Part shown: positions 1-64,000 of the stretch, piece by piece
Numbering within the stretch: the stretch's first letter is position 1
How the letters are laid out: every line of letters starts with the position of its first letter
Assembly: GCA_028696815.1 (NCBI GenBank)
Contig: JAQVGG010000003.1
Span: 1-64,000 of the forward strand
DNA length: 64,000 nt
DNA from: Candidatus Altimarinota bacterium
Lineage (GTDB): Bacteria > Patescibacteriota > Gracilibacteria > BD1-5 > UBA6164
Direction: 5' to 3'
Made by a program: the position numbers and the translations under genes
The notes under the pieces: generated by a model
What the model saw: only the letters and a program-made list of their open reading frames with translations
Told to the model about the DNA's origin: nothing
The model's database searches: none

Positions 1-17
1 CTAGCTTCTTTTATTTT

Positions 18-695
18 TTATTGCATATTATTTTGCATCATATTTTGAAATTGTTCCATATCAAAATTTTGAAAATTATTTTCAAGTTCTTGTAGCATTT
101 GCTCCATATCTTGAAAAACTATTCAACTTGGGACTTTAAATACTGAGTTATCTACATCCCATTTTTTACAATTAGTATCAGTCATCTGTTCCATGGCTTC
201 ATCTAAGTTACTTGGATAATCTACATAATCACTTTCATTTACGCTTATATCCATGTCTTCATTTTCTGTATTTATATCATCATATGATAAATCATCTTCA
301 ATTTTCATTTTATATGCTCACTGAGGTCACCAATTATAACTATATTCACCATCATTAATTACATGATTTTCAATTGTTGTATTATCATTGTTAGTTACAA
401 TGAAGTCTATTCTTACTTTATCTCATGATAAATATATTGTTTGATCTGTAACTCAATCTTCTTGCTCTATATGAGTAACACATTTAAGGTTTCAAATACC
501 ATTATCAAAAAACTGGTCTAGTAAGTTTTGGTCGTCTTCTTCATTTTCATCATTTTTTATATTTTGAGATACTTGATTTTGTTTAGCTCAAGTAGAAGAA
601 TCATTGTTCTCTACTTCTTTACCTCAACAACTTGTTAGTAATAAACTTATTAATACAATAGTAATAAATTTTTTAAATATAGAACTTTTTTTCAT
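18..695 (-). CDS. Secreted lipoprotein, unknown function
   Basis: 225 aa in code 25. The start at 693-695 is chosen because it opens a lipoprotein signal: a Lys-rich n-region, a hydrophobic stretch (VLISLLLTSC) and a lipobox cysteine at about residue 24, followed by Gly-Gly. The signal predicts lipidation and anchoring to the outer face of the membrane. After it comes an Asn/Asp/Glu-rich linker, a middle part rich in beta-prone residues (about 90-150) and an acidic segment, then a C-terminal tail of Gln, Asn and Met. TGA codons fall at ordinary Gly positions. No family recognised. It stands alone, facing away from the tRNA. Confidence 0.85.
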
Positions 696-803
696 ATTTT
701 TTATTTTTATAAATATATAGTACACTTATTATATGACTTATAAAAAATAAGCAAATAAAATTATTGATTTATTTTTATAATACATATACTTAGTAAAGTT
801 TAT

Positions 804-880
804 AAGGACCTAGCTTAATTAGAAGAGTGCTCGGATTCCGACCCCGAGAGACGTAAGTGCAATTCTTACGGTCCTTGCCA
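804..880 (+). tRNA. tRNA, probably Arg (CCG), atypical
   Basis: A 7-bp acceptor stem (804-810 with 870-876) pairs perfectly, CCA is encoded at 878-880, and the T stem (853-857/865-869) has 5 bp. The anticodon stem CTCGG/CCGAG (830-834/844-848) leaves a 9-nt loop centred on CCG after a T, hence Arg. The D stem has two wobble pairs. The T loop is TGCAATT, with G where Psi55 is expected, and the D loop lacks the usual GG pair. Seen: fold and CCA. Inferred: the identity. It could be a degenerate tRNA. Confidence 0.65.
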
Positions 881-1014
881 ATACAAGCCATTTAATACAT
901 TTATGTATTCGAACATAATTTGGAGATAAATAACTTTATCTTTTTCAAGATTTAGAATTTATTTAACTATTTGGGTAATATTTTAACTTAATTTTAATAT
1001 TTTACTTAAATTAA

Positions 1015-1878
1015 TTATAGTTCTACTCAAAAATAGATATTTACAAGATATCAAATAAAGTACGATATCAACGCAACTCATAGAGATATTAATGCCATTT
1101 CTATAAATCTTGCTTTAAATGAAACTTCTTTTGCTATAGATACATATGAAGTATATGCAGCTATGATTAGTAGGGTAATAGTTAACATTACTCAAAGTGA
1201 TACATAAACATTTGTAAAAATAAAATATGGAGCAACTAGAAGTGCTACCGTGATGATGTAAGCAAATCAAGTGTATAGTGCTGATTTAATTGGGTTTATT
1301 TCAGAAGTTTCTTCTTCTCTAGATGATAAGTATCCAGAAGATGCCATTGATAATGAAGCTGCTATTCACATGATAAGTCACGTGATTCATATAATTCTTG
1401 AATTATTAAATGCTAAGGTTAATCAGGCTAATGTTCAGGTTAGCTCTACTAAGGCATCGTTTAATCAAAGTACTATAGATCAAGCATAAGTTAATCTATC
1501 ATCCTTTAAAACTCTTATTAGACTTAGTTCATGTTGTTTTTCATCTTCTCAGATTTCTTTTGCTACAGGATATATTTTTGATACTTTTTCATAAAAATCT
1601 TGAGCTTCTTCTTCTCATTGTTCCATAAGTTTTAATGAAAAATTTAATCAAAAAACTTTAGCTATACTTACATAATACCATATCTTCAATCTATTCTCTT
1701 TAATATCTTTTTGTGTTATAGATTTCCATATGTGAAAGTGTTTTAATTCATCAAGAGCTATCTTTTCTAATACATTTTTATTTTCAGGTATCTTCGATAT
1801 TTTTGCAAGTTTACTATAAATATAATGTTCTGTTAACTCATTTTTTTGTTGAGTTAATATCTCTTTTTCGTATTCCAT
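1015..1878 (-). CDS. Ferritin-like domain fused to VIT1/CCC1 transporter
   Basis: 287 aa. Residues 1-125 are a rubrerythrin/ferritin-like helical bundle with the metal-ligand patterns ELTEHYIYSKLA, ALDELKHFHIW and EEEAQDFYEK...EDEKQHELSL. Residues 130-287 are a VIT1/CCC1 transporter: YAGSIVLGLNDALVELTG, then GIAASLSMASSGYLSS, then three hydrophobic helices. In characterised relatives the cytosolic ferritin-like domain gates Fe2+/Mn2+ movement across the membrane; here that is inference. The frame stays open only with TGA as Gly. The upstream strand has no partner gene; it is convergent with nothing and probably monocistronic. Confidence 0.9.
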
Positions 1879-2017
1879 AGTATTTAATTAAATTTTAAAA
1901 TAATTTTATAATTATATATAAAATAATATTTAATAAAATTATCTATGTAATTGTATAGATATTCATATATATTTCAATTTATTTGTTTAATTTGTAAACT
2001 TTTTTGGTTATAAAATA

Positions 2018-2329
2018 TTACCAATTTCTAAGTAAAATAAATGATTTATTGTTAATTCATAAGCTTATAGGGCAAAATGTTTCCTCTAAAAGTTCTATAA
2101 AATACATATTTGAGGCTTTTATATGTAAAATAGTATTTTTTTCTATATGTTTATAATTATAAAAAAAATATCTATTTTGTAAGTCTCTATAACTGTGCAT
2201 TATTCAAAAATCATATGGGACACATATTTTTGTAAGTAGTTTTCAAAACTTATTAAAATAGGCTATTTTAATTAGTAGTTTATTATCAATAGCTCTTATG
2301 AATTTTTCATATAATACATCTTCATTCAT
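2018..2329 (-). CDS. Hypothetical protein, 103 aa
   Basis: Open from ATG 2327-2329 to TAA 2018-2020 with three TGA-Gly codons. It has alternating charged and aromatic segments and the motif VPYDFGIMHSYRDLQNRYFF, followed by HIKASNMYFIEL. This looks like a small mixed alpha/beta protein, distantly reminiscent of WYL-type sensor domains, but I do not recognise the family. It starts 6 bases after the stop of the 67-aa gene at 2336-2539, so the two are probably co-transcribed. Confidence 0.65.
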
Positions 2330-2335
2330 AAAAAT

Positions 2336-2539
2336 TTATTTACAATATAAAGCTGATTCGATTAATTTAATTCTTTTTTTATCCTCATCTATTTTCTTCT
2401 TTATCTCTTCTAAAACGTTTTTATTTACTATTTGTTCAAGCAAAGACGTGTTATCATTTATTCTTGAACTAATTCTTGAGTGTTCTAGTCGTAGACCTAT
2501 ATAATCAGTATTATCAATTAACAAAGTTATAAATTCCAT
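2336..2539 (-). CDS. Hypothetical small protein, 67 aa
   Basis: ATG 2537-2539 to TAA 2336-2338. Residues 20-62 are charged and helical (SRISSRINDNTSLLEQIVNK then EEIKKKIDEDKKRIKLIES), suggesting a coiled coil. Contains one GGT Gly and no TGA. First gene of a probable pair with the gene at 2018-2329. A real gene is likely because of the tight spacing and the helical composition; no family assigned. Confidence 0.55.
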   Translation of the reverse strand: MEFITLLIDNTDYIGLRLEHSRISSRINDNTSLLEQIVNKNVLEEIKKKIDEDKKRIKLIESALYCK

Positions 2540-2698
2540 TTTAAATAAATTAAAATCTAAGATTCATGGTATTAATATAATAATTAGACATTACACTGAC
2601 ATTAAATTTTTGATACAATTTTTATTTTAATTAATTTTTTTTGATTTATAATTAAAAAAATATACAATTATTTTGTTTTATTTTTTAATATATTATTT

Positions 2699-3658
2699 AT
2701 GTGAGTTATAATATTAACTTTGGAAATACTTTTTTGATTAGTGCTTTTTGCTATACCAGGTCCTTGAGTTGTAATTGCAATATTTTACTTCATAGTATTA
2801 CTTTTTGCTTGAGTTGTAATAGTAAAACCAAATACTGTAAGAACAAAGGAGGTATTTGGTAAATATACGTGAATATTAAGACAATGATTTAATTTAGTTA
2901 TACCGTTTATAACTATTACTAGAGGTCAAGAGTTATATAGAAAAAACTTTCCTGTTGAGGTTAGTTGAGTTACTCATGATAATGTAACTGCGTATATAGG
3001 ATTAAATGTAATTTACTATGTTGTAGATGAAGAGGATGATTCTAGAGAAGGTAATATATATAAATCAGTTTATAATATAGATGATCCAAAAACAATGATG
3101 AAAGCTACAATTGATGAGCAATTAAGAGCGATGATAGTTAGTTTTACACATAAAGATATATTTGCAAAGAGAGAAGAAATATGAAATGCAATAGAAGAAA
3201 GATTGAGAGAAAAATTAGCTACTTTTGGTTATAAACTTGATTCTATACAAGTTAGAGATGTAAACCTAGAAGCAAAAGTAATGGCTGCTATGAATAAGGT
3301 TGTTGAATCATCTAAGCTTAAAGAAGCTGCTTATAATGAAGCAGAGGCTCATAAAATTATGCAAGTAAAAGAAGCAGAAGCTGAAAAAGAATCAAAAATA
3401 CTTCTTTGAGAAGGTATGGCTGGTCAAAGACTTAAAATCGCTGAATGATTTAAGGAATCAATAGATATGATTAAATCGGGTGATGATTCACTAAATGCTG
3501 AAAAAATCCTTACTTTTCTACTTGATTCATCTAGAATAGAAACACTTTGAAATATCTGATCAAAAGATAATTCAAAACTTATTTACCTAAATGAAGATCT
3601 AGAAGGTAGATCAAATGCAAGAGAGTCTAAACTAATAGCTTGAAGTGATATAATGTAA
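2699..3658 (+). CDS. SPFH/band-7 (stomatin-like) membrane protein
   Basis: 319 aa. An N-terminal hydrophobic hairpin (about 1-48) precedes an SPFH domain: KPNTVRTKEVFGKY, GFNLVIPFI, VTHDNVTAYIGLNVIYYVVD, ATIDEQLRAMIVSFTHKDIF. From about residue 195 comes the long Ala/Glu-rich helix typical of stomatin/HflK oligomers (AEAHKIMQVKEAEAEKESKIL). Known family role: a membrane scaffold that forms large rings and often regulates proteases. The start follows a 150-base AT-rich gap. The gene ends just before the hairpin terminator at 3663. Single gene. Confidence 0.9.
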
Positions 3659-3662
3659 CAAT

Positions 3663-3693
3663 AAAAAATATCTCGTTAATCGAGATATTTTTT
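3663..3693. terminator. Bidirectional terminator
   Basis: A perfect inverted repeat, AAAAAATATCTCG/CGAGATATTTTTT, with a TTAA loop. It lies between the convergent SPFH gene and FemAB gene, with A- and T-runs serving both strands. Confidence 0.85.
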
Positions 3694-4756
3694 ATTGTGG
3701 TTTTTTGTAATAATACCCTCTTTTAATTCTTCTAATTGTTTCAATTAAATAATTAAACCAGTATTTAAATGTTAATGGTAGGTCTTGAGCATGTAGTAGA
3801 CTATAATCATATCAAGCAAATTTTCTTTTAAACTTTGTAACTCAAGCTATAGGGTGTTTTGGATTATCATCTGGAGAAACTCACCAAAAATTATAAATAT
3901 CGCATCAATCTGCCTTAGCTTTTTTAATTGCTTCCCACTGACATAAGTAGTTTGGAGAAAATTTATGTGATTTTATATCTGATGCAGCTATATAGTAAAC
4001 ACAAGTTTTTCAAAACTTAATTGTCATCAATATAGATTCTACAGATGAATCATATCTAGTTGATATAGTTGTTATATTATCAGTAAAAACACTGTAAAGA
4101 TTTTGTATAAATTCTCTACTAAATGGATGATATCATACTTTTTTTGAGTGTTCTTCATGCATAATTGAAAGTATTTCTATTTGTTCGGGAGTATTTCAAA
4201 TAAAAACTCCAACTCATTCTTTTATAGCTCTATTTATATAGTATCTATCCCCTTTTTTTATATTGTTTAGTAGTTCATCTTCACTAGGAGTTAGATTAAG
4301 TAAATGAGTATCTTCAGCGTGTTCATGCATAGGAGCGTTTATAAAGCCAAGAAACTCAAACTCTTGTTTATTTTGAAGTGTATTTTTTACTGCACTGTTA
4401 AATCTAATAAAATCAAATTTCTCTTTTTTTGCTAAATCTTTTAACTCAGGTAGTATACCTTTCAAAACTTCAAAAAAACCTTGTTTACTTTCCTCTTTTC
4501 ACTTTTTACTTTCTACTATCAATGGTCCATGTGGTACAAATAAATAAAAAGCTCTTTTTGCTCTTACTTTTATAATCTGCATAACTCAGATTAATTCATT
4601 TTCATTATATATTCCTAATCTTAGTATATCTTTTCATGCCAGGATTTGGAACTCTCACCATTCCCAAGATTGAAGGAAACTATAAAACTCAAAATCAGAC
4701 TCAGTTATAAAGTTATTCCAAGTGTCTTTATTTGTTACTATTTTTAGCTTATACAT
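3692..4756 (-). CDS. FemAB/MurM-family aminoacyltransferase
   Basis: 354 aa. Contains the FemAB (peptidoglycan interpeptide-bridge) pattern: FYSFLQSWEWGEFQ near residue 25, VPHGPLI, KGDRYYINRAIKEGVGV (about 170), then HKFSPNYLCQWEAIKKAKADG and YNFWGVSPD in the C-terminal GNAT lobe. These enzymes add amino acids from aminoacyl-tRNA to lipid II. It follows 4 bases after a DegT-type aminotransferase gene, suggesting a shared role in envelope or cell-wall modification. The stop lies inside the terminator stem. Confidence 0.85.
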
Positions 4757-4760
4757 TATT

Positions 4761-6023
4761 TTAAAAAAAGTTATTTATATGTTTGATTGTTCTTTTTATA
4801 TCTTTTTCTTTTAATAAGATATGATTGGGTAGTGTAATTATTCTAGAAGCTATATCTTCTGAAACTGGACAAGTTCAAGTTTGATATTTAGCAGCTTTTA
4901 AATCAGATCAAATCGGAACTATATTTGTTCCGCTCCATGAAGTTCATAATAAAACTTTATTTTTTTTCATATATTTTACAAATTCTTCCTTTTCTTTTTT
5001 ATCAGTAAGTAATATAGGATATCTATATGTATTTATTTTTTCATCACCTCATTCAATTAATAATGATCTTATTGAGGGTATAAGTTCCTTGTCATATAAA
5101 TGAGAAATCGCTCTTCTTTTTCTTGTAATTTCTTTAATGATTTCTAATTCTTTATTTGCCAGATAAGCCAGAGAATTTGGAAGTAAAAAGTTAAGTTTAT
5201 TGTTTTTGCATTTCTTTTCCTGTGGAGTCAGTATCTCATTTATAAGTTTTAGTTTTCTTGAAAGATAAATAATTATTTTTCATAGTCACAGAAAATCGTA
5301 AGTTTTATATGCTTTATATCACACTATATTATACATTAAATTTCTTACACAAGATAACCTATTAGCTATATCTAATTTTTCCATAGCTTTTATAGCAGAG
5401 TCAAAATAAATAGGGTTATTTATAAGTAAAAATCATCATGTAACACTAGATATAACTTTATCTCTTCAAGTTGAAAAAATAGCAAAATCTCAATAAGTTC
5501 AAGTTTTTTTTCTGTTAAATTCAGTTCAAAGACTATGGGCACAATCCTCAATAACAACTATATTATTTTCTGAAGCTAATTTTTTAATTTCTTCTATATG
5601 AGCTGTTTTTCAAAAAGTATGTTGAACTACAATAACTTTAGTATTTTTATTTATAGATGTCTTTAGTTTTTCTATATCAAAACTTAGAGTTTCTATATCT
5701 ATGTCTGAGTATGTAGGTTTTGCTCAGGATTGTATGACGGCATTTGATACGGAAACACAAGTATATCAGTTTATAATAACTTCATCAGATGATTTTACTC
5801 AAATGATTTTTAAAGCTTGATATAATGCACTTCTAGCATCATACATACTGATTATCTCACTATCTCAAGCTCACAAGTATATTTTTAAATTTTTTTCAAA
5901 CTTTCAGATGTCATCTCAAAATCTTAAACTAGAAGGTCTAAAAAATAATAGAAAAAAAGAACTTATAGCTTGTCTAAAAGATACAGTTGTAAAAAAGTCA
6001 GTAATTATTGTTTTATTAAACAT
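4761..6023 (-). CDS. DegT/DnrJ/EryC1-family aminotransferase
   Basis: 420 aa. PLP-dependent sugar aminotransferase family. YDARSALYQALKIIG and INGYTCVSVSNAVIQSGAKP match the cofactor fold; VIEDCAHSLGTEF carries the PLP-binding Asp, and FSTGRDKVISSVTGG carries the candidate PLP lysine. The start ATG at 6021-6023 gives an N-terminus ending in FRPSSLRFGDDIGKFEKNL, as in DegT relatives. Operonic with the FemAB gene downstream. Inferred role: amino-sugar formation for a glycan. Confidence 0.85.
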
Positions 6024-6293
6024 AAAGTTATTTTTATTGGTTTTTATCCAAAATAAACTAAATCAAATATTATATACATTTATAGATAAATCAATACAAT
6101 TTCAATAAAAAGATGTTAAGCAATATATATTTTTTAAGAAACATTTCTTGAATACTGAAAATCATCGAAACCAAAAACTTTTTTTTGCCCTACTCGGGCA
6201 ATTTTGGGAGTAGGATAAAAAGGTAAAAATTCTTTGAATTTTTGGGTAAAATAATTATATTAAAATTAATAATTTAAAATTAATTTTTTAAAA
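6024..6293. other. Intergenic: inverted copy of the 8-13 kb repeat
   Basis: No gene. The segment 6150-6200 read on the minus strand (GCAAAAAAAAGTTTTTGG) matches 8045-8063 and carries the TGAAAATCATCGAAA motif seen again near 8155, 9045 and 11550. Bases 6190-6220 form a weak GCCC/GGGC stem. Confidence 0.5.
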
Positions 6294-7112
6294 ATGCAAA
6301 CAACTAAATTAGCTATCTTTGAACAAAAAGAAATTAGAAAAATTATTTATGAAAATGAATGGTATTTTTCAGTTGTTGATATAGTTGAAGTATTAACTTG
6401 AAGTCCTACACCAAGACAATATTGGGGGAAAATTAAGACACGCGAATTTATAAAACTTGAACTGTCCCCAATTTGGGTACAGTTGAAAATGAAAGCATCA
6501 GACTGAAAAATGAGATTAACAGATTGTGTAAATACAAAAAATGCTTTTAGATTAATTCAATCAATACCAAGTAAAAAAGCTGAACCATTTAAAATGTGGC
6601 TAGCTCAAGTCTGAAAAGAAAGAATAGATGAGATAGAAAATCCAGAATTATCAATGGATAGAATGAAGGAATTATATGAACAAAAATGATATACAAAAGA
6701 CTGGATAGATAAAAGAACTAGGAGTATTGCAGTTAGACAAGATTTAACTGATGAATGGAAAGATAGATGAGTTCAATTTTGAAAAGAATATGCAATTTTA
6801 ACAGCAGAAATAAGTAAAGCAACTTTTTGAATGACACCAAGTGAATATAAAAATTTTAAATGATTAAAAAATGAAAATTTAAGAGATCATATGACAGATT
6901 TAGAATTAATTTTTAATATGTTAGCAGAAGCCTCTACAACAAAAATCATGAAAAACAAAGATTCTAAATGATTTAATGAGTGTAAACAAGCAGGTAGAGA
7001 ATGATGAAGTATTGCTTGAAATGCTAGAAAGGAGCTTGAAAATAAATCATGAGAAAAAATAATTACTAAGCAAAATTATTTAGAATGATGAGATAAGAAG
7101 AAGTTGAAATAG
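6294..7112 (+). CDS. BRO-N domain protein (phage antirepressor type)
   Basis: 272 aa. The N-terminal half is a BRO-N domain: IIYENEWYFSVVDIVEVLTGS, YWGKIKTRE, LRLTDCVNTKNAFRLIQSIP and SKKAEPFKMWLAQVG. The C-terminal half resembles proteins annotated as DNA-damage-inducible protein D or KilA/Ant-like: RSIAVRQDLTDEWKDRG, GMTPSEYKNFKGLK, TDLELIFNMLAEASTTKI, ending in AGREGGSIAGNARKELE. BRO-N binds DNA. It occurs in phages and mobile regions, fitting the accessory nature of this stretch. Many glycines are TGA, so it is well adapted to the host code. Confidence 0.85.
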
Positions 7113-7137
7113 TTTATTTTTATAAAAAGTTAAAATA

Positions 7138-7998
7138 ATGAAAAACTTGAATTGATATATATACTTAGTAATTTTCCTATTTTTAGAATGATTATTTCCA
7201 ATATTTTCATATTTTGCATTACAAACATTACCAACATTTTGGTTGGTGGCTTTTTCAATATGAGTGTCAATATTATTTTGATTAATAATATTTTTTAAAG
7301 AAAAACATTATAAACAATATAAGAAAAAAGAAATATTAATTCCAACATTTTTTTCAGCTTTATTTCTAGGAGCATGATGATTATTATATTTCTTTTGAAT
7401 TAAATATTCATCTCCATCAATAGCATCAATATTATTGTTACTTCAAAGCTTTTTTGCTTTTATAATATTTAATTTATTTTGAAAAGAAGAATATCATATT
7501 AAACAAGTTATATGAGCTTTATTAATGTTTGTATGATGAATAATAATTTTATATGATTGAAGTAGTTTTATAAATTTATGAGCTTGAATAATGTTTATAG
7601 CTTGAATAATATTTACTATTTGAAATTATTACACTAAACAAGCTAGTTTAGAATGAGCTAATCCATTTTTTCTATTAATAAATAGAAATTTTTTAATTGT
7701 AATAATTACAAGTATATTAGCTTTAATATTTGTTTGACCTATTGATGTTGAATTAATAAAACAAAATATAATTTGGATATTTTTAATTTGATTTTTTGTT
7801 TTATTTTTGTGAAAAGCTTTATGGGTTATTGCTCTTTCAAAATTAAATTCATTCGTGGCTATATCAAGTTTTCCTATAATTCCATTATTAGTAATCATAT
7901 TTTCATTTTTGATATTAAAAGAAATTCCAAGTTATAGAGAAGTTTTATGATTTATTCCTATATTAATAGGCGCTTTACTATTAACTAAAAAAGCTTAA
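7138..7998 (+). CDS. EamA/DMT-superfamily transporter
   Basis: 286 aa, ten predicted membrane helices in two five-helix repeats. Landmarks: LFLEGLFPIFSYFALQTLPT, a helix with LFLGAGGLLYFFGIKYSSPS, then ASILLLLQSFFAFII and, in the second repeat, GKALWVIALSKLNSFVAISS. The family exports small metabolites, often amino acids or nucleobases; the substrate cannot be read here. Begins 25 bases after the BRO-N gene, so may be co-transcribed. Followed by the hairpin at 8003. Confidence 0.9.
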
Positions 7999-8270
7999 TT
8001 TTCCGACTATAGTCGGATTCCCTAAAAAAAGCTCGTTATCACTCGCAAAAAAAGTTTTTGGTTTATTCTGAAAATTATCTATAGTACACAAAATCAACAA
8101 AAACAAAAAGTAGACGTAAAGGGGTGTTACACTTGATTTTTCATCATCAATTTACTGGAAAATCATCGAAATAATGAAAATCATCAGAAATTTTAAAAAA
8201 GAAGGGGGAAGAGAAAGAAAACTTGTTAAAACTCAAGTTATTTTATATTTTTATAATTTAATGAAAAGTT
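7999..8270. repeat. Dispersed repeat copy 1 with hairpin
   Basis: Starts with the perfect palindrome CCGACTATAGTCGG (8003-8016) just after a stop codon. Then GCTCGTTATCACTCGC (8031-8046) and two TGAAAATCATC-like motifs (8155-8190). The same order, hairpin then GCTCGTT..CACTTCGC, recurs at 11390-11690 and in related form at 8730-8930 and 12580-12780. Confidence 0.6.
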
Positions 8271-8717
8271 ATGAAAAGTTTTATAAAAAAAATATTATTA
8301 TCAATAATATCATCATATGCAATTAATACATTATTTTCATCTATTTTTTCTATTATTTGAATAAATTTATGATATTTTTTAGATATTATATTAAAAATAA
8401 TATTATTAATATCATTTTTAATAATATTTTTAAAAAATATTATTAAAACAAATTTTAAAACTTTTATATTTTTTATATATATTATAGTTATTTCCTTTAC
8501 TTTAAGTTTTTTATATTCTATATTGCTAGTTTTTGTAATGGGAAAACATTTTTTTCAAGAAGAGATGAATATATTAATTAATTATTTTGACTATTTAAAA
8601 CTATTATTAACTAATTATACAATTATTGAATTATTATATAATAGATTTTTTATTATATTTATTATACTTTTGTTAATACATTATATATTAATAAAAATTT
8701 TATTTAATAAAAAATAA
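8271..8717 (+). CDS. Small integral membrane protein
   Basis: 148 aa with about four hydrophobic helices (residues 5-25, 30-55, 65-90 and 125-145), mostly Ile, Leu, Phe and Asn. Contains two TGA-Gly codons near residues 27-31. An out-of-frame ATG sits 10 bases upstream in a direct repeat of ATGAAAAGTT. Function unknown. The repeat at 8718 follows immediately. Confidence 0.7.
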
Positions 8718-8990
8718 TTCATTTAGTTTCTCTAGACTATCATCCAGCCCTGTCTTTTTTAAAATTTAGAAACAAAATCATCTTTCTTAAAAGAAAAATG
8801 CTTTTACAAATAGATAAATCCAAAAGAAATACGGTAAACCCACATTGCATTCTCGCTCATACTTCACTCGGATCTGACAACAGCTTCTATGAAGTTCGCT
8901 CGTTGTGCTTCGCCGACCCATATTTACCTCCTCTATCGATACGGTAAACATCTCATATACTGAAACGTTGTCAGACATATTTGTCTTGGA
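8718..8990. repeat. Dispersed repeat copy 2
   Basis: Aligns over about 240 bases with 12580-12820 at roughly 75-80% identity by eye: TCTCTAGACTATCNTCCAGCCC, TTTTTTAAAATTTAGAAACAAAAT, AAATCCAAAAGAAATAC, CTCGCTCATACTTC. Frames differ between the copies and are interrupted in both, so this is noncoding or long-decayed sequence. Confidence 0.75.
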
Positions 8991-9173
8991 TTATTTGAAT
9001 AAAGATAAAAAGCAGTTTTGTTTTTCTTTTTTTTATCGGGATACTGAATGTCATCAAAAATAAAAAAGGAAAGGGTTTTGCTTTTTCAAAGCAATTTTAA
9101 AAAAGAAATAAAAAATTGATTAATTAAGAATTTTTCTTATAATAATTCTAACTTATACAACTAAGTAAAAATA
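8991..9173. other. Intergenic, no gene
   Basis: AT-rich. Contains another GATACTGAATGTCATCAAA motif (9040-9058) related to the repeat family. The region before the first leader ATG at 9174 includes TTCTTATAATAATTC, a plausible -10 region. Confidence 0.4.
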
Positions 9174-9236
9174 ATGAAAACTATAATATTAAACATCTCT
9201 TGGGAAAAACTAGTCTTTCTAAAAACAGAAAACTAG
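9174..9236 (+). CDS. Putative leader peptide 1 (20 aa)
   Basis: ATG to TAG encodes MKTIILNISWEKLVFLKTEN. Its 3' end lies in a hairpin (9205-9214 with 9232-9245), and a strong terminator follows at 9261. The size and the position before two terminator-like hairpins suggest a translated attenuator leader. No direct evidence of translation. Confidence 0.4.
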   Translation: MKTIILNISWEKLVFLKTEN

Positions 9237-9260
9237 TGTTTTTATAATATAAAAAATCAC

Positions 9261-9308
9261 AACTGTTATTTGGAAAGATTAAAATATCACAAATAACAGT
9301 TTTTTTAT
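9261..9308 (+). terminator. Terminator in the leader of the 9470 gene
   Basis: An 11-bp perfect stem, AACTGTTATTT/AAATAACAGTT, with a 19-base loop and a run of seven T. It lies between two short leader ORFs, so transcription reaching 9470 must pass it. Confidence 0.8.
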
Positions 9309-9327
9309 TGTTTAAAATTAAAGATAT

Positions 9328-9387
9328 ATGAAAAGCTTATTTTATAAAATAATTTGGTGGAGAACATTATTTTGGTGGTTATTATAA
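9328..9387 (+). CDS. Trp-rich leader peptide 2 (19 aa)
   Basis: Encodes MKSLFYKIIWWRTLFWWLL. There are two Trp-Trp pairs (9355-9360 and 9373-9378), which is remarkable in an AT-rich genome where TGG is rare. The DNA at each pair reads TTTGGTGG, the same as the 3' arm of the terminator at 9427-9445, so the terminator's 5' arm ACCACC could pair with either. Classic features of a translation-coupled attenuator; function inferred. Confidence 0.55.
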   Translation: MKSLFYKIIWWRTLFWWLL

Positions 9388-9394
9388 ATTAATA

Positions 9395-9450
9395 CTGCTT
9401 GTTTTTAAGTACAAGCAAAATTGTTTACCACCAGTTTTTGGTGGTTTTTT
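9395..9450 (+). promoter_or_regulatory. Attenuator hairpins before the 9470 gene
   Basis: Hairpin TGCTTG/CAAGCA (9395-9416), then a terminator ACCACCA/TGGTGGT (9427-9433/9439-9445) followed by T-run. The terminator 5' arm is complementary to both Trp-codon blocks in the leader, giving mutually exclusive structures. Ends 20 bases before the gene start. Confidence 0.65.
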
Positions 9451-9469
9451 TATTTTTTAAATTAAATTT

Positions 9470-10981
9470 ATGAAATTATTAGAGAATTGATGAAGAATTA
9501 AATCAGCAAGTGTTTGATATAATTCAATTAATCCAAGTTTAACATTAGACTTTCAATGAAGAGTCAAAGAGATAATTAACTGAGAATCTAATGATATAAA
9601 TACATGATTCTTCCCAAAAGTATGAAGATCTTTAAGAACATCTTTAAATAGGCAACCTTTAAGACCTATGATTAGTACTCACCAATGAATGCCAGGAAAT
9701 TTTTATCCTTTTTATGCTTCAAATAGTATTGATGAAATTTTACATTACAACTATCATAGTGAACATTTTGAAGCAATATTAGAACCAAGATATAAAGGAT
9801 TAGTTAATGAACAACAGGAAGTAGATTTTATTAATTATATGGCAAAAAAAGATTTAAGAAAAGCATATTGAGTTATATCATGAATTAATCAAAATGATAG
9901 AGCTTTTGAGAAATGAAGAATTCCTTTCTTTATATGTAGACCTGCTAGTACTGTTAATGATGTAAAATTACCTTCTACAATAGTACCTAAAATTGAGAAT
10001 GAGGTTAATAAAACTATAGGAGAGATATGCTGATTAGCATCTTATTTAGAATACCTATTCCAACATGGTAGATGTCCTGATAAAACCGATATTATCTGAT
10101 ATTTATTACAAAAAGATAGTTTACCTGATACAGTTATCCCTAGTTATTTTTGAGATTCTATTATTTATTTTCAAGCGGATACATTCATCAATTTAAATTG
10201 ATAAGTAAGTGTAGAAGCTATACAAATGCCAGATGTATGATTTTTCTTAAAAAATTTATCTGATAGATGAAGTTTAAGTAAGATTAAACTAATAAATGCT
10301 GGTTTAAGAGAAAATGTTATAAATAGCATATTAGACTCTGATTTTCCAAATGTTAGTATAATAACAAGACCGAATGTAGTGGAAAACAATGAAGATTTAT
10401 TGGAGATAAACAAAATAGAAGTTATGAAGTCTGAACTAGAAAAAGGTTGAAAAGTAATAAAAATTTCCTCTACTAAAGATTTTGTTTTTAAAGAAGATAT
10501 ATTATATTTACTTATGGATATAGATTATAACGATTTATCCAATTTAAGTAATTTATTTGAATTAGCTATAAAATATCCAAGAAATTTTTCACCAAACCCT
10601 TTTGTACAGCTAGCTTCTCAGTATGTCATTTGATTCAAAAGTATATACTTATATGAGGGGCAAGATATACAAAAACTATCAAGAGTTGTGACACCAAACC
10701 ATAATAAAATATCTCAAAGTACATTGGAAAATATAGAAAATTATTTTAATAGCTTGTGACTTGATCCAAATAAGAGAATAATAAATATAAAAAAATGATC
10801 TACAGATGAAATTCTATATGTATCTAGAGATTCTTTATATTCCTTAAGAAAAATAGCAAAATTTATAGAGTGAGAAAAGTTTGTAGAAATAATTGAAGTA
10901 CCTTTTGTTGATTGAGAGCAAATTATATCTAAAAATTGAAATGATTTACTACATATGTATCGTTTTATGTTTATTAATTAA
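9470..10981 (+). pseudogene. Unknown ~503-aa protein, split by in-frame TAA
   Basis: One reading frame of 504 codons holds a single TAA at 10202-10204 (codon 245), flanked by sequence that reads on smoothly: FINLNG-stop-VSVEAIQMPDVGFFL. A CAA to TAA change would explain it. The first half contains FPKVGRSLRTSLNRQPLRP, IPFFICRPAS and YFQADTFINLNG; the second half contains SIITRPNVVE and FPN/FVQLASQYVIGFKSIYLYEG. No family recognised. The second part could restart at ATG 10226. Preceded by a Trp-rich leader with terminators, so expression is apparently regulated. Confidence 0.65.
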
Positions 10982-10992
10982 ATTTTAACATT

Positions 10993-11361
10993 ATGAATAA
11001 ATTAAATTTTGATGAAGTATTAATAAAAATATCAAAGGATATTATTAATGCAAAAAATAGAATTTATGCTACACATCTAATAAAAACAGAAGAAGATTTT
11101 AATCTTCCTATAGTTTATATTAATGCTCTCAAAAGTTCTAAATGTAAAAACAAGAAAAGAGTTATTTTTGGTGATAAAGAATTATTTAATTATTTTAATA
11201 ATAATGAAAAATATTTTAAAAATCATTTTTCAAATAAGATCTATTTTAGAATGTTATTAATTGATGATAAACTTTATTTTAAGTATCAAGATAATTTCTA
11301 TATGACTAAAGAAAAAGATATTATTTGTTTATTTGAAGGATATTTTAGTTATATAAATTAA
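10993..11361 (+). CDS. Hypothetical protein, 122 aa
   Basis: ATG 10993 to TAA, 11 bases after the 9470 frame ends, so probably the same transcript. Lys/Asn/Phe-rich with no TGA codon and only two Gly (GGT, GGA). Segments KNRIYATHLIKTEEDFNLPI, KKRVIFGDKELFNYF and YFRMLLIDDKLYFKYQDNFY suggest an alpha/beta fold. The last third resembles the solvent-exposed strands of phospholipase-D-like effector domains, but this is weak. Function unknown. Confidence 0.65.
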   Translation: MNKLNFDEVLIKISKDIINAKNRIYATHLIKTEEDFNLPIVYINALKSSKCKNKKRVIFGDKELFNYFNNNEKYFKNHFSNKIYFRMLLIDDKLYFKYQDNFYMTKEKDIICLFEGYFSYIN

Positions 11362-11741
11362 TTTTTATTGGTAATCAAAGTTTGTGGAATTTCTTTGGAC
11401 TACAGTCCAACCCCTTTCATTTTTCATTTTTTTAGACAGTTATTCATCTTTTCATAGATAATAACTGCTTTTTTACAGTTTAATATTATCCAAAACAAAT
11501 ACGTTTCTTCTCAGAAAAAATCCCGTTGCACTTGACTAGTTCTTTAACTGAAAATCAAGATATTTACAACAAAATCATCACATTGCTTGAAAAAATCAAG
11601 GAAATGTATATATTCATCATCAGAACTAGCCAGATCCTATAATACACGGTATGAGGTTCGCTCGTTACACTTCGCTCTCCGAATATTTTTTCTTATAATG
11701 ATGAACAAGATAGAGTCATTTTAGCAGTAAAAATATAATTT
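11362..11741. repeat. Dispersed repeat copy 3 with hairpin
   Basis: Hairpin TTGGACTACAGTCCAA (11396-11411) follows the stop closely, then AATCAAGATATTTACAAC and ATGAGGTTCGCTCGTTACACTTCGCTC (11652-11678), matching the tail of copies 2 and 4. No ORF of substance. Confidence 0.65.
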
Positions 11742-12554
11742 ATGTTAATTCAAAAAGACAAATCTATAATTGAAATAAATTCAAATATTCCTTGAAATAC
11801 AACGACAATAATGGTTTGAGTTCATGGTAATGAACTATCATGAGTAAATGCTTTGCTTAAAATATTAAAGAATATAAAAACATCTTCTTGAAAAGTATAT
11901 TTTATATTTGCAAATCTAAAAGCTCTTGAAATTTGAAAAAGATTTTTTGAAAAAAATATGAATAGATGTTTTTTACAAAATAATGATTGAGATACTTATG
12001 AAGATAAAAGAGCTTTAGAAATAATACCATATTTACAAGAAAGTGATTATTTACTTGATGTTCATAATACATTAAATACTTGAAATTCAATCCCTTTTCT
12101 TATAAGTGAATATAAAAATTTATGAAAATATTTTGATGTTGATTTTGTAATTTCATGATTTGATAAACTTCATCCAGGATGAAGTGATGGCTTTATGAAT
12201 AGTATTTGAAAAAAATGAGTATGCTTAGAATCTTGAAGTATTTATGATGAAAAATGACCAGAAATAGCAAAAAAATGAATAATTAACTTTTTGAGATTTA
12301 CTTGAAATATTGACTGACAAATTCAAAAAAGAGAAAATCAAGAATTTATAAAATTTGATAAAATTTATAAAAATAAAACTTTAAATTTTAAATTTATAAA
12401 AGAATTTTTTGATTTTGAAAAAATAAAAAAATGACAAATTATTGCTTATGATTGAAAAAAAGAAATAATTTCAGATATAGATTGTTTTATAGTCTTTACT
12501 TATACTCCAAAAAATATTTGAGATGAATGTTTTTGTTTAGGAAATAACATTTAA
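11742..12554 (+). CDS. AstE/AspA-like zinc deacylase (M14 family)
   Basis: 270 aa. GVHGNELSG near residue 28 gives the zinc ligands His and Glu of succinylglutamate desuccinylase/aspartoacylase. KRFFEKNMNRCF and DYLLDVHNT (third ligand His) follow in the right order, then HPGGSDGFMNSIGKKGVCLESG. The C-terminal part (GQIIAYDGKKEI) forms the small beta domain. Substrate unknown. About 25 glycines are TGA, so it is fully host-adapted. Single gene between repeat copies 3 and 4. Confidence 0.85.
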
Positions 12555-12906
12555 TTTATATTTCAAACTCTGTGGAACTCTCTCTAGACTATCGTCCAGC
12601 CCCGTCTTTTTTAAAATTTAGAAACAAAATTATCTTTTCTCAAAAAGAAAAATGCTTTTACAAAAAAGATAAATCCAAAAGAAATACAGTAAACCCTCGT
12701 TACACTCTCGCTCATACTTCGCTCGTGTCTGACAACAGCTTCTATGAGGTTTGCATCAAAGCACTTTGCTCTCCCATATTTTGCTCATTCTTCGAAAAAT
12801 ATCTCATAAAAACAAACGTTAAATGTAATTTGTAACTTTCCAAAAAAATAAAAACAGGGGCTCTAAATAAACAAATAAATAGATTTATATTATTTTTTTT
12901 AAATTT
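12555..12906. repeat. Dispersed repeat copy 4
   Basis: Starts at the stop codon of the preceding gene: CTCTGTGGAACTCTCTCTAG, a degenerate hairpin AGACTATCGTCC, then a near copy of 8730-8930 and the ending CTCGCTCATACTTCGCTCG. An 87-codon frame across it is not conserved in the 8718 copy, so I treat it as noncoding. Confidence 0.75.
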
Positions 12907-13401
12907 ATGAAATGGAAAATACCGCCAATGATTAAAGTTTATGAAGCACTTGGATGTATAGCTGATGATAGATTAGAATTTGAAGGCATAGAAGGAAGAG
13001 TTTACTCTTCAAGTAGAAGAAAGTTTTATACAATTAGATATGAACCAAAATCTAATTCAATTATGGTTAATGATAATGGCTCTTATTATATTGATTATTT
13101 AGGTTATCCTGCAATTGCATACTTAATGAAAGTTGGAGAATTAGATTTTTCAGAAGAATATTCAAACGCTTTAAAAGGAATTCATTGGAAAGATTTAAAT
13201 CTTAAACATGATAGGAGTAAAGGTGTTGGAATCCCAGATTATGATTTTGATTCAGTTATTGAAGAAGTAGATTTATTAGTTGAAAAAAAGGGTATAAATA
13301 TTGTTGACTTTAAAAGATTTTTAGAAAAAGTTTTAGAACAAATTAAATCAAAGGATTTGAATTTATTGTGAGAAAAAGAACTTCCACCAAAAGGATATTA
13401 G
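12907..13401 (+). CDS. Hypothetical protein, 164 aa, probably acquired
   Basis: Begins MKWKIPPMIKVYEALGCIAD. Contains a predicted small beta-rich domain (GRVYSSSRRKFYTIRYEP, IMVNDNGSYYIDYLGYPAIAYLM) and a helical C-terminus. Ten of eleven internal glycines are GGN and only one codon is TGA, at residue 155. In a donor using the standard code the protein would end exactly there; here it gains ten residues (GEKELPPKGY). This suggests recent entry from a standard-code genome. Family not recognised. Confidence 0.75.
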
Positions 13402-13465
13402 ATTCGTTGTAATAAGTTTATTAAATCTATGATAAAATCCTATCACTCAATCCCCCATTTTTTCA

Positions 13466-15061
13466 TTAATTCAATTTATCTAAATAATTCCTAGATTTTC
13501 TTCCCTCCAAAAGTATAACAGAACTATTTGGTATGGTATCTAGATTTCTTAGTATAGTATCTTTCTTAAAACCATTTTCAAGCAATCACTTGATTATGTC
13601 TTCCTTATAGTTTACTCCTGTAAATATAAAATAATCAATTAATTTTTCATTTGCGAGTCTTTTTCATATACTATAATGAACATCTTTTGATTGTTCTCAA
13701 AGCTCAAGTATGTCATCCATAATTAGTACTCTATTTTTATCTTTTGCAATAGTATTTAAAACCTCTATTCAAGCAAATAATCATCATTCTGATAAATTAT
13801 ATGTATCATCAATGATAGTAAAAGAATTTAGCTCAGAAATGGCTAAAGTATTTTTTGGTGTTTGTAATTGAGTAAGATAAAACCTCAATTTTTCATACTC
13901 AAATCACATATCAAATAAAAATGCTAAAATTCAAGTCAAATTTAATATATTATGTGAACCAATAAGATTTGTTTTAAAATTATATTCTATATCCTTGTAA
14001 GTAAAAATAAACTCTGTTAAACCATCTTTTATAGCTATTATTTTTGATTTAGCATCTAGATCAACATCTCATAATCAATATCTAATATACTTTAAATCTT
14101 TTAAATCTCATAATTTATTTGTTATTACATAATCTTTTATATTTTCATTATTCCAATTTATATAAAGTACTCAATCATTTTCCACTACTTTTTTAGCTAT
14201 CTCAAACTTCCCTTTTTTAGTGTTTTCTATACTTCAAAAAAGTCAAAGATGTTGTGTTCAGATAGCAGTTAGAAATCAATACTTATGATTAATTATCTCT
14301 CAAAGAGTCTTTATTTCTCATATCTTGTATGCTCATGCTTCAGCAACAAAATACTCGAATTTATCATCTAATTTCGACAAAATAAGGCTTGAGACTCAAA
14401 GCTCAGTATTTATATTTTCTGGAGTTTTAAGTATATTGTGATCAAAAGCTAATATTTGGCTTAAGTATTCTTTTACACTTGATTTTCCGTAACTTCAAGT
14501 TATAGCAATTTTTATAGGTTTAGTTATAGTTTGTGATTTATATATAGCAGCTTTTATAAGTTTATTTTTTTTATAATTTACAATCGGTGAAATTATATAG
14601 TTGCATATAAATATTATTAGTGGAGTACTTATCAAAACAAGCATTATATAACTATAGGTCCAAATAGGAAAATATACACTTAAAAAGTATACATCAATAC
14701 TTAATCATATCAAAATACAAGAAATTAAAATAAGCATTCTAGATGTAAGTTTTGGATATATAAGCTTTTTTCTAAATATTTTTCAAAGAACAAATATATT
14801 TTGAAATACAAGAAAATAAAACATGATCAGTGTTACTATTCATAAAAATAAGTCAGGTCTTATTAAAATCAGAATAGTTAAAAAAAATAACGGTACTTCT
14901 AAAGCAAACCAGAAGTTTTGCAAAGCACTTTTTCATTGTGGAGTTCAAAGATATTCTTTAAATCTATCCCATCTGTATTCCTTTAGTTGTATAGTATATA
15001 ACCAAAAAGAAAACTTGTAAAAAAAAGGAAGTATAGCAATTATTAAAAAAATTATATTCAT
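13466..15061 (-). CDS. Membrane-anchored Mur ligase (MurF-like)
   Basis: 531 aa. Residues 1-150 hold four hydrophobic helices. From about 165 the Mur ligase core starts with the P-loop ITGSYGKSSVKEYL; LKTPENINTELGVS, EAGAYKIGEI, GTQHLGLFGS and NLIGSHNILNLTG (about 365) follow in MurF order; IDDTYNLSEGG and RVLIMDDILELG mark the C-terminal domain. The reaction would be ATP-dependent amide-bond formation on a cell-wall precursor. Starts 5 bases after an alpha/beta hydrolase gene; co-transcribed. Confidence 0.88.
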
Positions 15062-15065
15062 TATT

Positions 15066-15839
15066 TTAAATATTATCGATTATTGTTTTAACTAATCTCT
15101 TTGGATTTTGTAAATGGATCCCGTGTCTTTCATTGTCTAAAATTATTAGTTTTGAATCTTTTATCTTTTTATTCATTAGATATCCATCTAAAACTGGAGT
15201 ATAAGCATCATTTTCTCACCAAATTATAAGCGTATTTACCTTTATGTTTGATAGCTCATCTTTTAAATCTGTATTAATCATGTTTTTAAAAGTTTCATTT
15301 AAAAACTTGTTATGTTCAGAGTTTATATAATCATGTGCTCAAATTACCCTGTAAAATAAAGCTCTTATTTCTTTATATCACGGTATAAACTTAAAAATTT
15401 TAAATGGGAAAGTTAGATATTTTATAATCAATCTTTTTAATGAAATAGTAGTTTTCTGTCTAATTCAAGCTGAATTATTTAAGATAAGTTTTTCTGGATT
15501 TATATTTCATCTATTTATTAATCTTATACTTATAGCTCAACCATTACTATGTCAAAGTAATATAAAATTCTTAAGATTTAAAATATTTACTAATTTTTCA
15601 ATTATTTTTGCATAATCGTCAATAGTAAATACTTTTTCTAAAATTGTTCATCAAAAACCCGGTAAATCAGGTATTATTACATTGTATCATGCTTTATATA
15701 ATATATCTCACACCTCTACCCAACTATCACTTGATCCTCACCATCCATGCAAAATTAAAATAGAGTTTTTATTATATTTATTTTTTTTGTATTTAAAATT
15801 TAGGGATATATCTCAAATAGAGATTGATTTTTCTCTCAT
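15066..15839 (-). CDS. Alpha/beta hydrolase
   Basis: 257 aa. ILHGWGGSSDSW (oxyanion loop), DLPGFGG, then the nucleophile elbow LGHSNGGAIS near residue 98, IIWGENDAYTP (Asp) and NERHGIHLQNP (His) complete the triad. Serine hydrolase of unknown substrate; such genes beside Mur ligases may act on lipid or wall precursors (inference). Followed directly by the MurF-like gene. Confidence 0.9.
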
Positions 15840-15844
15840 AAAAA

Positions 15845-15950
15845 AATAAGAAGTTATAAAACACTTCTTATTTTAAGATTATTTTTAAAAAATAAAGTTT
15901 ATTTTTTAAAAATAATTAGACCGGTCTTTTAAAATTAAGACCGGTCTAAT
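15845..15950 (-). terminator. Two inverted repeats between operons
   Basis: Stem AATAAGAAGT/ACTTCTTATT at 15845-15872, and a 14-bp perfect inverted repeat at 15915-15928/15937-15950. Each arm of the latter holds the palindrome AGACCGGTCT. They follow the 15960 gene and precede the hydrolase, so terminator function is likely; the nested palindromes could also be a protein-binding site. Confidence 0.65.
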
Positions 15951-15959
15951 ATTTTATTT

Positions 15960-16541
15960 TTACTTTTGTTCTAAATGTAATTCATATTCTCACTCTGTTA
16001 AGGAGTTACTTCAAACAACTCAAATAACTATTTCGCTTTTTATAGTATCTCATTTAATCTCTATACTTTTATCTGTTTCATCTGATTTTTTAGATACACA
16101 AGCATGGACATATTCTAAATCTGGGGGTAATATGTTTTGAGCAGGTTTTACTTTGTATGCATATATACTTAAATTTTTATTTTCAGTATTATCTATAAGT
16201 ATAATACTTATTGTAGTATTTTTTTCTAAAATAATTCTATGTAATTGGTGTTTTCAATTAAAATAATTAATTGATTTATCATCAAAACAATTAACATAAG
16301 TTTTTGATCACCAAGTTAGGTCATCAATAATTTTTCAATACTTTATGTCTGAACTAAAATTTGCTTTTCAAGTTTGATTAAATTCGAGTGTTATAACTTT
16401 TCATTCTTCTATATCCTGATTTCATTCGGCAAATCTATATTCTACTCAAGCTTTTTCTAAATATTCGTTTTTAACTTCATGTGGGACAAAATAGTATATT
16501 GACAATACTATAAAAACCAATACAAATAAAAAAGTTTTCAT
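15960..16541 (-). CDS. Secreted/anchored protein, unknown
   Basis: 193 aa. N-terminal uncleaved or cleaved signal (MKTFLFVLVFIVLSIYYFV). The rest is beta-rich with two cysteines (VNCFDD, VHACVSKK) that could form a disulfide, and the late segment GDTIKSEIVIGVVGSNSLTE. Eleven TGA-Gly codons. No family recognised. Lies between the helicase and the hydrolase/MurF operon on the same strand. Confidence 0.8.
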
Positions 16542-16600
16542 TTTATATATATTTAAAATTTAATGCAGACATATTATAATATGTTTTGAGATTTTTCAAA

Positions 16601-18913
16601 TTATAATTTTTTAATAGGAGCTATTTTTATATTCATTTTTTTAATTCACCTACCAGAAAAAGCTATTTCAGCTAGTTCTCAATTCAAAGAAGTTATAATT
16701 CATGTTCAAAATTTATGATGCTCCACCCTATCTCACATATTAAATTGCGAGATATCATTTGAGACAGAAACTTTGAATGTTTTTCTAATTGTTGCTACTT
16801 CTTTCTCCATTTGGGGGAAAGACTGAGATAGGGGGGCTGTACTATTAAAAAATGACTTATCAGCTAAACTACATTTTCCTAGATCATAATTTTCTATAAC
16901 TTCATTTGGCACCTCTTTTAAAAATCTAGATTCAGGATTTCTTACATAGTCTCAAAAATGAAATCTTTCTTTAGCTCTTGATATGTATAACTCTTCTCTT
17001 GCTCTAGTCATCGCTACATACATAAGTCTTCTTTCTTCCTCTAGAGCATAACTATCATTTACTGATCTGAAACTAGGAAATATACCATCTTCAAGTCACA
17101 CTAAAAACACTCTTTTTTGTTCAAGTCATTTTGAAGTATGTATGGTCATAAGTGTTACATAATCCTCCCTATCATCTTTACTATCCATATCAGTAATCAA
17201 AGCTACCTCTTCTAAAAACGTTGCTAGAGACTCTCTTGGTTCAATACCATTATATTCACTTGCTACATTTATAAGTTCGTCTATATTATCTCTCTTACTT
17301 TGAGCTTCTTCTTCACTCAAATCTTCAGTTATATATGCTTCGTATCATATCTGTTTAATTATTTCTCTTATAAGGTCTCAAACTACTAAAGTACTTGAAA
17401 ATTCTCTCAATTTTCTCATAAGTTCTCAAAACTCTTTGATTGATGATTTAGCTCAAGCTCTTAACTCTTCTACTTCTTCTATGTTATCAATTATATCTGG
17501 ATAATCTATAGCAAAACTTTCTCTATAATTATCTAGTATTTCTATGCTTTTATCTCAGATCTTTCTACTAGGCACATTTATAATTCTTTTAGTAGAAACT
17601 ACATCTAGTGGATTATGTATAATTCTTAAGTAAGCAAGTAAATCTTTTATCTCTTTTCTATCGTAAAACTTTTGTCATCATATAACTCTATATGGTATAG
17701 CTTTTATCATAAGAGCTTCTTCTATCTGCCTAGATTGCGCATTTGTACGGTAAAGGATCAGGTTGTCGGAACACCTACCTCATCCTCAATCCTTCTCCTT
17801 TGAAGTAGAAGGAAGTAACACATTTTCTTGCCCCCTCTCCTCCAAAGGAGAGGGTTGGGGTGAGGTCTTTCATTTTATAATCTCCGCTACTATACTCGCT
17901 TCAACCTTATCACTCGGGGCTTCTATGTATATTATCTTTTCACCGTGAGTATTGTCAGTCCAAAGATCTTTTTTAACTCAAGTCCTATTGTTTGCTATAA
18001 CTGCATTTGCTCAAGATAATATTGTTTTAGTTGATCTATAGTTTTGTTCTAGTTTGATAACATTTGCATCTGGATAATCTTTTTTGAAGTTCAATATATT
18101 TCTCATATCAGCTCAACGCCATGAGTATATAGATTGAGCATCGTCTCAAACTACAGCTAGATTTTTATATTTTGCTGCTAACATCTTTACTATCTCATAC
18201 TGTGGCATATTTGTATCTTGATACTCATCGACCATGATGTATCTATATCTTTCTTGATAGATTTCTAATATTCTCGGTATTCTTAATACAGAGTATGTTT
18301 TTATAAGTATATCATCAAAATCTATTGCGTTGTTTTGGGTAAGTTTATCTTGGTACCTAGTATAGACCTGATGTACTACTTCTTTTATCTGACTATCTAT
18401 TTCCCTCTCATAAGCTTTTGGTCAGATTAAAGCATTTTTAGCATTACTTATGTAAAACGCTATTTGTCTTGCGGGAAACTGTTTTTCATCTAGATGTAAA
18501 TCATTTTTTATGATTCATTTTAAAACTGAAAGTTTATCAGTTTCATCATAGATAACAAAATCTCTTTTAAGTCAGATTTGTAACTCATCTGCTGAAAAAT
18601 TTGCAAGTACTTCTTTAAGTATAAATATTCAAATACTATGAAAAGTCCCTAACATAGGGATTTTAGGATTTTTAAAATAATTATTTTGCACTTCTATACC
18701 TAAACTCTTACAAATACGCTCTTTCATCTCACGAGCTGCTTTATTTGTAAACGTAACCATAAGTATATTTTGAGCAGGAATTCACTTTTCTCTGATCATA
18801 TAATTAACCCTAGCAGTTAAGGTTGCTGTCTTACCTGATCAGGCTCACGCTATGATTAAAAGAGGTCAATCTATCTGATTTTTTGCTTCTTCTTGTTTTG
18901 GATTTAATTGCAT
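16601..18913 (-). pseudogene. uvrD: UvrD/PcrA helicase with inserted element and TAG
   Basis: 771 codons in one frame. Helicase motifs in order: Q-motif LNPKQEEAKNQ, IIAGAGSGKTATL (I), TFTNKAAREMKER (Ia), YIMVDEYQDTN (II), VVGDDAQSIYSWRGA (III), LEQNYRST (IV), YRTNAQSR, VTLMTIHTSKGLE (V), [13 protein letters not shown] (VI). A 91-bp palindromic element (17776-17866) sits in the linker before LYRTNAQ and is in frame, but its junction makes TAG at 17774-17776 (codon 380). Both sides are otherwise intact. Either a recent pseudogene or expressed as two parts; DNA repair role known for the family. Confidence 0.85.
17776..17866. repeat. Palindromic element inside uvrD
   Basis: 91 bp with ends ACCTCATCC and GGGTGAGGT as terminal inverted repeats; inner arms CCTTCTCC and GGAGAGGG. 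GC-rich against an AT-rich gene. CT flanks both ends, so a 2-bp duplication is possible, which would make 93 bp, a multiple of three. Encodes TSPQPSPLEERG on the gene strand, the same peptide start as in the helicase at 26324. Confidence 0.85.
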
Positions 18914-18990
18914 CTAGTTTTTTATAAAATTATAATTTGAAATATAATGTTTATTTTTTAAAATATAACAAGTATTTTTTAAATAAAAAA

Positions 18991-19536
18991 ATGAACCTAT
19001 TTATCCTCCCAACAAATACTTGTTTCTGAATCGCTACTCCTATTTGAGATATAGAGTGATACAAAAAGATTTATGAGATAAAAAAAAGAGATTTTGATAA
19101 ACCTCTAGCTATTATGGTACTTGATTTTGAATGGTTAGAGAAAAATACTCTTTTAAATCACGAACAAATAGAATATTTAAAAAAATATAAAAATCCTTTT
19201 ACTGTAATTACTGAAACAAAAGAAAATTTAATACCTGATAATATTCCGAATAAGCAGATATATAAAAAAGTAGCTTTAAGAATAGCTCATAACTTCATGC
19301 ATAGATCTTTGATAAATGATTTTTGACCTTTGTTTCTAACCTCAGCAAATAGATCATGAGAATGTGAATTATTTAGTACTTATGATATAAAAGAAATATT
19401 TAAAAAAGAAATAGAAGCTTACGATATAAAAGTGTTTGCTCATCCTAAGTATAGTATAAAATCAAATATCTGTGCTTCAGATATATTTGAATTTATTTGA
19501 AATACAACAGAAATTAATTATATTAGAAAATATTAA
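18991..19536 (+). CDS. tsaC: TsaC/YrdC/Sua5 threonylcarbamoyl-AMP synthase
   Basis: 181 aa. ILPTNTCFGIATPIGD near the N-terminus, KKRDFDKPLAIMV (substrate-binding Lys/Arg patch) and PLFLTSANRSGE are YrdC signatures. Makes threonylcarbamoyl-adenylate from Thr, bicarbonate and ATP for tRNA t6A37. Lacks a Sua5 C-terminal domain. First gene of a plus-strand operon with thyA, folA and rdgB. Confidence 0.9.
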
Positions 19537-19552
19537 AAGTTAACAAATAACT

Positions 19553-20479
<927 letters not shown>

Positions 20480-20497
20480 AAAAATAATAAACAAACA

Positions 20498-21037
<540 letters not shown>

Positions 21038-21048
21038 AAAGATAATTT

Positions 21049-21648
21049 ATGAAAAAACTGCTTATAGCTACATGAAATCCTGCGAAGTTGGAGATGTTTA
21101 AAAACTTACTTGACGATATAGATGATATAGAAATACTAACTTTAGCTGATTTTGAGAAAATAGATGAACCTGTTGAAGACTGAGATACTGTTGAGGAAAA
21201 TGCATTGATCAAAGCTAGATATTATTGTGAAGCTTTTTGAGTAGCAACGCTTTCGGATGATGCGTGATTTGAGATACATGAACTTGATTGAATACCTTGA
21301 GTAAAAGCAAGGCGTTGGTGATGAGAATTACATGAAAATACAAGTGACGAAGATTGGTTAAATCATTTTTTAGAAAAAATAAATCATGTAGAAAAAGAGA
21401 TGTTAAACTGAAGCTTCCCTTTTGCTAGATGTTTATATCTACCTGATTGAAGATATTATTTTCAAAAAGAGTATATTTCTATTAGATTATCAAAAACTCC
21501 AAGAATACCTTTTAAAGCTTGATGGCCACTTAGCTCCGTAGTGCACTACCATGATGGTAGACATCAACTTGATATACCAGATGACGATCCTTTTTGGCAT
21601 GAACAAGTAAAAAAAGATTGATTGATAAAGCTAGTTGAAAATTTATAA
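21049..21648 (+). CDS. rdgB: RdgB/HAM1 purine NTP pyrophosphatase
   Basis: 199 aa. LLIATGNPAKLEMFKNLL, EENALIKARYYCEAFGVATLSDDAGFEI, GVKARRWGGE and a late KAGWPLSS and HYHDG give the ITPase fold. Hydrolyses dITP/XTP to keep damaged bases out of DNA. The Ser-Asp-Asp-(Ser/Ala)-Gly motif is SDDAG as expected. Last gene of the operon; ends at the shared terminator. Confidence 0.9.
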
Positions 21649-21673
21649 AACTACTTATAAGATAAGTAGTTTT
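21647..21673. terminator. Bidirectional terminator
   Basis: 12-bp perfect stem AAAACTACTTAT/ATAAGTAGTTTT with a 3-base loop, overlapping both convergent stop codons. Confidence 0.9.
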
Positions 21674-22031
21674 ATTTTTGTGTTTTTAACATTATACAAC
21701 TATCAGTTATATAATCCTTAAAATTATTTTCCATTAAAAAATCGTTCACCCTAGAGTCAGATGCTCATGGTTGACACCATATCTTTTTAGTTTTGATTAA
21801 TTCTAAATTATTTTTAAGTATATCAAGAGTAACTGCCGGAGGAGTTACAAAGTTTACTACATCATAATCATCTTTTATACTCAATATGTCTTTATATGCA
21901 GCTATACCCTCTATTTCATTTTCTTTTGGATTAACAGGATAAACTACATATCATTTTGAAATTAAGTCTTTTAGTATCTTATTTCAATACTTTTCTGGAT
22001 TGTTTGAAGCTCATACAAGTACAATTTTCAT
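21672..22031 (-). CDS. CoA-binding domain protein
   Basis: 119 aa. Rossmann-like CoA_binding_2 fold: VLVGASNNPEKYGNKILKDL, GYVVYPVNPKENEIEGI, DVVNFVTPPAVTLDIL and KTKKIWCQPGASDSRV. The family binds CoA, sometimes redox-regulated through a conserved Cys, here WCQPG. No partner gene. Convergent with rdgB. Confidence 0.85.
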
Positions 22032-22099
22032 AAAAAAATTTGTTAATTTTAAAGATATTGTTATAATACATAGTTAATTTAATTTATCAAAATAAAAAT

Positions 22100-22660
22100 A
22101 TGAAAATACCATTAACTTGAAGAAAAAAAGCGCTCATAATAGTTGATGTACAAGACTGATTTATTGTAGATAGAAATAAGTATATAATCCCTAAGATAGA
22201 GAAGATAATTAAACATATAGAATACGATTTAATAGTATCAACTCTTGCTCACAACAAAAAGGATAGTTTATGGATAAAACAAATATGATGGGAGGAATAT
22301 TTAGAAGAAAATGATCACAGAGAAAAGTCTATAGTCAAAGCTATAGATAGCAAAAAACATATCTTTATAGAAAAAGCTTCAAGAAGCGCATTTAAATGAG
22401 ATATATTTTTAAAAACAATTTTAAAAGAACAAGATATAAAAGAAGTTCATATAGTTTGAATAGAATCAAATGATTGTGTAATGGCTACGGCATTAGAAAG
22501 TATTGATTATTGATTTTTTACATTTGTAATTGAAGAAGCTACTGAAACTAGAACTACTGAAATAAATCATAAATATGCATTAGATATATTGAGATATCTA
22601 AAACTAACAAATAATTCTAAATTTGTCTGACATGATAAAATAAAGTTTGAGATAATTTAA
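22100..22660 (+). CDS. Isochorismatase-family cysteine hydrolase
   Basis: 186 aa. LIIVDVQDGFIVDRN gives the catalytic Asp, KASRSAF region the substrate lid, and VGIESNDCVMATALESIDYG the nucleophilic Cys. Related to nicotinamidases; the usual HxxD...H metal triad is weak (STLAHNKKDSLW), so substrate is uncertain. Followed by a strong terminator. Divergent from the CoA-binding gene. Confidence 0.85.
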
Positions 22661-22688
22661 AAGTATAACTTGGGTTATACTTTTATTT
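22659..22688 (+). terminator. Rho-independent terminator
   Basis: 11-bp stem AAAAGTATAAC/GTTATACTTTT followed by T-rich tract, beginning at the isochorismatase stop codon. Confidence 0.9.
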
Positions 22689-22805
22689 TTTATAAATAAA
22701 ACTTTTAATTAATTTTATATATTCCTTAAAAATAGTTAAAAAATAAAAAAATTTTTCTTTAATAAAAATATCTATATAATAATATAAATAAGTAATACTT
22801 AAACT

Positions 22806-23150
22806 ATGATAAAAGAAATAACAGCTACAGAATTTAAGACAAAATATCTAAATAATCTAGATACGCTCGAACTTATAGATGTCAGAGAAGAAAGTGAGTT
22901 TAATCAAATAAAAATTAAATGATCAAAACTTATTCCAATAAATCAATTATGACAAAGTTTAAATGAAATTGATTGGTCAAAAGAAGTGATTTTCATTTGT
23001 AGAACATGAGCAAGAAGTGAATATGTTACAAGCGCCTTAAAAGAAATGTGATATGAATGAATAAACCTGGCTTGATGAATAAATATATTAAGAATGAATT
23101 GTGAAGAATGTATAGAAAAATGAGATTTAAATAGAGATTATTTTTATTAA
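22806..23150 (+). CDS. Rhodanese-domain protein
   Basis: 114 aa single-domain sulfurtransferase: ELIDVREESEFNQIKIKGSKLIP, then the active loop FICRTGARSEYVTSAL with the catalytic Cys, and YEGINLAGGI. Moves sulfur between thiol acceptors in the cytoplasm. No signal peptide. The extra C-terminal CEECIEKGD could hold sulfur or metal. Upstream of a small exported-protein gene. Confidence 0.92.
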
Positions 23151-23162
23151 AATTTTTCAGAT

Positions 23163-23510
23163 ATGAAACTAAGCACTTTAGCAAAATCAACCATACTGTG
23201 TGCCTGATTAAGTACTTGAGTAACTAGTTTTGCTGACGGCGTCTCAAAAGATTTAAATGACATTGTTTGATTACAATCTCAATTTCAAAATACTTCATAT
23301 AAGACTCAAACTATAAAATGAATCTGACAAATGTATACCGAAATAGATTGAGTAGAACTTAATTGATCCTTAGATATGTTAATGATAAATACAGTAAGAG
23401 CAGTATGAGAACAAGTAGATAAAATTATACCTAAATGAGTTGATTTTAAGGTAAAACAGAAATCAAACTGAGAAATACAAGTTTATGTGTGATATAAGAT
23501 GAAATTCTAA
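23163..23510 (+). CDS. Small exported protein, unknown
   Basis: 115 aa with a clear signal peptide (KSTILCAGLSTGVTSFADG, cleavage likely after FA). Mature part of about 90 residues with no cysteines, ending KQKSNGEIQVYVGYKMKF. Starts 12 bases after the rhodanese gene. No family recognised. Confidence 0.75.
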
Positions 23511-23513
23511 AAT

Positions 23514-23543
23514 AATAAACTCCAGAATAATCTGGAGTTTATT
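23514..23543. terminator. Bidirectional terminator
   Basis: 13-bp perfect stem AATAAACTCCAGA/TCTGGAGTTTATT. The opposite-strand stop codon (23539-23541) lies in the stem. Confidence 0.92.
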
Positions 23544-24006
23544 TGTCAGTATATGAGTGATTATCTCTGCTTCAATTTAGTGTAGAAAAAACTTTTTTTC
23601 TATAATGCATTAATCTGTCTTCTATAGCTCCTAGTATATACTCTGGACTAAATTCTAAATCACATTCTTCATCATCATATATATAATGAAAAGCATCTTC
23701 AACTCCTTCAGCAAAATGAAACATCTCCTCCCATATACTTAAAGTTTCTTTAGCAAAATTTCTATCATCACTGTGTATTGTTTTATAATCCACTATTCAC
23801 AAGTCAATTATTTTATCAATAATAGCAATGACTTTATCTTGAAAGTCGTCTATCTCTAAAGCCAAAATATCAGCAACAGAATATTCATCTTCACCCCCTT
23901 TAAATAATACCACTTTTTTTCAATAAAATCATTGATCTATATCTATAGGATTTACACAAGGGTTATGTATAACTTTTTCCTGAAAACGATTTTTTACAAA
24001 AGTCAT
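23539..24006 (-). CDS. Hypothetical protein, 155 aa
   Basis: Acidic protein starting MTFVKNRFQEKVIHNPCVNP. A GTG further in would give a shorter form, but ATG 24004-24006 fits the gene above it (12-base gap). Contains ADILALEIDDFQDKVIAIIDK and LSIWEEMFHFAEGVEDAFHY, helical. No family recognised. Confidence 0.7.
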
Positions 24007-24017
24007 AAATATTTTGA

Positions 24018-24311
24018 TTAATTTAATTTACTTTTATTTATAAATGGTTGAGTGCTAGAATAATCGCTAGGTATTTCAAGTAAATCTTCAATTCTTACTC
24101 TTATAATACCATTTACTGTATCAATTGTTGCAAAAGGATAAGGATTATTCCTTTTAGATTGCATTTTTAAAAGATCCTCTAACTCGTGTCAACTAAATGT
24201 TACACACATGTCTCAGTTAAGTTGTCAATTGATAATCTCTCACTCATCAAAAAAACCTTGCACTGAAGTTCACTTAAGTATTATATAATCACGACTATAA
24301 TTTAGACCCAT
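24018..24311 (-). CDS. Hypothetical protein, 97 aa
   Basis: Begins MGLNYSRDYIILKGTSVQGF. Contains a compact beta-like segment FATIDTVNGIIRVRIEDLLE. Upstream member of a pair with the 155-aa gene. No family recognised; five TGA-Gly codons and tight spacing support it as real. Confidence 0.65.
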
Positions 24312-24398
24312 ATTTATTATTAAAAATAAATTTTACATAATATAACTGATTATGAAAATATGTCAAATGCAATAAGGTATAGTTTTATACTTATTAAA

Positions 24399-27300
24399 TT
24401 ATTTAGCTAAAACCCCTTTCCAGTACTCTATATCATTTATTTTATTCCAAGCATCACGTAACTCTTGCTTAAATTCTTCATATTCTTCTGGTGTATAATC
24501 AACACTCACATATGCAAAATCACCTTTTTTACCCTCAACAAAATCAAGTGCCAATTCTCATATATTAAACTTACTATTTAATTCATTGCAGTTTTCAAAC
24601 ATCAACTTATAAAATAGTAGTTGTCTAAAATATCAACCTTCTAAAGGTTTTTTATTTCAGTATTTGTCTGTTCATTTTATAGTTCAAGTACTCTTTACAC
24701 TTCATGTTTTATAGTCTACAAGCGCTACATTATCAATAAACATAGCTGATTGTATATTATGTCACTCTGAACTAGGTTCAGAGTCATAATTAGTTTTTAC
24801 TCATATAAGTTCAATTTTATCTATTTTTCAAGTTAAAGGTATTTCTTCAAATACTATATTTTTAGACCTGAAATTATATTCAGTAGCTATAACATTTCTT
24901 GTATTTTGAACAAAAATTTCATAGTATCATTGTAAAGAGTTTGTTCACCTCTCAAGCAGTCTTTCAAACTCTTCGTAAGTTAAATCGTATTTTTTGATCT
25001 CTTGAATAAACATCTCTTTTATATTTTCTAAGTTTATTATGTGATCTTTTTTCTTCTCTATTGTTAATACTTCTAGTACTTTATGATAAGCAGTTCAAAA
25101 TATCAGATTTTCATTACTAAGAAAAGGATATCTGAAAATAACTTCTCTTAAAAACTTTTTCGGATCTTCTATGAATTTATTTAGATCAGTTGCTGAAAGT
25201 TTGTAGTTTTCTAAAAATTTTTGTATATAGTTTAATTCATCATCATTTGTGTTTATCAAATGAGTATCAAGCATAGAATTTATAAGTATACTTTTTAGTT
25301 CTTCTTCACTTACATCTATATCAACGTTTTTTCACTCTATACCTATTTCAAGTACGAAACTAGATTGAAGTAAAAGTTTATTATCTTTTGCTCCAGGTAG
25401 AGTAAATATAAGTGATTTTTTGGCTCTAGTCATAGCAACAAAAAATAACCTTCTCTCTTCTTCTTGAGAAATCTCTTTTTCTAAATCTTTTTGTTCTTTT
25501 TCATCTAAATCAGCATATTGTAGTCCATTTCAAGCTATTCAAATAGGAAGTCTAAGTTTATCAGGTGCTTTTTTACCATTCCAATTTCATTCATATGCTC
25601 ATGGTATAAATACATAATCATACTCTAGTCATTTTGAGCTGTGTGCAGTTAGTATCTCTATATTTGAATCTATAGCTTTTATAGATTCTCTAAGTATTGG
25701 TAGAGAGTATTTTTTATATAAATCAAACTTATTTAAAATATTTTTCAGAGTTATATTTTTGTTGTTTTCTATATAGGATTTTATCTTATTTACAAGTGTA
25801 AAAATGTCTTGTAAATCGTCAAAACTACCGTTTTCTTCTAAATAATCAAATATATTCAGTTTTTCTAAAACATCCCTGATTAGAGAACTAATTCAAGAGT
25901 TTCAAAAAGTAGCATTTAAAGACAAAACAAGCTCTCTAAAAGCTATAATTTTTTCTAAATCTTTACTAGTTTCTATAAAAACAAGGTCATTTTCTATATC
26001 CTTTATGATATCCCATAATCATAGTTTAAATTTATTTCTACTATAGTTTTTTTGATAAAGAGCTCTTGCTATATGGATAACATCTATGTTTTCTACGTCT
26101 ATCATATCGCTTCTAAGCAAGTTCATCAAAGCTGTATCATCAAAGTATGGATCTTCTATAAATTTTAGGAAATCAAGCAGAAAAGTACAATAGTGATTGT
26201 TTAGTATATTTGAACTGTTTTTTGAGTTTACTTTGAATCATTTTTGTTGTAAAAAAAGTGACCATTCTTCTATCTGTTTATTTGTTTTTACTATGATAGC
26301 AAAAGTAGGAGCATTTTGTTGTCCTACCCCCTCTCCTCTCAAAGGAGAGGGCTGGGGTGAGGTATCTTCTATTGATTTTTTCTTTATTTCTTCATACACA
26401 AAAAGTTTTTCCTTTATATCATTTTCTAGTATAAAAAAACTAGTTTCTTTTATATCTTTATTTTTTCAAAGAGCCGTTAAATCTTTGCTTATATTTGCTA
26501 ATCTATTTGAGATTCTAGCATTGTTATTTTGTATCAAATTTTGAGATAGATCAAGTATATCCTGACTAGACCTATAATTACAATCCATAACTATATGTTT
26601 TGTGTCGGGATATTTACTAGCAAAATCAAGCATATTTTCTATATTTGCACCTTGAAAACGGTAGATTGATTGATCATCATCTCAAACTACCATTATATTT
26701 TGTTCTTCTGGATAATAATCTAAAATCAGATCTATAACTCTATTTTGACTATTGTTTGTATCTTGAAACTCATCGATCATGATAAACTGAAACTTTTCAG
26801 CATAATAAGCCAGTATCTCATCGTCAGTTTCAAACTTAGCAGTTACAAAATTGATCATATCAGCAAAATCATAAAATCATCTTTCTCTGATTTGCTTATT
26901 ATATTGCTCATAAATAAGATTTAGCTCGATTAGTTTATTTATATGAGTATCATACACTTTTTTATCTTTTTCTCTTCTTTTTTCTAGATCTCTTATCCTT
27001 TTATTATTCTCTAGTTCAAGTAATTTATTGTTATACTCTTGTTCCTGAGAATCAATTATTTTATCAAAATCATTTGGACTTATACCTTCTGTTTTCAGTT
27101 TACTTATCCTATCTTTTATATCTCTTAAATAAGCATATCTATCTACTGTGGTAAAAAGTTCTTTAACTTTTTGCTCTGAAATCAATTTATCAAGTATATC
27201 ACTAATAATCTCATAACTTTCTATATCATCTATGGTTTGTTTAGCTCTTTCTTCTAAAAATTTCTCTGGGAAATCTGAAATCACTTCTGAAGAAAAAGCA

Positions 27301-27581
27301 TGAAAAGTAGATACCTTTACTTTATAACCATCATGCCCCAAAAAATTAACAAGCCTTTTTCTTATAGCAATAACTCATGCATCGGTAAATGTTGTTATAA
27401 GTATATTTTCAGGATTAACTCAGGTTTGTTTAATAATATTTGCTGTCCTAAAAGCTATAATTTGAGTTTTTCAAGTACCCGGTCAAGCTACAACCATAAC
27501 TGGTCAGTAAATAGCATCAACTGCTTGTTTTTGAGCATCATTTAATTTATTGTATTCTGTTAAAAAAAGATTTTCAAGCAT
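24399..27581 (-). CDS. UvrD-like helicase with C-terminal PD-(D/E)XK nuclease
   Basis: 1060 aa. Motifs: LNDAQKQAVDAI, VVAGPGTGKTQII (I), TTFTDAGVIAIRKRL, FIMIDEFQDTNNSQ (II), VVGDDDQSIYRFQGA (III), CNYRSSQDIL (IV), LTAHSSKGLEYDYVFI (V), FFVAMTRAKKSLI (VI). The C-terminus has GTAYHKVLEV and the nuclease core IPLTGKIDKIELIG with ALVDYKTG, as in AddB/RecB-type nucleases. A palindromic element at 26324-26363 is translated in frame as TSPQPSPLRGEGVGQQ. Predicted role: end resection and recombination repair. Confidence 0.9.
26324..26363. repeat. Palindromic element inside helicase-nuclease
   Basis: Short form of the 17776 element: CCCTCTCCT/AGGAGAGGG hairpin and the GGGGTGAGGT end. Keeps the frame with no stop and encodes TSPQPSPLRGEGVG. 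Located before the strand FAIIVKTNKQIEEW, equivalent to LYRTNAQS in uvrD. Confidence 0.85.
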
Positions 27582-27616
27582 AAAATAAAGACTAAGTGTT
27601 AATTAGTCTTTATTTT
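27582..27616 (-). terminator. Terminator downstream of formyltransferase operon side
   Basis: 13-bp stem AAAATAAAGACTA/TAGTCTTTATTTT just before the helicase start; ends transcription of the 27667 gene. Confidence 0.85.
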
Positions 27617-27666
27617 ATGATTTAATTAAGAAATGTAAAGATAAGCTTAATTTTTATTAACTGTTT

Positions 27667-28437
27667 TTACTTATTATATGGTAAGTCATCTTTTAAATCA
27701 ACTTCTCAAGCAAAAACCGTTCATACTGGGAAATCTAATTCATCTACAGACTGAGAATCTAGTAATATAACATTTCTTGTATCTTTTCAATCCCAAACTA
27801 TTTTACCCGTTACTATCAATTGTGTTACTTTCCATTGCACATCATGTTCCACTGCATTAACCTTTGTTTTAACATCTTGTGGACTTAAACATCATGCTAA
27901 TGAAACTGGTACTTGAACTATAATCGGACCATCATCAACTTTTTCTGTTACATAATGCATAGTAACACAAGTTTGATTAATTTTTCAAGTAGTATAATCT
28001 TCCCAAATTTTTTGATGTAATTTATCTCCATACATACCTATTCACCCGTAAGGCGGTTTAGTTGGACCCGGATGGATATTTACTGTAGTTCTTTCAGATG
28101 TTCAAATAACATACTTTAACCATCATGATAAAAATATATAATCAAGTTTGTTTTCCTTTATGATATCATCATAAAATCTGATAAATTCTAATGTAGTTAT
28201 TAAATCATCAGAATGTGGGTCTCAGTCTGGAAAATCTGTAGACAAATGAAATAATTCACCAAAACCTAAATCTGTGACTTTATTTTCTATAGATCAGTTT
28301 GTATTATTACTTACTATAATTGCAACCTGAGCATTTATGTCTCCTGATTTTACTTTTTTAAGTAACGCCTCAATACCAGTTCATTCTCATGATCAAAATA
28401 GTCATATTCTAAGATTTTCTTTTACTTTATATATCAT
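27667..28437 (-). CDS. PurN-like formyltransferase
   Basis: 256 aa. LRIGLFGSGEGTGIEALLKKVK, VAIIVSNNTN, YIFLSGWLKYV, VNIHPGPTKPPYGGIGMYGDKLHQ and TCVTMHYVTEKVDDGPII match the GART/formyltransferase family with the catalytic Asn-His-Asp set (VNIHPG; DDGP). Uses 10-formyl-THF. Longer than E. coli PurN (212 aa) through a C-terminal tail. No other purine genes nearby, so exact acceptor is uncertain. Confidence 0.85.
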
Positions 28438-28519
28438 ATAAATTAAATTAGTATATAATTCATTTTATACTATAATTGAAAAATTTTAAAAAGCAAACTT
28501 TTATTGACTATTGGATTAT

Positions 28520-28735
28520 TTATTTTTTATTTAATCTATCTTCTCTTCTTATTGCTCACTCAATACACTTGCTACAGTTATGCATTCAGTTTTCTACTAT
28601 AGCTTCTGTAATAAGTCTTGTTCTTTCTACTTCGTCGCCTATATGTGAAATATTTATAATTATTTTCTTAAAAGTAGTTCTATTTTCTGCTGAAGCAGCA
28701 CATCATTTTTTATCACATCAATTACATCATGACAT
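28520..28735 (-). CDS. Small cysteine-rich protein, 71 aa
   Basis: Begins MSGCNGCDKKGCAAS and later has HNCSKCIEGAIRRE: CxxCx4C then CxxC, a likely metal-binding set of five cysteines. Three TGA-Gly codons. Lies between the transglutaminase gene and the formyltransferase on the same strand. A plus-strand frame across it is a shadow. Confidence 0.65.
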
Positions 28736-28784
28736 AAATGTTTTATTAATTTATAAAGTTTTGACATCAAACAATAGGTATTTA

Positions 28785-30578
28785 TTAATAATAACTTATA
28801 TTATATCAAATAATATAATCATTTGTTCAATCAGATAATTTTCTATTAAATAGGTATTTTCAATCTAAATCATAATTAAACTGATTTTGCATAGTGTATT
28901 CTATATTTTCATCAGTAACAACAATGTAATTTAAGTTTTTTATGTATTTTTTATTTCAATCTACATTTATAGTATAATCATCTCAAAGTATTTGAAAATC
29001 TAGCACTTTTTTGAAATCAGATATAGTTAAATTTCTATTTCAAAAAGAGTACTTTATCCTCAGGTTTGCAGAATCAAGAAGATTATAATTAGAATTGGGA
29101 TGACTAGATGCATATGTATATATATTACTTAAAACTAATTTCTGCCTAGATTCTAAAGATGTAGTTTTTAAAGTAGATGGTAAATCAGCTTGATTATATC
29201 TATTTACGTAAAATAAATCCTTTGGAAGTTTATAATAATAGTATTCGTCAAAAGTTCTTGTTGATATAGCTCAAATCGGATCATCAAATGTTGGATCATA
29301 GTATTTATCCTCTATTCTAACCCATGCATGACCTATATCTGGAAAATCTTTAGCATCAATCACATATCATCTAATAACCTCTAAATCATATATTCATGCA
29401 TACATAAGCATATATGCCATAAGTTTTGTATATCATTCACAAGTAGTTTCTCTATCTTCAAAAGCCTTAATTCATGAATAAATCTCATAATCATTTAATT
29501 TAAACTTTTCAGTATATTTTATATTTGATAAAATCCAAGCGTAAATTGCTTTTAATTTTTCTTCTTTTGTGAGTCACTTAGTAAGATTATCTGTAATTGT
29601 TTTTAAATTACTAAATATTGCGTCAGTATCTTCAACTAAATACTTTTTATCATCTTTTAACTCCTTTAAAAAATACCACTTGTTTATAACCGAATCTAGT
29701 AGATCCTTATTTATAAGCTTAACTTTTGAATAGTTAGATATAAAGTTAAATTTATCTTTATCATCTAAATAAATAATTAAATTATTTGAGTTAATTCAAG
29801 TTCTATCTAAATCACTTTTATAAACTCAGTAAGTATCTTCTAAATAATTAAGTGTAGAAAAATTATATGTATAATATTTATCTTTGTCTTCAAAAAATGG
29901 TATTTCGTTACTTATAAATCAGTTAAAATTTCCTTTTGATTTAGAGTATGGTATCTTAACTTCAGTTTTATAAGTTTCTACAAACCAAAAATTATCTTCA
30001 GAAGATTTTTTTACAACTATTCAAGATTTATCTTTGAAATAAGAATAATTACTAGAATCTAATTTATAATAACTTTCAAAAGTAAGCCTTTTTATATCAT
30101 TTCAATCTACAAATTCAAAATTTTCATTTAAAGTATATAACTCTTTATTAGCTACTATAAGTTCACTAATATAAGTTGGTATACTTACATTATTTAAATT
30201 ATTTTTTAAATCGCTTCTTATAAGAGATTCTTTAAACTGTTGATTTTTAAGTCTTTTGTTTAACTCATCCTCTTTTTGTCATATAAAATCAAATCTTTTT
30301 ACTTTAACTTTATTTAACTGCTCAGAATTAAGTTTATATAGATAATTAATTAAATTGTAATTTGTAGTAGATAATTTCGATGTATTTAAAACCTTTTCTA
30401 TTCTATCATTTAATTTTTTATAAATTTCGTATTGCTTATCTAAACTATACTTAGTTTCAAAAGCATATACAATCTTGTTATATGATAGTTTAAGTTTTAA
30501 GTTTGTATACTCTGCTCAAACTGTACTAGTAGCTAGTAAAAAGTAACTAGTAATTAGTATTGTAAGAATCTTTTTCAT
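28785..30578 (-). CDS. Secreted transglutaminase-like protein
   Basis: 597 aa with signal peptide (LTILITSYFLLATSTVGAE). The transglutaminase core is near residues 395-470: YAWILSNIKYTEKF, ETTCEGYTKLMAYMLMYAGI (catalytic Cys), IGHAWVRIEDKYYDPTFDDP (His and Asp). Long Asn/Lys-rich flanks of unknown fold. Family members are papain-like proteases or cross-linkers; a surface or envelope role is likely. Confidence 0.88.
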
Positions 30579-30596
30579 AAAGATGTAAATAAAAAT

Positions 30597-30625
30597 AATA
30601 AGCTCGGATAACCGAACTTATTATA
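30597..30625 (-). terminator. Terminator of the S41 protease gene
   Basis: Stem ATAAGCTCGG/CCGAACTTAT with one mismatch, between protease stop and the transglutaminase start. Confidence 0.7.
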
Positions 30626-30655
30626 TATTTTTTTCTTATCAAAACAAAATTATTT

Positions 30656-32203
30656 TTATCTGATTTCAAGTGCTTTTTTAAATTGTGGATCATTATTTCT
30701 ATCTGTTATATATCAATCCAAAAGTACTTCTATATCAGGAGCAATTCATACATTATCTATTCAAGTTTCAGTTCATCATGTGAACCATTTTGCAATTGTA
30801 TATTTTAAAGATGATCAATCGTTATATTCTCTCATAGTTTGAACAGAGCCTTTTCAGAAAGTATTTTCTCAAACTAATGTAGCATTAGGAAAATAATCTT
30901 TTAGAGTTCAAATCATGATTTCTGATGCTGAAGCACTTCATGAGTTTTGTAAAACTACAAGTTTATATTTAGAAAAATCTATTAAATCAAATCATTCTGA
31001 TTTATATGCTATATTACCTGATCTATATTTAACAATTGCTGTTGGCTCTCACTCTGGGACAAAAAATGATAACATATTTGTAACTTGATCTAGATATCAT
31101 CCTGGATTATTTCTTAAATCGAAAATTATTTTTGTAATATTTTTATTTTTTTGTAATTCTTCTAATGCAGCTTTAAAATCATTAAAAGTATTTGGTCAGA
31201 AAAATTTTAATTGTATATAAAAAGTCGAAGAATTTATTACTTCATATTCTATATCTTTTATAACTATATTTCATCTAGTAACTATCACATTAAAGACTTC
31301 AGAGTTTCTTCTAATAGTTAATTCAACTGTTGTTCAAGCGGGTCATTTTATCCAAGAAACTGCTTCCTGTAAAGAATTTCCTTCCTCTATCTTTCTACCA
31401 TCTACATGAGTAACTACATCTCATCATTTTAATCATGCTTTTTCTGCTGGACTTCAAATTATTGGTGAAACAATAGTTATCTCACCAGGTGTATCCATGT
31501 CTACATAAGCTCAGATTCATTCATATTCTCAAGTTAAACTTTCGTTAAAATCTTTATTTTCAGTAGGTGGAAAATAAACAGTATATTTATCTTTTGTACC
31601 TTCTGCTAAGCCCTGTATTGCAGAATTCATCATTTCAGTTTCATCTAGATTATCTTGATCAAAATGAGTAGTAGTTAAAGTCTTATAAACATCTGAAAAA
31701 ATTAATTTTTTTTGTATTACAGAACTATTAGATCAATAAACATCAATACTATATTTGTTGTTTTCTAATACAGTATTTACAAAGTTAAAATCCTTTTGTT
31801 TAGCATTTCTTAAAGTTAATTCATTTTTTCAAATTTGATCTACAAAAGAGGTATTAAAAAATTTTTCAGTTAATTTATAAAAAACATAAGCATTAATAGG
31901 TTTATTTTTATAAATATATATATCATTATTTTCTATTAAATCTAAATAAACAAGTTTTTGCAATGAACTATATAGTTCACTATCTTTTGAAACTCATTTA
32001 AAATTTAGATTTATATATTTATAAGTATCTGGAATATTTTTAGTAAAATAATCTCAGTAATAATTAAAAAATTCTTCTCTTGATACCTCTTTTTCAAGTC
32101 TTTCAGCTTCTTCTGTACTTATTATTTCTATAGTTGCTGCTTGAGTATATGAAAAACTAAATAATAAATATATAGTTAATAAAAATGTAAAAATTCCTTT
32201 CAT
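30656..32203 (-). CDS. S41 C-terminal processing protease with PDZ
   Basis: 515 aa with signal peptide (FTFLLTIYLLFSFSYTQA). Order: an Asn-rich N-terminal domain, PDZ-like part (GIGAYVDMDTPGEITIVSPI, AGLKGGDVVTHVDGRKI), then the catalytic domain: IIFDLRNNPGGYLDQV, VVLQNSGSASASEIM (Ser) and GENTFGKGSVQTM (Lys). Ser-Lys protease acting outside the cytoplasm on C-termini of exported proteins. Confidence 0.93.
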
Positions 32204-32249
32204 AATAAAAATTAAGTTTAAATTATATAATGTGGAGTAATTTTATTTA

Positions 32250-32292
32250 AAAAACACAAAAAAGAAAATGAATATTTTCTTTTTTGTGTTTT
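32250..32292. terminator. Long terminator hairpin
   Basis: 20-bp perfect stem with GAA-type loop between the 80-aa membrane gene and the protease gene; A/T-runs on both sides. Confidence 0.9.
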
Positions 32293-32294
32293 TA

Positions 32295-32537
32295 TTACTT
32301 GTTCATAATCTCATTTGGTGTTCAAACCATTAATTCTAATCCTCAAAAAGGATATAAAACTCACCAAAATATCAAAAATAGTCATAAGAATATTAAAACT
32401 ATATACGTTCAACCATTTCATAAGTATCTTTCTGCCCAAACAAAGTTTCAAGTCCAAGATTTAACAACTCTTCTGTATTTTAAAATTCATACTCATGTTA
32501 ATATAAGTAAAACAGCGTAAAATAAATCTATAAGCAT
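32295..32537 (-). CDS. Small membrane protein, 80 aa
   Basis: Two hydrophobic helices (LFYAVLLILTGVGIL and YIVLIFLGLFLIFWGVLYPF) separated by a basic loop KYRRVVKSWTGNFVWAERYL; so cytoplasmic loop is likely. Only readable with TGA as Gly (eight codons). Follows the 111-aa membrane gene by 3 bases. Function unknown. Confidence 0.75.
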
Positions 32538-32539
32538 AA

Positions 32540-32875
32540 TTATTTTTTTAAATTATTTAATAATTCAGGATTGTTTTTGATTTGCTCCAATATAGTATTT
32601 AAAGAATTTTGATCTCAAGCACTTCAAGTACTAGTATCCATTAATGATTTTAATACATTTTCAGTTATAGGTTTTACTAAATCTGTAATAATATTAATTA
32701 CATGATTAATTATCCATTCCTTATCTAGTTGAGGAAAAATATATACAAAAAAATAGACCATACCTAAAACAACAAATAACTTTAAAATTAAACCAAAAAC
32801 TCTAGAATGTTTTTGTCTTTTTAATTCCTTATAAATATAATCAATTTTTTCTTCAGTAGATAAATAATTTGTCAT
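32540..32875 (-). CDS. Membrane-anchored small protein, 111 aa
   Basis: N-terminal basic helix (STEEKIDYIYKELKRQKHSR), one strong transmembrane segment (VFGLILKLFVVLGMVYFFVYIF), then an amphipathic helix and a tail TSTGSAGDQNSLNTIL that needs TGA-Gly. Immediately upstream of the 80-aa gene, likely one operon. Function unknown. Confidence 0.75.
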
Positions 32876-32943
32876 TTTAATAAATTAATTTTTAATATTA
32901 TCATTTTTCTTTTCTCTTTTAACTTTTAACTTTCCTCTTTCCT

Positions 32944-34428
32944 CTATTTCGCATCTTTCCATGATTTTCAAATCTCTATATCAACTTTTAATTCAACCTT
33001 ATCTTTATTGTTTATATCATGTTTTGATTTTTTTAAAACTCATTGCATTATATCAAAAACTCACGTCCTTAAAGTGTTTTCTTCTCATGGATATACATCA
33101 AATACAAGCTCATCATGAACTTGCATAATCATCTTTGATTTTAGTTTCTTTTTTAGGATAAAATCATGAACTTCTAGCATAGCTATTTTTATGATATCCG
33201 CACTAGTTCACTGAATTGGCATGTTTATAGCTTCCCTTTCAGCTGATTGTTTTATAATCCTATTTGCATCATTTATACCATTTATATATCTCTTCCTTCA
33301 AAAAAGTGTTTCTACATATCATTTTTCTTCGCAAAACTTTATAGTATTATCAAGAAACTCTCTTACTTTAGGATAAGATTCATAAAATTTATCTATATAG
33401 ATTTTAGCATCTTTTTGAGAAATAGCTATCATTTTTGATAATCAAAAAGCACTTATACCATATATAACTCAAAAATTAACAGCTTTAGCTATTTTTCTTT
33501 GTGAACTGGAAATAGTTTCCGTCCCAAAAATAAACTCAGCAGTTTTATGGTGGATATCAACTCAAGAATTAAAAGCTCAAATCAGATTTTCATCTCAAGA
33601 CATAATAGCAAGTAATCTTACTTCAACTTGAGAATAATCCGATGCCATTATAGATCATTTTTCCCATCTAGATACAAAAGCATCCCTCACCTCTCAAGCT
33701 ATTCAATCTGAGCTAGGTATATTTTGTAAATTTGGCTCTGTACTAGATAGTCTACCTGTTGAAGCTACAGTTTGATTATATGAAGTATGAACTAAATCAT
33801 CCTCATCTGCTATATCAAGAAGTCATTCAATATATGTAGATAATATCTTTGTATAGTGTCTATAATCGACTATATCTTGAGCAACTGGGTAGTCATGAGC
33901 TAAATCTCAAAGTACTTCAGCTGATACGCTCCATCAAGTTTTAGTTTTCTTTCATTTAGGTAAAGCTAACTTATCAAAAAGTATTTCTCAAACCTGTTTT
34001 GGAGAGTTGATATTAAATTCAGTTCAAACTTGTTCATAGATTTTCTTTCTAAGAAAATCTATCTCATTTTTTAAAAGGATTCAGATTCATTTAAGTCTAT
34101 CTCTATCAATTTTAACTCAAGATATTTCCATATCTTTTAATACTTCTGTAAGAGGAATCTCTATATCATTTAATATACTGTTTTCTGTAAGGTGTTCTTT
34201 TTTTTGTGCTTTATAAAGTTTAGCAGTTATGTATACATCCTCTCATGAATAATTTGAAGCAACACTTAAATCAACATCTTTAAAATTTATCTTTGCCTTA
34301 TCTGTTACACTATCATAACTTATCATCTCATACTCAAAATCTCTCAATGCTAGCTTATCCAGAGATAATCACCTAACTCAAGGAGCTTTTATATACTCAC
34401 CAAGTAATGTGTCATAAAATTTTGCCAT
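32944..34428 (-). CDS. polA: DNA polymerase I, polymerase domain with partial exo domain
   Basis: 494 aa, much shorter than full PolA (about 930) and than Klenow (605). Starts inside the 3'-5' exonuclease fold ([31 protein letters not shown]), so exo motifs I and II and the 5' nuclease are absent. Polymerase motifs intact: [29 protein letters not shown] (A), [20 protein letters not shown] (B), [13 protein letters not shown] (C). No TGA-free upstream extension is open. Expected role: gap filling without proofreading. Confidence 0.92.
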
Positions 34429-34500
34429 GAAAATAAATTAATAATTATTAATTACAAATTATGAATTATTGTAATAGTATTTGAAAAAATACAAAATTAA

Positions 34501-34526
34501 AAAAGCATTTTTATGAAAATGCTTTT
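34501..34526 (-). terminator. Terminator after ndk
   Basis: 11-bp stem AAAAGCATTTT/AAAATGCTTTT downstream of ndk on the minus strand, before polA. Confidence 0.85.
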
Positions 34527-34555
34527 TTAACTACTAATTTGTAATTGTTAATTGA

Positions 34556-34999
34556 TTACAGTATTTCTTCTATCATCTTTGTGTAATCAAATATATCTTT
34601 TCCTCCAAAAAATCTATTTAATTCTGTTTTTGCAGTTTCTTCTGAGTCAGAAGCGTGTATTATATTTCCATCAATAGTTAACCCAAAATCACCTCTTATA
34701 GAACCAGGTAAAGCTTCAGAAGGATTAGTTGCACCTGTTAAGCTTCTAACTGTAGTAACAGCATTTTTACCTCTAACTGCCATAGCAACTACAGGAGTTC
34801 TTTTCATGTATGATTGTATACTTGGGAAAAATGGTTTATCAGCTAAAAAATCATAATGTTCATTTATAATAGCGTCATCCAGTTGCATCATTTTAAGTCC
34901 AACTAAAGTTAAACCTTTATTTTCAAGTCTTGATATAACTTGACCGATTAAACCTCTTTCTACAGTATCTGGTTTTAATAGTATAAGTGTAGTTTGCAT
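34556..34999 (-). CDS. ndk: Nucleoside diphosphate kinase
   Basis: 147 aa. TLILLKPDTVERGLIGQVISRLE, LADKPFFPSIQSYM, VAMAVRGKNAVTTVRSLTGATNP, and NIIHASDSEETAKTEL with the phosphorylated His. Balances NTP pools. All 13 or so glycines are GGN and none is TGA, unlike every neighbour; either strong codon selection in a highly expressed gene or later acquisition. Confidence 0.97.
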   Translation of the reverse strand: MQTTLILLKPDTVERGLIGQVISRLENKGLTLVGLKMMQLDDAIINEHYDFLADKPFFPSIQSYMKRTPVVAMAVRGKNAVTTVRSLTGATNPSEALPGSIRGDFGLTIDGNIIHASDSEETAKTELNRFFGGKDIFDYTKMIEEIL

Positions 35000-35036
35000 A
35001 TTATTTTTAATTAAATTTTAAATTTTAAAGTCTAAA

Positions 35037-35071
35037 AAAATCATTGCCACCTTTTTAGTTGCAATGATTAT
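35037..35071 (-). terminator. Terminator between 81-aa gene and ndk
   Basis: Stem AATCATTGC/GCAATGATT upstream of ndk, downstream of the 35084 gene on the minus strand. Confidence 0.75.
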
Positions 35072-35083
35072 ATAGATTATTTT

Positions 35084-35329
35084 TTATTTGCAAGTTTTTC
35101 TTGGAGATAACCAATCAAATCATTCTCATTCTAAATTGTCTTGTCTCATTGATTTCCTATCCTGATTTTTTAATCAATTATTTGGAGCATTATCTCTCAA
35201 ATATTTATTTAATTCAAGTAATCTATCTATATCAATTTGTACTCCATTAATTAACTCAACTACAACTTGCTTTAAATATTCTGGCATATCAACTGGATAT
35301 TTTGACCAATCAATTTTTTCAGTACTCAT
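35084..35329 (-). CDS. Hypothetical protein, 81 aa
   Basis: Begins MSTEKIDWSKYPVDMPEYLK. Mostly helical and charged, with a tail of Arg, Lys and Gly (KNQDRKSMRQDNLEGEGF). Four TGA-Gly. It follows the structured RNA on the same strand but after its terminator. Function unknown. Confidence 0.7.
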
Positions 35330-35407
35330 AATTTACTTTCTAAATTTTAAATTAAAACAACTGAATTATATAAATATTTTATAAAAATCAAGAAAATTTT
35401 TACATTG

Positions 35408-35437
35408 AAAACCCCCGGCGCGTACGCCGGGGGTTTT
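35408..35437 (-). terminator. GC-rich terminator of the structured RNA
   Basis: Perfect stem AAAACCCCCGGCG/CGCCGGGGGTTTT, the strongest hairpin in the window. Confidence 0.95.
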
Positions 35438-35875
35438 ATTTTTTGCGCTTCAACACCCTTTGGACTTTCACCGTGTTGGTTGATAGCGCGAGGACACTTA
35501 TCAGCATCCTCAATTTTTAAGTTATAACCCACTACTGGGAGTCACGAGCCGGACTAAAGCTTTAAGGGGGAGGAAACAGGGAGCGCGAACTGAAGCGGCA
35601 GGCATCGTCACAGTGTGTGACCTTTCGCAAATGACCCGCGGTATATTCCCATCCCCTACAAGGAAACCCAGCAAGCCTCTAAAGCAAGGCGACAGCTTGG
35701 ACACGATTTTGACCGTATCCTTAAGGTACCCTTTCTCCACATTGTTAAAGAAACAAAAGTGTAAAAGAAAAGTCCTCCTCTAATGTTAATTTTTAAAGAA
35801 AAAACAGCTTGAAGAAGTTTTTCCTCCTCTAACGTCGTTAGCCAAAGTGGTCACTTGACCCTTCCTAGGGTCGTT
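35408..35875 (-). ncRNA. Large GC-rich structured RNA, family not identified
   Basis: About 470 nt near 50% GC in a genome of about 27%. Read on the minus strand: promoter TTGACA-16 nt-TATAAA, a 5' part with hairpin GACCCTAGGAAGGGTC and the repeat GCTAACGAC, two copies of TTAGAGGAGGA, hairpin GTCACACACTGTGAC, a 3' hairpin around AACAC/GTGTT, and a GC-rich terminator. No long frame is convincing. RNase P RNA or tmRNA would be expected somewhere in the genome, but I could not find their conserved cores, so I leave the family open. Confidence 0.75.
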
Positions 35876-35879
35876 AGCT

Positions 35880-35907
35880 TTTATATCTATATTGATTATA
35901 ATGTCAA
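35880..35907 (-). promoter_or_regulatory. Consensus sigma70-type promoter
   Basis: On the minus strand TTGACA (35907-35902), 16-base spacer, TATAAA (35885-35880). Predicted start near 35874 opens the structured RNA. Confidence 0.8.
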
Positions 35908-36122
35908 GAAAAAAAATAAGTTTTTTTTAATTTTTTGACTTTTTCGCTATCTTCTCTAAAATTCATACACCATAAATATGGGCTAACCCGTAGTTAGTTA
36001 AGTAAAGACGCAAATAATTTTAATTATTTGTTGACTTTAGTTATGCTGGTCTATTTTTGATACAAAATTTTATATTTTGTGTTTCAAAAAAGAATCAGTA
36101 TTTAATAAATAATATTTATAAA
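35908..36122. other. Intergenic with a long imperfect inverted repeat
   Basis: No gene. An imperfect hairpin spans about 35995-36050 around CAAATAATTTTAATTATTTG. Probably the divergent leader of the U32 gene. Confidence 0.45.
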
Positions 36123-37496
36123 ATGAAAAAGAAGTTAGAATTACTTATGCCAGCTTGAGATATGGAAAAACTTAAGTTCGCATATGCTTATTGAGCTGAT
36201 GCTTGTTACGTTTGAGCTCCTATGTTTTCTCTACGTGCTAGAACAAATGCTTTTACTATGGAGTCTCTAGAAGAAGCTGTAAAGTATGCTCATGGATTAG
36301 GAAAAAAGATATATTTCACAGCAAATATATACGCTCATAATATGAAGATAAAACCATTTTTAGCTCAATTTAAAAAAATGGTTGAGATGTGACCAGATGC
36401 ATTTATTATGGCTGATCCTGGACTTATACACATAGTTAGAAGAGAGTTTCCAGATGTAGAGGTGCATTTATCAGTACAAGCAAACAATACTAACTGGGCG
36501 CAAGCTGAGTTTTGGCAAACACTAGGAATCAAAAGAATCATACTAAGTAGAGAAATCTCTATAAAAGAGATGAAAGAGATACATGAACATGTACCAGATA
36601 TGGAACTTGAAGCTTTTGTTCATGGTGCAATCTGTATGGCATACTCAGGTAGATGTCTTATATCAAACTATTTATCAAATAGAGATCCAAATCAATGAAC
36701 TTGTGCTCACTCTTGCAGATGGGAGTATAAAGTATTTAAAGATGATAAAACGGAAGCAGAGTTAGAAACTCTAACAGGTAGACCTGAAGAATACCAAGAA
36801 CTTACAGGTAATTTTTATCTTGACGAAAAAGAAAGACCTGGAGAATTGATGGAAATAGATGAAGATGAATACGGTACTTACTTGATGAACTCTAGAGACT
36901 TGATGGCTATTGATTATATAAAAGAACTAGCTGACGCTTGAATCATAAGTTTCAAGGTAGAATGAAGAAATAAAACTGTAAACTATATAGCAAGTGTATG
37001 AATTGCTTATAGAAAAGCACTTGACGCTATAGAAGCTTGAATTGATTATGATTCTAAAGAGTTAGCTGAAGAACTGTTTTCTATAGCAAATAGAGGTTAT
37101 ATACCAGGATTTTTAGCTGGAAATCCTGGAGCTAACGCTCAATTTTACGAAAGAAATGGAAGTTATGGAACAAAAGCTTTCTTGGGTATACTTAGAGAGT
37201 ATGACTCGAGTGAAAAAGTAGTAAGAGTAGAAGTAAAAAACAGATTTGAGCTTTGAGATAGTATCGAGATAATTACACCTAATGGTATAAAGAAATCTAA
37301 AATAGAGAAAATATATAAAACATGACTAAATCACTGAGTACATAAGGCAAATACAACATTTACAGAATACAGTTACAAGTTTGATAAATCAAAATCTGAA
37401 GAAGTAGAGAGCGCTCACTGATGAGGTTATGAAGTATGGATAAATATGTCAGAAAATCCTTGAGATTTTAGTTTGATAAGAAAAGATATAGATTAA
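36123..37496 (+). CDS. U32-family peptidase/hydroxylase
   Basis: 457 aa. ELLMPAGDMEKLKFAYAYGADACYVG at the N-terminus and the U32 signature EAFVHGAICMAYSGRCLISNY near residue 165, then CAHSCRWEY, supplying the four cysteines of the Fe-S site in RlhA/TrhP-type enzymes. These act on RNA hydroxylation or, in older reports, collagen. C-terminal beta domain ends KIEKIYKTGLNHGVHKA. Single gene with an upstream leader. Confidence 0.93.
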
Positions 37497-37566
37497 TACT
37501 TATTTAAATTTTGAAAATTTCAATAATTTATTAGAATAAAACTCGTTTAGTTTTTAAAAAAAATAA

Positions 37567-38709
37567 ATGAAAAACTATATTTTTCTACTGTTATGAATCA
37601 CTTATTTTTGATTTTATTTTTATGCCAAAGACAATTCAGTATTTGAACTGGTAAGAGAAAATTTTAAGTATTGAAATGAATTACTATCATACATAGCTGC
37701 ATTTTTTTGAATATTCACCTCGATTTGAATTCTTGGTATTATAATAAAACAAGTAGAAAAAATAATTACAAATATTTTTTCTAAAACAAAAAGTAAATAT
37801 GATGATATATTATGAGAATTTATAGTAAAGTTTTTTAATATATCAAAGTATATTATAGCGATATTTATATGACTAAATATTGCTATAATACCGCTAATTG
37901 CCAAAAATATAACAGACAAAGTTTTTTATATATCTTTCATATTTGCATTACTTATACTATCAAGTTCACTGGTTAATTCCACTTTTAAGATTTTAGCAAA
38001 AACTCAAAAAAGTTTAGAGCTATCAAAAGATATATTTCCTATAGTAAAAAAGATTTTAATTGTTTTTATATGGATAGTTTGATGAATCACTATTATATCA
38101 AACCTATGATATAATGTATCTGCTTTGATAACTTGAGCATGAGTTTGATGACTAGCATTAGCACTTGCAGCACAAAAATCAGTTTCAAATATATTTTGAG
38201 CAATATCAATTATAGTAAATAAACCATTTAAAGTTTGAGATTTTATAAGAGTAAATAATTTTACTTGAAGTGTAAATGAGATATGATTAATTTATCTTGT
38301 CTTAACTGATATAACTTGAAACAGAATACTTATACCAAATGAAAATCTGATTTCAGCTCCTGTAGAAAATTTAACTTTAAGAGTTAATAGAAGAACTGAT
38401 TTCACAATTTGAGTTATATACTGAACTAGCTTGGAAAAACTAAAAAAAGCGATACAGATTATAGAAGATATACTTGAAAAATATGTTGTAGATCAAACCA
38501 TAGATTCATACAGAGTACACTTTGATAGCTTTTGAGATTTTTCACTTAATATAAACTGAACTTATTTTTCATTAATTAACAATGACTACAAAAGATACTT
38601 AAAACAAAAAGAAGAAATTAATCTAGAAATCAAAAAACAATTTGAAAAATCAAAAATAGAAATTGCCTTCCCTACTCAAGAAATAATAATAAAAAAACAA
38701 GAGAATTAA
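37567..38709 (+). CDS. MscS-family mechanosensitive channel
   Basis: 380 aa. Four to five membrane helices; pore helix ITGAGVGGLALALAAQKSVSNIFG near residue 200, then KPFKVGDFIRVNNFTGSVNEIGL and ILIPNENLISAPVENLT, the MscS beta domain. Five TGA-Gly in the pore helix alone, all at packing glycines. Role: osmotic safety valve. Stop codon overlaps the convergent gene's stop in TTAATTAA-like palindrome. Confidence 0.94.
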
Positions 38710-38723
38710 TTCTCTTGTTTTTT
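38692..38723. terminator. Bidirectional terminator containing two stop codons
   Basis: 16-bp perfect palindrome AAAAAACAAGAGAATT/AATTCTCTTGTTTTTT. The TAA stops of both convergent genes (38707-38709 and 38706-38708) sit at its centre. Confidence 0.95.
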
Positions 38724-39296
38724 TCTAGTCTTTAATAACCAATTTGTAAAAGATTTTGAGGCCCAAATTAAAAAATACAAAAATATTTTTCAAATGTAAT
38801 AAAAGAATTTTCAAAATAATAAAAATGTAGTGAAAATAAAAAATAAAGTTATATTTTCAAAAAAGAAATCAAAAATACGTGAATCAATAAAAATATTTGA
38901 AACATAGTTAATAAATGAGATTTTAACACTTGATGTTTTCCAAATAAAAGCCATTAACCCTACAAAGAAAAAAGGTATTAGAAATCAAAATAAAGCTGAA
39001 ACTAAAAAAGATTTTTTACTTTTAGGAGTAAAAACTGAGAAAAGAACTCACAAAACAGGAATTATAAAAATACTCCAAGATAAAAAATTTTCTTTAGCAT
39101 TAAAAATAGTAAGTTCAACTCATGATAATTTAGACATTTCTGATACAAGCAATAATTTGATTTCTATATTTAAAGCTAGAAAAACCAAAAATCAAACTAT
39201 AACTCAAACATAAAAATTAAATACCCTATGTACTCAAAGTAACATAAAGGCTAAAGCAATTACAAGAGATGATGCAAGTATTATGTAATCTATCAT
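38706..39296 (-). CDS. Multi-spanning membrane protein, 196 aa
   Basis: About five hydrophobic helices. The start YIILASSLVIALAFMLLGVH and Gly-rich second helix resemble CvpA-like proteins, but this is weak. Ends within the palindromic terminator. Overlaps mscS by 3 bases tail to tail. Stop of this gene's upstream neighbour rlmE is 2 bases away, so the pair is co-transcribed. Confidence 0.8.
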
Positions 39297-39297
39297 A

Positions 39298-39981
39298 TTA
39301 TTTCTTATTCCAACAAATAACATACTCTTCAAAGCTTCTATCACGACAAGCTAAAGGCTTATACTCAGTGAAAGTTTCAAAATGATCTTTGAGAACTCTT
39401 GTAAGCAAGAAAAAATCCTCTCATTTAAACACTTTTAAAAGTAAGTTTCATCATTTTTTTAAAAAATGATCAGCAAATTCTACTATACTTATATTTAATT
39501 CTACAGATGCAAACTGATCAACATCTTTTCTTCAAGTAGTATTTGGACCTATGTCAGAAGTTATAAGATCAAACTTGTTTCAAGCTCATATATACTCCTC
39601 TACTTTTGGTCTCAAAGTATCAAACTCAAAAATAGATTGAACTATTGTATTTATATTTGTTTGAGTATACTTTTCAATTGGCTTTATATCTATTCAAACT
39701 ATCTGACCTGTGTCTTTGATAATTTTTTTTATATATTGGATAAAGCTTCATGGGGCAGCTCAAACATCGCATACATCCATACCAGGTTTTATCAATTCAA
39801 ATTGTTCTTGTATCTCTTTTAACTTATAAACACTTCTAGCTCTATACCCTTCTTTTTTTGCTTTTTTGAAGTAATCATCATGCATTATAAAAGGTGCGGG
39901 TTTCTTTTTTGTTCTCTTGGGAGCATATGTTCAAGAACTATTTCATCTTCTCGTATTACATTTAAATTCAAACTTTGGCAT
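39298..39981 (-). CDS. rlmE: RlmE/FtsJ-family rRNA 2'-O-methyltransferase
   Basis: 227 aa. [20 protein letters not shown] carries the catalytic Lys; VCDVGAAPGSFIQYI is the SAM motif; [25 protein letters not shown] (catalytic Asp), [14 protein letters not shown] (Lys) and [10 protein letters not shown] (Glu) complete the K-D-K-E set. Methylates 23S rRNA U2552 in relatives. An N-terminal basic tail (RTKKKPAP) extends it. Confidence 0.93.
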
Positions 39982-40099
39982 AAAATAAAATAATAAATAA
40001 ACTTATTAACATTTTATTAATATAAAATAATATGCAAGTTTTGACATATAAAAAAAAATAAATAAAACCATATCTATATTTTATATTTAACAAAATTAT

Positions 40100-40264
40100 A
40101 TGACATTTGAAAAATTTTGAGAATGCGATGGGAGAACTATAGAAGTTCCAGGTTGTGAGCTAAACCAAACAGATAAAAGAATTGCACCAATAGTTGAACA
40201 TGAAATAGTATGAGTAACGTGATTAGTAATAAAGCTAACTAGTAGAGATTTTCAAGATTACTAA
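40100..40264 (+). CDS. Small protein, 54 aa
   Basis: Begins MTFEKFGECDGRTIEVPGCE. Three TGA-Gly and two Cys. A good terminator follows immediately, which supports it as a real gene despite its size. No family recognised. Confidence 0.6.
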
Positions 40265-40270
40265 AAAGTA

Positions 40271-40306
40271 AAAACTTCAAGAAATTTTATTCTTGAAGTT
40301 TTTTGT
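40271..40306 (+). terminator. Terminator after the 54-aa gene
   Basis: 13-bp stem AAAACTTCAAGAA/TTCTTGAAGTTTT then T-run. Confidence 0.92.
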
Positions 40307-40392
40307 TTTAAGTACAAGTAACACAATCATGAACTTTTATATTATTTATCTCTGATTTATAAATTTCTAAATATGTATTTAAAACTTATTGC

Positions 40393-42585
40393 TTAATCCA
40401 CATATACCTCTCTTGGTTTACTACCATTACTTGGTCAAACTACTCATAGGTCTTCTAATATATCAAGTATCTTAGCTGCACGTGCATAACCTAGTCAAAG
40501 CTTTCTCTGTATAAGAGAGGTTGATCATTTTTGTGCCTGTTTTACTACTTCTATAGCTTTTTCAATTATCTCTGGATCTTCTTCTTGACTTCACTCATAT
40601 CACTCCATAATACTTCAAGCCGCTTTTGAAACTCAATTAACAATAGTGTCATCTTGCATATTTGATAACATATCAGGATCAATAGTGCGTTTTACTTGAT
40701 TTACAACAGATTCTGTTTCTTCAGTATCAACAAATACTCATTGTACTCTTTCAGGTTCTATAGATCAAGTTGGATCATATAACATATCTCACATAGAAAG
40801 TAAATCTTCAGCTCATGCTCTATCTATAATAGTTCTCGAATCAACTTGTGAAGCAACAGTAAATGCGATACGTGATGGTATATTTGCTTTTATAAGTCAT
40901 GTAATAACATCAACAGAGGGTCTTTGAGTTGCAACTATCAGATGCATACCAACAGCTCTAGCCATCTGAGCAATACGAGCTATTGATCACTCTACTTCTT
41001 TTTTATTTCAACTCATCATTAAATCTGCAAGCTCATCTATTACAACTATTATATATGGTAATCTATCTTCTTTTTTAACTTTTTTATTGTATTCTTTTAA
41101 ACTTCTAGCTTTTGCTTGTGTAGCTAAATCATACCTTCTAAGCATCTCAGCAACAGCCCATTTTAAAGCATTTAGTGCTTTGTCAGCGTTTGTTATCACT
41201 GGAGTTAAAAGATGAGGAATTCAATTATATATAGATAATTCAACTCTTTTAGGATCAATCATTATAAACTTCAGCTCTCTTGGAGAAAATTTATAAAGCA
41301 TGGAGATGAGAAATGCATTCATTCATACAGATTTTCATGATCATGTTTGACCTGCTATAAGCAAGTGGGGCATTTTTGTCAGATCTCATACCATTATATC
41401 TCAAGAGACATCTTTTCATAAAGCTAGAGGTATCTCAACAGATCTACTATTAAATTTTTCTGATGAAAATATTTCTTTCAATCAAACTGATTGTCTATTA
41501 TTATTTGGAACCTCTATACCAACAACTCCAAGTCCAGGAATTGGTGCTTGTATTCTTATATTTTTAGCATGTAGCGCTAAAGCTAGATCTTTTTTTAGGT
41601 TAACTATTTTTTGAAGCTTAACTCACTCTTTTGGTTTTAATCTATATTGTATAACTGTTGGCCCAACTTGATAACCTTGCATATCAACCTCAATCCTAAA
41701 CTGCAATAATTTTTCTTTTATCTCAATCTCTTTCGTTTTTATTTCTCTTTCATCATAAACTATAGAACCTCATCTATCAGAAAGTAAATCAAGAGTAGGA
41801 AGTTCCCAGTCTCTAAAGTCAGGATTTGAAATAACTTTTGTAACAGGTTTAGTTTCTAATTGTTTATTAGTTGTATCTTTTGAAAATAAGCTTCAAAGTC
41901 ATGTCTTTTTTTCTACTTGTATCTTTTTTGGAGCATCACTTATAGCAAGTTGTTTTGGTTGTTTCGCCTTTGCTAATGCAGCTTTTTCTCTTTGTAATTC
42001 TTCTAGCATGTCATCATACTCTCTTTTTTTTCTATCTATCTTATTTTCTTTTATATTTTTTCTTACATCTTTAAATTCTGATTTTATCTTTGATGTATCA
42101 CTTTTTATATTATTTTTTATATTTCAAGCAGTTTTTACAACTGTTTTAGTAAAGTTTACAGGAGAAAACCTAAAAAGTATAACAAGCGAAAGTATAAATA
42201 AAACGAAAAATGTAAACAGAACAGCAGGACTTCATAATAGAGGTTCTAAAGCAGGATATAAGTTAAAAAAGGCTGAATAATCTTTATTGAAAAAACCAAT
42301 AATAGTAGTTACTGATGAAAAATAGAAAAACAATCAAAGTAATCTATATAAATCTAAGTGTATATCTTTGTCTTTAAATAAAAATACTGAAAATGCAATT
42401 GCTACAAGAGAAAATATAGCTTTATAATATTCTCAAAATAAATAAAATAATCAATCAAGATAATATATTCAAAAAACTGATGAATTATCCATTAAAAGTC
42501 ACATTACTCAAAAAAATCATAATGTGATTCAAAATAGAATCTTTTTATATTCTGTAGGGATTTGATTTTTCTTCTTTCTAGCCAC
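40393..42585 (-). CDS. ftsK: FtsK/SpoIIIE DNA translocase
   Basis: 730 aa from GTG (42583-42585); MARKKK start follows an in-frame stop. Four membrane helices in residues 15-160, a charged linker, then the motor: [15 protein letters not shown], Walker [42 protein letters not shown] (Walker B), [30 protein letters not shown]. The C-terminal gamma winged helix is [19 protein letters not shown]. Segregates chromosome ends at division. Confidence 0.96.
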
Positions 42586-42818
42586 TATTTATTTATCTCA
42601 AAAATATAATACAAAATTATTATAACAATTTTTTTAATTTATCAAGTTTAGAGTCTTTGTAAAACAAAAACACCTCATATGGAGCAGATATAAGGGGTTT
42701 TAATCATTTCAATGAAAAACTATTATGTATGGAGAGCCTGAAAACTTGGCTCATAAATAAATATAGTAGGATAGGATTTACTTATCCTACTATATTTAAT
42801 GTAATTTGTTTTTGTTAA
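42586..42818. other. Intergenic with three consecutive hairpins
   Basis: AAAAC..CCTCATAT/ATAT..AGGGGTTTT (42668-42702), GAGCC/GGCTC (42734-42752), and the 15-bp terminator stem AAATATAGTAGGATA/TATCCTACTATATTT (42759-42797). No ORF. Could be a small RNA or a leader; terminator also serves the 42819 gene. Confidence 0.55.
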
Positions 42819-43166
42819 TTAAGCAACTTTTCTTAATCAAGCTAATTCAACAGTTTTATTTGGAGTCTCTATATTTATTTCTCTTTCTCATGCTAGTTCA
42901 ACTATATTTCATTTTGGAGCTTTAAGCATTTCTGCAACAGTATTTGCTTTTAAAGCTCTATTTATTTCTCTTGCTAATTCTTGTTCTAATCTAGCGTGAG
43001 CTAAGATATCTTGAGCATTTTTAAGTACATCTCCATATAAATTATTTCTTTCAAGAGTTTCATTAACTCTTCATAAAGTTTCATCGATTGCATTTGCAAC
43101 TGGATTTTTTTTCATTTGTTCAATAGCTTGTGTTGGAACTTGATGTAATTGGTTTGTATTTCTCAT
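42819..43166 (-). CDS. Hypothetical soluble helical protein, 115 aa
   Basis: Begins MRNTNQLHQVPTQAIEQM. Predicted long helices with regular charge (ETLERNNLYGDVLKNAQDIL, ARLEQELAREINRALKANT). No Trp or Cys. Ends next to a strong terminator. Alone between ftsK and the M23 gene. No family recognised. Confidence 0.75.
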
Positions 43167-43243
43167 AATATTTATTTTAGGGAATTAAATTGTCCTCCTT
43201 TTTAATTTGTTTTTTATTATTTTTTATCTCTTATCTAGAAATA

Positions 43244-45670
43244 TTATCTATTTACTAAATATAACTTTCTTTGTTTACTTATAACTTGATTTAAGAAATA
43301 AGCTCATTCTCATCTAGTTAATGTTTCACCTGGTCTAAAGTAATTATCTCAAAATTGATCTTTCCAAGTTGTATTATTATCAAATACAATTGCGATTTTT
43401 TTATTTACACTATCATTTAAGTCTCTGTATTTTTTATAATCAGTTGTATTTAGATTATTAAAAGATAAGTATCTATATGTAAAGTCTAAAAATCATTCTC
43501 TTGTAATTGTTGTATACTTACTTACATTTTCACTTTTAATTTGAGTAAGTCTATTATCTATTATACTCTTCATATCTGAATCTAATGTTTCACTTTTAAG
43601 CTTAAGTAATGTATTTTCTATCCATACAAGTGCATCTGCTTGTGTTAGAGCTCTATCTTCTAAAAAGTATCATTTATTAACTCAGGTAGTAATTCATTCT
43701 TTAAGCATATTGATAACATCTCAGTAATATGCGTAATTTGATGTTAGTCATTTTGGATTTGTAACAGTGATTTTTTTATTTCCTAATATTTCTGAATTAT
43801 AATTATTTACAACTTCTATTTTTACATCGCTACCAGTAGTTTTATAATTAAATATAACTAATCATCAAATTGTATCATTATAGCTAAATTGTTGTTGCTT
43901 AACATAATCAGAATCATCACAAGGTGTGTTGTATATCTTATTTATATCTTTTAGGTTTCAACTCTTTATACATACTTCTGTATCTCAAACTCATTTAAGT
44001 GTATAAGTAGAACCATAATTTATGTTTATAAGATTTTTATTTTTATTATCTTTAAATAAAATAATTCACTTATTTACATCTCATAATACTACTTTAGAAT
44101 TTACAACAACTAATCATTTAGCTGGATAAACAGCAGTGTTTGAATCATATACTTTTAAATCAAATGTATTAATTGTTTTAGATCATAGTTTTACTTGTAA
44201 AACGGTATTTCAAGTCTTTAATCATGTAAGTTTAATATCTCTTTTACCATCTTCAAAATTATAAATTTTTGTAGGAAATACTGAAACTAACTCATTATTA
44301 AGTCAAAATGTAATATCAAGTGGAGTGTTTCAATTAAAAGGTTTCTTAGTTTTTTTATTTATTATCTCCATATTTAAATTTACAGTTTCTCAAGCTGATA
44401 TATTTCATCATACTTTGTTAATCTTTATGTTTATGTTGTATAGTCTTAAAAATTCTTCTATCTCCATAGCCTCTATTTCTTCTCTTGTAAGTATTTTATC
44501 TCTTGAGATTTTATTACCAACAACTACAGTATCAGGTCTAAGATTTGAATTAGAATTTGAACTTGTTGCAGTAGAAGATGAAGTAGTTTTAGCAGAAGTT
44601 AAATAATTTTTATAATCATTTAATGCTTGTGTTCTAGTTTTTGGACCAAACCGTCCTGCTCCATACTCATCTCTTGATGATATAACTCAAGTATTTAATT
44701 GGTAATCAATCATAACAGATTCTATATCAGAATAATCTCAAGATATAGCTCATTTATATACTCACATTTCTTTAAAAATTTCTTGAACTCTTTTTATATC
44801 TGACACACTGTATCAAATATAAACTGTTTTATCAAATATACTTAAATCTTCACTTATATTTGAATTACTTATAGCATTATTTATAGTAGACCTTGAAACT
44901 GTATAAGTAGGTTGAGTAACACTATCAAGTATAGATCAATTAGTCTCTAAAAATAATAGTGGATCTATAGTATTTGCTTGGATTTGATCACTACAAGCTC
45001 CATTTTCAGTTATATCATAATAACTATAAGGACATGTTTTGTAATCAGGGTAGTATGGATGAAAAGAAGTATCTAAATCAATTTGAAAATGTAGATGATT
45101 ACCTGTAGAATTTCAAGTTGATCATACTTCTCAAACTTTTGTTCAGGCTCTAACTGTATCTCAAACATTAACATTTAATTTAGATAAATGCGAATAGTTA
45201 GAAAATACTTTTTTTCATCTAATAGTATGTTCAACTGTAACATGTTTTCACCAAGATAAATCAGATTTAGCATTTATAACTTTTCAATCAGCTATAGAAT
45301 AAACTGGTGTACCTTGTGATGTTGCTATGTCAGTTCATAAATGTCATCCATTTCAAACATCCCAACCATACTTATAACTAGCTCACCATAACACTGTATA
45401 GTATCTAGTATATTCATTATACCCTCAATTTAAAATAGCATATTTTTCATAGTCTTTAGTATTTACTGTAGGCAAAACTTGTTTACAATCAGAACCTAAA
45501 TCACCAAAATCTTGAAATCTACATTCTAATTTTGCAACTTGTTTAAAAGGACTTACAACAACATCAGATGATGCATATGTATATGATGAAAGTGGAACTA
45601 TATTTGATAAAATATAGATTCACGTAAAGATTTCTAAAAGAAATCTTTTAAAGTCTATTGTTGTTTTCAT
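43244..45670 (-). CDS. Secreted M23 peptidase with C-terminal repeats
   Basis: 808 aa with signal anchor (FLLEIFTGIYILSNIVPLSS). M23/LytM core: GNGGHLGTDIATSQGTPVYSIADG (His, Asp), NYSHLSKLNVNVGDTVRAG and GNHLHFQID. Then a peptidoglycan-binding-like segment (GAGRFGPKTRTQALNDY), a Ser/Thr/Asn linker, a beta-sandwich region (450-660) and an SLH-like end (FRPGETLTRGEGAYFLNQV). Predicted to cut cell-wall crosslinks, in the host cell's or its own envelope. Confidence 0.9.
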
Positions 45671-46031
45671 AATAACTTTTTTTTGAAATAATTTATTTTA
45701 AAAAGTTAGTTTTTCTATATAATCATTTATATATGTATTACCTATTCCCTTTTTATTTGCTCCAAAGTTAATAGGTATATAAAGATATATATTGTTAACT
45801 TGACTTTTTAATGTTTGTATACTTAAATTATTTTCAACACATATATTACAACATTTTTTACAAAACTTGTCAATTATTTAATTTGTGTTTTAATATAATT
45901 TTAAAAATAAAAAAAATTTTTGCCTTGACTAAGCTAAAAGTTATAGGTTAATATTTATTAATAAAATTTAATAAAAGTCAAATACTTTGTATAATATATT
46001 TATACAATAATATATAAAAACGTCAATTTAT
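45671..46031. other. Divergent promoter region
   Basis: No gene. Contains TTGTATAATATATTTATAC (45989-46007), a plausible -10 for lgt, and AT-rich palindromes. Confidence 0.45.
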
Positions 46032-46868
46032 ATGCAAATCTTTGAAATAACATTGTTTGGTATAACAATTGCGCCTACATATTATGGACTTATGTATGCA
46101 CTTTGATTTTTAGCTGGATACTATGTAATAAGATACAGGACCTCATCCCAACCTTCTACTCCAGGGCACTCTCTCTTGACTGAAGCCAATTCACCTTGTC
46201 CTTTGAAGGAGAAGGAGCAAGAGCATTTAAATTCCCCTCTACTACAAAGGAGAGGGGTTAGGGGTGAGGTAGAACTGCTTGATGATTTACTTTTATATAT
46301 AGTAGCTTGAGTTATACTTTGATGAAGACTCTGATATGTTATTTTTTATAATTTAACTAGCTATATAGAAAATCCTCTCGATATACTTAAAGTTTGGGAA
46401 TGATGAATGAGTTTTCATGGATGAGTTATATGAGTAATAATTGCTATGTATCTTTTTTCTAAAAGATACAAGGTATGATTTTTAAAACTTAGTGACGAGA
46501 TAACTGCTGTTTTACCTATTGGACTTTGATTATGAAGAATTTGAAACTATTTAAATAAAGAACTTTTATGATTTCCATATAATTGACCACTTGCAGTTAA
46601 CTGAAACTTCCCTTCACCATTACTTGAAGCATTATTAGAGTGAGTAGTTTTATTTATTATTTTAAATTTAGTATATAAAAATAGAAAGTTTGACTGACAA
46701 ATAGCATCATTATTTTTAATCTTTTATTGAGTGTTTAGAATAATAGTTGAATTATTTTTCAGATTACCTGATGCAAATATATGATATATAGCGTGATACT
46801 TTACATTATGAACTTTATTAAGTATTCCTATGATTATCGCTTGATTTTACTATTATGTTAAATTTAGT
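46032..46868 (+). CDS. lgt: Prolipoprotein diacylglyceryl transferase with in-frame insert
   Basis: 278 aa. TYYGLMYALGFLAGYYVIRYR, GGRLGYVIFYN, KVWEGGMSFHGGVIGVIIAMY and LPIGLGLGRIGNYLNKELLGFP (Lgt signature) and PSPLLEALLEG and LPDANIGYIAGYFTLGTLLS. A 44-residue block (residues 37-80) encoded by a palindromic element replaces the short cytoplasmic loop after helix 1. Ends TAG 46866. Needed for the lipoprotein at 18-695. Confidence 0.93.
46140..46270. repeat. Palindromic element inside lgt
   Basis: 131 bp, ends ACCTCATCC and GGGTGAGGT as at 17776. Inner stems CCTTGTCC..GGAGAAGG and CCCCTCT..AGAGGGG. Read as TSSQPSTPGHSLLTEANSPC and on, no stop in frame. Confidence 0.88.
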
Positions 46869-46882
46869 AAAAAAATTAAATA

Positions 46883-46917
46883 AAAAATCCTCCTTGCATT
46901 ATAAGGAGGATTTTTTA
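46883..46917 (+). terminator. Terminator after lgt
   Basis: 14-bp perfect stem AAAAAATCCTCCTT/AAGGAGGATTTTTT. Confidence 0.95.
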
Positions 46918-46958
46918 TAATATACTACACTCAGTTTTAAACTTTTTAAAAAAATAAA

Positions 46959-47555
46959 ATGAGGAATGATTTTACTGTTTCAAATACCCTGATACTTATA
47001 TCTCTTTTTTTTACTATGTTGACATATATATACCCAAATATATATGTTTTGTGAATAAATACATATTTTTTAAATCAATGAAATTATTTTGTATACTTCA
47101 TACAGTTTTTTACTTGAACATTTTTACATGCATGATTTTTACACCTATTTTTAAATTCAATTTTTATTTACTATTTCTGAAATATAATTGAGGCACTTAT
47201 ATGAAGAAAAAAATTTACTCTATTTTTTATATTTTCAACTGTTTTTATTTGATTAATTATTACTAATTATTCATATAATAGCATACCAGTAAATACAGTA
47301 TGAATAAGTTGATTTGCAATGGCTTTACTTACATTTTATACACTAGAGCTAAAAAGAAGAAATAATCCAGAGTATAAATGATGAATAACTGCTCTAGTAA
47401 TAAATATCTGAATCTGATTATTACCACAAATAAGCTTACTTGGACACTTATTTTGAGCTATAGCATGACTCATTTTTTATCTAATAAATAGAGATTATCT
47501 AAGAAAAAAACTTATTTGATTGATTGTATGAAACACAGAAAAAATACCTACTTAA
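46959..47555 (+). CDS. Rhomboid-family intramembrane protease
   Basis: 198 aa, six helices. HAGFLHLFLNSIFIYYFG (His/Asn), NTVGISGFAMALLTFYTLE with the catalytic Ser in GISG, and LLGHLFGAIAGLIFYL with the catalytic His. Cleaves membrane proteins within the bilayer. Stop codon lies in the loop of the following terminator. Confidence 0.93.
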
Positions 47556-47569
47556 AAGTAGGTATTTTT
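47540..47569. terminator. Bidirectional terminator
   Basis: 14-bp stem AAAAATACCTACTT/AAGTAGGTATTTTT between rhomboid and pilin genes; holds the rhomboid stop codon. Confidence 0.95.
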
Positions 47570-48801
47570 TATCTAACAAAAATCATACCTTGGTTTCAAG
47601 AAAATGTTGAATTAGATGAAAATCAGTCTATATGTAATCATTTATCAGTTGTATTATCAGAAAACCAATATCATGTAGTAGATGTAAAAGTTCCCCATTT
47701 ATTAAAATCTGTTGTTGAAGTTGTATCTCAATTTATTTGTATAACATTTGCTGTATCTATTGAAGATCATATATTTGAAATTAAATCATTATTGTCAACA
47801 TCCATTTTATAAGCTAAATCAAGAGATTTTCAATTGCTATAAGTAGCAATCATCAATCCACTAAAATCAATAGAATCAGATTTAACATCTCATAAAGAAT
47901 AAGGTAAAGAATCAATATATAGTGATCCAGTTGCAGTATTCCATCAAAAATTTCCAGTAGTTCAAGAAGCACTTCTAGCAACAAGAGTCCATCATCATCA
48001 ATCAGTATTCATATCACAATAAGCAGTAAAAGAAGAACTTGAAGTTGGATTTATAGTGTATACTCAATCTGAATTAACTCATGTTACTTGCTTTATCCTA
48101 TTACAGTTAGCATTATATGCAATAATAAACAAGTCTGTTCATATTCATGTGATAACATTTGTATCATCAAAATGAGCATTAAAAATATCTGTTGTTGAAG
48201 ATGTTATATTTAATTCTCAAGATAAAACTATCGTAGAATCTTCTTGTATAGGAACATTTAAAGTAGTTGTTATTATTCACAGTTGTTTACCATAGACAGT
48301 TGGATACCTAGTAGAATAATCAATTGAAGAAGAGTATAGTTTATTAACAATTAAAGATTTATTATAAATTAATTGTAGACTTCATTCTTCTTCTAAAAAA
48401 CCCATAAGTTGAAAGTATTTTCTATCATCTGTAATGGCGTATGTATAATAAGTATTGTCTAAAGGATCAATTCATCAATTATTAAAATTTAAAGTTTTTA
48501 GTATATTTTCTCATAAATATCACTGCCACATTATTTTATTACCGTTTATTTTAACTTCTACATTACTTTCTGGTAGCGGTAAACTTGATTTTGTCCTATA
48601 TATTTCTAACGCTTCTGAAAGTGATTTTATATTTGAAATTCTATTTGTATCTCTTACACCTGATAAATATCAATTATAAGATATAAATCAAATAGTTGAA
48701 AGAATTGCAAGTACAGAAATAACTACTATTAACTCAACTAAAGTAAAAGCCAGTTTATCAAGTATTGCTTTATCTAAGACTCTTATTTTTTGTTTATGCA
48801 T
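47569..48801 (-). CDS. Type IV pilin-like protein with fibrinogen-type C-terminal domain
   Basis: 410 aa. Prepilin N-terminus: basic leader, then FTLVELIVVISVLAILSTIGFISY, though the residue before Phe is Ala, not Gly. The pilin globular part ends near 230. From about 265: GVYTINPTSSSSFTAYCDMNTDGGGWTLVARS, the fibrinogen-related (FReD) start with Cys-Asp-Met and Gly-Gly-Gly-Trp-Thr, and a Trp/Gly-rich end. Likely surface adhesin or pseudopilin suited to attaching to a host cell (inference). Confidence 0.9.
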
Positions 48802-48880
48802 AAAATTTTAAATTTATAAAAATAACTATACTAACAGTATAGCTATTTTTATATCTTATCAAGTATTTTAAATGGACAAA

Positions 48881-51157
48881 TTAATTATTTCACTCATTGT
48901 TTAATCTTTTATTAACTTCATCCCAAACATCTTTAGGTATATTTTTTGCAATTTTTACAGCTGGGTAATTTTTTGCTGCTAAAAATGGTCATCTTTTTGA
49001 GTTTCTCAAAACTAACTCTTCGCCAGTTTCCTCATCTATAAACATTCATTTTTCAGTTAAAAGCTTTTCTAATAACTCATCTTTCTCGGTTTTGATTTGT
49101 CATATCCATTTAACTTTGGGATATTCACTGCTAGCTAAAAATGGTCAAAACTTCCCTGTTTTTACTACTATCGTTCACTCTATTCAATCAGGACAAGGTT
49201 TTCACTCATATTTTGCTCTAAGTGCTTCTAATTCATTTTTTTGCTCTTCTGGTTGATCTATAAAATCACATTCTGGATAACCCGAACAACCTATAAACTT
49301 CCCTGCTTTAGAGTGTCTATAAATAAGATCTTTTCAACATTTTGGACATGGCTTTCACACTTTTTCAATTACTTTTTCAGCTTGTTCTCAAGCTATTTCT
49401 AGATCTTTTTTAAGTGTATTTAGCCAAAAGTTTGATAACATGTTTTCATAAGTTTCGTCTCAAGTAGCTATTTTATCAAAATCTTCTTCAACTTTTGAAG
49501 TAAACTTGTATTCCATCATCTGATTGAAATATTTTTCAAGGAAATCAGTTACTGTAAAAGCAACTTCTGTTGGACTTAAATACTTCTTATCTATTTTTTC
49601 TATATAACCTCTATCAATAATTGTAGAGATAGTTGGAGCATAAGTAGAAGGTCTACCTATTCATTCTGATTCTAATTTCTTTACTAATGATGCCTCTGTA
49701 TATCTAGCAGGTGGTCTAGAAAAACTCTGTGTTCCTTGTAAATTATCTCAAGTTAAAAGTTCTCACACCTTTATATCTGGTAATGTTGCGTTATCCTCCT
49801 CTTCATCAGACTCATCATCTGTTCACTCTATATAAAGTTTCATAAATCAATCAAACTTTATAACTTCTCATTTTGTAATCCATTCTTGGTTTGGTGACTT
49901 AATTGGAGAAAAGTTAAAAGTTGTCACCTCAACAATTGCTTCTTCCATCTGTGAAGCTAAAGTCCTTTTCCATATAAGAGTATATAGTTTTAACTGTGTT
50001 GGATCAAGTACTCATGATAAGCTCTCAGGAGTTCTTGATAAATCAGTTGGTCTAATAGCCTCATGAGCTTCTTGAGCTCCTGCTGATTTAGTTTTATAAT
50101 TTCTAGATTTATGATAGTTTGCTCAAAATAATTTTTCTATCATATCCTTAGATTGATTTTTTGCTTGATCAGATAAGTTTACACTATCAGTTCTCATATA
50201 TGTAATAAGCCCTTGTCTTTCTCAATTACCTAAATCCATACCCTCATAAAGCTTTTGAGCTATCATCATAGTTTGTTTAACTCAAAAGTTAAACTTTCTT
50301 GCTGCTTCTTGTTGAAGAGTTGAAGTAGTAAATGGGGCTCAAGGAGATCTCTTACTGTCTTTTTTATCACTATTTACAAGTTTAAACTCAAGACTTCACT
50401 TTTTAGTTAAAACATCAAATCATTTCTTGTTTTTCTCTGATTTTATATCATTTATATCATCAAAAAGTGTTGAAATAATCTTTTCAACGTCTTCTTTTGA
50501 GTTAAGCTTTTTAACTTTTCAAGAGATTTTATTTAAAGTTGTTTTAAATTTTGAGTTTCCATATGTTAACTCTATAGTTATTTTCCAAGACTCTTCAGCT
50601 TTAAATTTTTGGATTTCTCTTTCTTTTTCAACTATCAGTTTAACTGCAACGGATTGTACTCTTCAAGCTGATAATCCTTTTCTTATCTTTTTCCAAAGCA
50701 CTGGACTAACTTTGTATCACACAAGTCTATCTAAAACTCTTCTAGCTTGTTGTGCATCAACTAGACCCATATCAATAGTTCTAGGATTTTTAACTGCATC
50801 TGTTATAGCCTTTTTTGTAATCTCATGAAAAACTATTCTTTTTGTATTTTTTGGGTCGACATTTAAAGTATGACAAAGATGCCACCCGATTGCTTCTCAT
50901 TCACGATCCTCATCGGTTGCTATCCATATCTCGCTTGAAGACGAGGCTAACTTTTTTAAACTATCTACTGTTTTTTTCTTATCATTACTTACTTCATATT
51001 TTGGTATAAAACCATTATCTATGTCTACTCATAACTCTTTATCAGGTAGATCTCTTATATGTCACATAGATGCAACAACCTTGTAATCAGGTCATAGGAA
51101 TTTTTCTATAGTTTTTCATTTAGCAGGAGATTCGACTATAACTAGATTTTTTGCCAT
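48881..51157 (-). CDS. topA: DNA topoisomerase I
   Basis: 758 aa. Toprim: LVIVESPAKGKTIEKFLG, SEIWIATDEDREGEAIGWHL; active Tyr in [43 protein letters not shown]. C-terminal zinc ribbon KPCPKCGKDLIYRHSKAGKFIGCSGYPEC, then two more topo C-terminal repeats with degenerate Cys (CPDGIEGTIV). Relaxes negative supercoils. Standard full-length architecture with four Gly-TGA in ordinary loops. Confidence 0.96.
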
Positions 51158-51165
51158 AAAAAAAA

Positions 51166-51190
51166 GTTAGCAATATATAAACTTGCTAAC
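51166..51190 (-). terminator. Terminator upstream of topA
   Basis: Stem GTTAGCAA/TTGCTAAC ending the 51264 gene on the minus strand. Confidence 0.6.
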
Positions 51191-51263
51191 CAATTTAAGA
51201 TTTTTTAAACTTAAGTCAAAAAAAAGTAATAAAATGTTCATAGTAAGTAAAAAATATTTTATT

Positions 51264-51512
51264 TTAATTAATCTTATTACCTAATTTTCAGTATAAAATA
51301 TTATTTACATCATTTAATGTTCAATCATATGCTTCTAACATAGCTTGTTCTAAAACTCTTCTTATTTCTTGATTAGATAATAATTCAACACCACCTTCAC
51401 TCTCAATAGCTTTCAGATCTTTATCACTAGGTCAATCCATCCTATCAAATGAATCATGACCATTTTCCTTAAACTCAGATCACCCTAATAATTCTTTAAA
51501 ACTATTTACCAT
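51264..51512 (-). CDS. Hypothetical protein, 82 aa
   Basis: Acidic: MVNSFKELLGGSEFKENGHD, then helix LSNQEIRRVLEQAMLEAYDG. Five TGA-Gly. The start is 17 bases after the 166-aa gene stop, so they are probably co-transcribed. No family recognised. Confidence 0.7.
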
Positions 51513-51528
51513 ATTTTAATATTAAAAA

Positions 51529-52029
51529 TTAAATTTCTAAAACATTTTTTATTAAAGCTTTATTGTCATATGGAAACTTAAAATTTTCTAGATATCTAAC
51601 AAGAGCATAGTAAATTTCCCATTTTGTATCATTTTCAAATATATAAGCGTTCCCTGTCACTTTTCCAGGATTAAACTCTGAAAGTAGATTAGCTACTACA
51701 TTGTTTCTAGAAACTACAGGAGAAACTCAAGCTGTAAAATATGTGCTCATATTACTTTCACAATCATCACATAATATAAAATCAAGTCATACAACATCCG
51801 CAACTGGTTTATCTGAAAAAGTTATATTTTTATGTTTTGAATCTGTAAGTGTTTTTGAATTGATAATAAAATTTGCCGGTAATACTGATAAACCATTTAG
51901 GAAATCATCATTTATTATATTAGAATCTAAAGAGATATATCAAAGAGTTTTATTTTTTGAAAAATTATACTTTTGTGTAATTATTTCTGAAACTCTTTTT
52001 TTCTCTTTTATTATTTCAGGTAAATTCAT
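51529..52029 (-). CDS. Hypothetical protein, 166 aa, glycosyltransferase-like end
   Basis: Begins MNLPEIIKEKKRVSEIITQK. The second half (YFTAGVSPVVSRNNVVANLL, GNAYIFENDTKWEIYYALVR, YLENFKFPYDNKALIKN) resembles the C-terminal lobe of starch-synthase-like glycosyltransferases, but the catalytic N-lobe is absent. Function unknown; resemblance from memory only. Intact with three TGA-Gly. Confidence 0.65.
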
Positions 52030-52172
52030 ATATATTTGTTTTTTATTTTTGTAAAACTAAATATATTGTATCACAATTTAATATTAAAATTCAAAAAAAA
52101 TAAGTTGACGTTCTATATTTTATGTTTTAATATAAGATTGAAAAAAATACTTTTTTAAATACACTACATCGG

Positions 52173-52227
52173 ACCTCATCTGGCTCTCGCTACACACGAG
52201 CCACCTTCTCCTTGCAAAGGAGAAGGA
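52173..52227. repeat. Intergenic copy of the palindromic element
   Basis: Starts ACCTCATCTGG; hairpins GCTCTCGC..GCGAGC-like and CCTTCTCCTTGCAAAGGAGAAGG. The only copy of this family here that lies outside a gene (45 bases before dus). Confidence 0.75.
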
Positions 52228-52271
52228 TAAACAAGGAATAACTATTTAATAAAAACTTATTTATTTATATC

Positions 52272-53384
52272 ATGAAAGACTTCTGGAAAAAACAAATTGA
52301 AAAACACTGAAAACTTGTATTTTTAGCTCCTATGGACTGATACTGAGATAGCGCATATAGACAAGCTATGAAAAAAGTTGCTCCCCATATATTTTCTATA
52401 AGTGAGTTCTATAGTGCTGATGGGCTTGTTCATTCTAAATTTTTAGCTGACTCTGTTTTACCTCATGATAAAAGTGAAGATCCACTTGTGATACAGATAT
52501 TTTGAAAAGATCCAGAAAACTTCGCAAAAGCTGCAAAGATAATATCTGATCCAAAATACAACATAGCTGGTATAGATGTAAATATGTGATGTCCTGCTAA
52601 AAAAGTAGTTAGAAGCTGACATGGATCTAGTTTGATGATAAATGTAGAAACTGCTTTTGAAATAGTTAGAGCATTAAACGAAGCAACTCATCTACCTATA
52701 AGTGTAAAAACAAGAAGAAGTTTTGATGGAAATCAAGACTTGTTAGCATTTGCAAAATGACTTGAAGAAGCCTGAGCTAGTTTGATCACGATACACGGTA
52801 GGACGATGAAGCAAGCATATACTTGAGTGGCAGACTGGACAGATATACACGAGTTACAAAAACACTTAAAAATCCCAGTTATATGAAACTGAGACGTACA
52901 GAACTACAAAGACGGTATGGAAAAAGTAAAAGACCTAGCAGGTTTTATGATAGGTAGAGCTACTTTTTGAAACCCATGGTGTTTTGTGAGTCAAGCAGAT
53001 ATAGACGAGATAGATTCCCTCCCTCTCCACTCCGGTACGAGTACTCCCTTTAATAAAGGGGGAAGTAATTTGAAAAAAGAGAACTTTATAGATTGAGTTT
53101 ATCATCCAAGTTTGAGAGAGATACTTGAGCTCATGCAATTTCACGCAGAAAAACTAGTAGAAACCAAGTGAGAAAAAAAGTGAAGTCTAGAGATTAGAAA
53201 ACACCTAGTTCAATACCTAAAACACTTCCCATGAGTAAAAGCCTACAGAAAGAGGCTTGTAACAACTGATAGCCTGGAAAACAGTATAAGTATTATAAAT
53301 GAGATAAGAGATACTTTTAAAGATTTCTTGGATAAGAGACCGAGTTTGGGGGAGATTGAGAAGGAGGAGGTGGATTTAAATTAA
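52272..53384 (+). CDS. dus: tRNA-dihydrouridine synthase with in-frame insert
   Basis: 370 aa. VFLAPMDGYGDSAYRQAM, GIDVNMGCPAKKVVRSGHGSSLM (catalytic Cys), ISVKTRRSFDG, ITIHGRTMKQAYTG, VIGNGDVQNY, GFMIGRATFGNPWCF; then a non-family segment SLPLHSGTSTPFNKGGSN (about residues 248-265) encoded by a palindromic stretch, then the helical C-domain LEIRKHLVQYLKHFPGVKAY. Reduces U to D in tRNA D loops with FMN. Confidence 0.94.
53016..53063. repeat. Palindromic stretch inside dus
   Basis: GC-rich TCCCTCCCTCTCCACTCC then CCCTTTAATAAAGGG hairpin; in frame. Related in base pattern to, but not the same family as, the ACCTCA elements. Confidence 0.6.
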
Positions 53385-53451
53385 AAAACTTGCTTTAAAA
53401 CAAAAATGATATATAATATAAGTATATAATTTAATACTTAATTATATATTT

Positions 53452-53751
53452 ATGTGAAAAATAATTAAAGATCAATTTTTCTCAACAACTCAATTGAAAA
53501 CAAACACTAAAAGTGTATTAGACAAAACTAGAGATTTATGAGAAGTGTTTATAATGAATAATAATAAACCAAATGCTGTTTTAATGAGTATAGAAAAATA
53601 TAATGAAATAAACCAGTATTATATCCCTGAAGTTGAACCAGAAGAATGGGAATTAAAGGCTATTAAAGAGTATAAAAAAGAGCAAAAAGCTTGAAAACTA
53701 GAATATATTGAATGAGAAGATGTTTTTAAATTTTTAAATAATTTAAGATAA
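53452..53751 (+). CDS. Antitoxin, Phd/YefM family
   Basis: 99 aa. TTQLKTNTKSVLDKTRDLGEVFIMNNNKPNAVLMSIEKYNEI is the Phd/YefM DNA-binding fold. The acidic C-terminus (EVEPEEWELKAIKEYKKEQKAG) would bind and block the toxin. Ends in TAATG overlap with the toxin start, a classic translationally coupled pair. AT-rich promoter upstream likely autoregulated. Confidence 0.88.
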
Positions 53752-54011
53752 TGTATAAAATCTGATTATCAAAAAAAGTTTTAAAATTTTTAGAAAAACA
53801 TAAATGAGAAAAAATAATAAATTCATTTAATAATTCATTAAAAATTCTTCAAATAAATCCTTATAAAAATAATCTTGATTTTAAAAAGCTAAAATGAGTT
53901 TGAGAAAACTTTAGACTAAGAATTTGAAAATATAGGTTCATCTATGAAATAAATAATGATACGCTTATAATCTATTTTATAGATTGAGACACAAGATGAG
54001 ATATTTACTAA
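53751..54011 (+). CDS. RelE/ParE-family toxin
   Basis: 86 aa. SKKVLKFLEKHKGEKIINSF, INPYKNNLDFKKLKGVGENFRLRIGKYRFIYEINNDTLIIYFIDG, the RelE/ParE superfamily pattern with the basic strand RLRIGKYRFIYEI. RelE members cut mRNA on the ribosome; ParE poisons gyrase; cannot tell which. Starts 1 base inside the antitoxin stop. Confidence 0.88.
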
Positions 54012-54041
54012 AAAATGAAGTTTTAAAAACTTCATTTTTTA
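54010..54041. terminator. Bidirectional terminator
   Basis: Stem AAAAAATGAAGTTTT/AAAACTTCATTTTTT between the toxin and the DUF262-HNH gene. Confidence 0.9.
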
Positions 54042-55136
54042 CTTCCCACTCTTTACCCTGTTACAATTTTTACAAAGCATCTGACAGTTTTCAGTAATAG
54101 TTTTTCATCACTCGTGCCACGGAGTTATGTGGTCTGCTTCCATTTCAGATAGTTCGAAGTGTTTAGCTTTTTCAGGACAATTTTTGTTTGCACAAATCCC
54201 CTCTTGTCTTTCATAAGCTTCACGTTTTTGATTTGGAGTAAAAGCTCTGATATTTAGATATTTTTCTTTTCTAGTAAGTATATATTCATAAATACCAGAT
54301 TTTTTAGTTACATCTTCATCTTGCATAAGTTTTTTGATCTGAGATTCTAGTTTATTTGAGTCAAAGTTTGTGTCTTTAAACTGATTATAAAGAGGTCAAA
54401 AAGAAACTCATCTCATCTCCCTACGATAGTTTGGAAATATTACATTTATCCAATTTATTACATTTTGAAAATATAACCAAAGCTCATTTGCATTTGCTTC
54501 ATGTTGATGTGTTGCCATATAGTCTTCTATATGATTATCCGAGATCCAAGAAATAGCAGTTTCTAAATAATCCTGTCTAATAGGTGACCCGTTCATATAA
54601 TCACTTGCTATATTGTAAGCTGGACAGCTTGTTTTACTAAAATATCTTTTTGCATCAGTTAACCAAGTTCAAGTATAGATTGCATTCCTAAGCTCTTGAT
54701 CTGTAAGCTTTTCTCAAGCTATGTTTATAGTCTTGAACCAATCAAGTTTTTCTTTATCAGTTCATTCACAGAAATAAACCATTAGGCGATAATCAAGTAT
54801 TTGATCCTGTTCTGAGTCTTCTAGATTGTGAAAATACTGATAATCTATAGAAAATTTCCCGTCAATATATTCACAAATACTTATAGTTCTTTGTTGTCAG
54901 TCAAGAACTTCAAAAGTATCATCAGAGTTTTTTACCCAGTACATAACATTGAGTGGAAAGTTTTTTCTCACAGTTTCTATGACTGCATCTCTTTGTTTGT
55001 CTTTATAAACAAACTCTCTTTGGTATTTTGGACGAATATTTAGTTTTCCTTTATATCAAACAACTCATTCTTCATTGTTGTTTAGATATCAATTAGCAAT
55101 CTCTCTAATTGCTATTTCTTTAAGTTGGATTTTCAT
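54039..55136 (-). CDS. DUF262 (ParB-like) protein with C-terminal HNH nuclease
   Basis: 365 aa. N-terminal DUF262: LNIRPKYQREFVYKDKQRDAVI, FEVLDGQQRTISICEY (the DGQQR signature), INIAGEKLTDQELRNAIYTG. C-terminal HNH: AYERQEGICANKNCPEKAKHF, EADHITPWHEGG, CQMLCKNCNRVKS, with zinc Cys and catalytic His. Same layout as GmrSD-type restriction of modified DNA. Next to an EcoRI-type methyltransferase, so a restriction partner role is plausible. Confidence 0.87.
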
Positions 55137-55167
55137 AGTGTATATGGTTAGAAAATAATACCTCTCT

Positions 55168-55207
55168 CTTGAATTCTCTCCCCTTATCAGGGAAAAGAGG
55201 CTACAAG
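55168..55207. repeat. Direct repeat left of methyltransferase
   Basis: CTTGAATTCTCTCCCC...GGG.AAGAGGCTACA, about 80% identical to 56257-56296. Each copy is itself a small palindrome (CCC..GGG). Confidence 0.75.
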
Positions 55208-55208
55208 G

Positions 55209-56195
55209 TTAAAGTTTTTTGTTTTTGATAATTACACGAGCATAAGGGACTTCTACTATTCAGTCTTTTATCATATATAAATCTCAATCAACGGCAGCCC
55301 TTTTTTGAATTTCTTTTCTATATTTCTTATGTTCAGATGTATATGGTCTAACTCAAATTTCTATTCAAGAGCTTGAAATTCAAAGTCCTATTATCTCAAA
55401 TTGTTCTGGATTGTATTTGTCTAAAAATGTTATAGGAACTCATATATCACCTTTATAATCCATAGGGATATCTTTTACTTTATTAATATTTATAGCATCG
55501 AGGTTGTAGTACTTTTGGTATTCAGTCAGTTTGTATGTTTTGTATAGTATCAAGTCTTCATGTCTTTTTTGGATTTCAAGGTTTGTGTACCAAGCAATAT
55601 TTCAAAACTTTTTCATATTTCAATTTGCTTCTTTAAAATCTTTTGGAAAAGTATATCAAAGCCAAATTTTGTTTTCTTTAATAATTTTAAAAATTTCTTT
55701 ATAAGTTAATGCATTTTGATTTCAAATAATTAGAAACTTTTTATTATACTCCATAAGTTGTGCTATAAATTCTCTAAAAAGTGAAAATGGTGGATTTGTG
55801 ACAACGATATCAGACTCTTTAAGAAGCTCTATACATTCCTCACTTCTAAAGTCTCAGTTTTGTTTGAGTTTGATTTTTTTAGTGTCTTTTAAATCTATTT
55901 TTCAATCATGGTTTAGGTCAAGTCATCTAGTTATCTCAAGTTTATAACTCGGTTTTTCAATCTCAAAGTGGGTTGCTGTGAGTTTTTTTAGTCCTAAGTG
56001 TTCAAAGTTTAAAGCAAAGTACTTAAAGAAATTACTTTCTGCTGGATCATCACAATTACAAAAGATAGTTTTATCTTTGAAATGTATTTTGTAGTGTCCG
56101 AGTTCTTTTTCTATATCTGAGAGCTGAGTATAAAACTCATCATTTTTTGCTTTGTTTGCTTTCCTTAAGTTAGCATTTGAAGATTTTTTTGTCAT
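55209..56195 (-). CDS. EcoRI-family adenine-specific DNA methyltransferase
   Basis: 328 aa from ATG 56193-56195 (an in-frame start 11 codons upstream also exists). KNDEFYTQLSDIEKELGHYK, FKDKTIFCNCDDPAESNFFKYF, DIVVTNPPFSLFREFIAQL (motif IV), FLIIGNQNALTYKEIF, KIWLGYTFPKDF and a beta-rich end. Methylates adenine in dsDNA using SAM; many relatives protect against a cognate nuclease. Flanked on both sides by the same repeat, so it looks like an inserted cassette. Confidence 0.9.
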
Positions 56196-56256
56196 AAAAA
56201 AGCACTTACTTAATAAAGTAGGTGCCAAAAAGACTTAAACTTTTTTCATAACCCTA

Positions 56257-56296
56257 ACTTGAATTCTTTCCCTTAATACTAAGGGCAAGAGGCTAC
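56257..56296. repeat. Direct repeat right of methyltransferase
   Basis: ACTTGAATTCTTTCCC...AAGGGCAAGAGGCTACA, same orientation as 55168-55207. Confidence 0.75.
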
Positions 56297-56321
56297 ATTT
56301 AAAATAAAAAAGCTTAATAAA

Positions 56322-56449
56322 AATAGAATGTGTTTTAGCAAACAAAAAAGGGCAACTTATAGCTCCAAGATGTTCGCCAAAACACACTCTATTACTAAAA
56401 AACAGAAAAAGAGCTGGACAACTATAAGTTGCCCTTTTACATTTTTTAG
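56322..56449. ncRNA. Crossing inverted repeats: pseudoknot or two-state RNA/DNA element
   Basis: Four arms in the order A-B-A'-B'. A (56322-56343) pairs with A' (56372-56393) over 19 of 22 positions; B (56346-56362) pairs with B' (56422-56438) over 17 of 17. A third stem CTAAAAAA/TTTTTTAG (395-402/442-449) encloses B'. Because A encloses B but not B', the stems cross. This cannot be an ordinary terminator. It could be an RNA pseudoknot, an RNA with two alternative folds or a DNA site. Confidence 0.75.
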
Positions 56450-56520
56450 TAATATTTTGTGTGTTTTTGGCTTTTTAATTTTAGTGATTTTTTTTAATTT
56501 GTAAAATTTTGGGGAAAGAA

Positions 56521-56553
56521 AAATCCTACTCCTTCAGAGTAGGATTTTTTGAG
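56521..56553 (-). terminator. Terminator of the HEPN/KAP operon
   Basis: Stem AAAATCCTACTC/GAGTAGGATTTT. The HEPN gene's TAG stop is in the stem. Confidence 0.92.
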
Positions 56554-57212
56554 CTATTATCATATTCAAAACATAAACCCATAATTAATTCAATTAACAT
56601 AAGCATTCATCAAGTTCAAATTAAAGAAAACACACTAATTCATTCTTTAATATCATCAATATTTATTTCTAATTGAATCGCATGAGGTGGTTCATTTGTT
56701 ATCGTAAAATCAATTTTTAAAAAATTAATTCATTCTTTTTTATGATATTTTTTCCATCAATCAAAATCAGATTTTTTTAATTTATATTCTCTAGTTATTG
56801 AATGGGAAAATATATTTCTGAATAACTTTATTATAGAATATAATGCATTAAATTGATTTCATAATTTTGTACTACATAAATCATAGAAGTCTTTATCTCA
56901 TGCATTCTTTAAATCTAATAATTCATTAAATTTAGAAATTATATCTGTAAAAGACTGAATAAGTCATATTTCTGCAATTAATCAAAATCATCTTCATTTT
57001 GAATTTGATATTTCAATTGCATGGCATATATGATCATTTCTTAAAATATATTGATTTCATGTATCAAAATCAATTGAAAATGGAGGATTATTTTCTTTTA
57101 AGATTTTGGGATAATTTTTAAGTTGAGTTTTTGCTAATATTTCAAAAAATATTGATGTCTGCAAAAATGTATAACTATCTTTAATTAAAATGAAAGGTTT
57201 TGTGTTAGTCAT
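56526..57212 (-). CDS. HEPN-like protein
   Basis: 228 aa. Mostly helical; the central LFRNIFSHSITREYKLKKSD contains R-x4-H (RNIFSH), the catalytic pattern of HEPN RNases. Preceding helix SIIKLF and DIISKFNELLDLKNAGDKDF fit the bundle. A C-terminal hydrophobic helix (GMLMLIELIMGL) may anchor it. Pairs with the NTPase gene 24 bases upstream. HEPN toxins cut RNA in many defence and toxin systems. Family assignment by motif only. Confidence 0.65.
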
Positions 57213-57236
57213 AGTTTTATGTAAAATAGTTAAACT

Positions 57237-58535
57237 TTAATCTAAAAAATCATCTATAATTCAAACATAATTATTTTTTCGATTAAAATCATCAGTAAAA
57301 TATAAAACCCCATCTTTTGCTTTTCATGAAATATATTTGTAAGATACAAACTTTATTGGTACATTATATGAAAAAACTCTTGTTTTTATAACCTTTTTAT
57401 CTCAAGAATAATCTTCCTCATAAATATCAGTAAACCTTTGTCATCTATCAACTCTATGATTTTCTCTAAAAACACTATCAATCAAAGCAGAAAATATACT
57501 CTCACTTCATCAAACTTTTTTAGTCTTTCTCCATATATCAATATAAAAATCTCATGAGTTATGTTTAATATACTTTGCTGTTTCAAATACAATAGATAAC
57601 CTCCAATCAACTCATTCTCATTGTTTTTTTAATAAAGCAATATAATTAGAATTAGCATTTCTTAAAATATGTTTTAAAGTTCTCATTGTAATTTGGTCTG
57701 TAAATTCTTTAAAAATTCACTCTAAAAAAGTAATTACTTGTCATTTTAAATGATTGACACTATATATCTCATCTAAAAATAATTCTTTAACAAAATTATC
57801 TAATTTTACTTCTCTTAATGAATATTCATGAATATAATCTAAAGATTTTAGATAAGATAATTTAACTTCTTCTTTTTTATAATTTTCTTCTCAAATTGGA
57901 ACAACAACAATTATTCTTTTTTCAATTTCGTTAGTTTTTAAAAAATGGTTTAGAGTTTCTAGGAAAAATATTCAATTATCTCATGAACGGTCTATATCTT
58001 CAATAATCATATAAATATTCTCTTCTTTTAATTTATCAAAAATCTCAATTAAAATTTTCTGAAATTCATAAATTTTCGTAATTGGTTCTTTTTTGAATAT
58101 CTCAGAAAATTTATCTAAAAAATTAAAATCAAAATTTTCAGATATAGAGGATGTTATATCAGTTATTATATCTAACCATACAGATTTTGTAGATTTTCAT
58201 TCAATTTGCTTTTTGATTTTTTTTCAGTCTTTTTTTGTATAAGACTGTTTTACAATTTCTAATATAAAAGCTTCCCATAAATCTTTTCTGTCTGGATATT
58301 TCCAAGCATCAAATTCAAACCATTTTGAGTTTTCAGTATATTTATCCTTTATTTGATTAAGAAAAGTAGTTTTTCATGTTCAAAATTTTCAAATAAATCA
58401 AAATAAAGAAGAGAATTTAATACTATCTAACTTTGCAGAAAACCTTTCTATTTCAGAAGTTAAATCTAAAAGATTTTCTGATCTTGAATTCTCTTCAATT
58501 AATTCTGGATTCTTTATAAATCAGGTTGTATACAT
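57237..58535 (-). CDS. KAP-like P-loop NTPase
   Basis: 432 aa. Walker A GFIGKFGTGKTTFLNQI near residue 46, WFEFDAWKYPDRKDLWEAFI (typical KAP W-x-D/E-A-W), Walker B YMIIEDIDRSGDN near 170, RIIVVVPIGEENY (sensor). C-terminal region is a helical then beta tail (GVLYFTDDF). No transmembrane insertion seen. KAP NTPases occur in plasmid and phage exclusion systems. Middle gene of a three- or four-gene operon. Confidence 0.85.
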
Positions 58536-58546
58536 AATTATTATTT

Positions 58547-58765
58547 TTAAAATTTTAATTTTTTCAATTCTCAAATAACTTCACTTACTATATCTGATTT
58601 AATAGCTATAGGATCAATTCAAACTGATAATATTGCATTACAATTAAAATTTGAACATGTATATACAACTCAGGACCATTTCGTTCATCATTCATCAGTA
58701 GCAGGAATCTTTTTTATACTAATTGTTAGTATATAAGTATTACAATATGGGCATCTTTTAAACAT
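58547..58765 (-). CDS. Zinc-ribbon protein, 72 aa
   Basis: MFKRCPYCNTYILTI at the start and YTCSNFNCNAILSV later: CxxC and CxxxxC, a zinc ribbon. The middle (TDEGGTKWSGVV) needs TGA-Gly. 12 bases upstream of the KAP NTPase start on the same strand, hence probably part of the operon. Possible nucleic-acid recognition subunit (inference). Confidence 0.8.
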
Positions 58766-58795
58766 AATTAAAATGGTTAATAAATAAACTAGCTT

Positions 58796-58903
58796 TTACT
58801 TCTTCCTTTTTCAAGGTTTTTCCCATTTTTCATATCAACTTCAATCCCTTTTTCTATCTAACTTCTTTTTTGTTAGATCATCTCATTTATATTTTTTAGG
58901 CAT
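58796..58903 (-). CDS. Very small basic protein, 35 aa
   Basis: ATG 58901-58903 to TAA. MPKKYKGDDLTKKKLDRKRD then GSGYEKWEKPGKRKK. First possible gene of the zinc-ribbon/KAP/HEPN operon. Highly basic; may bind nucleic acid. Could be chance, though the TGA-Gly codons and position support it. Confidence 0.5.
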
Positions 58904-59319
58904 ATTAACAATGATTATTAAATTAAAATATTTTTTAGATAAAAAGGTTTCTAGGCTTTAACCAATTAATCTGAAATCATTATAAGTTTATAAAAAACTA
59001 AGTCAAAAGTTTTTATATACTGTAAATATATATTTTTATATACTTATATTGGATTATATATAATAAATCTGTTATTTAGAATAATAATTTTTATCTATTC
59101 TACTAATTTTTATTACTTTTTATGTTTAATGTTTGTTAATAATTTTTGCATAAACTAAGTTTTTGACATAAAATAAAATTTTGTAGTGAAAATTTAATGT
59201 TGTAGTAATGTGGGGTGATTATAATTAATTGTTTGTGTTTTATTTTTGGCTTTAGTAAAGGAAAAAAGGTTTGACTTAGTAATTATAAATGTATAATATA
59301 ATTTTATAACTAGATAATT
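58904..59319. other. Intergenic; divergent regulatory region
   Basis: No gene. Right part carries the 63-bp repeat (59163-59225). Left part is AT-rich with TATATA tracts that may serve the minus-strand operon. Confidence 0.5.
59163..59225 (+). repeat. Upstream cassette repeat, copy 1
   Basis: 63 bp matching 61891-61953 with about five differences; ends TGATTATAAT, a -10-like box. Lies 95 bases before a start codon. Confidence 0.85.
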
Positions 59320-60576
59320 ATGAGTAAGACAAAATGAGAATATCTTAAAAAGGGGTTTAAAACTAAAGATATTTATTATTTTCAAGATGATGAAAAATGA
59401 ATAAATCAAATATCTAAAGAATCATATAAAAATAATGATATAGAAATTCATTATCCTATTTGATTTGAGTGATGAGAGAAATATTCTTCTATTAAGAAAA
59501 TTACATTTATTGGTTTTTCTTGAAAATTACCTGTTTAAGTTTTTAAAAATCCAAATAGATGATATTGATTTACTAAGCCTTTAAATCCATTTACATATTA
59601 TATTAATGATAAAGGTTTTAAAGAGGTAATAATAGAAAAGGATTCTAAGAATATCTATGATGAAAAAAATAAGGTTTTATATATAAATCAAAATACATTA
59701 GCTTTATTACAAAAGAACTTTTCATCATTTAACACAAAAAAACAAGCTGAGATAGAAGAGTTAAGAGATATAGTATTATACGATATTTTTCCAAGTAATT
59801 TTGATAAACCAGAAGTTAAATATTTGCCAGATGCTTTATCATTAACTCTTTCTAATTGGTGAAATTCTATAGATGAGTTTTCAGAAGCAGACAAAGAAGC
59901 TATACAAGATTTATTTGATAAGCTCTCTTTAACAACTGACTTTCTGTCTAAAGAATCTATAAAGCAAACTAAAGAAATAGTAGATAGTAAGTATTTACAA
60001 AAAACTATTAAAGATTTTGAAATATTATTATCTAGAACTACTGGATGAGATAGTTTAGAAAAATCTTGGCAGAAATTTTTAAAAGAAAATAGCTGGGTTT
60101 TCTCAACTTTATTTGCTCAACCTGTTATCTTTTTTAAAGATGAAGCCTATGTATGATGAAAAACAATTGATAATAAAGATTGAAAATTTTCAGATTTTTT
60201 AGTTAAAAATTCCTTGAGCAATAATGTTTCATTTGTAGAAATTAAAACTCATCTTACTAGCATTCTTAAAAATACTCCTTATAGATGAACAGATGTTTTT
60301 TCCGCTACTGAACACTTAACTTGAAGTATAACTCAAGTTATGAATCAAAGAGATAATTTACAAAAGGAGTTTTATATGGCTAAAGGAAAAAGTAAGGAGC
60401 ATTTTGAAGTTTTTAATTCTAAATGTGTAGTTTTGATATGAAAATTGGATTTATTATCTGATGAACAAAAATCTTCATTTGAGCTTTTTAGAAGTAATAG
60501 TAAAGATGTTGAAATAGTTACATTTGATGAATTATTAGTTAAAATGACTTCTTTACAAGATATACTTAATAAATAA
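59320..60576 (+). pseudogene. Shedu (DUF4263) nuclease, interrupted by TAA
   Basis: 419 codons with one TAA at 59536-59538 (codon 73) in KLPV-stop-VFKNPN. The C-terminal half carries the DUF4263 core: LEKSWQKFLKENSWVFSTLF, KFSDFLVKN (Asp) and SFVEIKTHLTSIL (Glu-x-Lys), then GSITQVMNQRDNL, as in SduA of Shedu anti-phage systems. No start codon soon after the stop, so the full protein is probably not made. The rest is intact, so loss looks recent; readthrough cannot be excluded. Confidence 0.8.
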
Positions 60577-60587
60577 CCATTTCAATT

Positions 60588-61244
60588 ATGCCAATAATAA
60601 AGAAACCATTAAAAACTACTAAAGAAAAAAGTAGAAAAAAAGATAATAAGTTTGATAAATTTATGGATAAAGTATTTAAACTTAATACACATGAAATAGC
60701 ATTAATATGATCTGTAATATTTATATTATGAGTATTAACGGAATATATGATTATTAGTAACTTTGTTTGATGATTTAGTACTCCAATATACCTAATTAAT
60801 TTACAAAATGCAGTACTTTTTTTCTTATTACTATTTTTTATATTTTTTGCAGCAATAATTTATAGTTATGTATTTGTATTTATACTTGTGATTACTTTGG
60901 TTTTGTTATGTTTGTGATTTGATTTAAAAGATTATTACAATTATATATTTATAATTTGAGGTATCATATCTTTCTTATTATTGTTTATTAAGCAATATAG
61001 GAATTTCATTAAAACGCATAAAAAAATAACGATAGGTATTTTTTGAATAACTTTTATCATTTGATATTTTTTGTTAATAAATGTTGTGTCTAATGAATAT
61101 AAAGAAGTAAAATTATATATGAATAATGAGATAATTGATTGAAATTTATATTTTTCAAATTGAGACTATTATTTTGTAAAAATCGATTGAGAAAAATCTT
61201 TAATTCCATGTAGTGATGTTGAAAGAATAGATTTAGTAGAATAG
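60588..61244 (+). CDS. Membrane protein next to Shedu gene
   Basis: 218 aa. A basic N-terminal tail (KKPLKTTKEKSRKKDNKF), then five helices in residues 40-175, and a cytosolic-type C-terminal stretch DGNLYFSNGDYYFVKIDGEK. 11 bases after the Shedu frame, same strand. No family recognised. May be part of the defence cassette, as both lie between the shared flanking repeats. Confidence 0.8.
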
Positions 61245-61261
61245 TGATTTTAATTTATTAA

Positions 61262-61311
61262 TTACCTCCCACTCTACACACTTTCCCAAAAAAGAAAACA
61301 CATATTATTTT
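61262..61311 (+). repeat. Downstream cassette repeat, copy 1
   Basis: CTCTACACACTTTCCCAAAA and ACACATATTATTT, about 90% identical to 62891-62943. Placed right after a plus-strand gene in both cases. Confidence 0.8.
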
Positions 61312-61393
61312 TTGATGTTAATAAATTTTGTGAAAAAGTTTTGATTTTCAAAGAAAAGTGATATAATAGGTATACAAAGTTCTTCGGAATCCA

Positions 61394-61413
61394 CCCATTT
61401 GCTTGCAAATGGG
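61394..61413. terminator. Palindromic hairpin
   Basis: CCCATTTGCTTGCAAATGGG, 9-bp perfect stem, 16 bases beyond the MazF stop on its strand. Lacks a long T-run; could be a terminator or an operator. Confidence 0.5.
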
Positions 61414-61428
61414 CAATAAATAAAAGAA

Positions 61429-61824
61429 TTAGAAAAGTATTTTCTTTAATTCTTTTTTTATTTGTTCAAAATCATCTTTATGGATCATTCAAATTTTTTC
61501 AATAAACCTTTTTTTATCTAAAATTCTAACTTGAGATAATGTAATATAAGACTGCTTATCAAAATATTTATCACTTAGCTTATGATAAAATTTATTGTCT
61601 TTTCACATAGTCGTCATACTGGCAACAAAAACAACACTTCATACAATTTTTATAACTAAAACTGGTCTTGTAAAAAGCTGTCATTTCCCATATGACTCAT
61701 ATCAAATATTTTTTCATAAATTTACATTCCAAACTTCTCTAGTATTTATATAAAAATCTCTATTTTCTCTATCATCAACTGAAATCTTAACTTCATTCCA
61801 ATTATCAAAATTTTGCCTTTGCAT
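61429..61824 (-). CDS. MazF/PemK-like toxin
   Basis: 131 aa. Core pattern: RPVLVIKIVGSVVFVASMTT, FYHKL, SYITLSQVRILDKKRFIEKI and a Leu/Lys-rich helical end, as in MazF/PemK endoribonucleases (PVLVI, Ser-Gln-x-Arg). No antitoxin gene is visible beside it, so it is either solitary or regulated in another way. Opposite strand to both cassettes. Confidence 0.82.
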
Positions 61825-61890
61825 ATTTTTTGTTATTTATAATAATTTCTTTTCATCATAACTAAACCATATTAAATCTACATTAAATTT

Positions 61891-61953
61891 TTAACACAAA
61901 ATAAAATTTTGTAGTGAAAATTTAATATTGTAGTAATGTGAGGTGGTTATAAT
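61891..61953 (+). repeat. Upstream cassette repeat, copy 2
   Basis: Matches 59163-59225; the -10-like TGGTTATAAT is kept while TTGACA reads TTAACA. Lies 92 bases before the dinD start. Confidence 0.85.
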
Positions 61954-62044
61954 CGTTTAACTTTGTATATAAAAAGTATATAATAAATTTTGCATTTCAA
62001 AATAAACCTTTATAATAATTTAAATTAAATTTAATCAACAAAAG

Positions 62045-62887
62045 ATGAAAAAAGAAGAAATTAAAAAACTAACTTGAGATTTTGAATCATTTGCTCAAGA
62101 AATGGATAATTGAATAGAGTTTTGGTTTGCAAGAGACTTGCAATACCTTTTATGATATAAAGAATGGAGAAATTTTCTAAAAATTATTATAAAAGCAAAA
62201 ATATCTCTAGAAACTTCCTGAGAAGATATTTCAGACCATTTTGTTGAAGTCAACAAAATGGTAAAGTTATGACTATGAAGCCAAAGAGAAATAGATGATA
62301 TAATGCTTACAAGAAAAGCATGTTATCTTATAGCAATGAATTGAGATACATCAAAATCTGAAATTGCTTTTGCGCAACAATACTTTGTATTACAAACAAG
62401 AAAAGCTGAAATTATAGAACAAAGGTTATTAGAAAACGAAAGAGTTTTGGCAAGAAATAAATTAGCAAAGACAGAGAAAGAATTATCACAAGTTATATAT
62501 GAACAAACTTGAAGTGATAGAAATTTTTGAATAATTAGAAGCAAATGAGATAAAGCTTTGTTTTGAAAAAATACAGAAGAAATGAAAAATAAATGGTGGA
62601 TACTTAGTAGTAAACCTCTTGCTGATTTTATGCCAACAATTCTTCTAAAAGCTAAAGATTTTGCTACAGAGATTACTATTCACAATGCCAAGTCTAAAAA
62701 AATGGCTACTGAAAACGAAATTTCAAATGAACATATTACTAATAATAGAAGTGTTAGAAAAACATTAATTGAAAGATGAATTACCCCAGAAAACTTAAGA
62801 CCTGAAGAAGATTTAAAAAAAGTTGAGAGAAAAATGAATTCTGAAGCTAAAAAGTGATTAAAAAATCATAAATGATTTTGAAAATAA
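62045..62887 (+). CDS. dinD: DinD-like DNA damage-inducible protein
   Basis: 280 aa. FESFAQEMDNGIEFWFARDLQYLLGYKEWRNF, ISDHFVEVNKMVKLG, LTRKACYLIAMNGDTSKSEIAFAQQYFVLQTRKAEII and the C-terminal ERGITPENLRPEEDLKKVERK are the DinD pattern. E. coli DinD is SOS-induced and inhibits RecA filament action. Full length, 14 TGA-Gly. No LexA box recognised upstream. Confidence 0.92.
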
Positions 62888-62890
62888 ATA

Positions 62891-62943
62891 ATTAACACCC
62901 TCTCTCTACACACTTTCTCAAAAAAGAAAACACATATTATTTC
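62891..62943 (+). repeat. Downstream cassette repeat, copy 2
   Basis: CTCTACACACTTTCTCAAAA and ACACATATTATTT, matching 61262-61311, starting 4 bases after the dinD stop. Confidence 0.8.
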
Positions 62944-63041
62944 TTCTTTTTTATCTTCTCAATAGATAAAAAAAGTCTATAAGGATTGACTTTTAGTGAA
63001 ATATAAGTATATAAAACATATTTACAATTAAATAATATAAA

Positions 63042-64000
63042 ATGGAAAGTATTTCTAAAAATGATATATTAGAAGCTGCTGAAGATTGAGTTATATCATT
63101 ATCAGAGCTAACTTTAGCTATTCAAGATAGATTAAATAATACCTTAGTATGAGATACACCTATTAAAGCTCTTCCAATAATTCAAAAAATAAAAACTCCT
63201 ACAACAACAAAAGAAACTGACAGACTCAATGAAGTTGAAACTTATCTAAATAACACGGCTGATTTAAGAAGTAATTCTAATAAACCAACTTTACAAGAAT
63301 CTAATTGAGTAGTGTATCTTGCTTTATGAGAAGATAATATTTTTGAAGTCAGAGAACAAAGATGAGATGTTTATATAGCATATCATCCAATCAAACAAAT
63401 GTATATAGTTTATAAATTTTTATGAGAAGATTCAGATCAAAATACAAGTTTATTATGATGATTAAATAGTATAGATAAAACAAATATAGATTGATACTAT
63501 AAATTTAATTCTTCAAGGAATATAGAATTTAGCTCCCCTTGGTCTGTATTTTGAAGAAGTGATGTGAAAAAACACGAAACTAGTTATTATTTTATATCAG
63601 AAAATTGAGAAACTCAATCTTTTTGAGATTATAAAAGTGTAAGTGAATTAAAAAAACATTGAAAAGCGGTATTTTTTACATGATATACCTCTTGAGTAGA
63701 AGATGATTTATTGGTTATCCATAATTGAGATAAAGTTGAAAAGATACCTAGTTGATGGAATGTAACTAGAAAATCTGTAAGCTGAAAAAATCTATTATGG
63801 ATTCAATATAATTTATGAAATAATAATAAAGACACTAAACATACTTTAATAGATTTAGATAATATGAATATTATTTTTGAACAAGCCGATAAGTTTACTT
63901 TTAATGTATGAGATTCAGAAAATGGTGTATGAACTTTTGAAGATGAAATTTCTTGGGAATTTTACGAAAAAAGACAATGAGTAGCAAAATTGTTATGAAA
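63042..64000 (+). CDS. Large protein of unknown function, 3' end outside window
   Basis: At least 319 residues, open to the window edge. MESISKNDILEAAEDGVISL, then a Thr-rich linker and repeated segments resembling beta propeller or WG-type repeats (VYLALGEDNIFEVREQRGDV; VVYKFLGEDSD; YYFISENGETQSFGD; LLVIHNGDKVEKIPSG). No signal peptide. Rich in TGA-Gly. Family not recognised. Confidence 0.75.

Follow-up and report, generated by a model that had tools for sequence, protein, structure and literature searches.

In the trpL leader of Escherichia coli, the Trp codons of the control region are codons 10 and 11 (PMC1183508). The trp attenuators of actinobacteria (Corynebacterium, Streptomyces) combine a leader peptide containing double or triple UGG codons with complementary triples common to the antiterminator and the terminator (PMC1262725). 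In the Salmonella mgtCBR leader, two short ORFs each lie within an attenuator and sense ATP and Pro-tRNA (PMC3641672), and in TnaC, the Trp-linked leader peptide of tryptophanase, free Trp arrests the ribosome on the nascent chain (PMC8429421). Searches of the literature outside subscription journals returned no paper that joins Patescibacteria with transcription attenuation, and among the results listed for Gracilibacteria or for the candidate phyla radiation, none dealt with leader peptides or attenuation.

Here we describe a locus in a gracilibacterial contig, within a stretch of 64,000 nucleotides (the window). Annotated under both genetic code 25 (UGA = Gly) and table 11, the region shows a dense array of long genes under code 25 only; the table 11 annotation was discarded because UGA is frequent within genes. 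The leader elements listed in Table 1 begin with a promoter-like site and occupy window positions 9116–9470, in the gap between a gene end at 8717 and a gene start at 9470. An earlier note on this DNA had proposed a Trp-codon attenuator with tandem leader peptides, and this part of the proposal stands: there are two short ORFs, and downstream of each lies a hairpin that carries a U tract. Its suggestion that the logic may be opposite to that of the trp operon is not supported, as discussed below. We consider it very likely, from sequence and modeling, that the region encodes two ribosome-mediated transcription attenuators in series on one leader transcript, both sensing charged tRNA-Trp.

Table 1. 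Features of the predicted tandem attenuators and the gene that follows them (window coordinates).
Feature	Position	Strand	Remarks
Sigma-70-like promoter, TTGATT-16 nt-TATAAT	9116–9143	+	10/12 consensus matches; upstream of leader 1
Leader peptide 1, MKTIILNISWEKLVFLKTEN-stop	9174–9236	+	ORF; paralogue MNTIILSNNWKNLFLSKKQK-stop before trpEG in the same genome
Leader 1 sensor Trp codon (codon 10)	9201–9203	+	Position common to 15 of 19 leaders and E. coli trpL
Antiterminator segment A1, within leader 1	9216–9228	+	15–27 nt past sensor codon; from base-pair probabilities with ribosome at W10
Terminator 1	9261–9301	+	-11.9 kcal/mol, U tract; z -4.7; 5′ arm predicted to pair with A1 or own 3′ arm
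Leader peptide 2, MKSLFYKIIWWRTLFWWLL-stop	9328–9387	+	ORF; paralogue MKSIFYKIIWWTTRGWWFFI-stop before trpEG
Leader 2 sensor Trp codons 10–11 (first WW)	9355–9360	+	Predicted switch flips as ribosome passes codons 12–13
Leader 2 second WW (codons 16–17)	9373–9378	+	
Antiterminator segment A2, essentially Trp codons 16–17	9373–9379	+	6 of 7 pairing nucleotides within Trp codons
Spacer hairpin TGCTTG/CAAGCA, between A2 and terminator	9396–9417	+	From terminator scan
Terminator 2, ACCACC/GGTGGT	9427–9445	+	-9.5 kcal/mol, then U tract; 5′ arm predicted to pair with A2 or own 3′ arm
First part of the controlled gene (244 aa under code 25)	9470–10204	+	Homologous to N-terminal half of 478/497-aa G381 protein
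Same frame past one in-frame TAA (10202–10204)	10205–10981	+	Homologous to C-terminal half of G381 protein

The transcription start that the proposal called for upstream of position 9174 has a candidate in the sigma-70-like site, whose score was equaled in only 4% of 90-nt segments drawn at random from the window. Upstream of the first leader in nine of the ten other leader clusters described below, an exact TTGACA occurs with a 15- or 16-nt spacer.

Each attenuator is proposed to consist of one or more sensor Trp codons at codon 10; a segment A, 12–20 nt further on; a terminator composed of a 5′ arm, B, and a 3′ arm, A′; and a U tract. A and A′ are near copies, the stretch of ORF designated A mimicking the 3′ arm of the terminator. 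When Trp is short, the ribosome would stall at the sensor codon and leave A free to pair with B once B has been made; with A and B paired the terminator could not form, and RNA polymerase would read on. When Trp is plentiful, the ribosome would reach the stop codon and cover A, so that B would pair with A′ and transcription would stop. In leader 2, the first WW would serve as the sensor and the second as the antiterminator arm. The earlier note had observed that WW occurs twice in this leader with codon DNA equal to the terminator 3′ arm, and indeed TTTGGTGG lies at each of the two WW pairs as well as in the terminator 2 hairpin. The gene would be transcribed only when both gates are passed, and their effects may multiply. 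We infer that the leaders are translated and that they respond to Trp in vivo. The spacer hairpin, which has equivalents in the leaders of the trpEG gene of the same genome and of genomes G009 and G065, is a possible RNA polymerase pause or synchronizing hairpin.

The window leaders resemble E. coli trpL in having a short leader ORF whose Trp codons stand at positions 10–11 (MKSLFYKIIWWRT...), mutually exclusive 2:3 and 3:4 pairings, and readthrough as the predicted outcome of starvation. Unlike trpL, they have no predicted 1:2 hairpin to protect segment 2, there are two attenuators in series, and segment 2 lies inside the ORF, where in leader 2 it coincides with Trp codons. The Rfam family Trp_leader (RF00513) had no match in 9100–9480 at E values up to 10 (the E. 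coli positive control scored 93 bits), and the Rfam search of the leader region gave no relevant family. Instead of the 1:2 hairpin with Trp codons that RF00513 adopts when no ribosome is present, the predicted state of both window leaders is the antiterminator. The complementary triples and the UGG-containing leader peptides are shared with the actinobacterial attenuators, which differ in their GC-rich terminators and standard genetic code, and the accessible portion of that account does not mention tandem leaders (PMC1262725). The two ORFs recall the mgtCBR arrangement, but here both appear to sense Trp. In contrast to TnaC, the predicted sensor is the Trp codons themselves.

Folding analyses were consistent with the proposed pairings. 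A simple consensus scan for terminators across 8000–11000 found 3 sites, compared with 0.3 ± 0.6 in shuffled sequences; two of these are the hairpin at 9395–9418, detected once per strand, and terminator 1 was missed because its loop is long. As the earlier note had supposed, the terminator 5′ arm can pair with the codon region in place of its own 3′ arm. The antiterminator at 9214–9283 has a z score of -3.6 and was equaled by 0 of 200 shuffles, and that at 9368–9436 has a z score of -3.5 and was equaled by 1 of 200. Because equilibrium folding of the whole leader told little, for E. coli as well, the effect of ribosome position was computed on the nascent transcript at the point where the 3′ arm is about to emerge. 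In most leaders the terminator prevails at full equilibrium despite a stalled ribosome, as it does in the E. coli control, and the switch must therefore be kinetic.

Across 19 leaders, two from the window and 17 from the loci described below, mean predicted blocking of the 5′ arm was 0.87 when the ribosome stood at the first Trp codon but 0.12 when it stood at the stop codon; the corresponding values for E. coli trpL in an identical run were 0.62 and 0.01. The contrast persists whichever 3′ ribosome edge between 8 and 18 nt is assumed. Against dinucleotide shuffles of the region between ribosome and terminator, the summed switch was 14.4 compared with a null of 4.1 ± 1.0 (maximum 7.0), about 10 sd above the shuffles, for a set of leaders that are partly related (e.g. 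those of G031, G065 and G066), hence not fully independent, and some of which were chosen partly by pairing energy. Taken singly, the switch of window leader 1 was matched by 0 of 150 shuffles, and that of leader 2, by itself only moderately unusual, by 10 of 150. With the ribosome at the first Trp codon, the A segment starts 12–20 nt past that codon in 15 of the 19 leaders, and thus just beyond the stalled ribosome, where RNA emerges; the offsets in the others are 23, 26, 34 and 34. The genome is AT-rich, short ORFs near terminators are common, and many weak ones appeared in the scan, as would be expected if the elements were ordinary unconditional terminators beside chance short ORFs. The size of the summed switch argues against this, as does the conservation of the arrangement, which is seen twice in this genome and, ahead of trp genes, in different families of the order, and we regard coincidence as scarcely credible.

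The leader 2 codons were then considered individually. Predicted blocking was 0.99 with the ribosome at codons 10–11, 0.85 at codon 12, 0.40 at codon 13 and 0.22–0.29 from codon 14 to the stop, and both WW pairs are predicted to be able to pair with the 5′ arm. These values bear on the opposite logic suggested by the earlier note, in which the codon arm is masked by a ribosome stalled on Trp codons and the 5′ arm is freed, so that the gene is off under starvation. Holding the ribosome at the second WW would indeed free the 5′ arm (predicted blocking 0.24–0.27), but the two WW pairs had been treated as one site, and a starved ribosome meets the first pair first. Stopping at codon 10 or 11, it would expose codons 16–17, and the terminator would be blocked. 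In addition, the design also precedes complete trp operons, where shut-off on starvation would make no sense, and about half of the leaders have A segments that pair without any Trp-codon nucleotides. Opposite logic is thus very improbable, and Trp starvation is probably followed by readthrough and Trp plenty by termination, as modeled here and as in the E. coli trp operon. Stalling at codons 16–17 would favor termination and could sharpen the response. When no ribosome is present, both window leaders are predicted to favor the antiterminator (0.81 and 0.89, compared with 0.30 for E. coli). This preference, together with the predicted absence of a 1:2 hairpin, implies that loss of translation should raise rather than lower readthrough.

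Conservation, on which the earlier note had also made its proposal depend, was found within the genome itself. A blastn search with the leader DNA identified a second copy on contig C30, in which MNTIILSNNWKNLFLSKKQK-stop, a terminator, MKSIFYKIIWWTTRGWWFFI-stop and a second terminator are followed by a gene for a 604-aa TrpE-TrpG fusion (L007, 664–2478) with chorismate-binding and class I GATase domains. Its closest named relatives are from a Patescibacteria MAG (UBA6489) and a Candidatus Gracilibacteria MAG. Further blastn matches, in L003 and L004, were rejected as AT-rich chance matches, and two more ATG-N24-TGGTGG sites were rejected since both lie within long genes.

A search of 77 genomes of the order recovered TrpEG relatives from 14. 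The regions upstream were searched first for short ORFs with Trp codons, the leaders from this step being chosen by Trp codons alone, and then over larger stretches with a leader-plus-terminator scan. The resulting set comprises 19 leaders from 10 of the order's genomes, and 15 of these leaders precede Trp genes or hisIE: trpEG (G009, G007, G022, G036 and G053), trpC-D-F-EG-B-A (G031 and G066), trpD-EG (G065), trpB-A (G027) and hisIE (G036, leader with W-H codons). Two of the remainder precede a gene in G053 for a 185-aa product without a Pfam match, and two precede the window gene. Leaders are paired in tandem in the window, before the trpEG of the same genome, and in G065, G027, G036 and G053. 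Several relatives' trpEG or trp loci, including those in G037, G039, G004 and G008 and on contig C56 of G009, had no such leader. Three leaders (those of G009 and G022 and leader 2 of G065) contain UGA codons and are readable only under code 25. The features of a ribosome-mediated Trp attenuator are found at these loci: a conserved Trp-codon leader ORF, an intrinsic terminator between ORF and gene, an antiterminator predicted to share a terminator arm and to depend on ribosome position, and, for the trpEG paralogue and the relatives, a Trp gene downstream.

The leader peptides diverge freely between genomes except at the Trp position, and the RNA pairing is kept. This pattern argues against the ORFs being functional small proteins, or the attenuated RNA acting in trans, as described for peTrpL of Sinorhizobium meliloti (PMC7298713). 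Leader peptides do act in trans elsewhere, and the N-terminal residues of the two copies in this genome are alike; even so, we give this reading very little credence.

Some relatives depart from the simple pattern. Tandem leaders that mix Trp and His codons (ASWHH/ASWHR and IWHHFLSH; L041 minus strand, reverse complement of 7094–7310, and L039, 5815–6027) precede the G036 hisIE gene and the 185-aa gene of G053, possibly for dual Trp/His sensing. For leader 2 of each, the offset of 34 nt would fall to about 15–18 if sensing is done by the His codons of the W-H-H block. In leader 1 of each, the predicted -10 box ends 6 nt before the ATG, which suggests a leaderless first ORF. G066 seems to retain a second-leader remnant, MQLHIKRNIWYKTSFWHFFF, with no clear terminator (L048 minus strand, reverse complement of about 5540–5605). 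The tandem Trp leaders before trpB-trpA of G027 are on L052 (minus strand, reverse complement of 668–922), and trpC and TrpEG matches were not found in that genome.

The gene downstream of the window attenuators had no match in Pfam, NCBIfam or PHROGs (9470–10204), no relative in genome_contigs, viral_contigs or phage records, and no matching solved structure. Among 379 genomes of the phylum its only clear relative is the G381 protein (L054), which is continuous and covers both 9470–10204 and 10226–10981. Homology of the next ORF (10993–11361) to the gene after the G381 homologue was not supported by BLASTP. The in-frame TAA interrupts 504 codons of otherwise open frame. It may have arisen recently as a nonsense mutation, mark a natural split or reflect an error of assembly. 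It could also mean that a trp leader cassette was duplicated before a gene that has since been broken, leaving an attenuator that no longer matters. Both halves match one continuous protein, and leader 1 pairs less strongly here (-10.1) than its counterpart before trpEG does (-15.8). But the terminators, sensors and pairings of both leaders are all intact, the frame past the TAA remains open to 10981, and a sequencing error or natural split is possible. Decay of this kind is unlikely, though we give it more weight than the other alternatives, and functional tandem attenuation is still the preferred interpretation.

The genome assembly is 98.8% complete with 6.2% contamination, and no trpC, trpA or PLP-dependent TrpB-type (PALP-family) gene was found in it. 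Its trpEG is therefore an orphan, yet it is under tandem Trp attenuators; G007, G022, G036 and G053 likewise lack trpC and trpA. In a probably host-dependent bacterium that seemingly makes no Trp, the attenuators might switch on the orphan anthranilate synthase and the window gene at Trp exhaustion to serve exchange or signaling instead of Trp synthesis, although we hold this idea to be doubtful.

The tandem layout and the lineage appear to be undescribed, and the working principle is the textbook one of E. coli. What would be new, if the model is correct, is the lineage, the use of two serial attenuators for the same signal, the Trp codons that double as an antiterminator arm, the unusual targets, and a predicted compact form that dispenses with the protective 1:2 hairpin. 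Ribosome-mediated attenuation would then extend to Gracilibacteria, with their reduced genomes and reassigned stop codon, where some leaders need UGA to be read as Gly. Attenuators would be used in series for one signal, and leaders of this kind could offer a way to find Trp-responsive genes in mostly uncultured organisms, such as the window gene, hisIE with Trp/His codons and the orphan trpEG.

Two other features lie near the locus. Direct repeats at 8729–8899 and 12581–12754 (89% identity over 70 nt and 80% over 123 nt), 3.85 kb apart, flank the attenuators and the gene from 9470. An EamA-family transporter gene at 7138–7998, 1.2 kb upstream of the attenuators, encodes a protein weakly similar to the aromatic amino acid exporter YddG.

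Follow-up and report, generated by a model that had tools for sequence, protein, structure and literature searches.

A candidate lineage-restricted structured RNA with a phage-type T-loop-like hairpin in a Gracilibacterium chromosome

The RNA gene and its parts

The window (the whole 64-kb stretch of DNA analysed) belongs to a genome that reads UGA as glycine (code 25), and the genes neighbouring the locus described here are open only under this code. Among named organisms, Candidatus Gracilibacteria are the closest to it. At the locus, an RNA gene occupies the minus strand from about 35875 to 35408. Its divergent right neighbour, at 36057-37496, belongs to the U32 family and has TrhP, the tRNA uridine-34 hydroxylase, as its closest match, scoring 507.5 bits with the TrhP equivalog model, just below the cut-off of 534. 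To the left, on the same strand as the RNA gene, lie an ORFan of 81 amino acids, which begins 78 nt past the terminator, and then ndk. The features are collected in Table 1.

A previous, sequence-only reading of the stretch 35408-35907 had described about 470 nt of high GC content with a consensus promoter and the strongest terminator of the window, and had left the strand unstated. Its coordinates and anatomy proved right: the exact limits of the stretch are formed by the -35 box and the terminator stem of a minus-strand gene. The GC content is 0.47 for the gene and 0.50 for its core, compared with 0.26 for the window; in 200-nt windows, it peaks within the gene at 0.535, the maximum of the whole window (mean 0.259, sd 0.053). 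The gene is also more GC-rich than the RNase P (0.41) and tmRNA (0.35) genes of the same genome. The promoter is TTGACA-16-TATAAA; when both strands of the 64 kb are scanned, 14 sites, this one included, match at 11 or more of the 12 positions. Transcription would start at about 35873. The terminator stem (35437-35408; 13 bp, 9 of them GC) is the best-scoring GC-rich hairpin in the window. It looks bidirectional because its U-tract on the plus strand (UUUUAUUUUUU) is better than that on the minus strand (UUUU).

A coding reading of 35408-35875 was rejected, as the ORFs inside the gene show alien codon use (GC3 of 0.56, versus 0.12-0.20 in the neighbouring genes) and have no Pfam match. Folding is strongly strand-specific. 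With the terminator removed, the minus strand reaches -142.7 kcal/mol (z -3.43; none of 100 shuffles as good), and the plus strand has a z of +0.20, which rules it out as the RNA strand; with the terminator included, the values of z are -4.55 and -1.81, respectively. Since this contrast is independent of base composition, no other single line of evidence speaks as strongly for an RNA gene. That the gene is real can be stated with high confidence, and it is predicted to be expressed, with transcription running leftward from its own promoter to the strong terminator.

The fold in Table 1 is predicted from one sequence, the RNA being known in a single copy. In the 5' AU-rich region, the two GAGGAGG copies (35829-35823 and 35780-35774) each lie within a UUAGAGGAGGA element, and neither is followed by a start codon at normal spacing.

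Table 1. Features of the RNA locus in the window and loci of the type III phage RNAs
Feature	Position	Strand	Basis or remark
Structured non-coding RNA, ~470 nt	35408..35875	-	GC island, strand-specific folding z, lack of coding
-35 hexamer TTGACA	35902..35907	-	sequence and whole-window promoter scan
-10 hexamer TATAAA	35880..35885	-	16-nt spacer from -35; sequence and whole-window scan
5' hairpin GACCCU-AGGA-AGGGUC	35857..35872	-	pair probability 0.95
5' AU-rich region with two GAGGAGG copies (Shine-Dalgarno-like)	35774..35830	-	sequence
Hairpin GGAUACGGU/AUCGUGUCC	35699..35720	-	pair probability 0.97
Long imperfect central arm	35548..35672	-	pair probabilities 0.60-0.97
Hairpin GAGGAUGCU-GAUA-AGUGUCCUC	35490..35511	-	pair probability 1.00
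3' domain, outer stem GCGCU/AGCGC enclosing T-loop-like hairpin	35445..35489	-	pair probabilities 0.86-0.93
T-loop-like hairpin matched by phage-trained model R2	35453..35483	-	31.3 bits, E 4.1e-7
Terminator, probably bidirectional	35408..35437	-	hairpin scoring across the window
81-aa ORFan (code 25)	35084..35329	-	gained in the same interval as the RNA
Type III phage RNAs	L128:2200-2290; L149, L150, L151, L152, L153, L154, L155 (phages KP13-26, mogra, PM2, My1, RaK2, DU_PP_V, PL1 and Hallingskeid)

Known RNA families, relatives and the site of gain

Searched against Rfam, the RNA gene scores below the gathering threshold of every family. Among the 39 sub-threshold matches found at E up to 10, which are mostly terminators, GOLLD, ROOL and OLE do not occur. 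The sequence-only reading had recognized no motif of RNase P, tmRNA, SRP or 6S RNA, and the covariance models bear this out with no match to any of the four; the search with RF00010, RF00023 and relatives that it had recommended likewise returned no family. RF00010 (RNase P RNA) is matched elsewhere, at C1:14664 (160 bits). With regard to tmRNA, neither a match to RF00023 nor a tRNA-like domain or a tag was found at the gene, and the genome has two tmRNA genes of its own, on C28 and C5. These two genes (G000:C28:22060-22518 and G000:C5:117-562) differ from each other within one bin, and one of them could stem from the 6% contamination. Resemblances to hammerhead, pistol, twister-sister and group I RNAs were also considered and dropped, having no Rfam support. 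The independence of the RNA from known families is thus well supported.

RF00169 (bacterial SRP RNA) and RF00013 (6S RNA) match nothing anywhere in this genome, a gap that a divergent housekeeping RNA might fill, SRP RNA being one that is not otherwise found. However, RF00169, which detected SRP RNA in 13 of 14 control genomes, has no convincing match in the order, of which 30 genomes were searched; because this gap is lineage-wide and the present RNA occurs in one genome only, the RNA does not account for the group's missing SRP RNA. The GGAA/AGCAG motif of domain IV is absent from it as well. Given that RNase P RNA and tmRNA are encoded elsewhere in the genome and that the RNA is absent from all relatives searched, a housekeeping identity is very improbable. 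Of the two options offered by the sequence-only reading, a very divergent housekeeping RNA or a lineage-specific one, it is the second that is supported.

The absence from relatives was found by several routes. A blastn search of 60 relatives gave only short AT-rich chance matches, and one of 48 family genomes gave no homologue. R1, a covariance model built on the single sequence of the central arm, detected no relative in 145 class genomes; among 380 phylum genomes, the pattern of the 17-nt motif, which represents the motif only, is confined to the present one; and a synteny search at the corresponding loci of relatives found no such RNA. The whole RNA gave nothing of note in phage and plasmid collections, a 25-nt match in a Persicobacter plasmid being dismissed as chance since it lies inside an open frame. 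Within the genomes searched, the RNA thus appears lineage-restricted.

In three close relatives (L074, L078 and L092), the U32 and ndk genes are direct divergent neighbours separated by 273, 187 and 132 bp, whereas in the window the gap is 1123 bp and is occupied by the RNA gene and the ORFan. In other relatives the interval is likewise expanded, with different content, and it is therefore a site of gain. In L077 (1510-2861) and L080 (2517-4001), the interval measures 1.35-1.5 kb and has a GC content of just 17-20%. The RNA is probably a recent arrival, gained together with the ORFan, and was probably acquired horizontally.

The ORFan has no homologue in the 60 relatives and no Pfam or NCBIfam match. 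Its position directly past the terminator on the same strand, its gain in the same interval and the short minus-strand U-tract raise the question of whether read-through occurs, with the RNA acting in cis as a large attenuator or sensor of this ORF. Such a leader is rather unlikely: no evident anti-terminator complementary to CCCCCGGCG is present, 470 nt would be very long for a leader, and the ORF belongs to no significant known family. The order of promoter, RNA, terminator and small gene would also suit a two-gene module resembling a type III toxin-antitoxin system with an RNA antitoxin, as would the pair of UUAGAGGAGGA elements in the 5' AU-rich region and the weak PADLOC match of the ORFan to PDC-M36A (E 0.0024, 14.7 bits). 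On inspection, however, these elements are just two imperfect copies and not a true tandem repeat, and a single-sequence structure model of the 81-residue protein gives only two helices (pLDDT 70) and a C-terminal part without confident structure. A two-helix protein of this size is unlike the ToxN-type endoribonucleases. With neither a tandem-repeat RNA antitoxin nor a ToxN-type protein found at the locus, a module of this kind is quite improbable.

The 3' hairpin and RNAs of phage tRNA islands

The 3' hairpin carries AACACGGUGAAAGUCCAAA, a T-loop-like motif also present in RNAs from phage tRNA islands that are unannotated and supported by covariation. The 17-mer ACACGGTGAAAGTCCAA from the 3' domain matches five viral contigs (L122-L126), always in one non-coding motif, which lies beside phage tRNA or tmRNA genes in L122 and L123 and inside a tRNA-like gene in L124 and L126. 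Of two further oligomers from the same RNA, a 17-mer gave one unrelated match and an 18-mer gave none. Model R2, a model of the P4 hairpin trained on four phage sequences only, recognizes the window hairpin (Table 1), its sole other match having an E of 2.7, and none of the coding chance matches selected by these 17 letters exceeds 23.4 bits. By this model, the window RNA has the hairpin with loop AACACGGUGNAAGUCCAAA, one pair of the R2 stem being a mismatch. Within the hairpin, the conserved CAACACGGUGAAAGUCCAAA (35478-35459) is an exact 20-nt match to a conserved phage loop. On inspection, the enclosing GCGCU/AGCGC stem resembles the CGCU outer stem of the type I phage RNAs.

This match bears on whether the RNA is a decayed or stray fragment, such as a functionless remnant of an intron or mobile element. 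A recent gain, a single copy and an alien base composition are what such a fragment would show; however, the promoter and terminator are intact, folding is strongly biased to one strand, and the phage loop is preserved exactly over 20 nt, so that a fragment of this kind is unlikely.

The trail from the hairpin led to a covariation-supported, unannotated RNA class located beside tRNAs in T4-like, T5-like and jumbo phages. These RNAs are about 75-130 nt in length and carry GGUUAAU...ACC(C)GA, and none of their types is present in Rfam. Type I copies were found in Acinetobacter phage ME3, Klebsiella phage KP13-26, L123 and L136, type II copies in L124-L126, and type III copies in mogra, PM2, My1, DU_PP_V, PL1, RaK2, Hallingskeid and KP13-26; type I (ME3, KP13-26) and type III copies are unannotated in their phage records.

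Type III is a pseudoknot RNA of about 95 nt with the core GAAUAAGGGUUAAURGUA...GAGUAACCCCGAAA, mostly adjoining tRNA genes. In its helices P1 and P2, five of five pairs have changes on both sides, and 96% of cells are paired, compared with 70% after shuffling and no more than 46% after sliding; P3 (GGGUUA/UAACCC) is invariant. The P4 hairpin stem of type I covaries, as do the type II stems GAUAAC/GUUAUC, GGUAAC/GUUACC and GACAAC/GUUGUC (the last in L125). In L124 (808-943) and L126 (11804-11939, minus strand), the core replaces the anticodon arm in a tRNA-Leu-like gene. Type II has an order resembling that of a circularly permuted type III.

The similarity between the window RNA and the phage RNAs is limited to about 31 nt. 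The phage set was gathered by scanning with the window's own 17-mer, and only the L128, L136 and ME3 variants are independent of the exact string. With regard to the GGUUAAU...ACCGA element, only GGGUUAUAAC...CAACC is present upstream of the window hairpin, which is not a convincing copy, and the phage core patterns I and II/III have no match in the window. The motif is absent from T4 RNAs C and D on inspection, and its strings were not found in any relevant paper. Kinship of the window RNA with the phage class is possible, if doubtful. Equally tentative is the proposal that the window RNA and phage types I-III form one undescribed superfamily, in which a T-loop/pseudoknot core occurs in different strand orders and has spread via phage tRNA islands, once into a Gracilibacterium chromosome.

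Proposed mode of action and comparison with known systems

The reading that we favour, with a probability of roughly 0.6, is that of a large structured RNA, free-standing, lineage-restricted and probably horizontally gained, which has a T-loop domain of phage type and would serve as a scaffold in trans. A promoter, a terminator, the lack of a reading frame and a compact predicted fold are explained most economically by such a scaffold. T-loops are modules that dock with another loop, and, judged from known T-loop motifs, the loop UGAAAGU with its GG/CC closure appears to have this form. Briefly, the RNA would act as a compact scaffold that presents, in its 3' domain, the kind of T-loop-like hairpin seen in the small RNAs of phage tRNA islands. 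This T-loop may dock in the body of the RNA itself or in a tRNA-like or ribosome-like partner, by analogy with large ornate phage-borne RNAs. The tRNA-island setting of the phage RNAs may point to a theme of tRNAs or ribosomes. To our knowledge, almost no non-coding RNAs have been characterised in bacteria of the candidate phyla radiation, and the window RNA is a clear gene without a family in such a bacterium.

Compared with the phage tRNA-island RNAs, the window RNA has in common with types I and II a hairpin bearing the AACACGGUGNAAGUCCAAA loop, which in type I is closed by a CGCU-type outer stem; it differs in adding about 390 nt of other structure and in having no convincing copy of GGUUAAU...ACC(C)GA. 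Theta ribozymes (PMC10879173) are likewise tRNA-associated in phages, but they are of an HDV-like type which, going by its description, does not match this core. RNase P RNA of type A and tmRNA are similar in size and GC-rich structure, and differ in that their models find no match at the locus and that both are present elsewhere in the genome. OLE RNA, of about 600 nt, is another large structured RNA, to which the window RNA shows no Rfam match.

ROOL and GOLLD are large phage-borne RNAs, often near tRNA islands, which assemble into homo-oligomeric cages made of RNA alone and to which no function has been assigned (PMC12286853). The window RNA is similar to them in being large, highly structured and free-standing, and GOLLD combines a conserved 3' region with a variable 5' region (PMC12286853). 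However, the window RNA has no Rfam match to either family even at an E of 10, is shorter (about 470 nt), and is flanked by housekeeping genes, with neither prophage genes nor a tRNA adjoining. By the Rfam test it is not a member of these families, and at most it may work as they do.

Follow-up and report, generated by a model that had tools for sequence, protein, structure and literature searches.

A family of leaders with alternative helices in Candidatus Gracilibacteria, possibly transcription attenuators, and its copy ahead of an EcoRI-type restriction-modification operon

The window, meaning the whole 64,000-nucleotide stretch of contig JAQVGG010000003.1 that was analysed, contains a dense neighbourhood of defence genes between 53452 and 62887. 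The source genome uses translation table 25 (TGA = glycine), and the frames around the element described here are open only under this code. Read in this way, and with Pfam and PADLOC assignments, the neighbourhood contains the following features:

53452-54011, Phd/YefM antitoxin and a short partner ORF
54039-56195, restriction-modification pair
54039-55136, minus strand, GmrSD_N/HNH protein, REase_II in PADLOC, the second gene behind the leader (Pfam and PADLOC)
55209-56195, minus strand, EcoRI-type adenine DNA methyltransferase, the gene directly behind the leader (Pfam PF13651, E=1e-123; table 25)
56195-56193, minus strand, ATG start codon of the EcoRI-type methyltransferase
From 56471, minus strand, the element, counted from the first base of its first helix
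56505 to 56193, minus strand, the whole functional unit, from promoter to start codon
56526-57212, minus strand, HEPN-like gene
56526-58574, HEPN-like/KAP pair
59824-60576, Shedu SduA
61429-61824, PemK/MazF-like toxin
62045-62887, Bro-N protein with a PADLOC PDC-S13 match

The element lies in an intergenic region of 298 nt. On the minus strand the order is the HEPN-like gene, a terminator-like hairpin, a promoter-like sequence, the element, a hairpin with six Ts, and the ATG of the methyltransferase. Because promoter, element, methyltransferase and REase_II follow each other in this order, the element belongs to a restriction-modification operon as its 5' leader and is no appendage of the HEPN/KAP genes; the GmrSD_N/HNH gene is probably part of the same operon as the methyltransferase. 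The functional unit is larger than the interval 56322-56449, in which the original prediction had placed a set of crossing inverted repeats. A perfect hairpin (13 bp, 5-nt loop) flanked by A and T runs lies at the 3' end of the HEPN-like gene (56519-56549) and is, by its sequence, likely a bidirectional terminator that parts this gene from the leader. The parts of the leader, all on the minus strand, are:

56478-56505, promoter, with -35 TTTACA (56505-56500), a 16-nt spacer and -10 TAAAAT (56483-56478), from a consensus scan and the family logo
56459-56471, A1, the 5' arm of helix P1, GCCAAAAACACAC, with its predicted start at transcript +1, from P1 covariation
56442-56454, 5' arm of P2, TATTACTAAAAAA, from P2 cross-pairing
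56422-56438, B, the 5' arm shared by the local hairpin P3 and the crossing helix B:B', from covariation
56416-56422, 3' arm of P3, GTTGTCC, a local competitor of B' for B, from folding and sequence
56390-56402, 3' arm of P2, TTTTTTAGTAATA, from P2 cross-pairing
56371-56392, A', partner of A1 (P1, at 56376-56387) or of A2, from covariation with both
56346-56362, B', the 3' arm of the perfect 17-bp crossing helix, from the repeat and covariation
56344-56349, a run of six Us that closes B', terminator- or pause-like
56323-56344, A2, the rival of A1 for A', from cross-pairing and compensatory change
56224-56232, A'', CTTTTTGGC, a second possible partner of A1, which overlaps the first 3 nt of T3, from A1:A'' cross-pairing
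56196-56226, T3, a terminator-like hairpin with six Us that abuts the start codon, from a hairpin and U-run rule

The repeats were largely as first described. The imperfect stem reported as 19/22 was recovered (56322-56344 with 56371-56393, 87% complementary across 23 nt), as was the perfect 17-bp stem (56346-56362 with 56422-56438), and the two cross one another. A third inverted repeat is also present (56379-56409 with 56435-56465), but it does not chiefly compete with the 17-bp stem, as had been thought. It competes mainly with the imperfect stem, because the arm near 56379-56393 is common to both, and merely touches the other. A perfect inverted repeat of 17 bp exceeds the maximum of 12 found in 1000 dinucleotide shuffles of 56322-56449, and the maximum of 14 in 500 shuffles of the whole intergenic region. 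Pseudoknot-free folds were far more stable than those of shuffles for the minus strand (z = -7.97) and less extreme for the plus strand (z = -4.53). A plus-strand reading was rejected, having the weaker fold and no gene or promoter arrangement.

By BLASTN, the element is present in a single copy in its own genome and in many of 48 genomes of the same family. A covariance model built from 18 copies and searched against these 48 genomes found ca. 60 copies in 28 of them, and a second model, built from 60 copies, found ca. 95 copies in 44 of 77 genomes of the order; the carriers among the relatives are named Candidatus Gracilibacteria. Elsewhere in the class (ca. 276 other genomes) there was a single weaker copy (G107), which is a weak negative result because few candidates per genome were scored. 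The sole match in a genome outside the Gracilibacteria, Yersinia L111, was taken as chance. Neither the window nor nine loci from diverse members matched an Rfam 15 family above the gathering score, and at relaxed thresholds the best sub-threshold matches were microRNA and unrelated sRNA models, with no credible family. A T-box was excluded solely by this absence of an Rfam match. A literature search of open-licence papers found no description of a structured RNA or riboswitch for Gracilibacteria or Patescibacteria. The family, host group, target set and layout are new in the sense that they were not found in Rfam 15 or in the literature searched; the general kind, a cis-acting leader with alternative helices, is already known (e.g. 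PMC9756952).

The copies have a constant place in front of genes. Ninety of the 95 precede an ORF of at least 60 aa on the same strand, with a median of 46.5 nt from A2 to the ORF; the gap from A2 to the ATG in the window copy is longer (133 nt). Between its A2 and A'' the window copy also carries additional sequence rich in hairpins (56229-56320, minus strand), which most relatives lack. A logo of the 45 nt upstream of 60 copies contained a -35 box TTG(A/C)A and a -10 box TAnAnT at a fixed distance from +1, and from this sigma-70-like promoter the transcript is expected to begin at the first G of P1. The leader thus lies where an attenuator would, after a promoter and before the start codon of a same-strand gene.

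Conservation of the leader resides in its pairing. A cross-pairing test was chosen because alignment can create or hide covariation: the best stem formed by the two arms of one copy was compared, with equal search freedom, to the stems formed with the arms of other copies. A first RNAalifold run had given B:B' only, with P1 and P2 misaligned by MAFFT. The cross-pairing scores were z = 22.7 for A1:A' (P1), 15.6 for B:B', 13.6 for A':A2 and 15.1 for P2, against -1.4 to 1.3 for control arm combinations; A1:A'', over a wide first window, had z = 3.5. In 29 copies from two families outside both models, the scores were 16.8 for A1:A', 12.9 for B:B', 8.7 for A':A2 and 11.1 for P2. This independent set was less clean, because A1:A2, a control, reached 5.2 and A2:A'' 2.6 (the other controls were 0.6 and 2.5).

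On the model alignment of 60 sequences, with the pseudoknot written out, 94.8% of the cells of P1 and B:B' were paired and 23 of their 26 pairs had compensatory changes, a number that none of 500 shuffles attained. Sliding one side by 1-3 columns lowered the pairing of these two helices to 39-54%. B:B' taken separately had 98% of cells paired and compensatory changes in all 14 pairs, and A':A2 had compensatory changes in 11 of 15. Whole arms of B:B' are swapped between copies (GGGCAACTTA, GGAGGAAATTA, GGGGGATTTAATCC, GGGTGATTTTATCACC and others) with complementarity kept, and B, A1 and A2 are all replaced wholesale from copy to copy. By comparison of sequences, then, compensatory change supports five pairings: A1:A', P2, B:B', A':A2 and, in about half of the copies, A1:A''. 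B:B' crosses P1, and A':A2 competes with it. The original prediction had listed a two-state leader among the possible roles and had named a lack of conservation or covariation in relatives as evidence against the element; covariation in the relatives is strong, and compensatory change in mutually exclusive and crossing helices, ahead of start codons, supports that role. In one group of leaders with GGAGG arms (L086, L092, L093, L095, L097, L099, L101-L103), B is AAGGAGGAAA and B' is TTTCCTCCTTTTT, which resemble a Shine-Dalgarno/anti-Shine-Dalgarno pair; the genes behind these leaders have no obvious Shine-Dalgarno site.

Two places in the leader resemble outputs. The first is the U-run after B', which has four to seven Us in 97% of 95 copies under a rule of at least four; these runs remain even where there is no A-run to pair with. 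The second is T3, which by a strict rule (a hairpin opening with GGC, AGC or GGT, followed by a T-run and ending a few nt before the ATG) was found in 45 of 95 copies, including all 15 EcoRI-type leaders counted. T3 stems are A+U-rich. A stable hairpin with a T-run stood directly before the start codon in 39% of the genes with the element, an underestimate as several start codons were misassigned, compared to 11% of all ORFs at the same loci, a figure that includes the element-linked genes. A U-run after A2, which might have been a third terminator, was not conserved when inspected by eye.

The 8-12 nt leading into T3, A'', are complementary to A1 (cross-pairing z = 8.9, compared to 0.1 for the adjacent 16 nt), and matched pairs of A1 and A'' include GCCAAAAT with ATTTTGGC, GCTAAAAT with ATTTTAGC, and CCGAGAT with ATCTCGG. 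A'' ends inside the first nucleotides of the T3 hairpin, and A1:A'' and a full T3 are therefore mutually exclusive. The strength of A':A2 pairing was 36.1 in copies with T3 and 24.2 in copies without (p=6e-9), while that of B:B' was alike in both (p=0.24). Because A':A2 strength follows T3 and B:B' strength does not, A2, A'' and T3 seem to form a single module joined onto a P1-P2-P3 core that has B:B' and a U-run.

Predicted energies are consistent with an exchange between these helices, as equilibrium, pseudoknot-free figures that do not settle kinetics. In pseudoknot-free ensembles of transcripts ending at the U-run, P1 outweighs B:B' in 94% of copies; once A2 is present, A':A2 outweighs P1 in 63% of copies. 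A natural order of events in such a model would be P1 first and exchange after. The unconstrained minimum free energy structure of the window leader (-86.8 kcal/mol) contains A1:A'', P2/P3 and A':A2, with the base of T3 disrupted, and matches the on-state proposed below; a structure with P1 and T3 has -76.0 kcal/mol. This suggests that the window copy would be read through by default unless something stabilised P1.

The reading preferred here, with a probability of about 0.64, is that the element acts in cis, as an RNA leader whose strand exchange attenuates transcription and so controls the gene behind it. The transcript would begin at A1, and the nascent RNA would fold first into P1 (A1:A'), P2 and P3. 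As B' emerged it could capture B out of P3, so that B:B' and its U-run would form an early terminator or a pause. If the polymerase continued, A2 would be made and could take A' from A1; the freed A1 could then pair with A'', removing the closing G-C pairs of T3, and the gene would be transcribed (on). If P1 held, A1 would stay bound, T3 would form, and transcription would stop ahead of the start codon (off). T3 is absent by the strict rule in about half of the copies, and therefore the A'' step is not usable by all; those lacking T3 would depend on the B:B'/U-run step by itself. The B:B' loop is long (ca. 60 nt) and B:B' loses to P1-P2-P3 in pseudoknot-free folding, properties that are poor for a classical intrinsic terminator, and B:B' may instead be a tertiary contact. 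The window copy would set expression of the EcoRI-type methyltransferase and probably also of its restriction enzyme.

The genes behind the leaders form a defined but mixed set. Restriction-modification genes are about a third of the targets: methyltransferases of the EcoRI type (16 by genome search), the C5 type (3) and the N6/N4 type (8), and restriction genes for ResIII, Mrr, HNH and Tsp45I-type proteins. Other targets encode secreted staphylococcal-type nucleases with an Excalibur domain (2), subtilases with TPR repeats, pilins with N-terminal methylation, zinc-ribbon/TM2 proteins, and several secreted or membrane proteins with no Pfam match. A shared theme of DNA uptake and marking is no more than suggestive. 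Of the 20 EcoRI-type methyltransferase genes in the order with the 5' region present, 19 have the leader. Sixteen of these leaders were called by the genome search and three by a local search (E 2e-5 to 1e-3), the latter showing the helices by eye; neither search found a leader at the remaining gene, G046:C1. The set of 20 leaves out G030:C489, a contig without TGA codons that is probably foreign. At G030:C489 and G030:C273, genes for an EcoRI-type methyltransferase and for C5 methyltransferases read with no TGA codon in a genome that is otherwise kin to those using table 25, and these are probably contaminating contigs. A general methyltransferase leader was considered and rejected, since only 3 of ca. 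45 C5 methyltransferase genes found carry one.

A tentative extension, possible but doubtful, is that the family is a new class of regulatory RNA with no aptamer. Strands would be exchanged in a cascade that has B:B' and T3 as its two possible U-run outputs and that serves the order as a common control of genes for restriction-modification, pilins, secreted nucleases and surface proteins, perhaps in response to polymerase pausing, the supply of nucleotides or a shared trans-acting factor. For the preferred reading, too, the genes behind the leader are so varied that no one signal stands out. This variety also bears on a metabolite or ion riboswitch, in which the same switch would be set by a ligand bound to P1-P2-P3, for example S-adenosylmethionine or a nucleotide. 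The position, size and mutually exclusive helices all fit a riboswitch, and many targets are DNA methyltransferases that use S-adenosylmethionine; however, pilins, nucleases, proteases and zinc-ribbon proteins are among the targets too, conservation follows the pairing with no conserved unpaired core seen by eye in alignment A4 and the f3 copies, and there is no Rfam match, which together make a riboswitch unlikely. A leader acting on translation or mRNA stability, with hairpins that sequester the start region or shield the 5' end and no termination, is improbable as well. P1 begins at +1 like 5'-protecting stems, and T3 lies right against the start codon and is missing from many copies, all as such a leader might have it, but the U-runs after B' and T3 are terminator signatures that it would not need, and they are kept where no A-run is available for pairing.

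The two remaining roles raised by the original prediction fared poorly. That the element is an independent small RNA, or an RNA antitoxin, serving the HEPN/KAP genes was suggested by the adjoining HEPN-like gene, whose translation has an RNxxxH-type motif. By tblastn, neither HEPN nor KAP had a match in the other element-bearing loci fetched, so that the supposed linkage was absent there. In the window, the element is downstream of the HEPN gene, beyond the terminator-like hairpin of that gene, and upstream of and linked with the methyltransferase; elsewhere it faces and abuts the start codons of other genes. It also lacks the tandem repeats of type III antitoxins. Linkage thus largely refutes this role, which is very unlikely. 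A DNA-level element – a miniature transposon, or a recombination or integration site, akin to the mobile-element hairpin first proposed – would account for dispersed inverted repeats, for several copies per genome in some relatives, and for a core that varies, as though it had been swapped, where the gene starts are otherwise alike. Transposable elements such as MITEs have dispersed copies independent of gene context; the copies here have a fixed position and orientation between promoter and start codon, the source genome has one, and two exact patterns matched no viral contig, which also fails to indicate a phage origin. A role at the DNA level is just as improbable as the antitoxin.

Terminator-type riboswitch platforms such as B. 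subtilis yxjA (PMC9756952) and pbuE (PMC7707468) switch by cotranscriptional strand exchange. As in these, the Gracilibacteria leader has a strand common to a 5' helix and an antiterminator or terminator, would decide during transcription, and has a predicted intrinsic terminator ahead of the gene. It differs in having no recognisable aptamer, in being kept by pairing rather than sequence, in the two exclusive partners each of A' and A1, and in a crossing helix with its own U-run. In the amino-acid and pyrimidine attenuators (trp, pyrBI), alternative leader hairpins and U-runs decide read-through. The present leader shares these hairpins and U-runs; unlike trp and pyrBI it has no recognised leader peptide, has P1 at +1, and is common to many unrelated genes. 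The put RNAs and other processive antiterminator RNAs are structured RNAs that lie at the very start of the transcript with terminators downstream of them, an arrangement much like the one here, but no Rfam relation was found, and each copy of the leader has a strand that could pair with the base of the terminator-like hairpin in that copy. Type III toxin-antitoxin systems of the ToxI class consist of a pseudoknotted RNA with tandem repeats and a ToxN-like toxin gene behind it. The leader is likewise a predicted pseudoknotted RNA in a defence neighbourhood, with varied genes behind it instead of tandem repeats followed by a ToxN-like gene.

Gene regulation is poorly understood in the ultra-small Gracilibacteria and in the rest of the Patescibacteria, and a family with many copies in one order and strong covariation offers a regulator that is directly testable, together with a defined set of target genes. 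It would tie RNA-level control to the expression of DNA methyltransferases, the timing of which matters because restriction must not precede modification. Its conservation appears to be carried by switching strands instead of an aptamer.

The leaders at L051, L095 and L102 precede the same gene, with near-identical promoters (0.89-0.98) and similar T3 regions (0.82-0.95). The leader core of L051 is of another class, with GGGCAACTTA versus GGAGGAAATTA-type arms and a core identity of 0.68-0.71. From these identities, the core appears to change faster than both flanks or to have been exchanged. At L069, a partial copy (4625-4749) has A', B', the U-run and A2 with no recognisable A1, P2 or B; it precedes a zinc-ribbon gene and lies ca. 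460 nt downstream of an intact copy.
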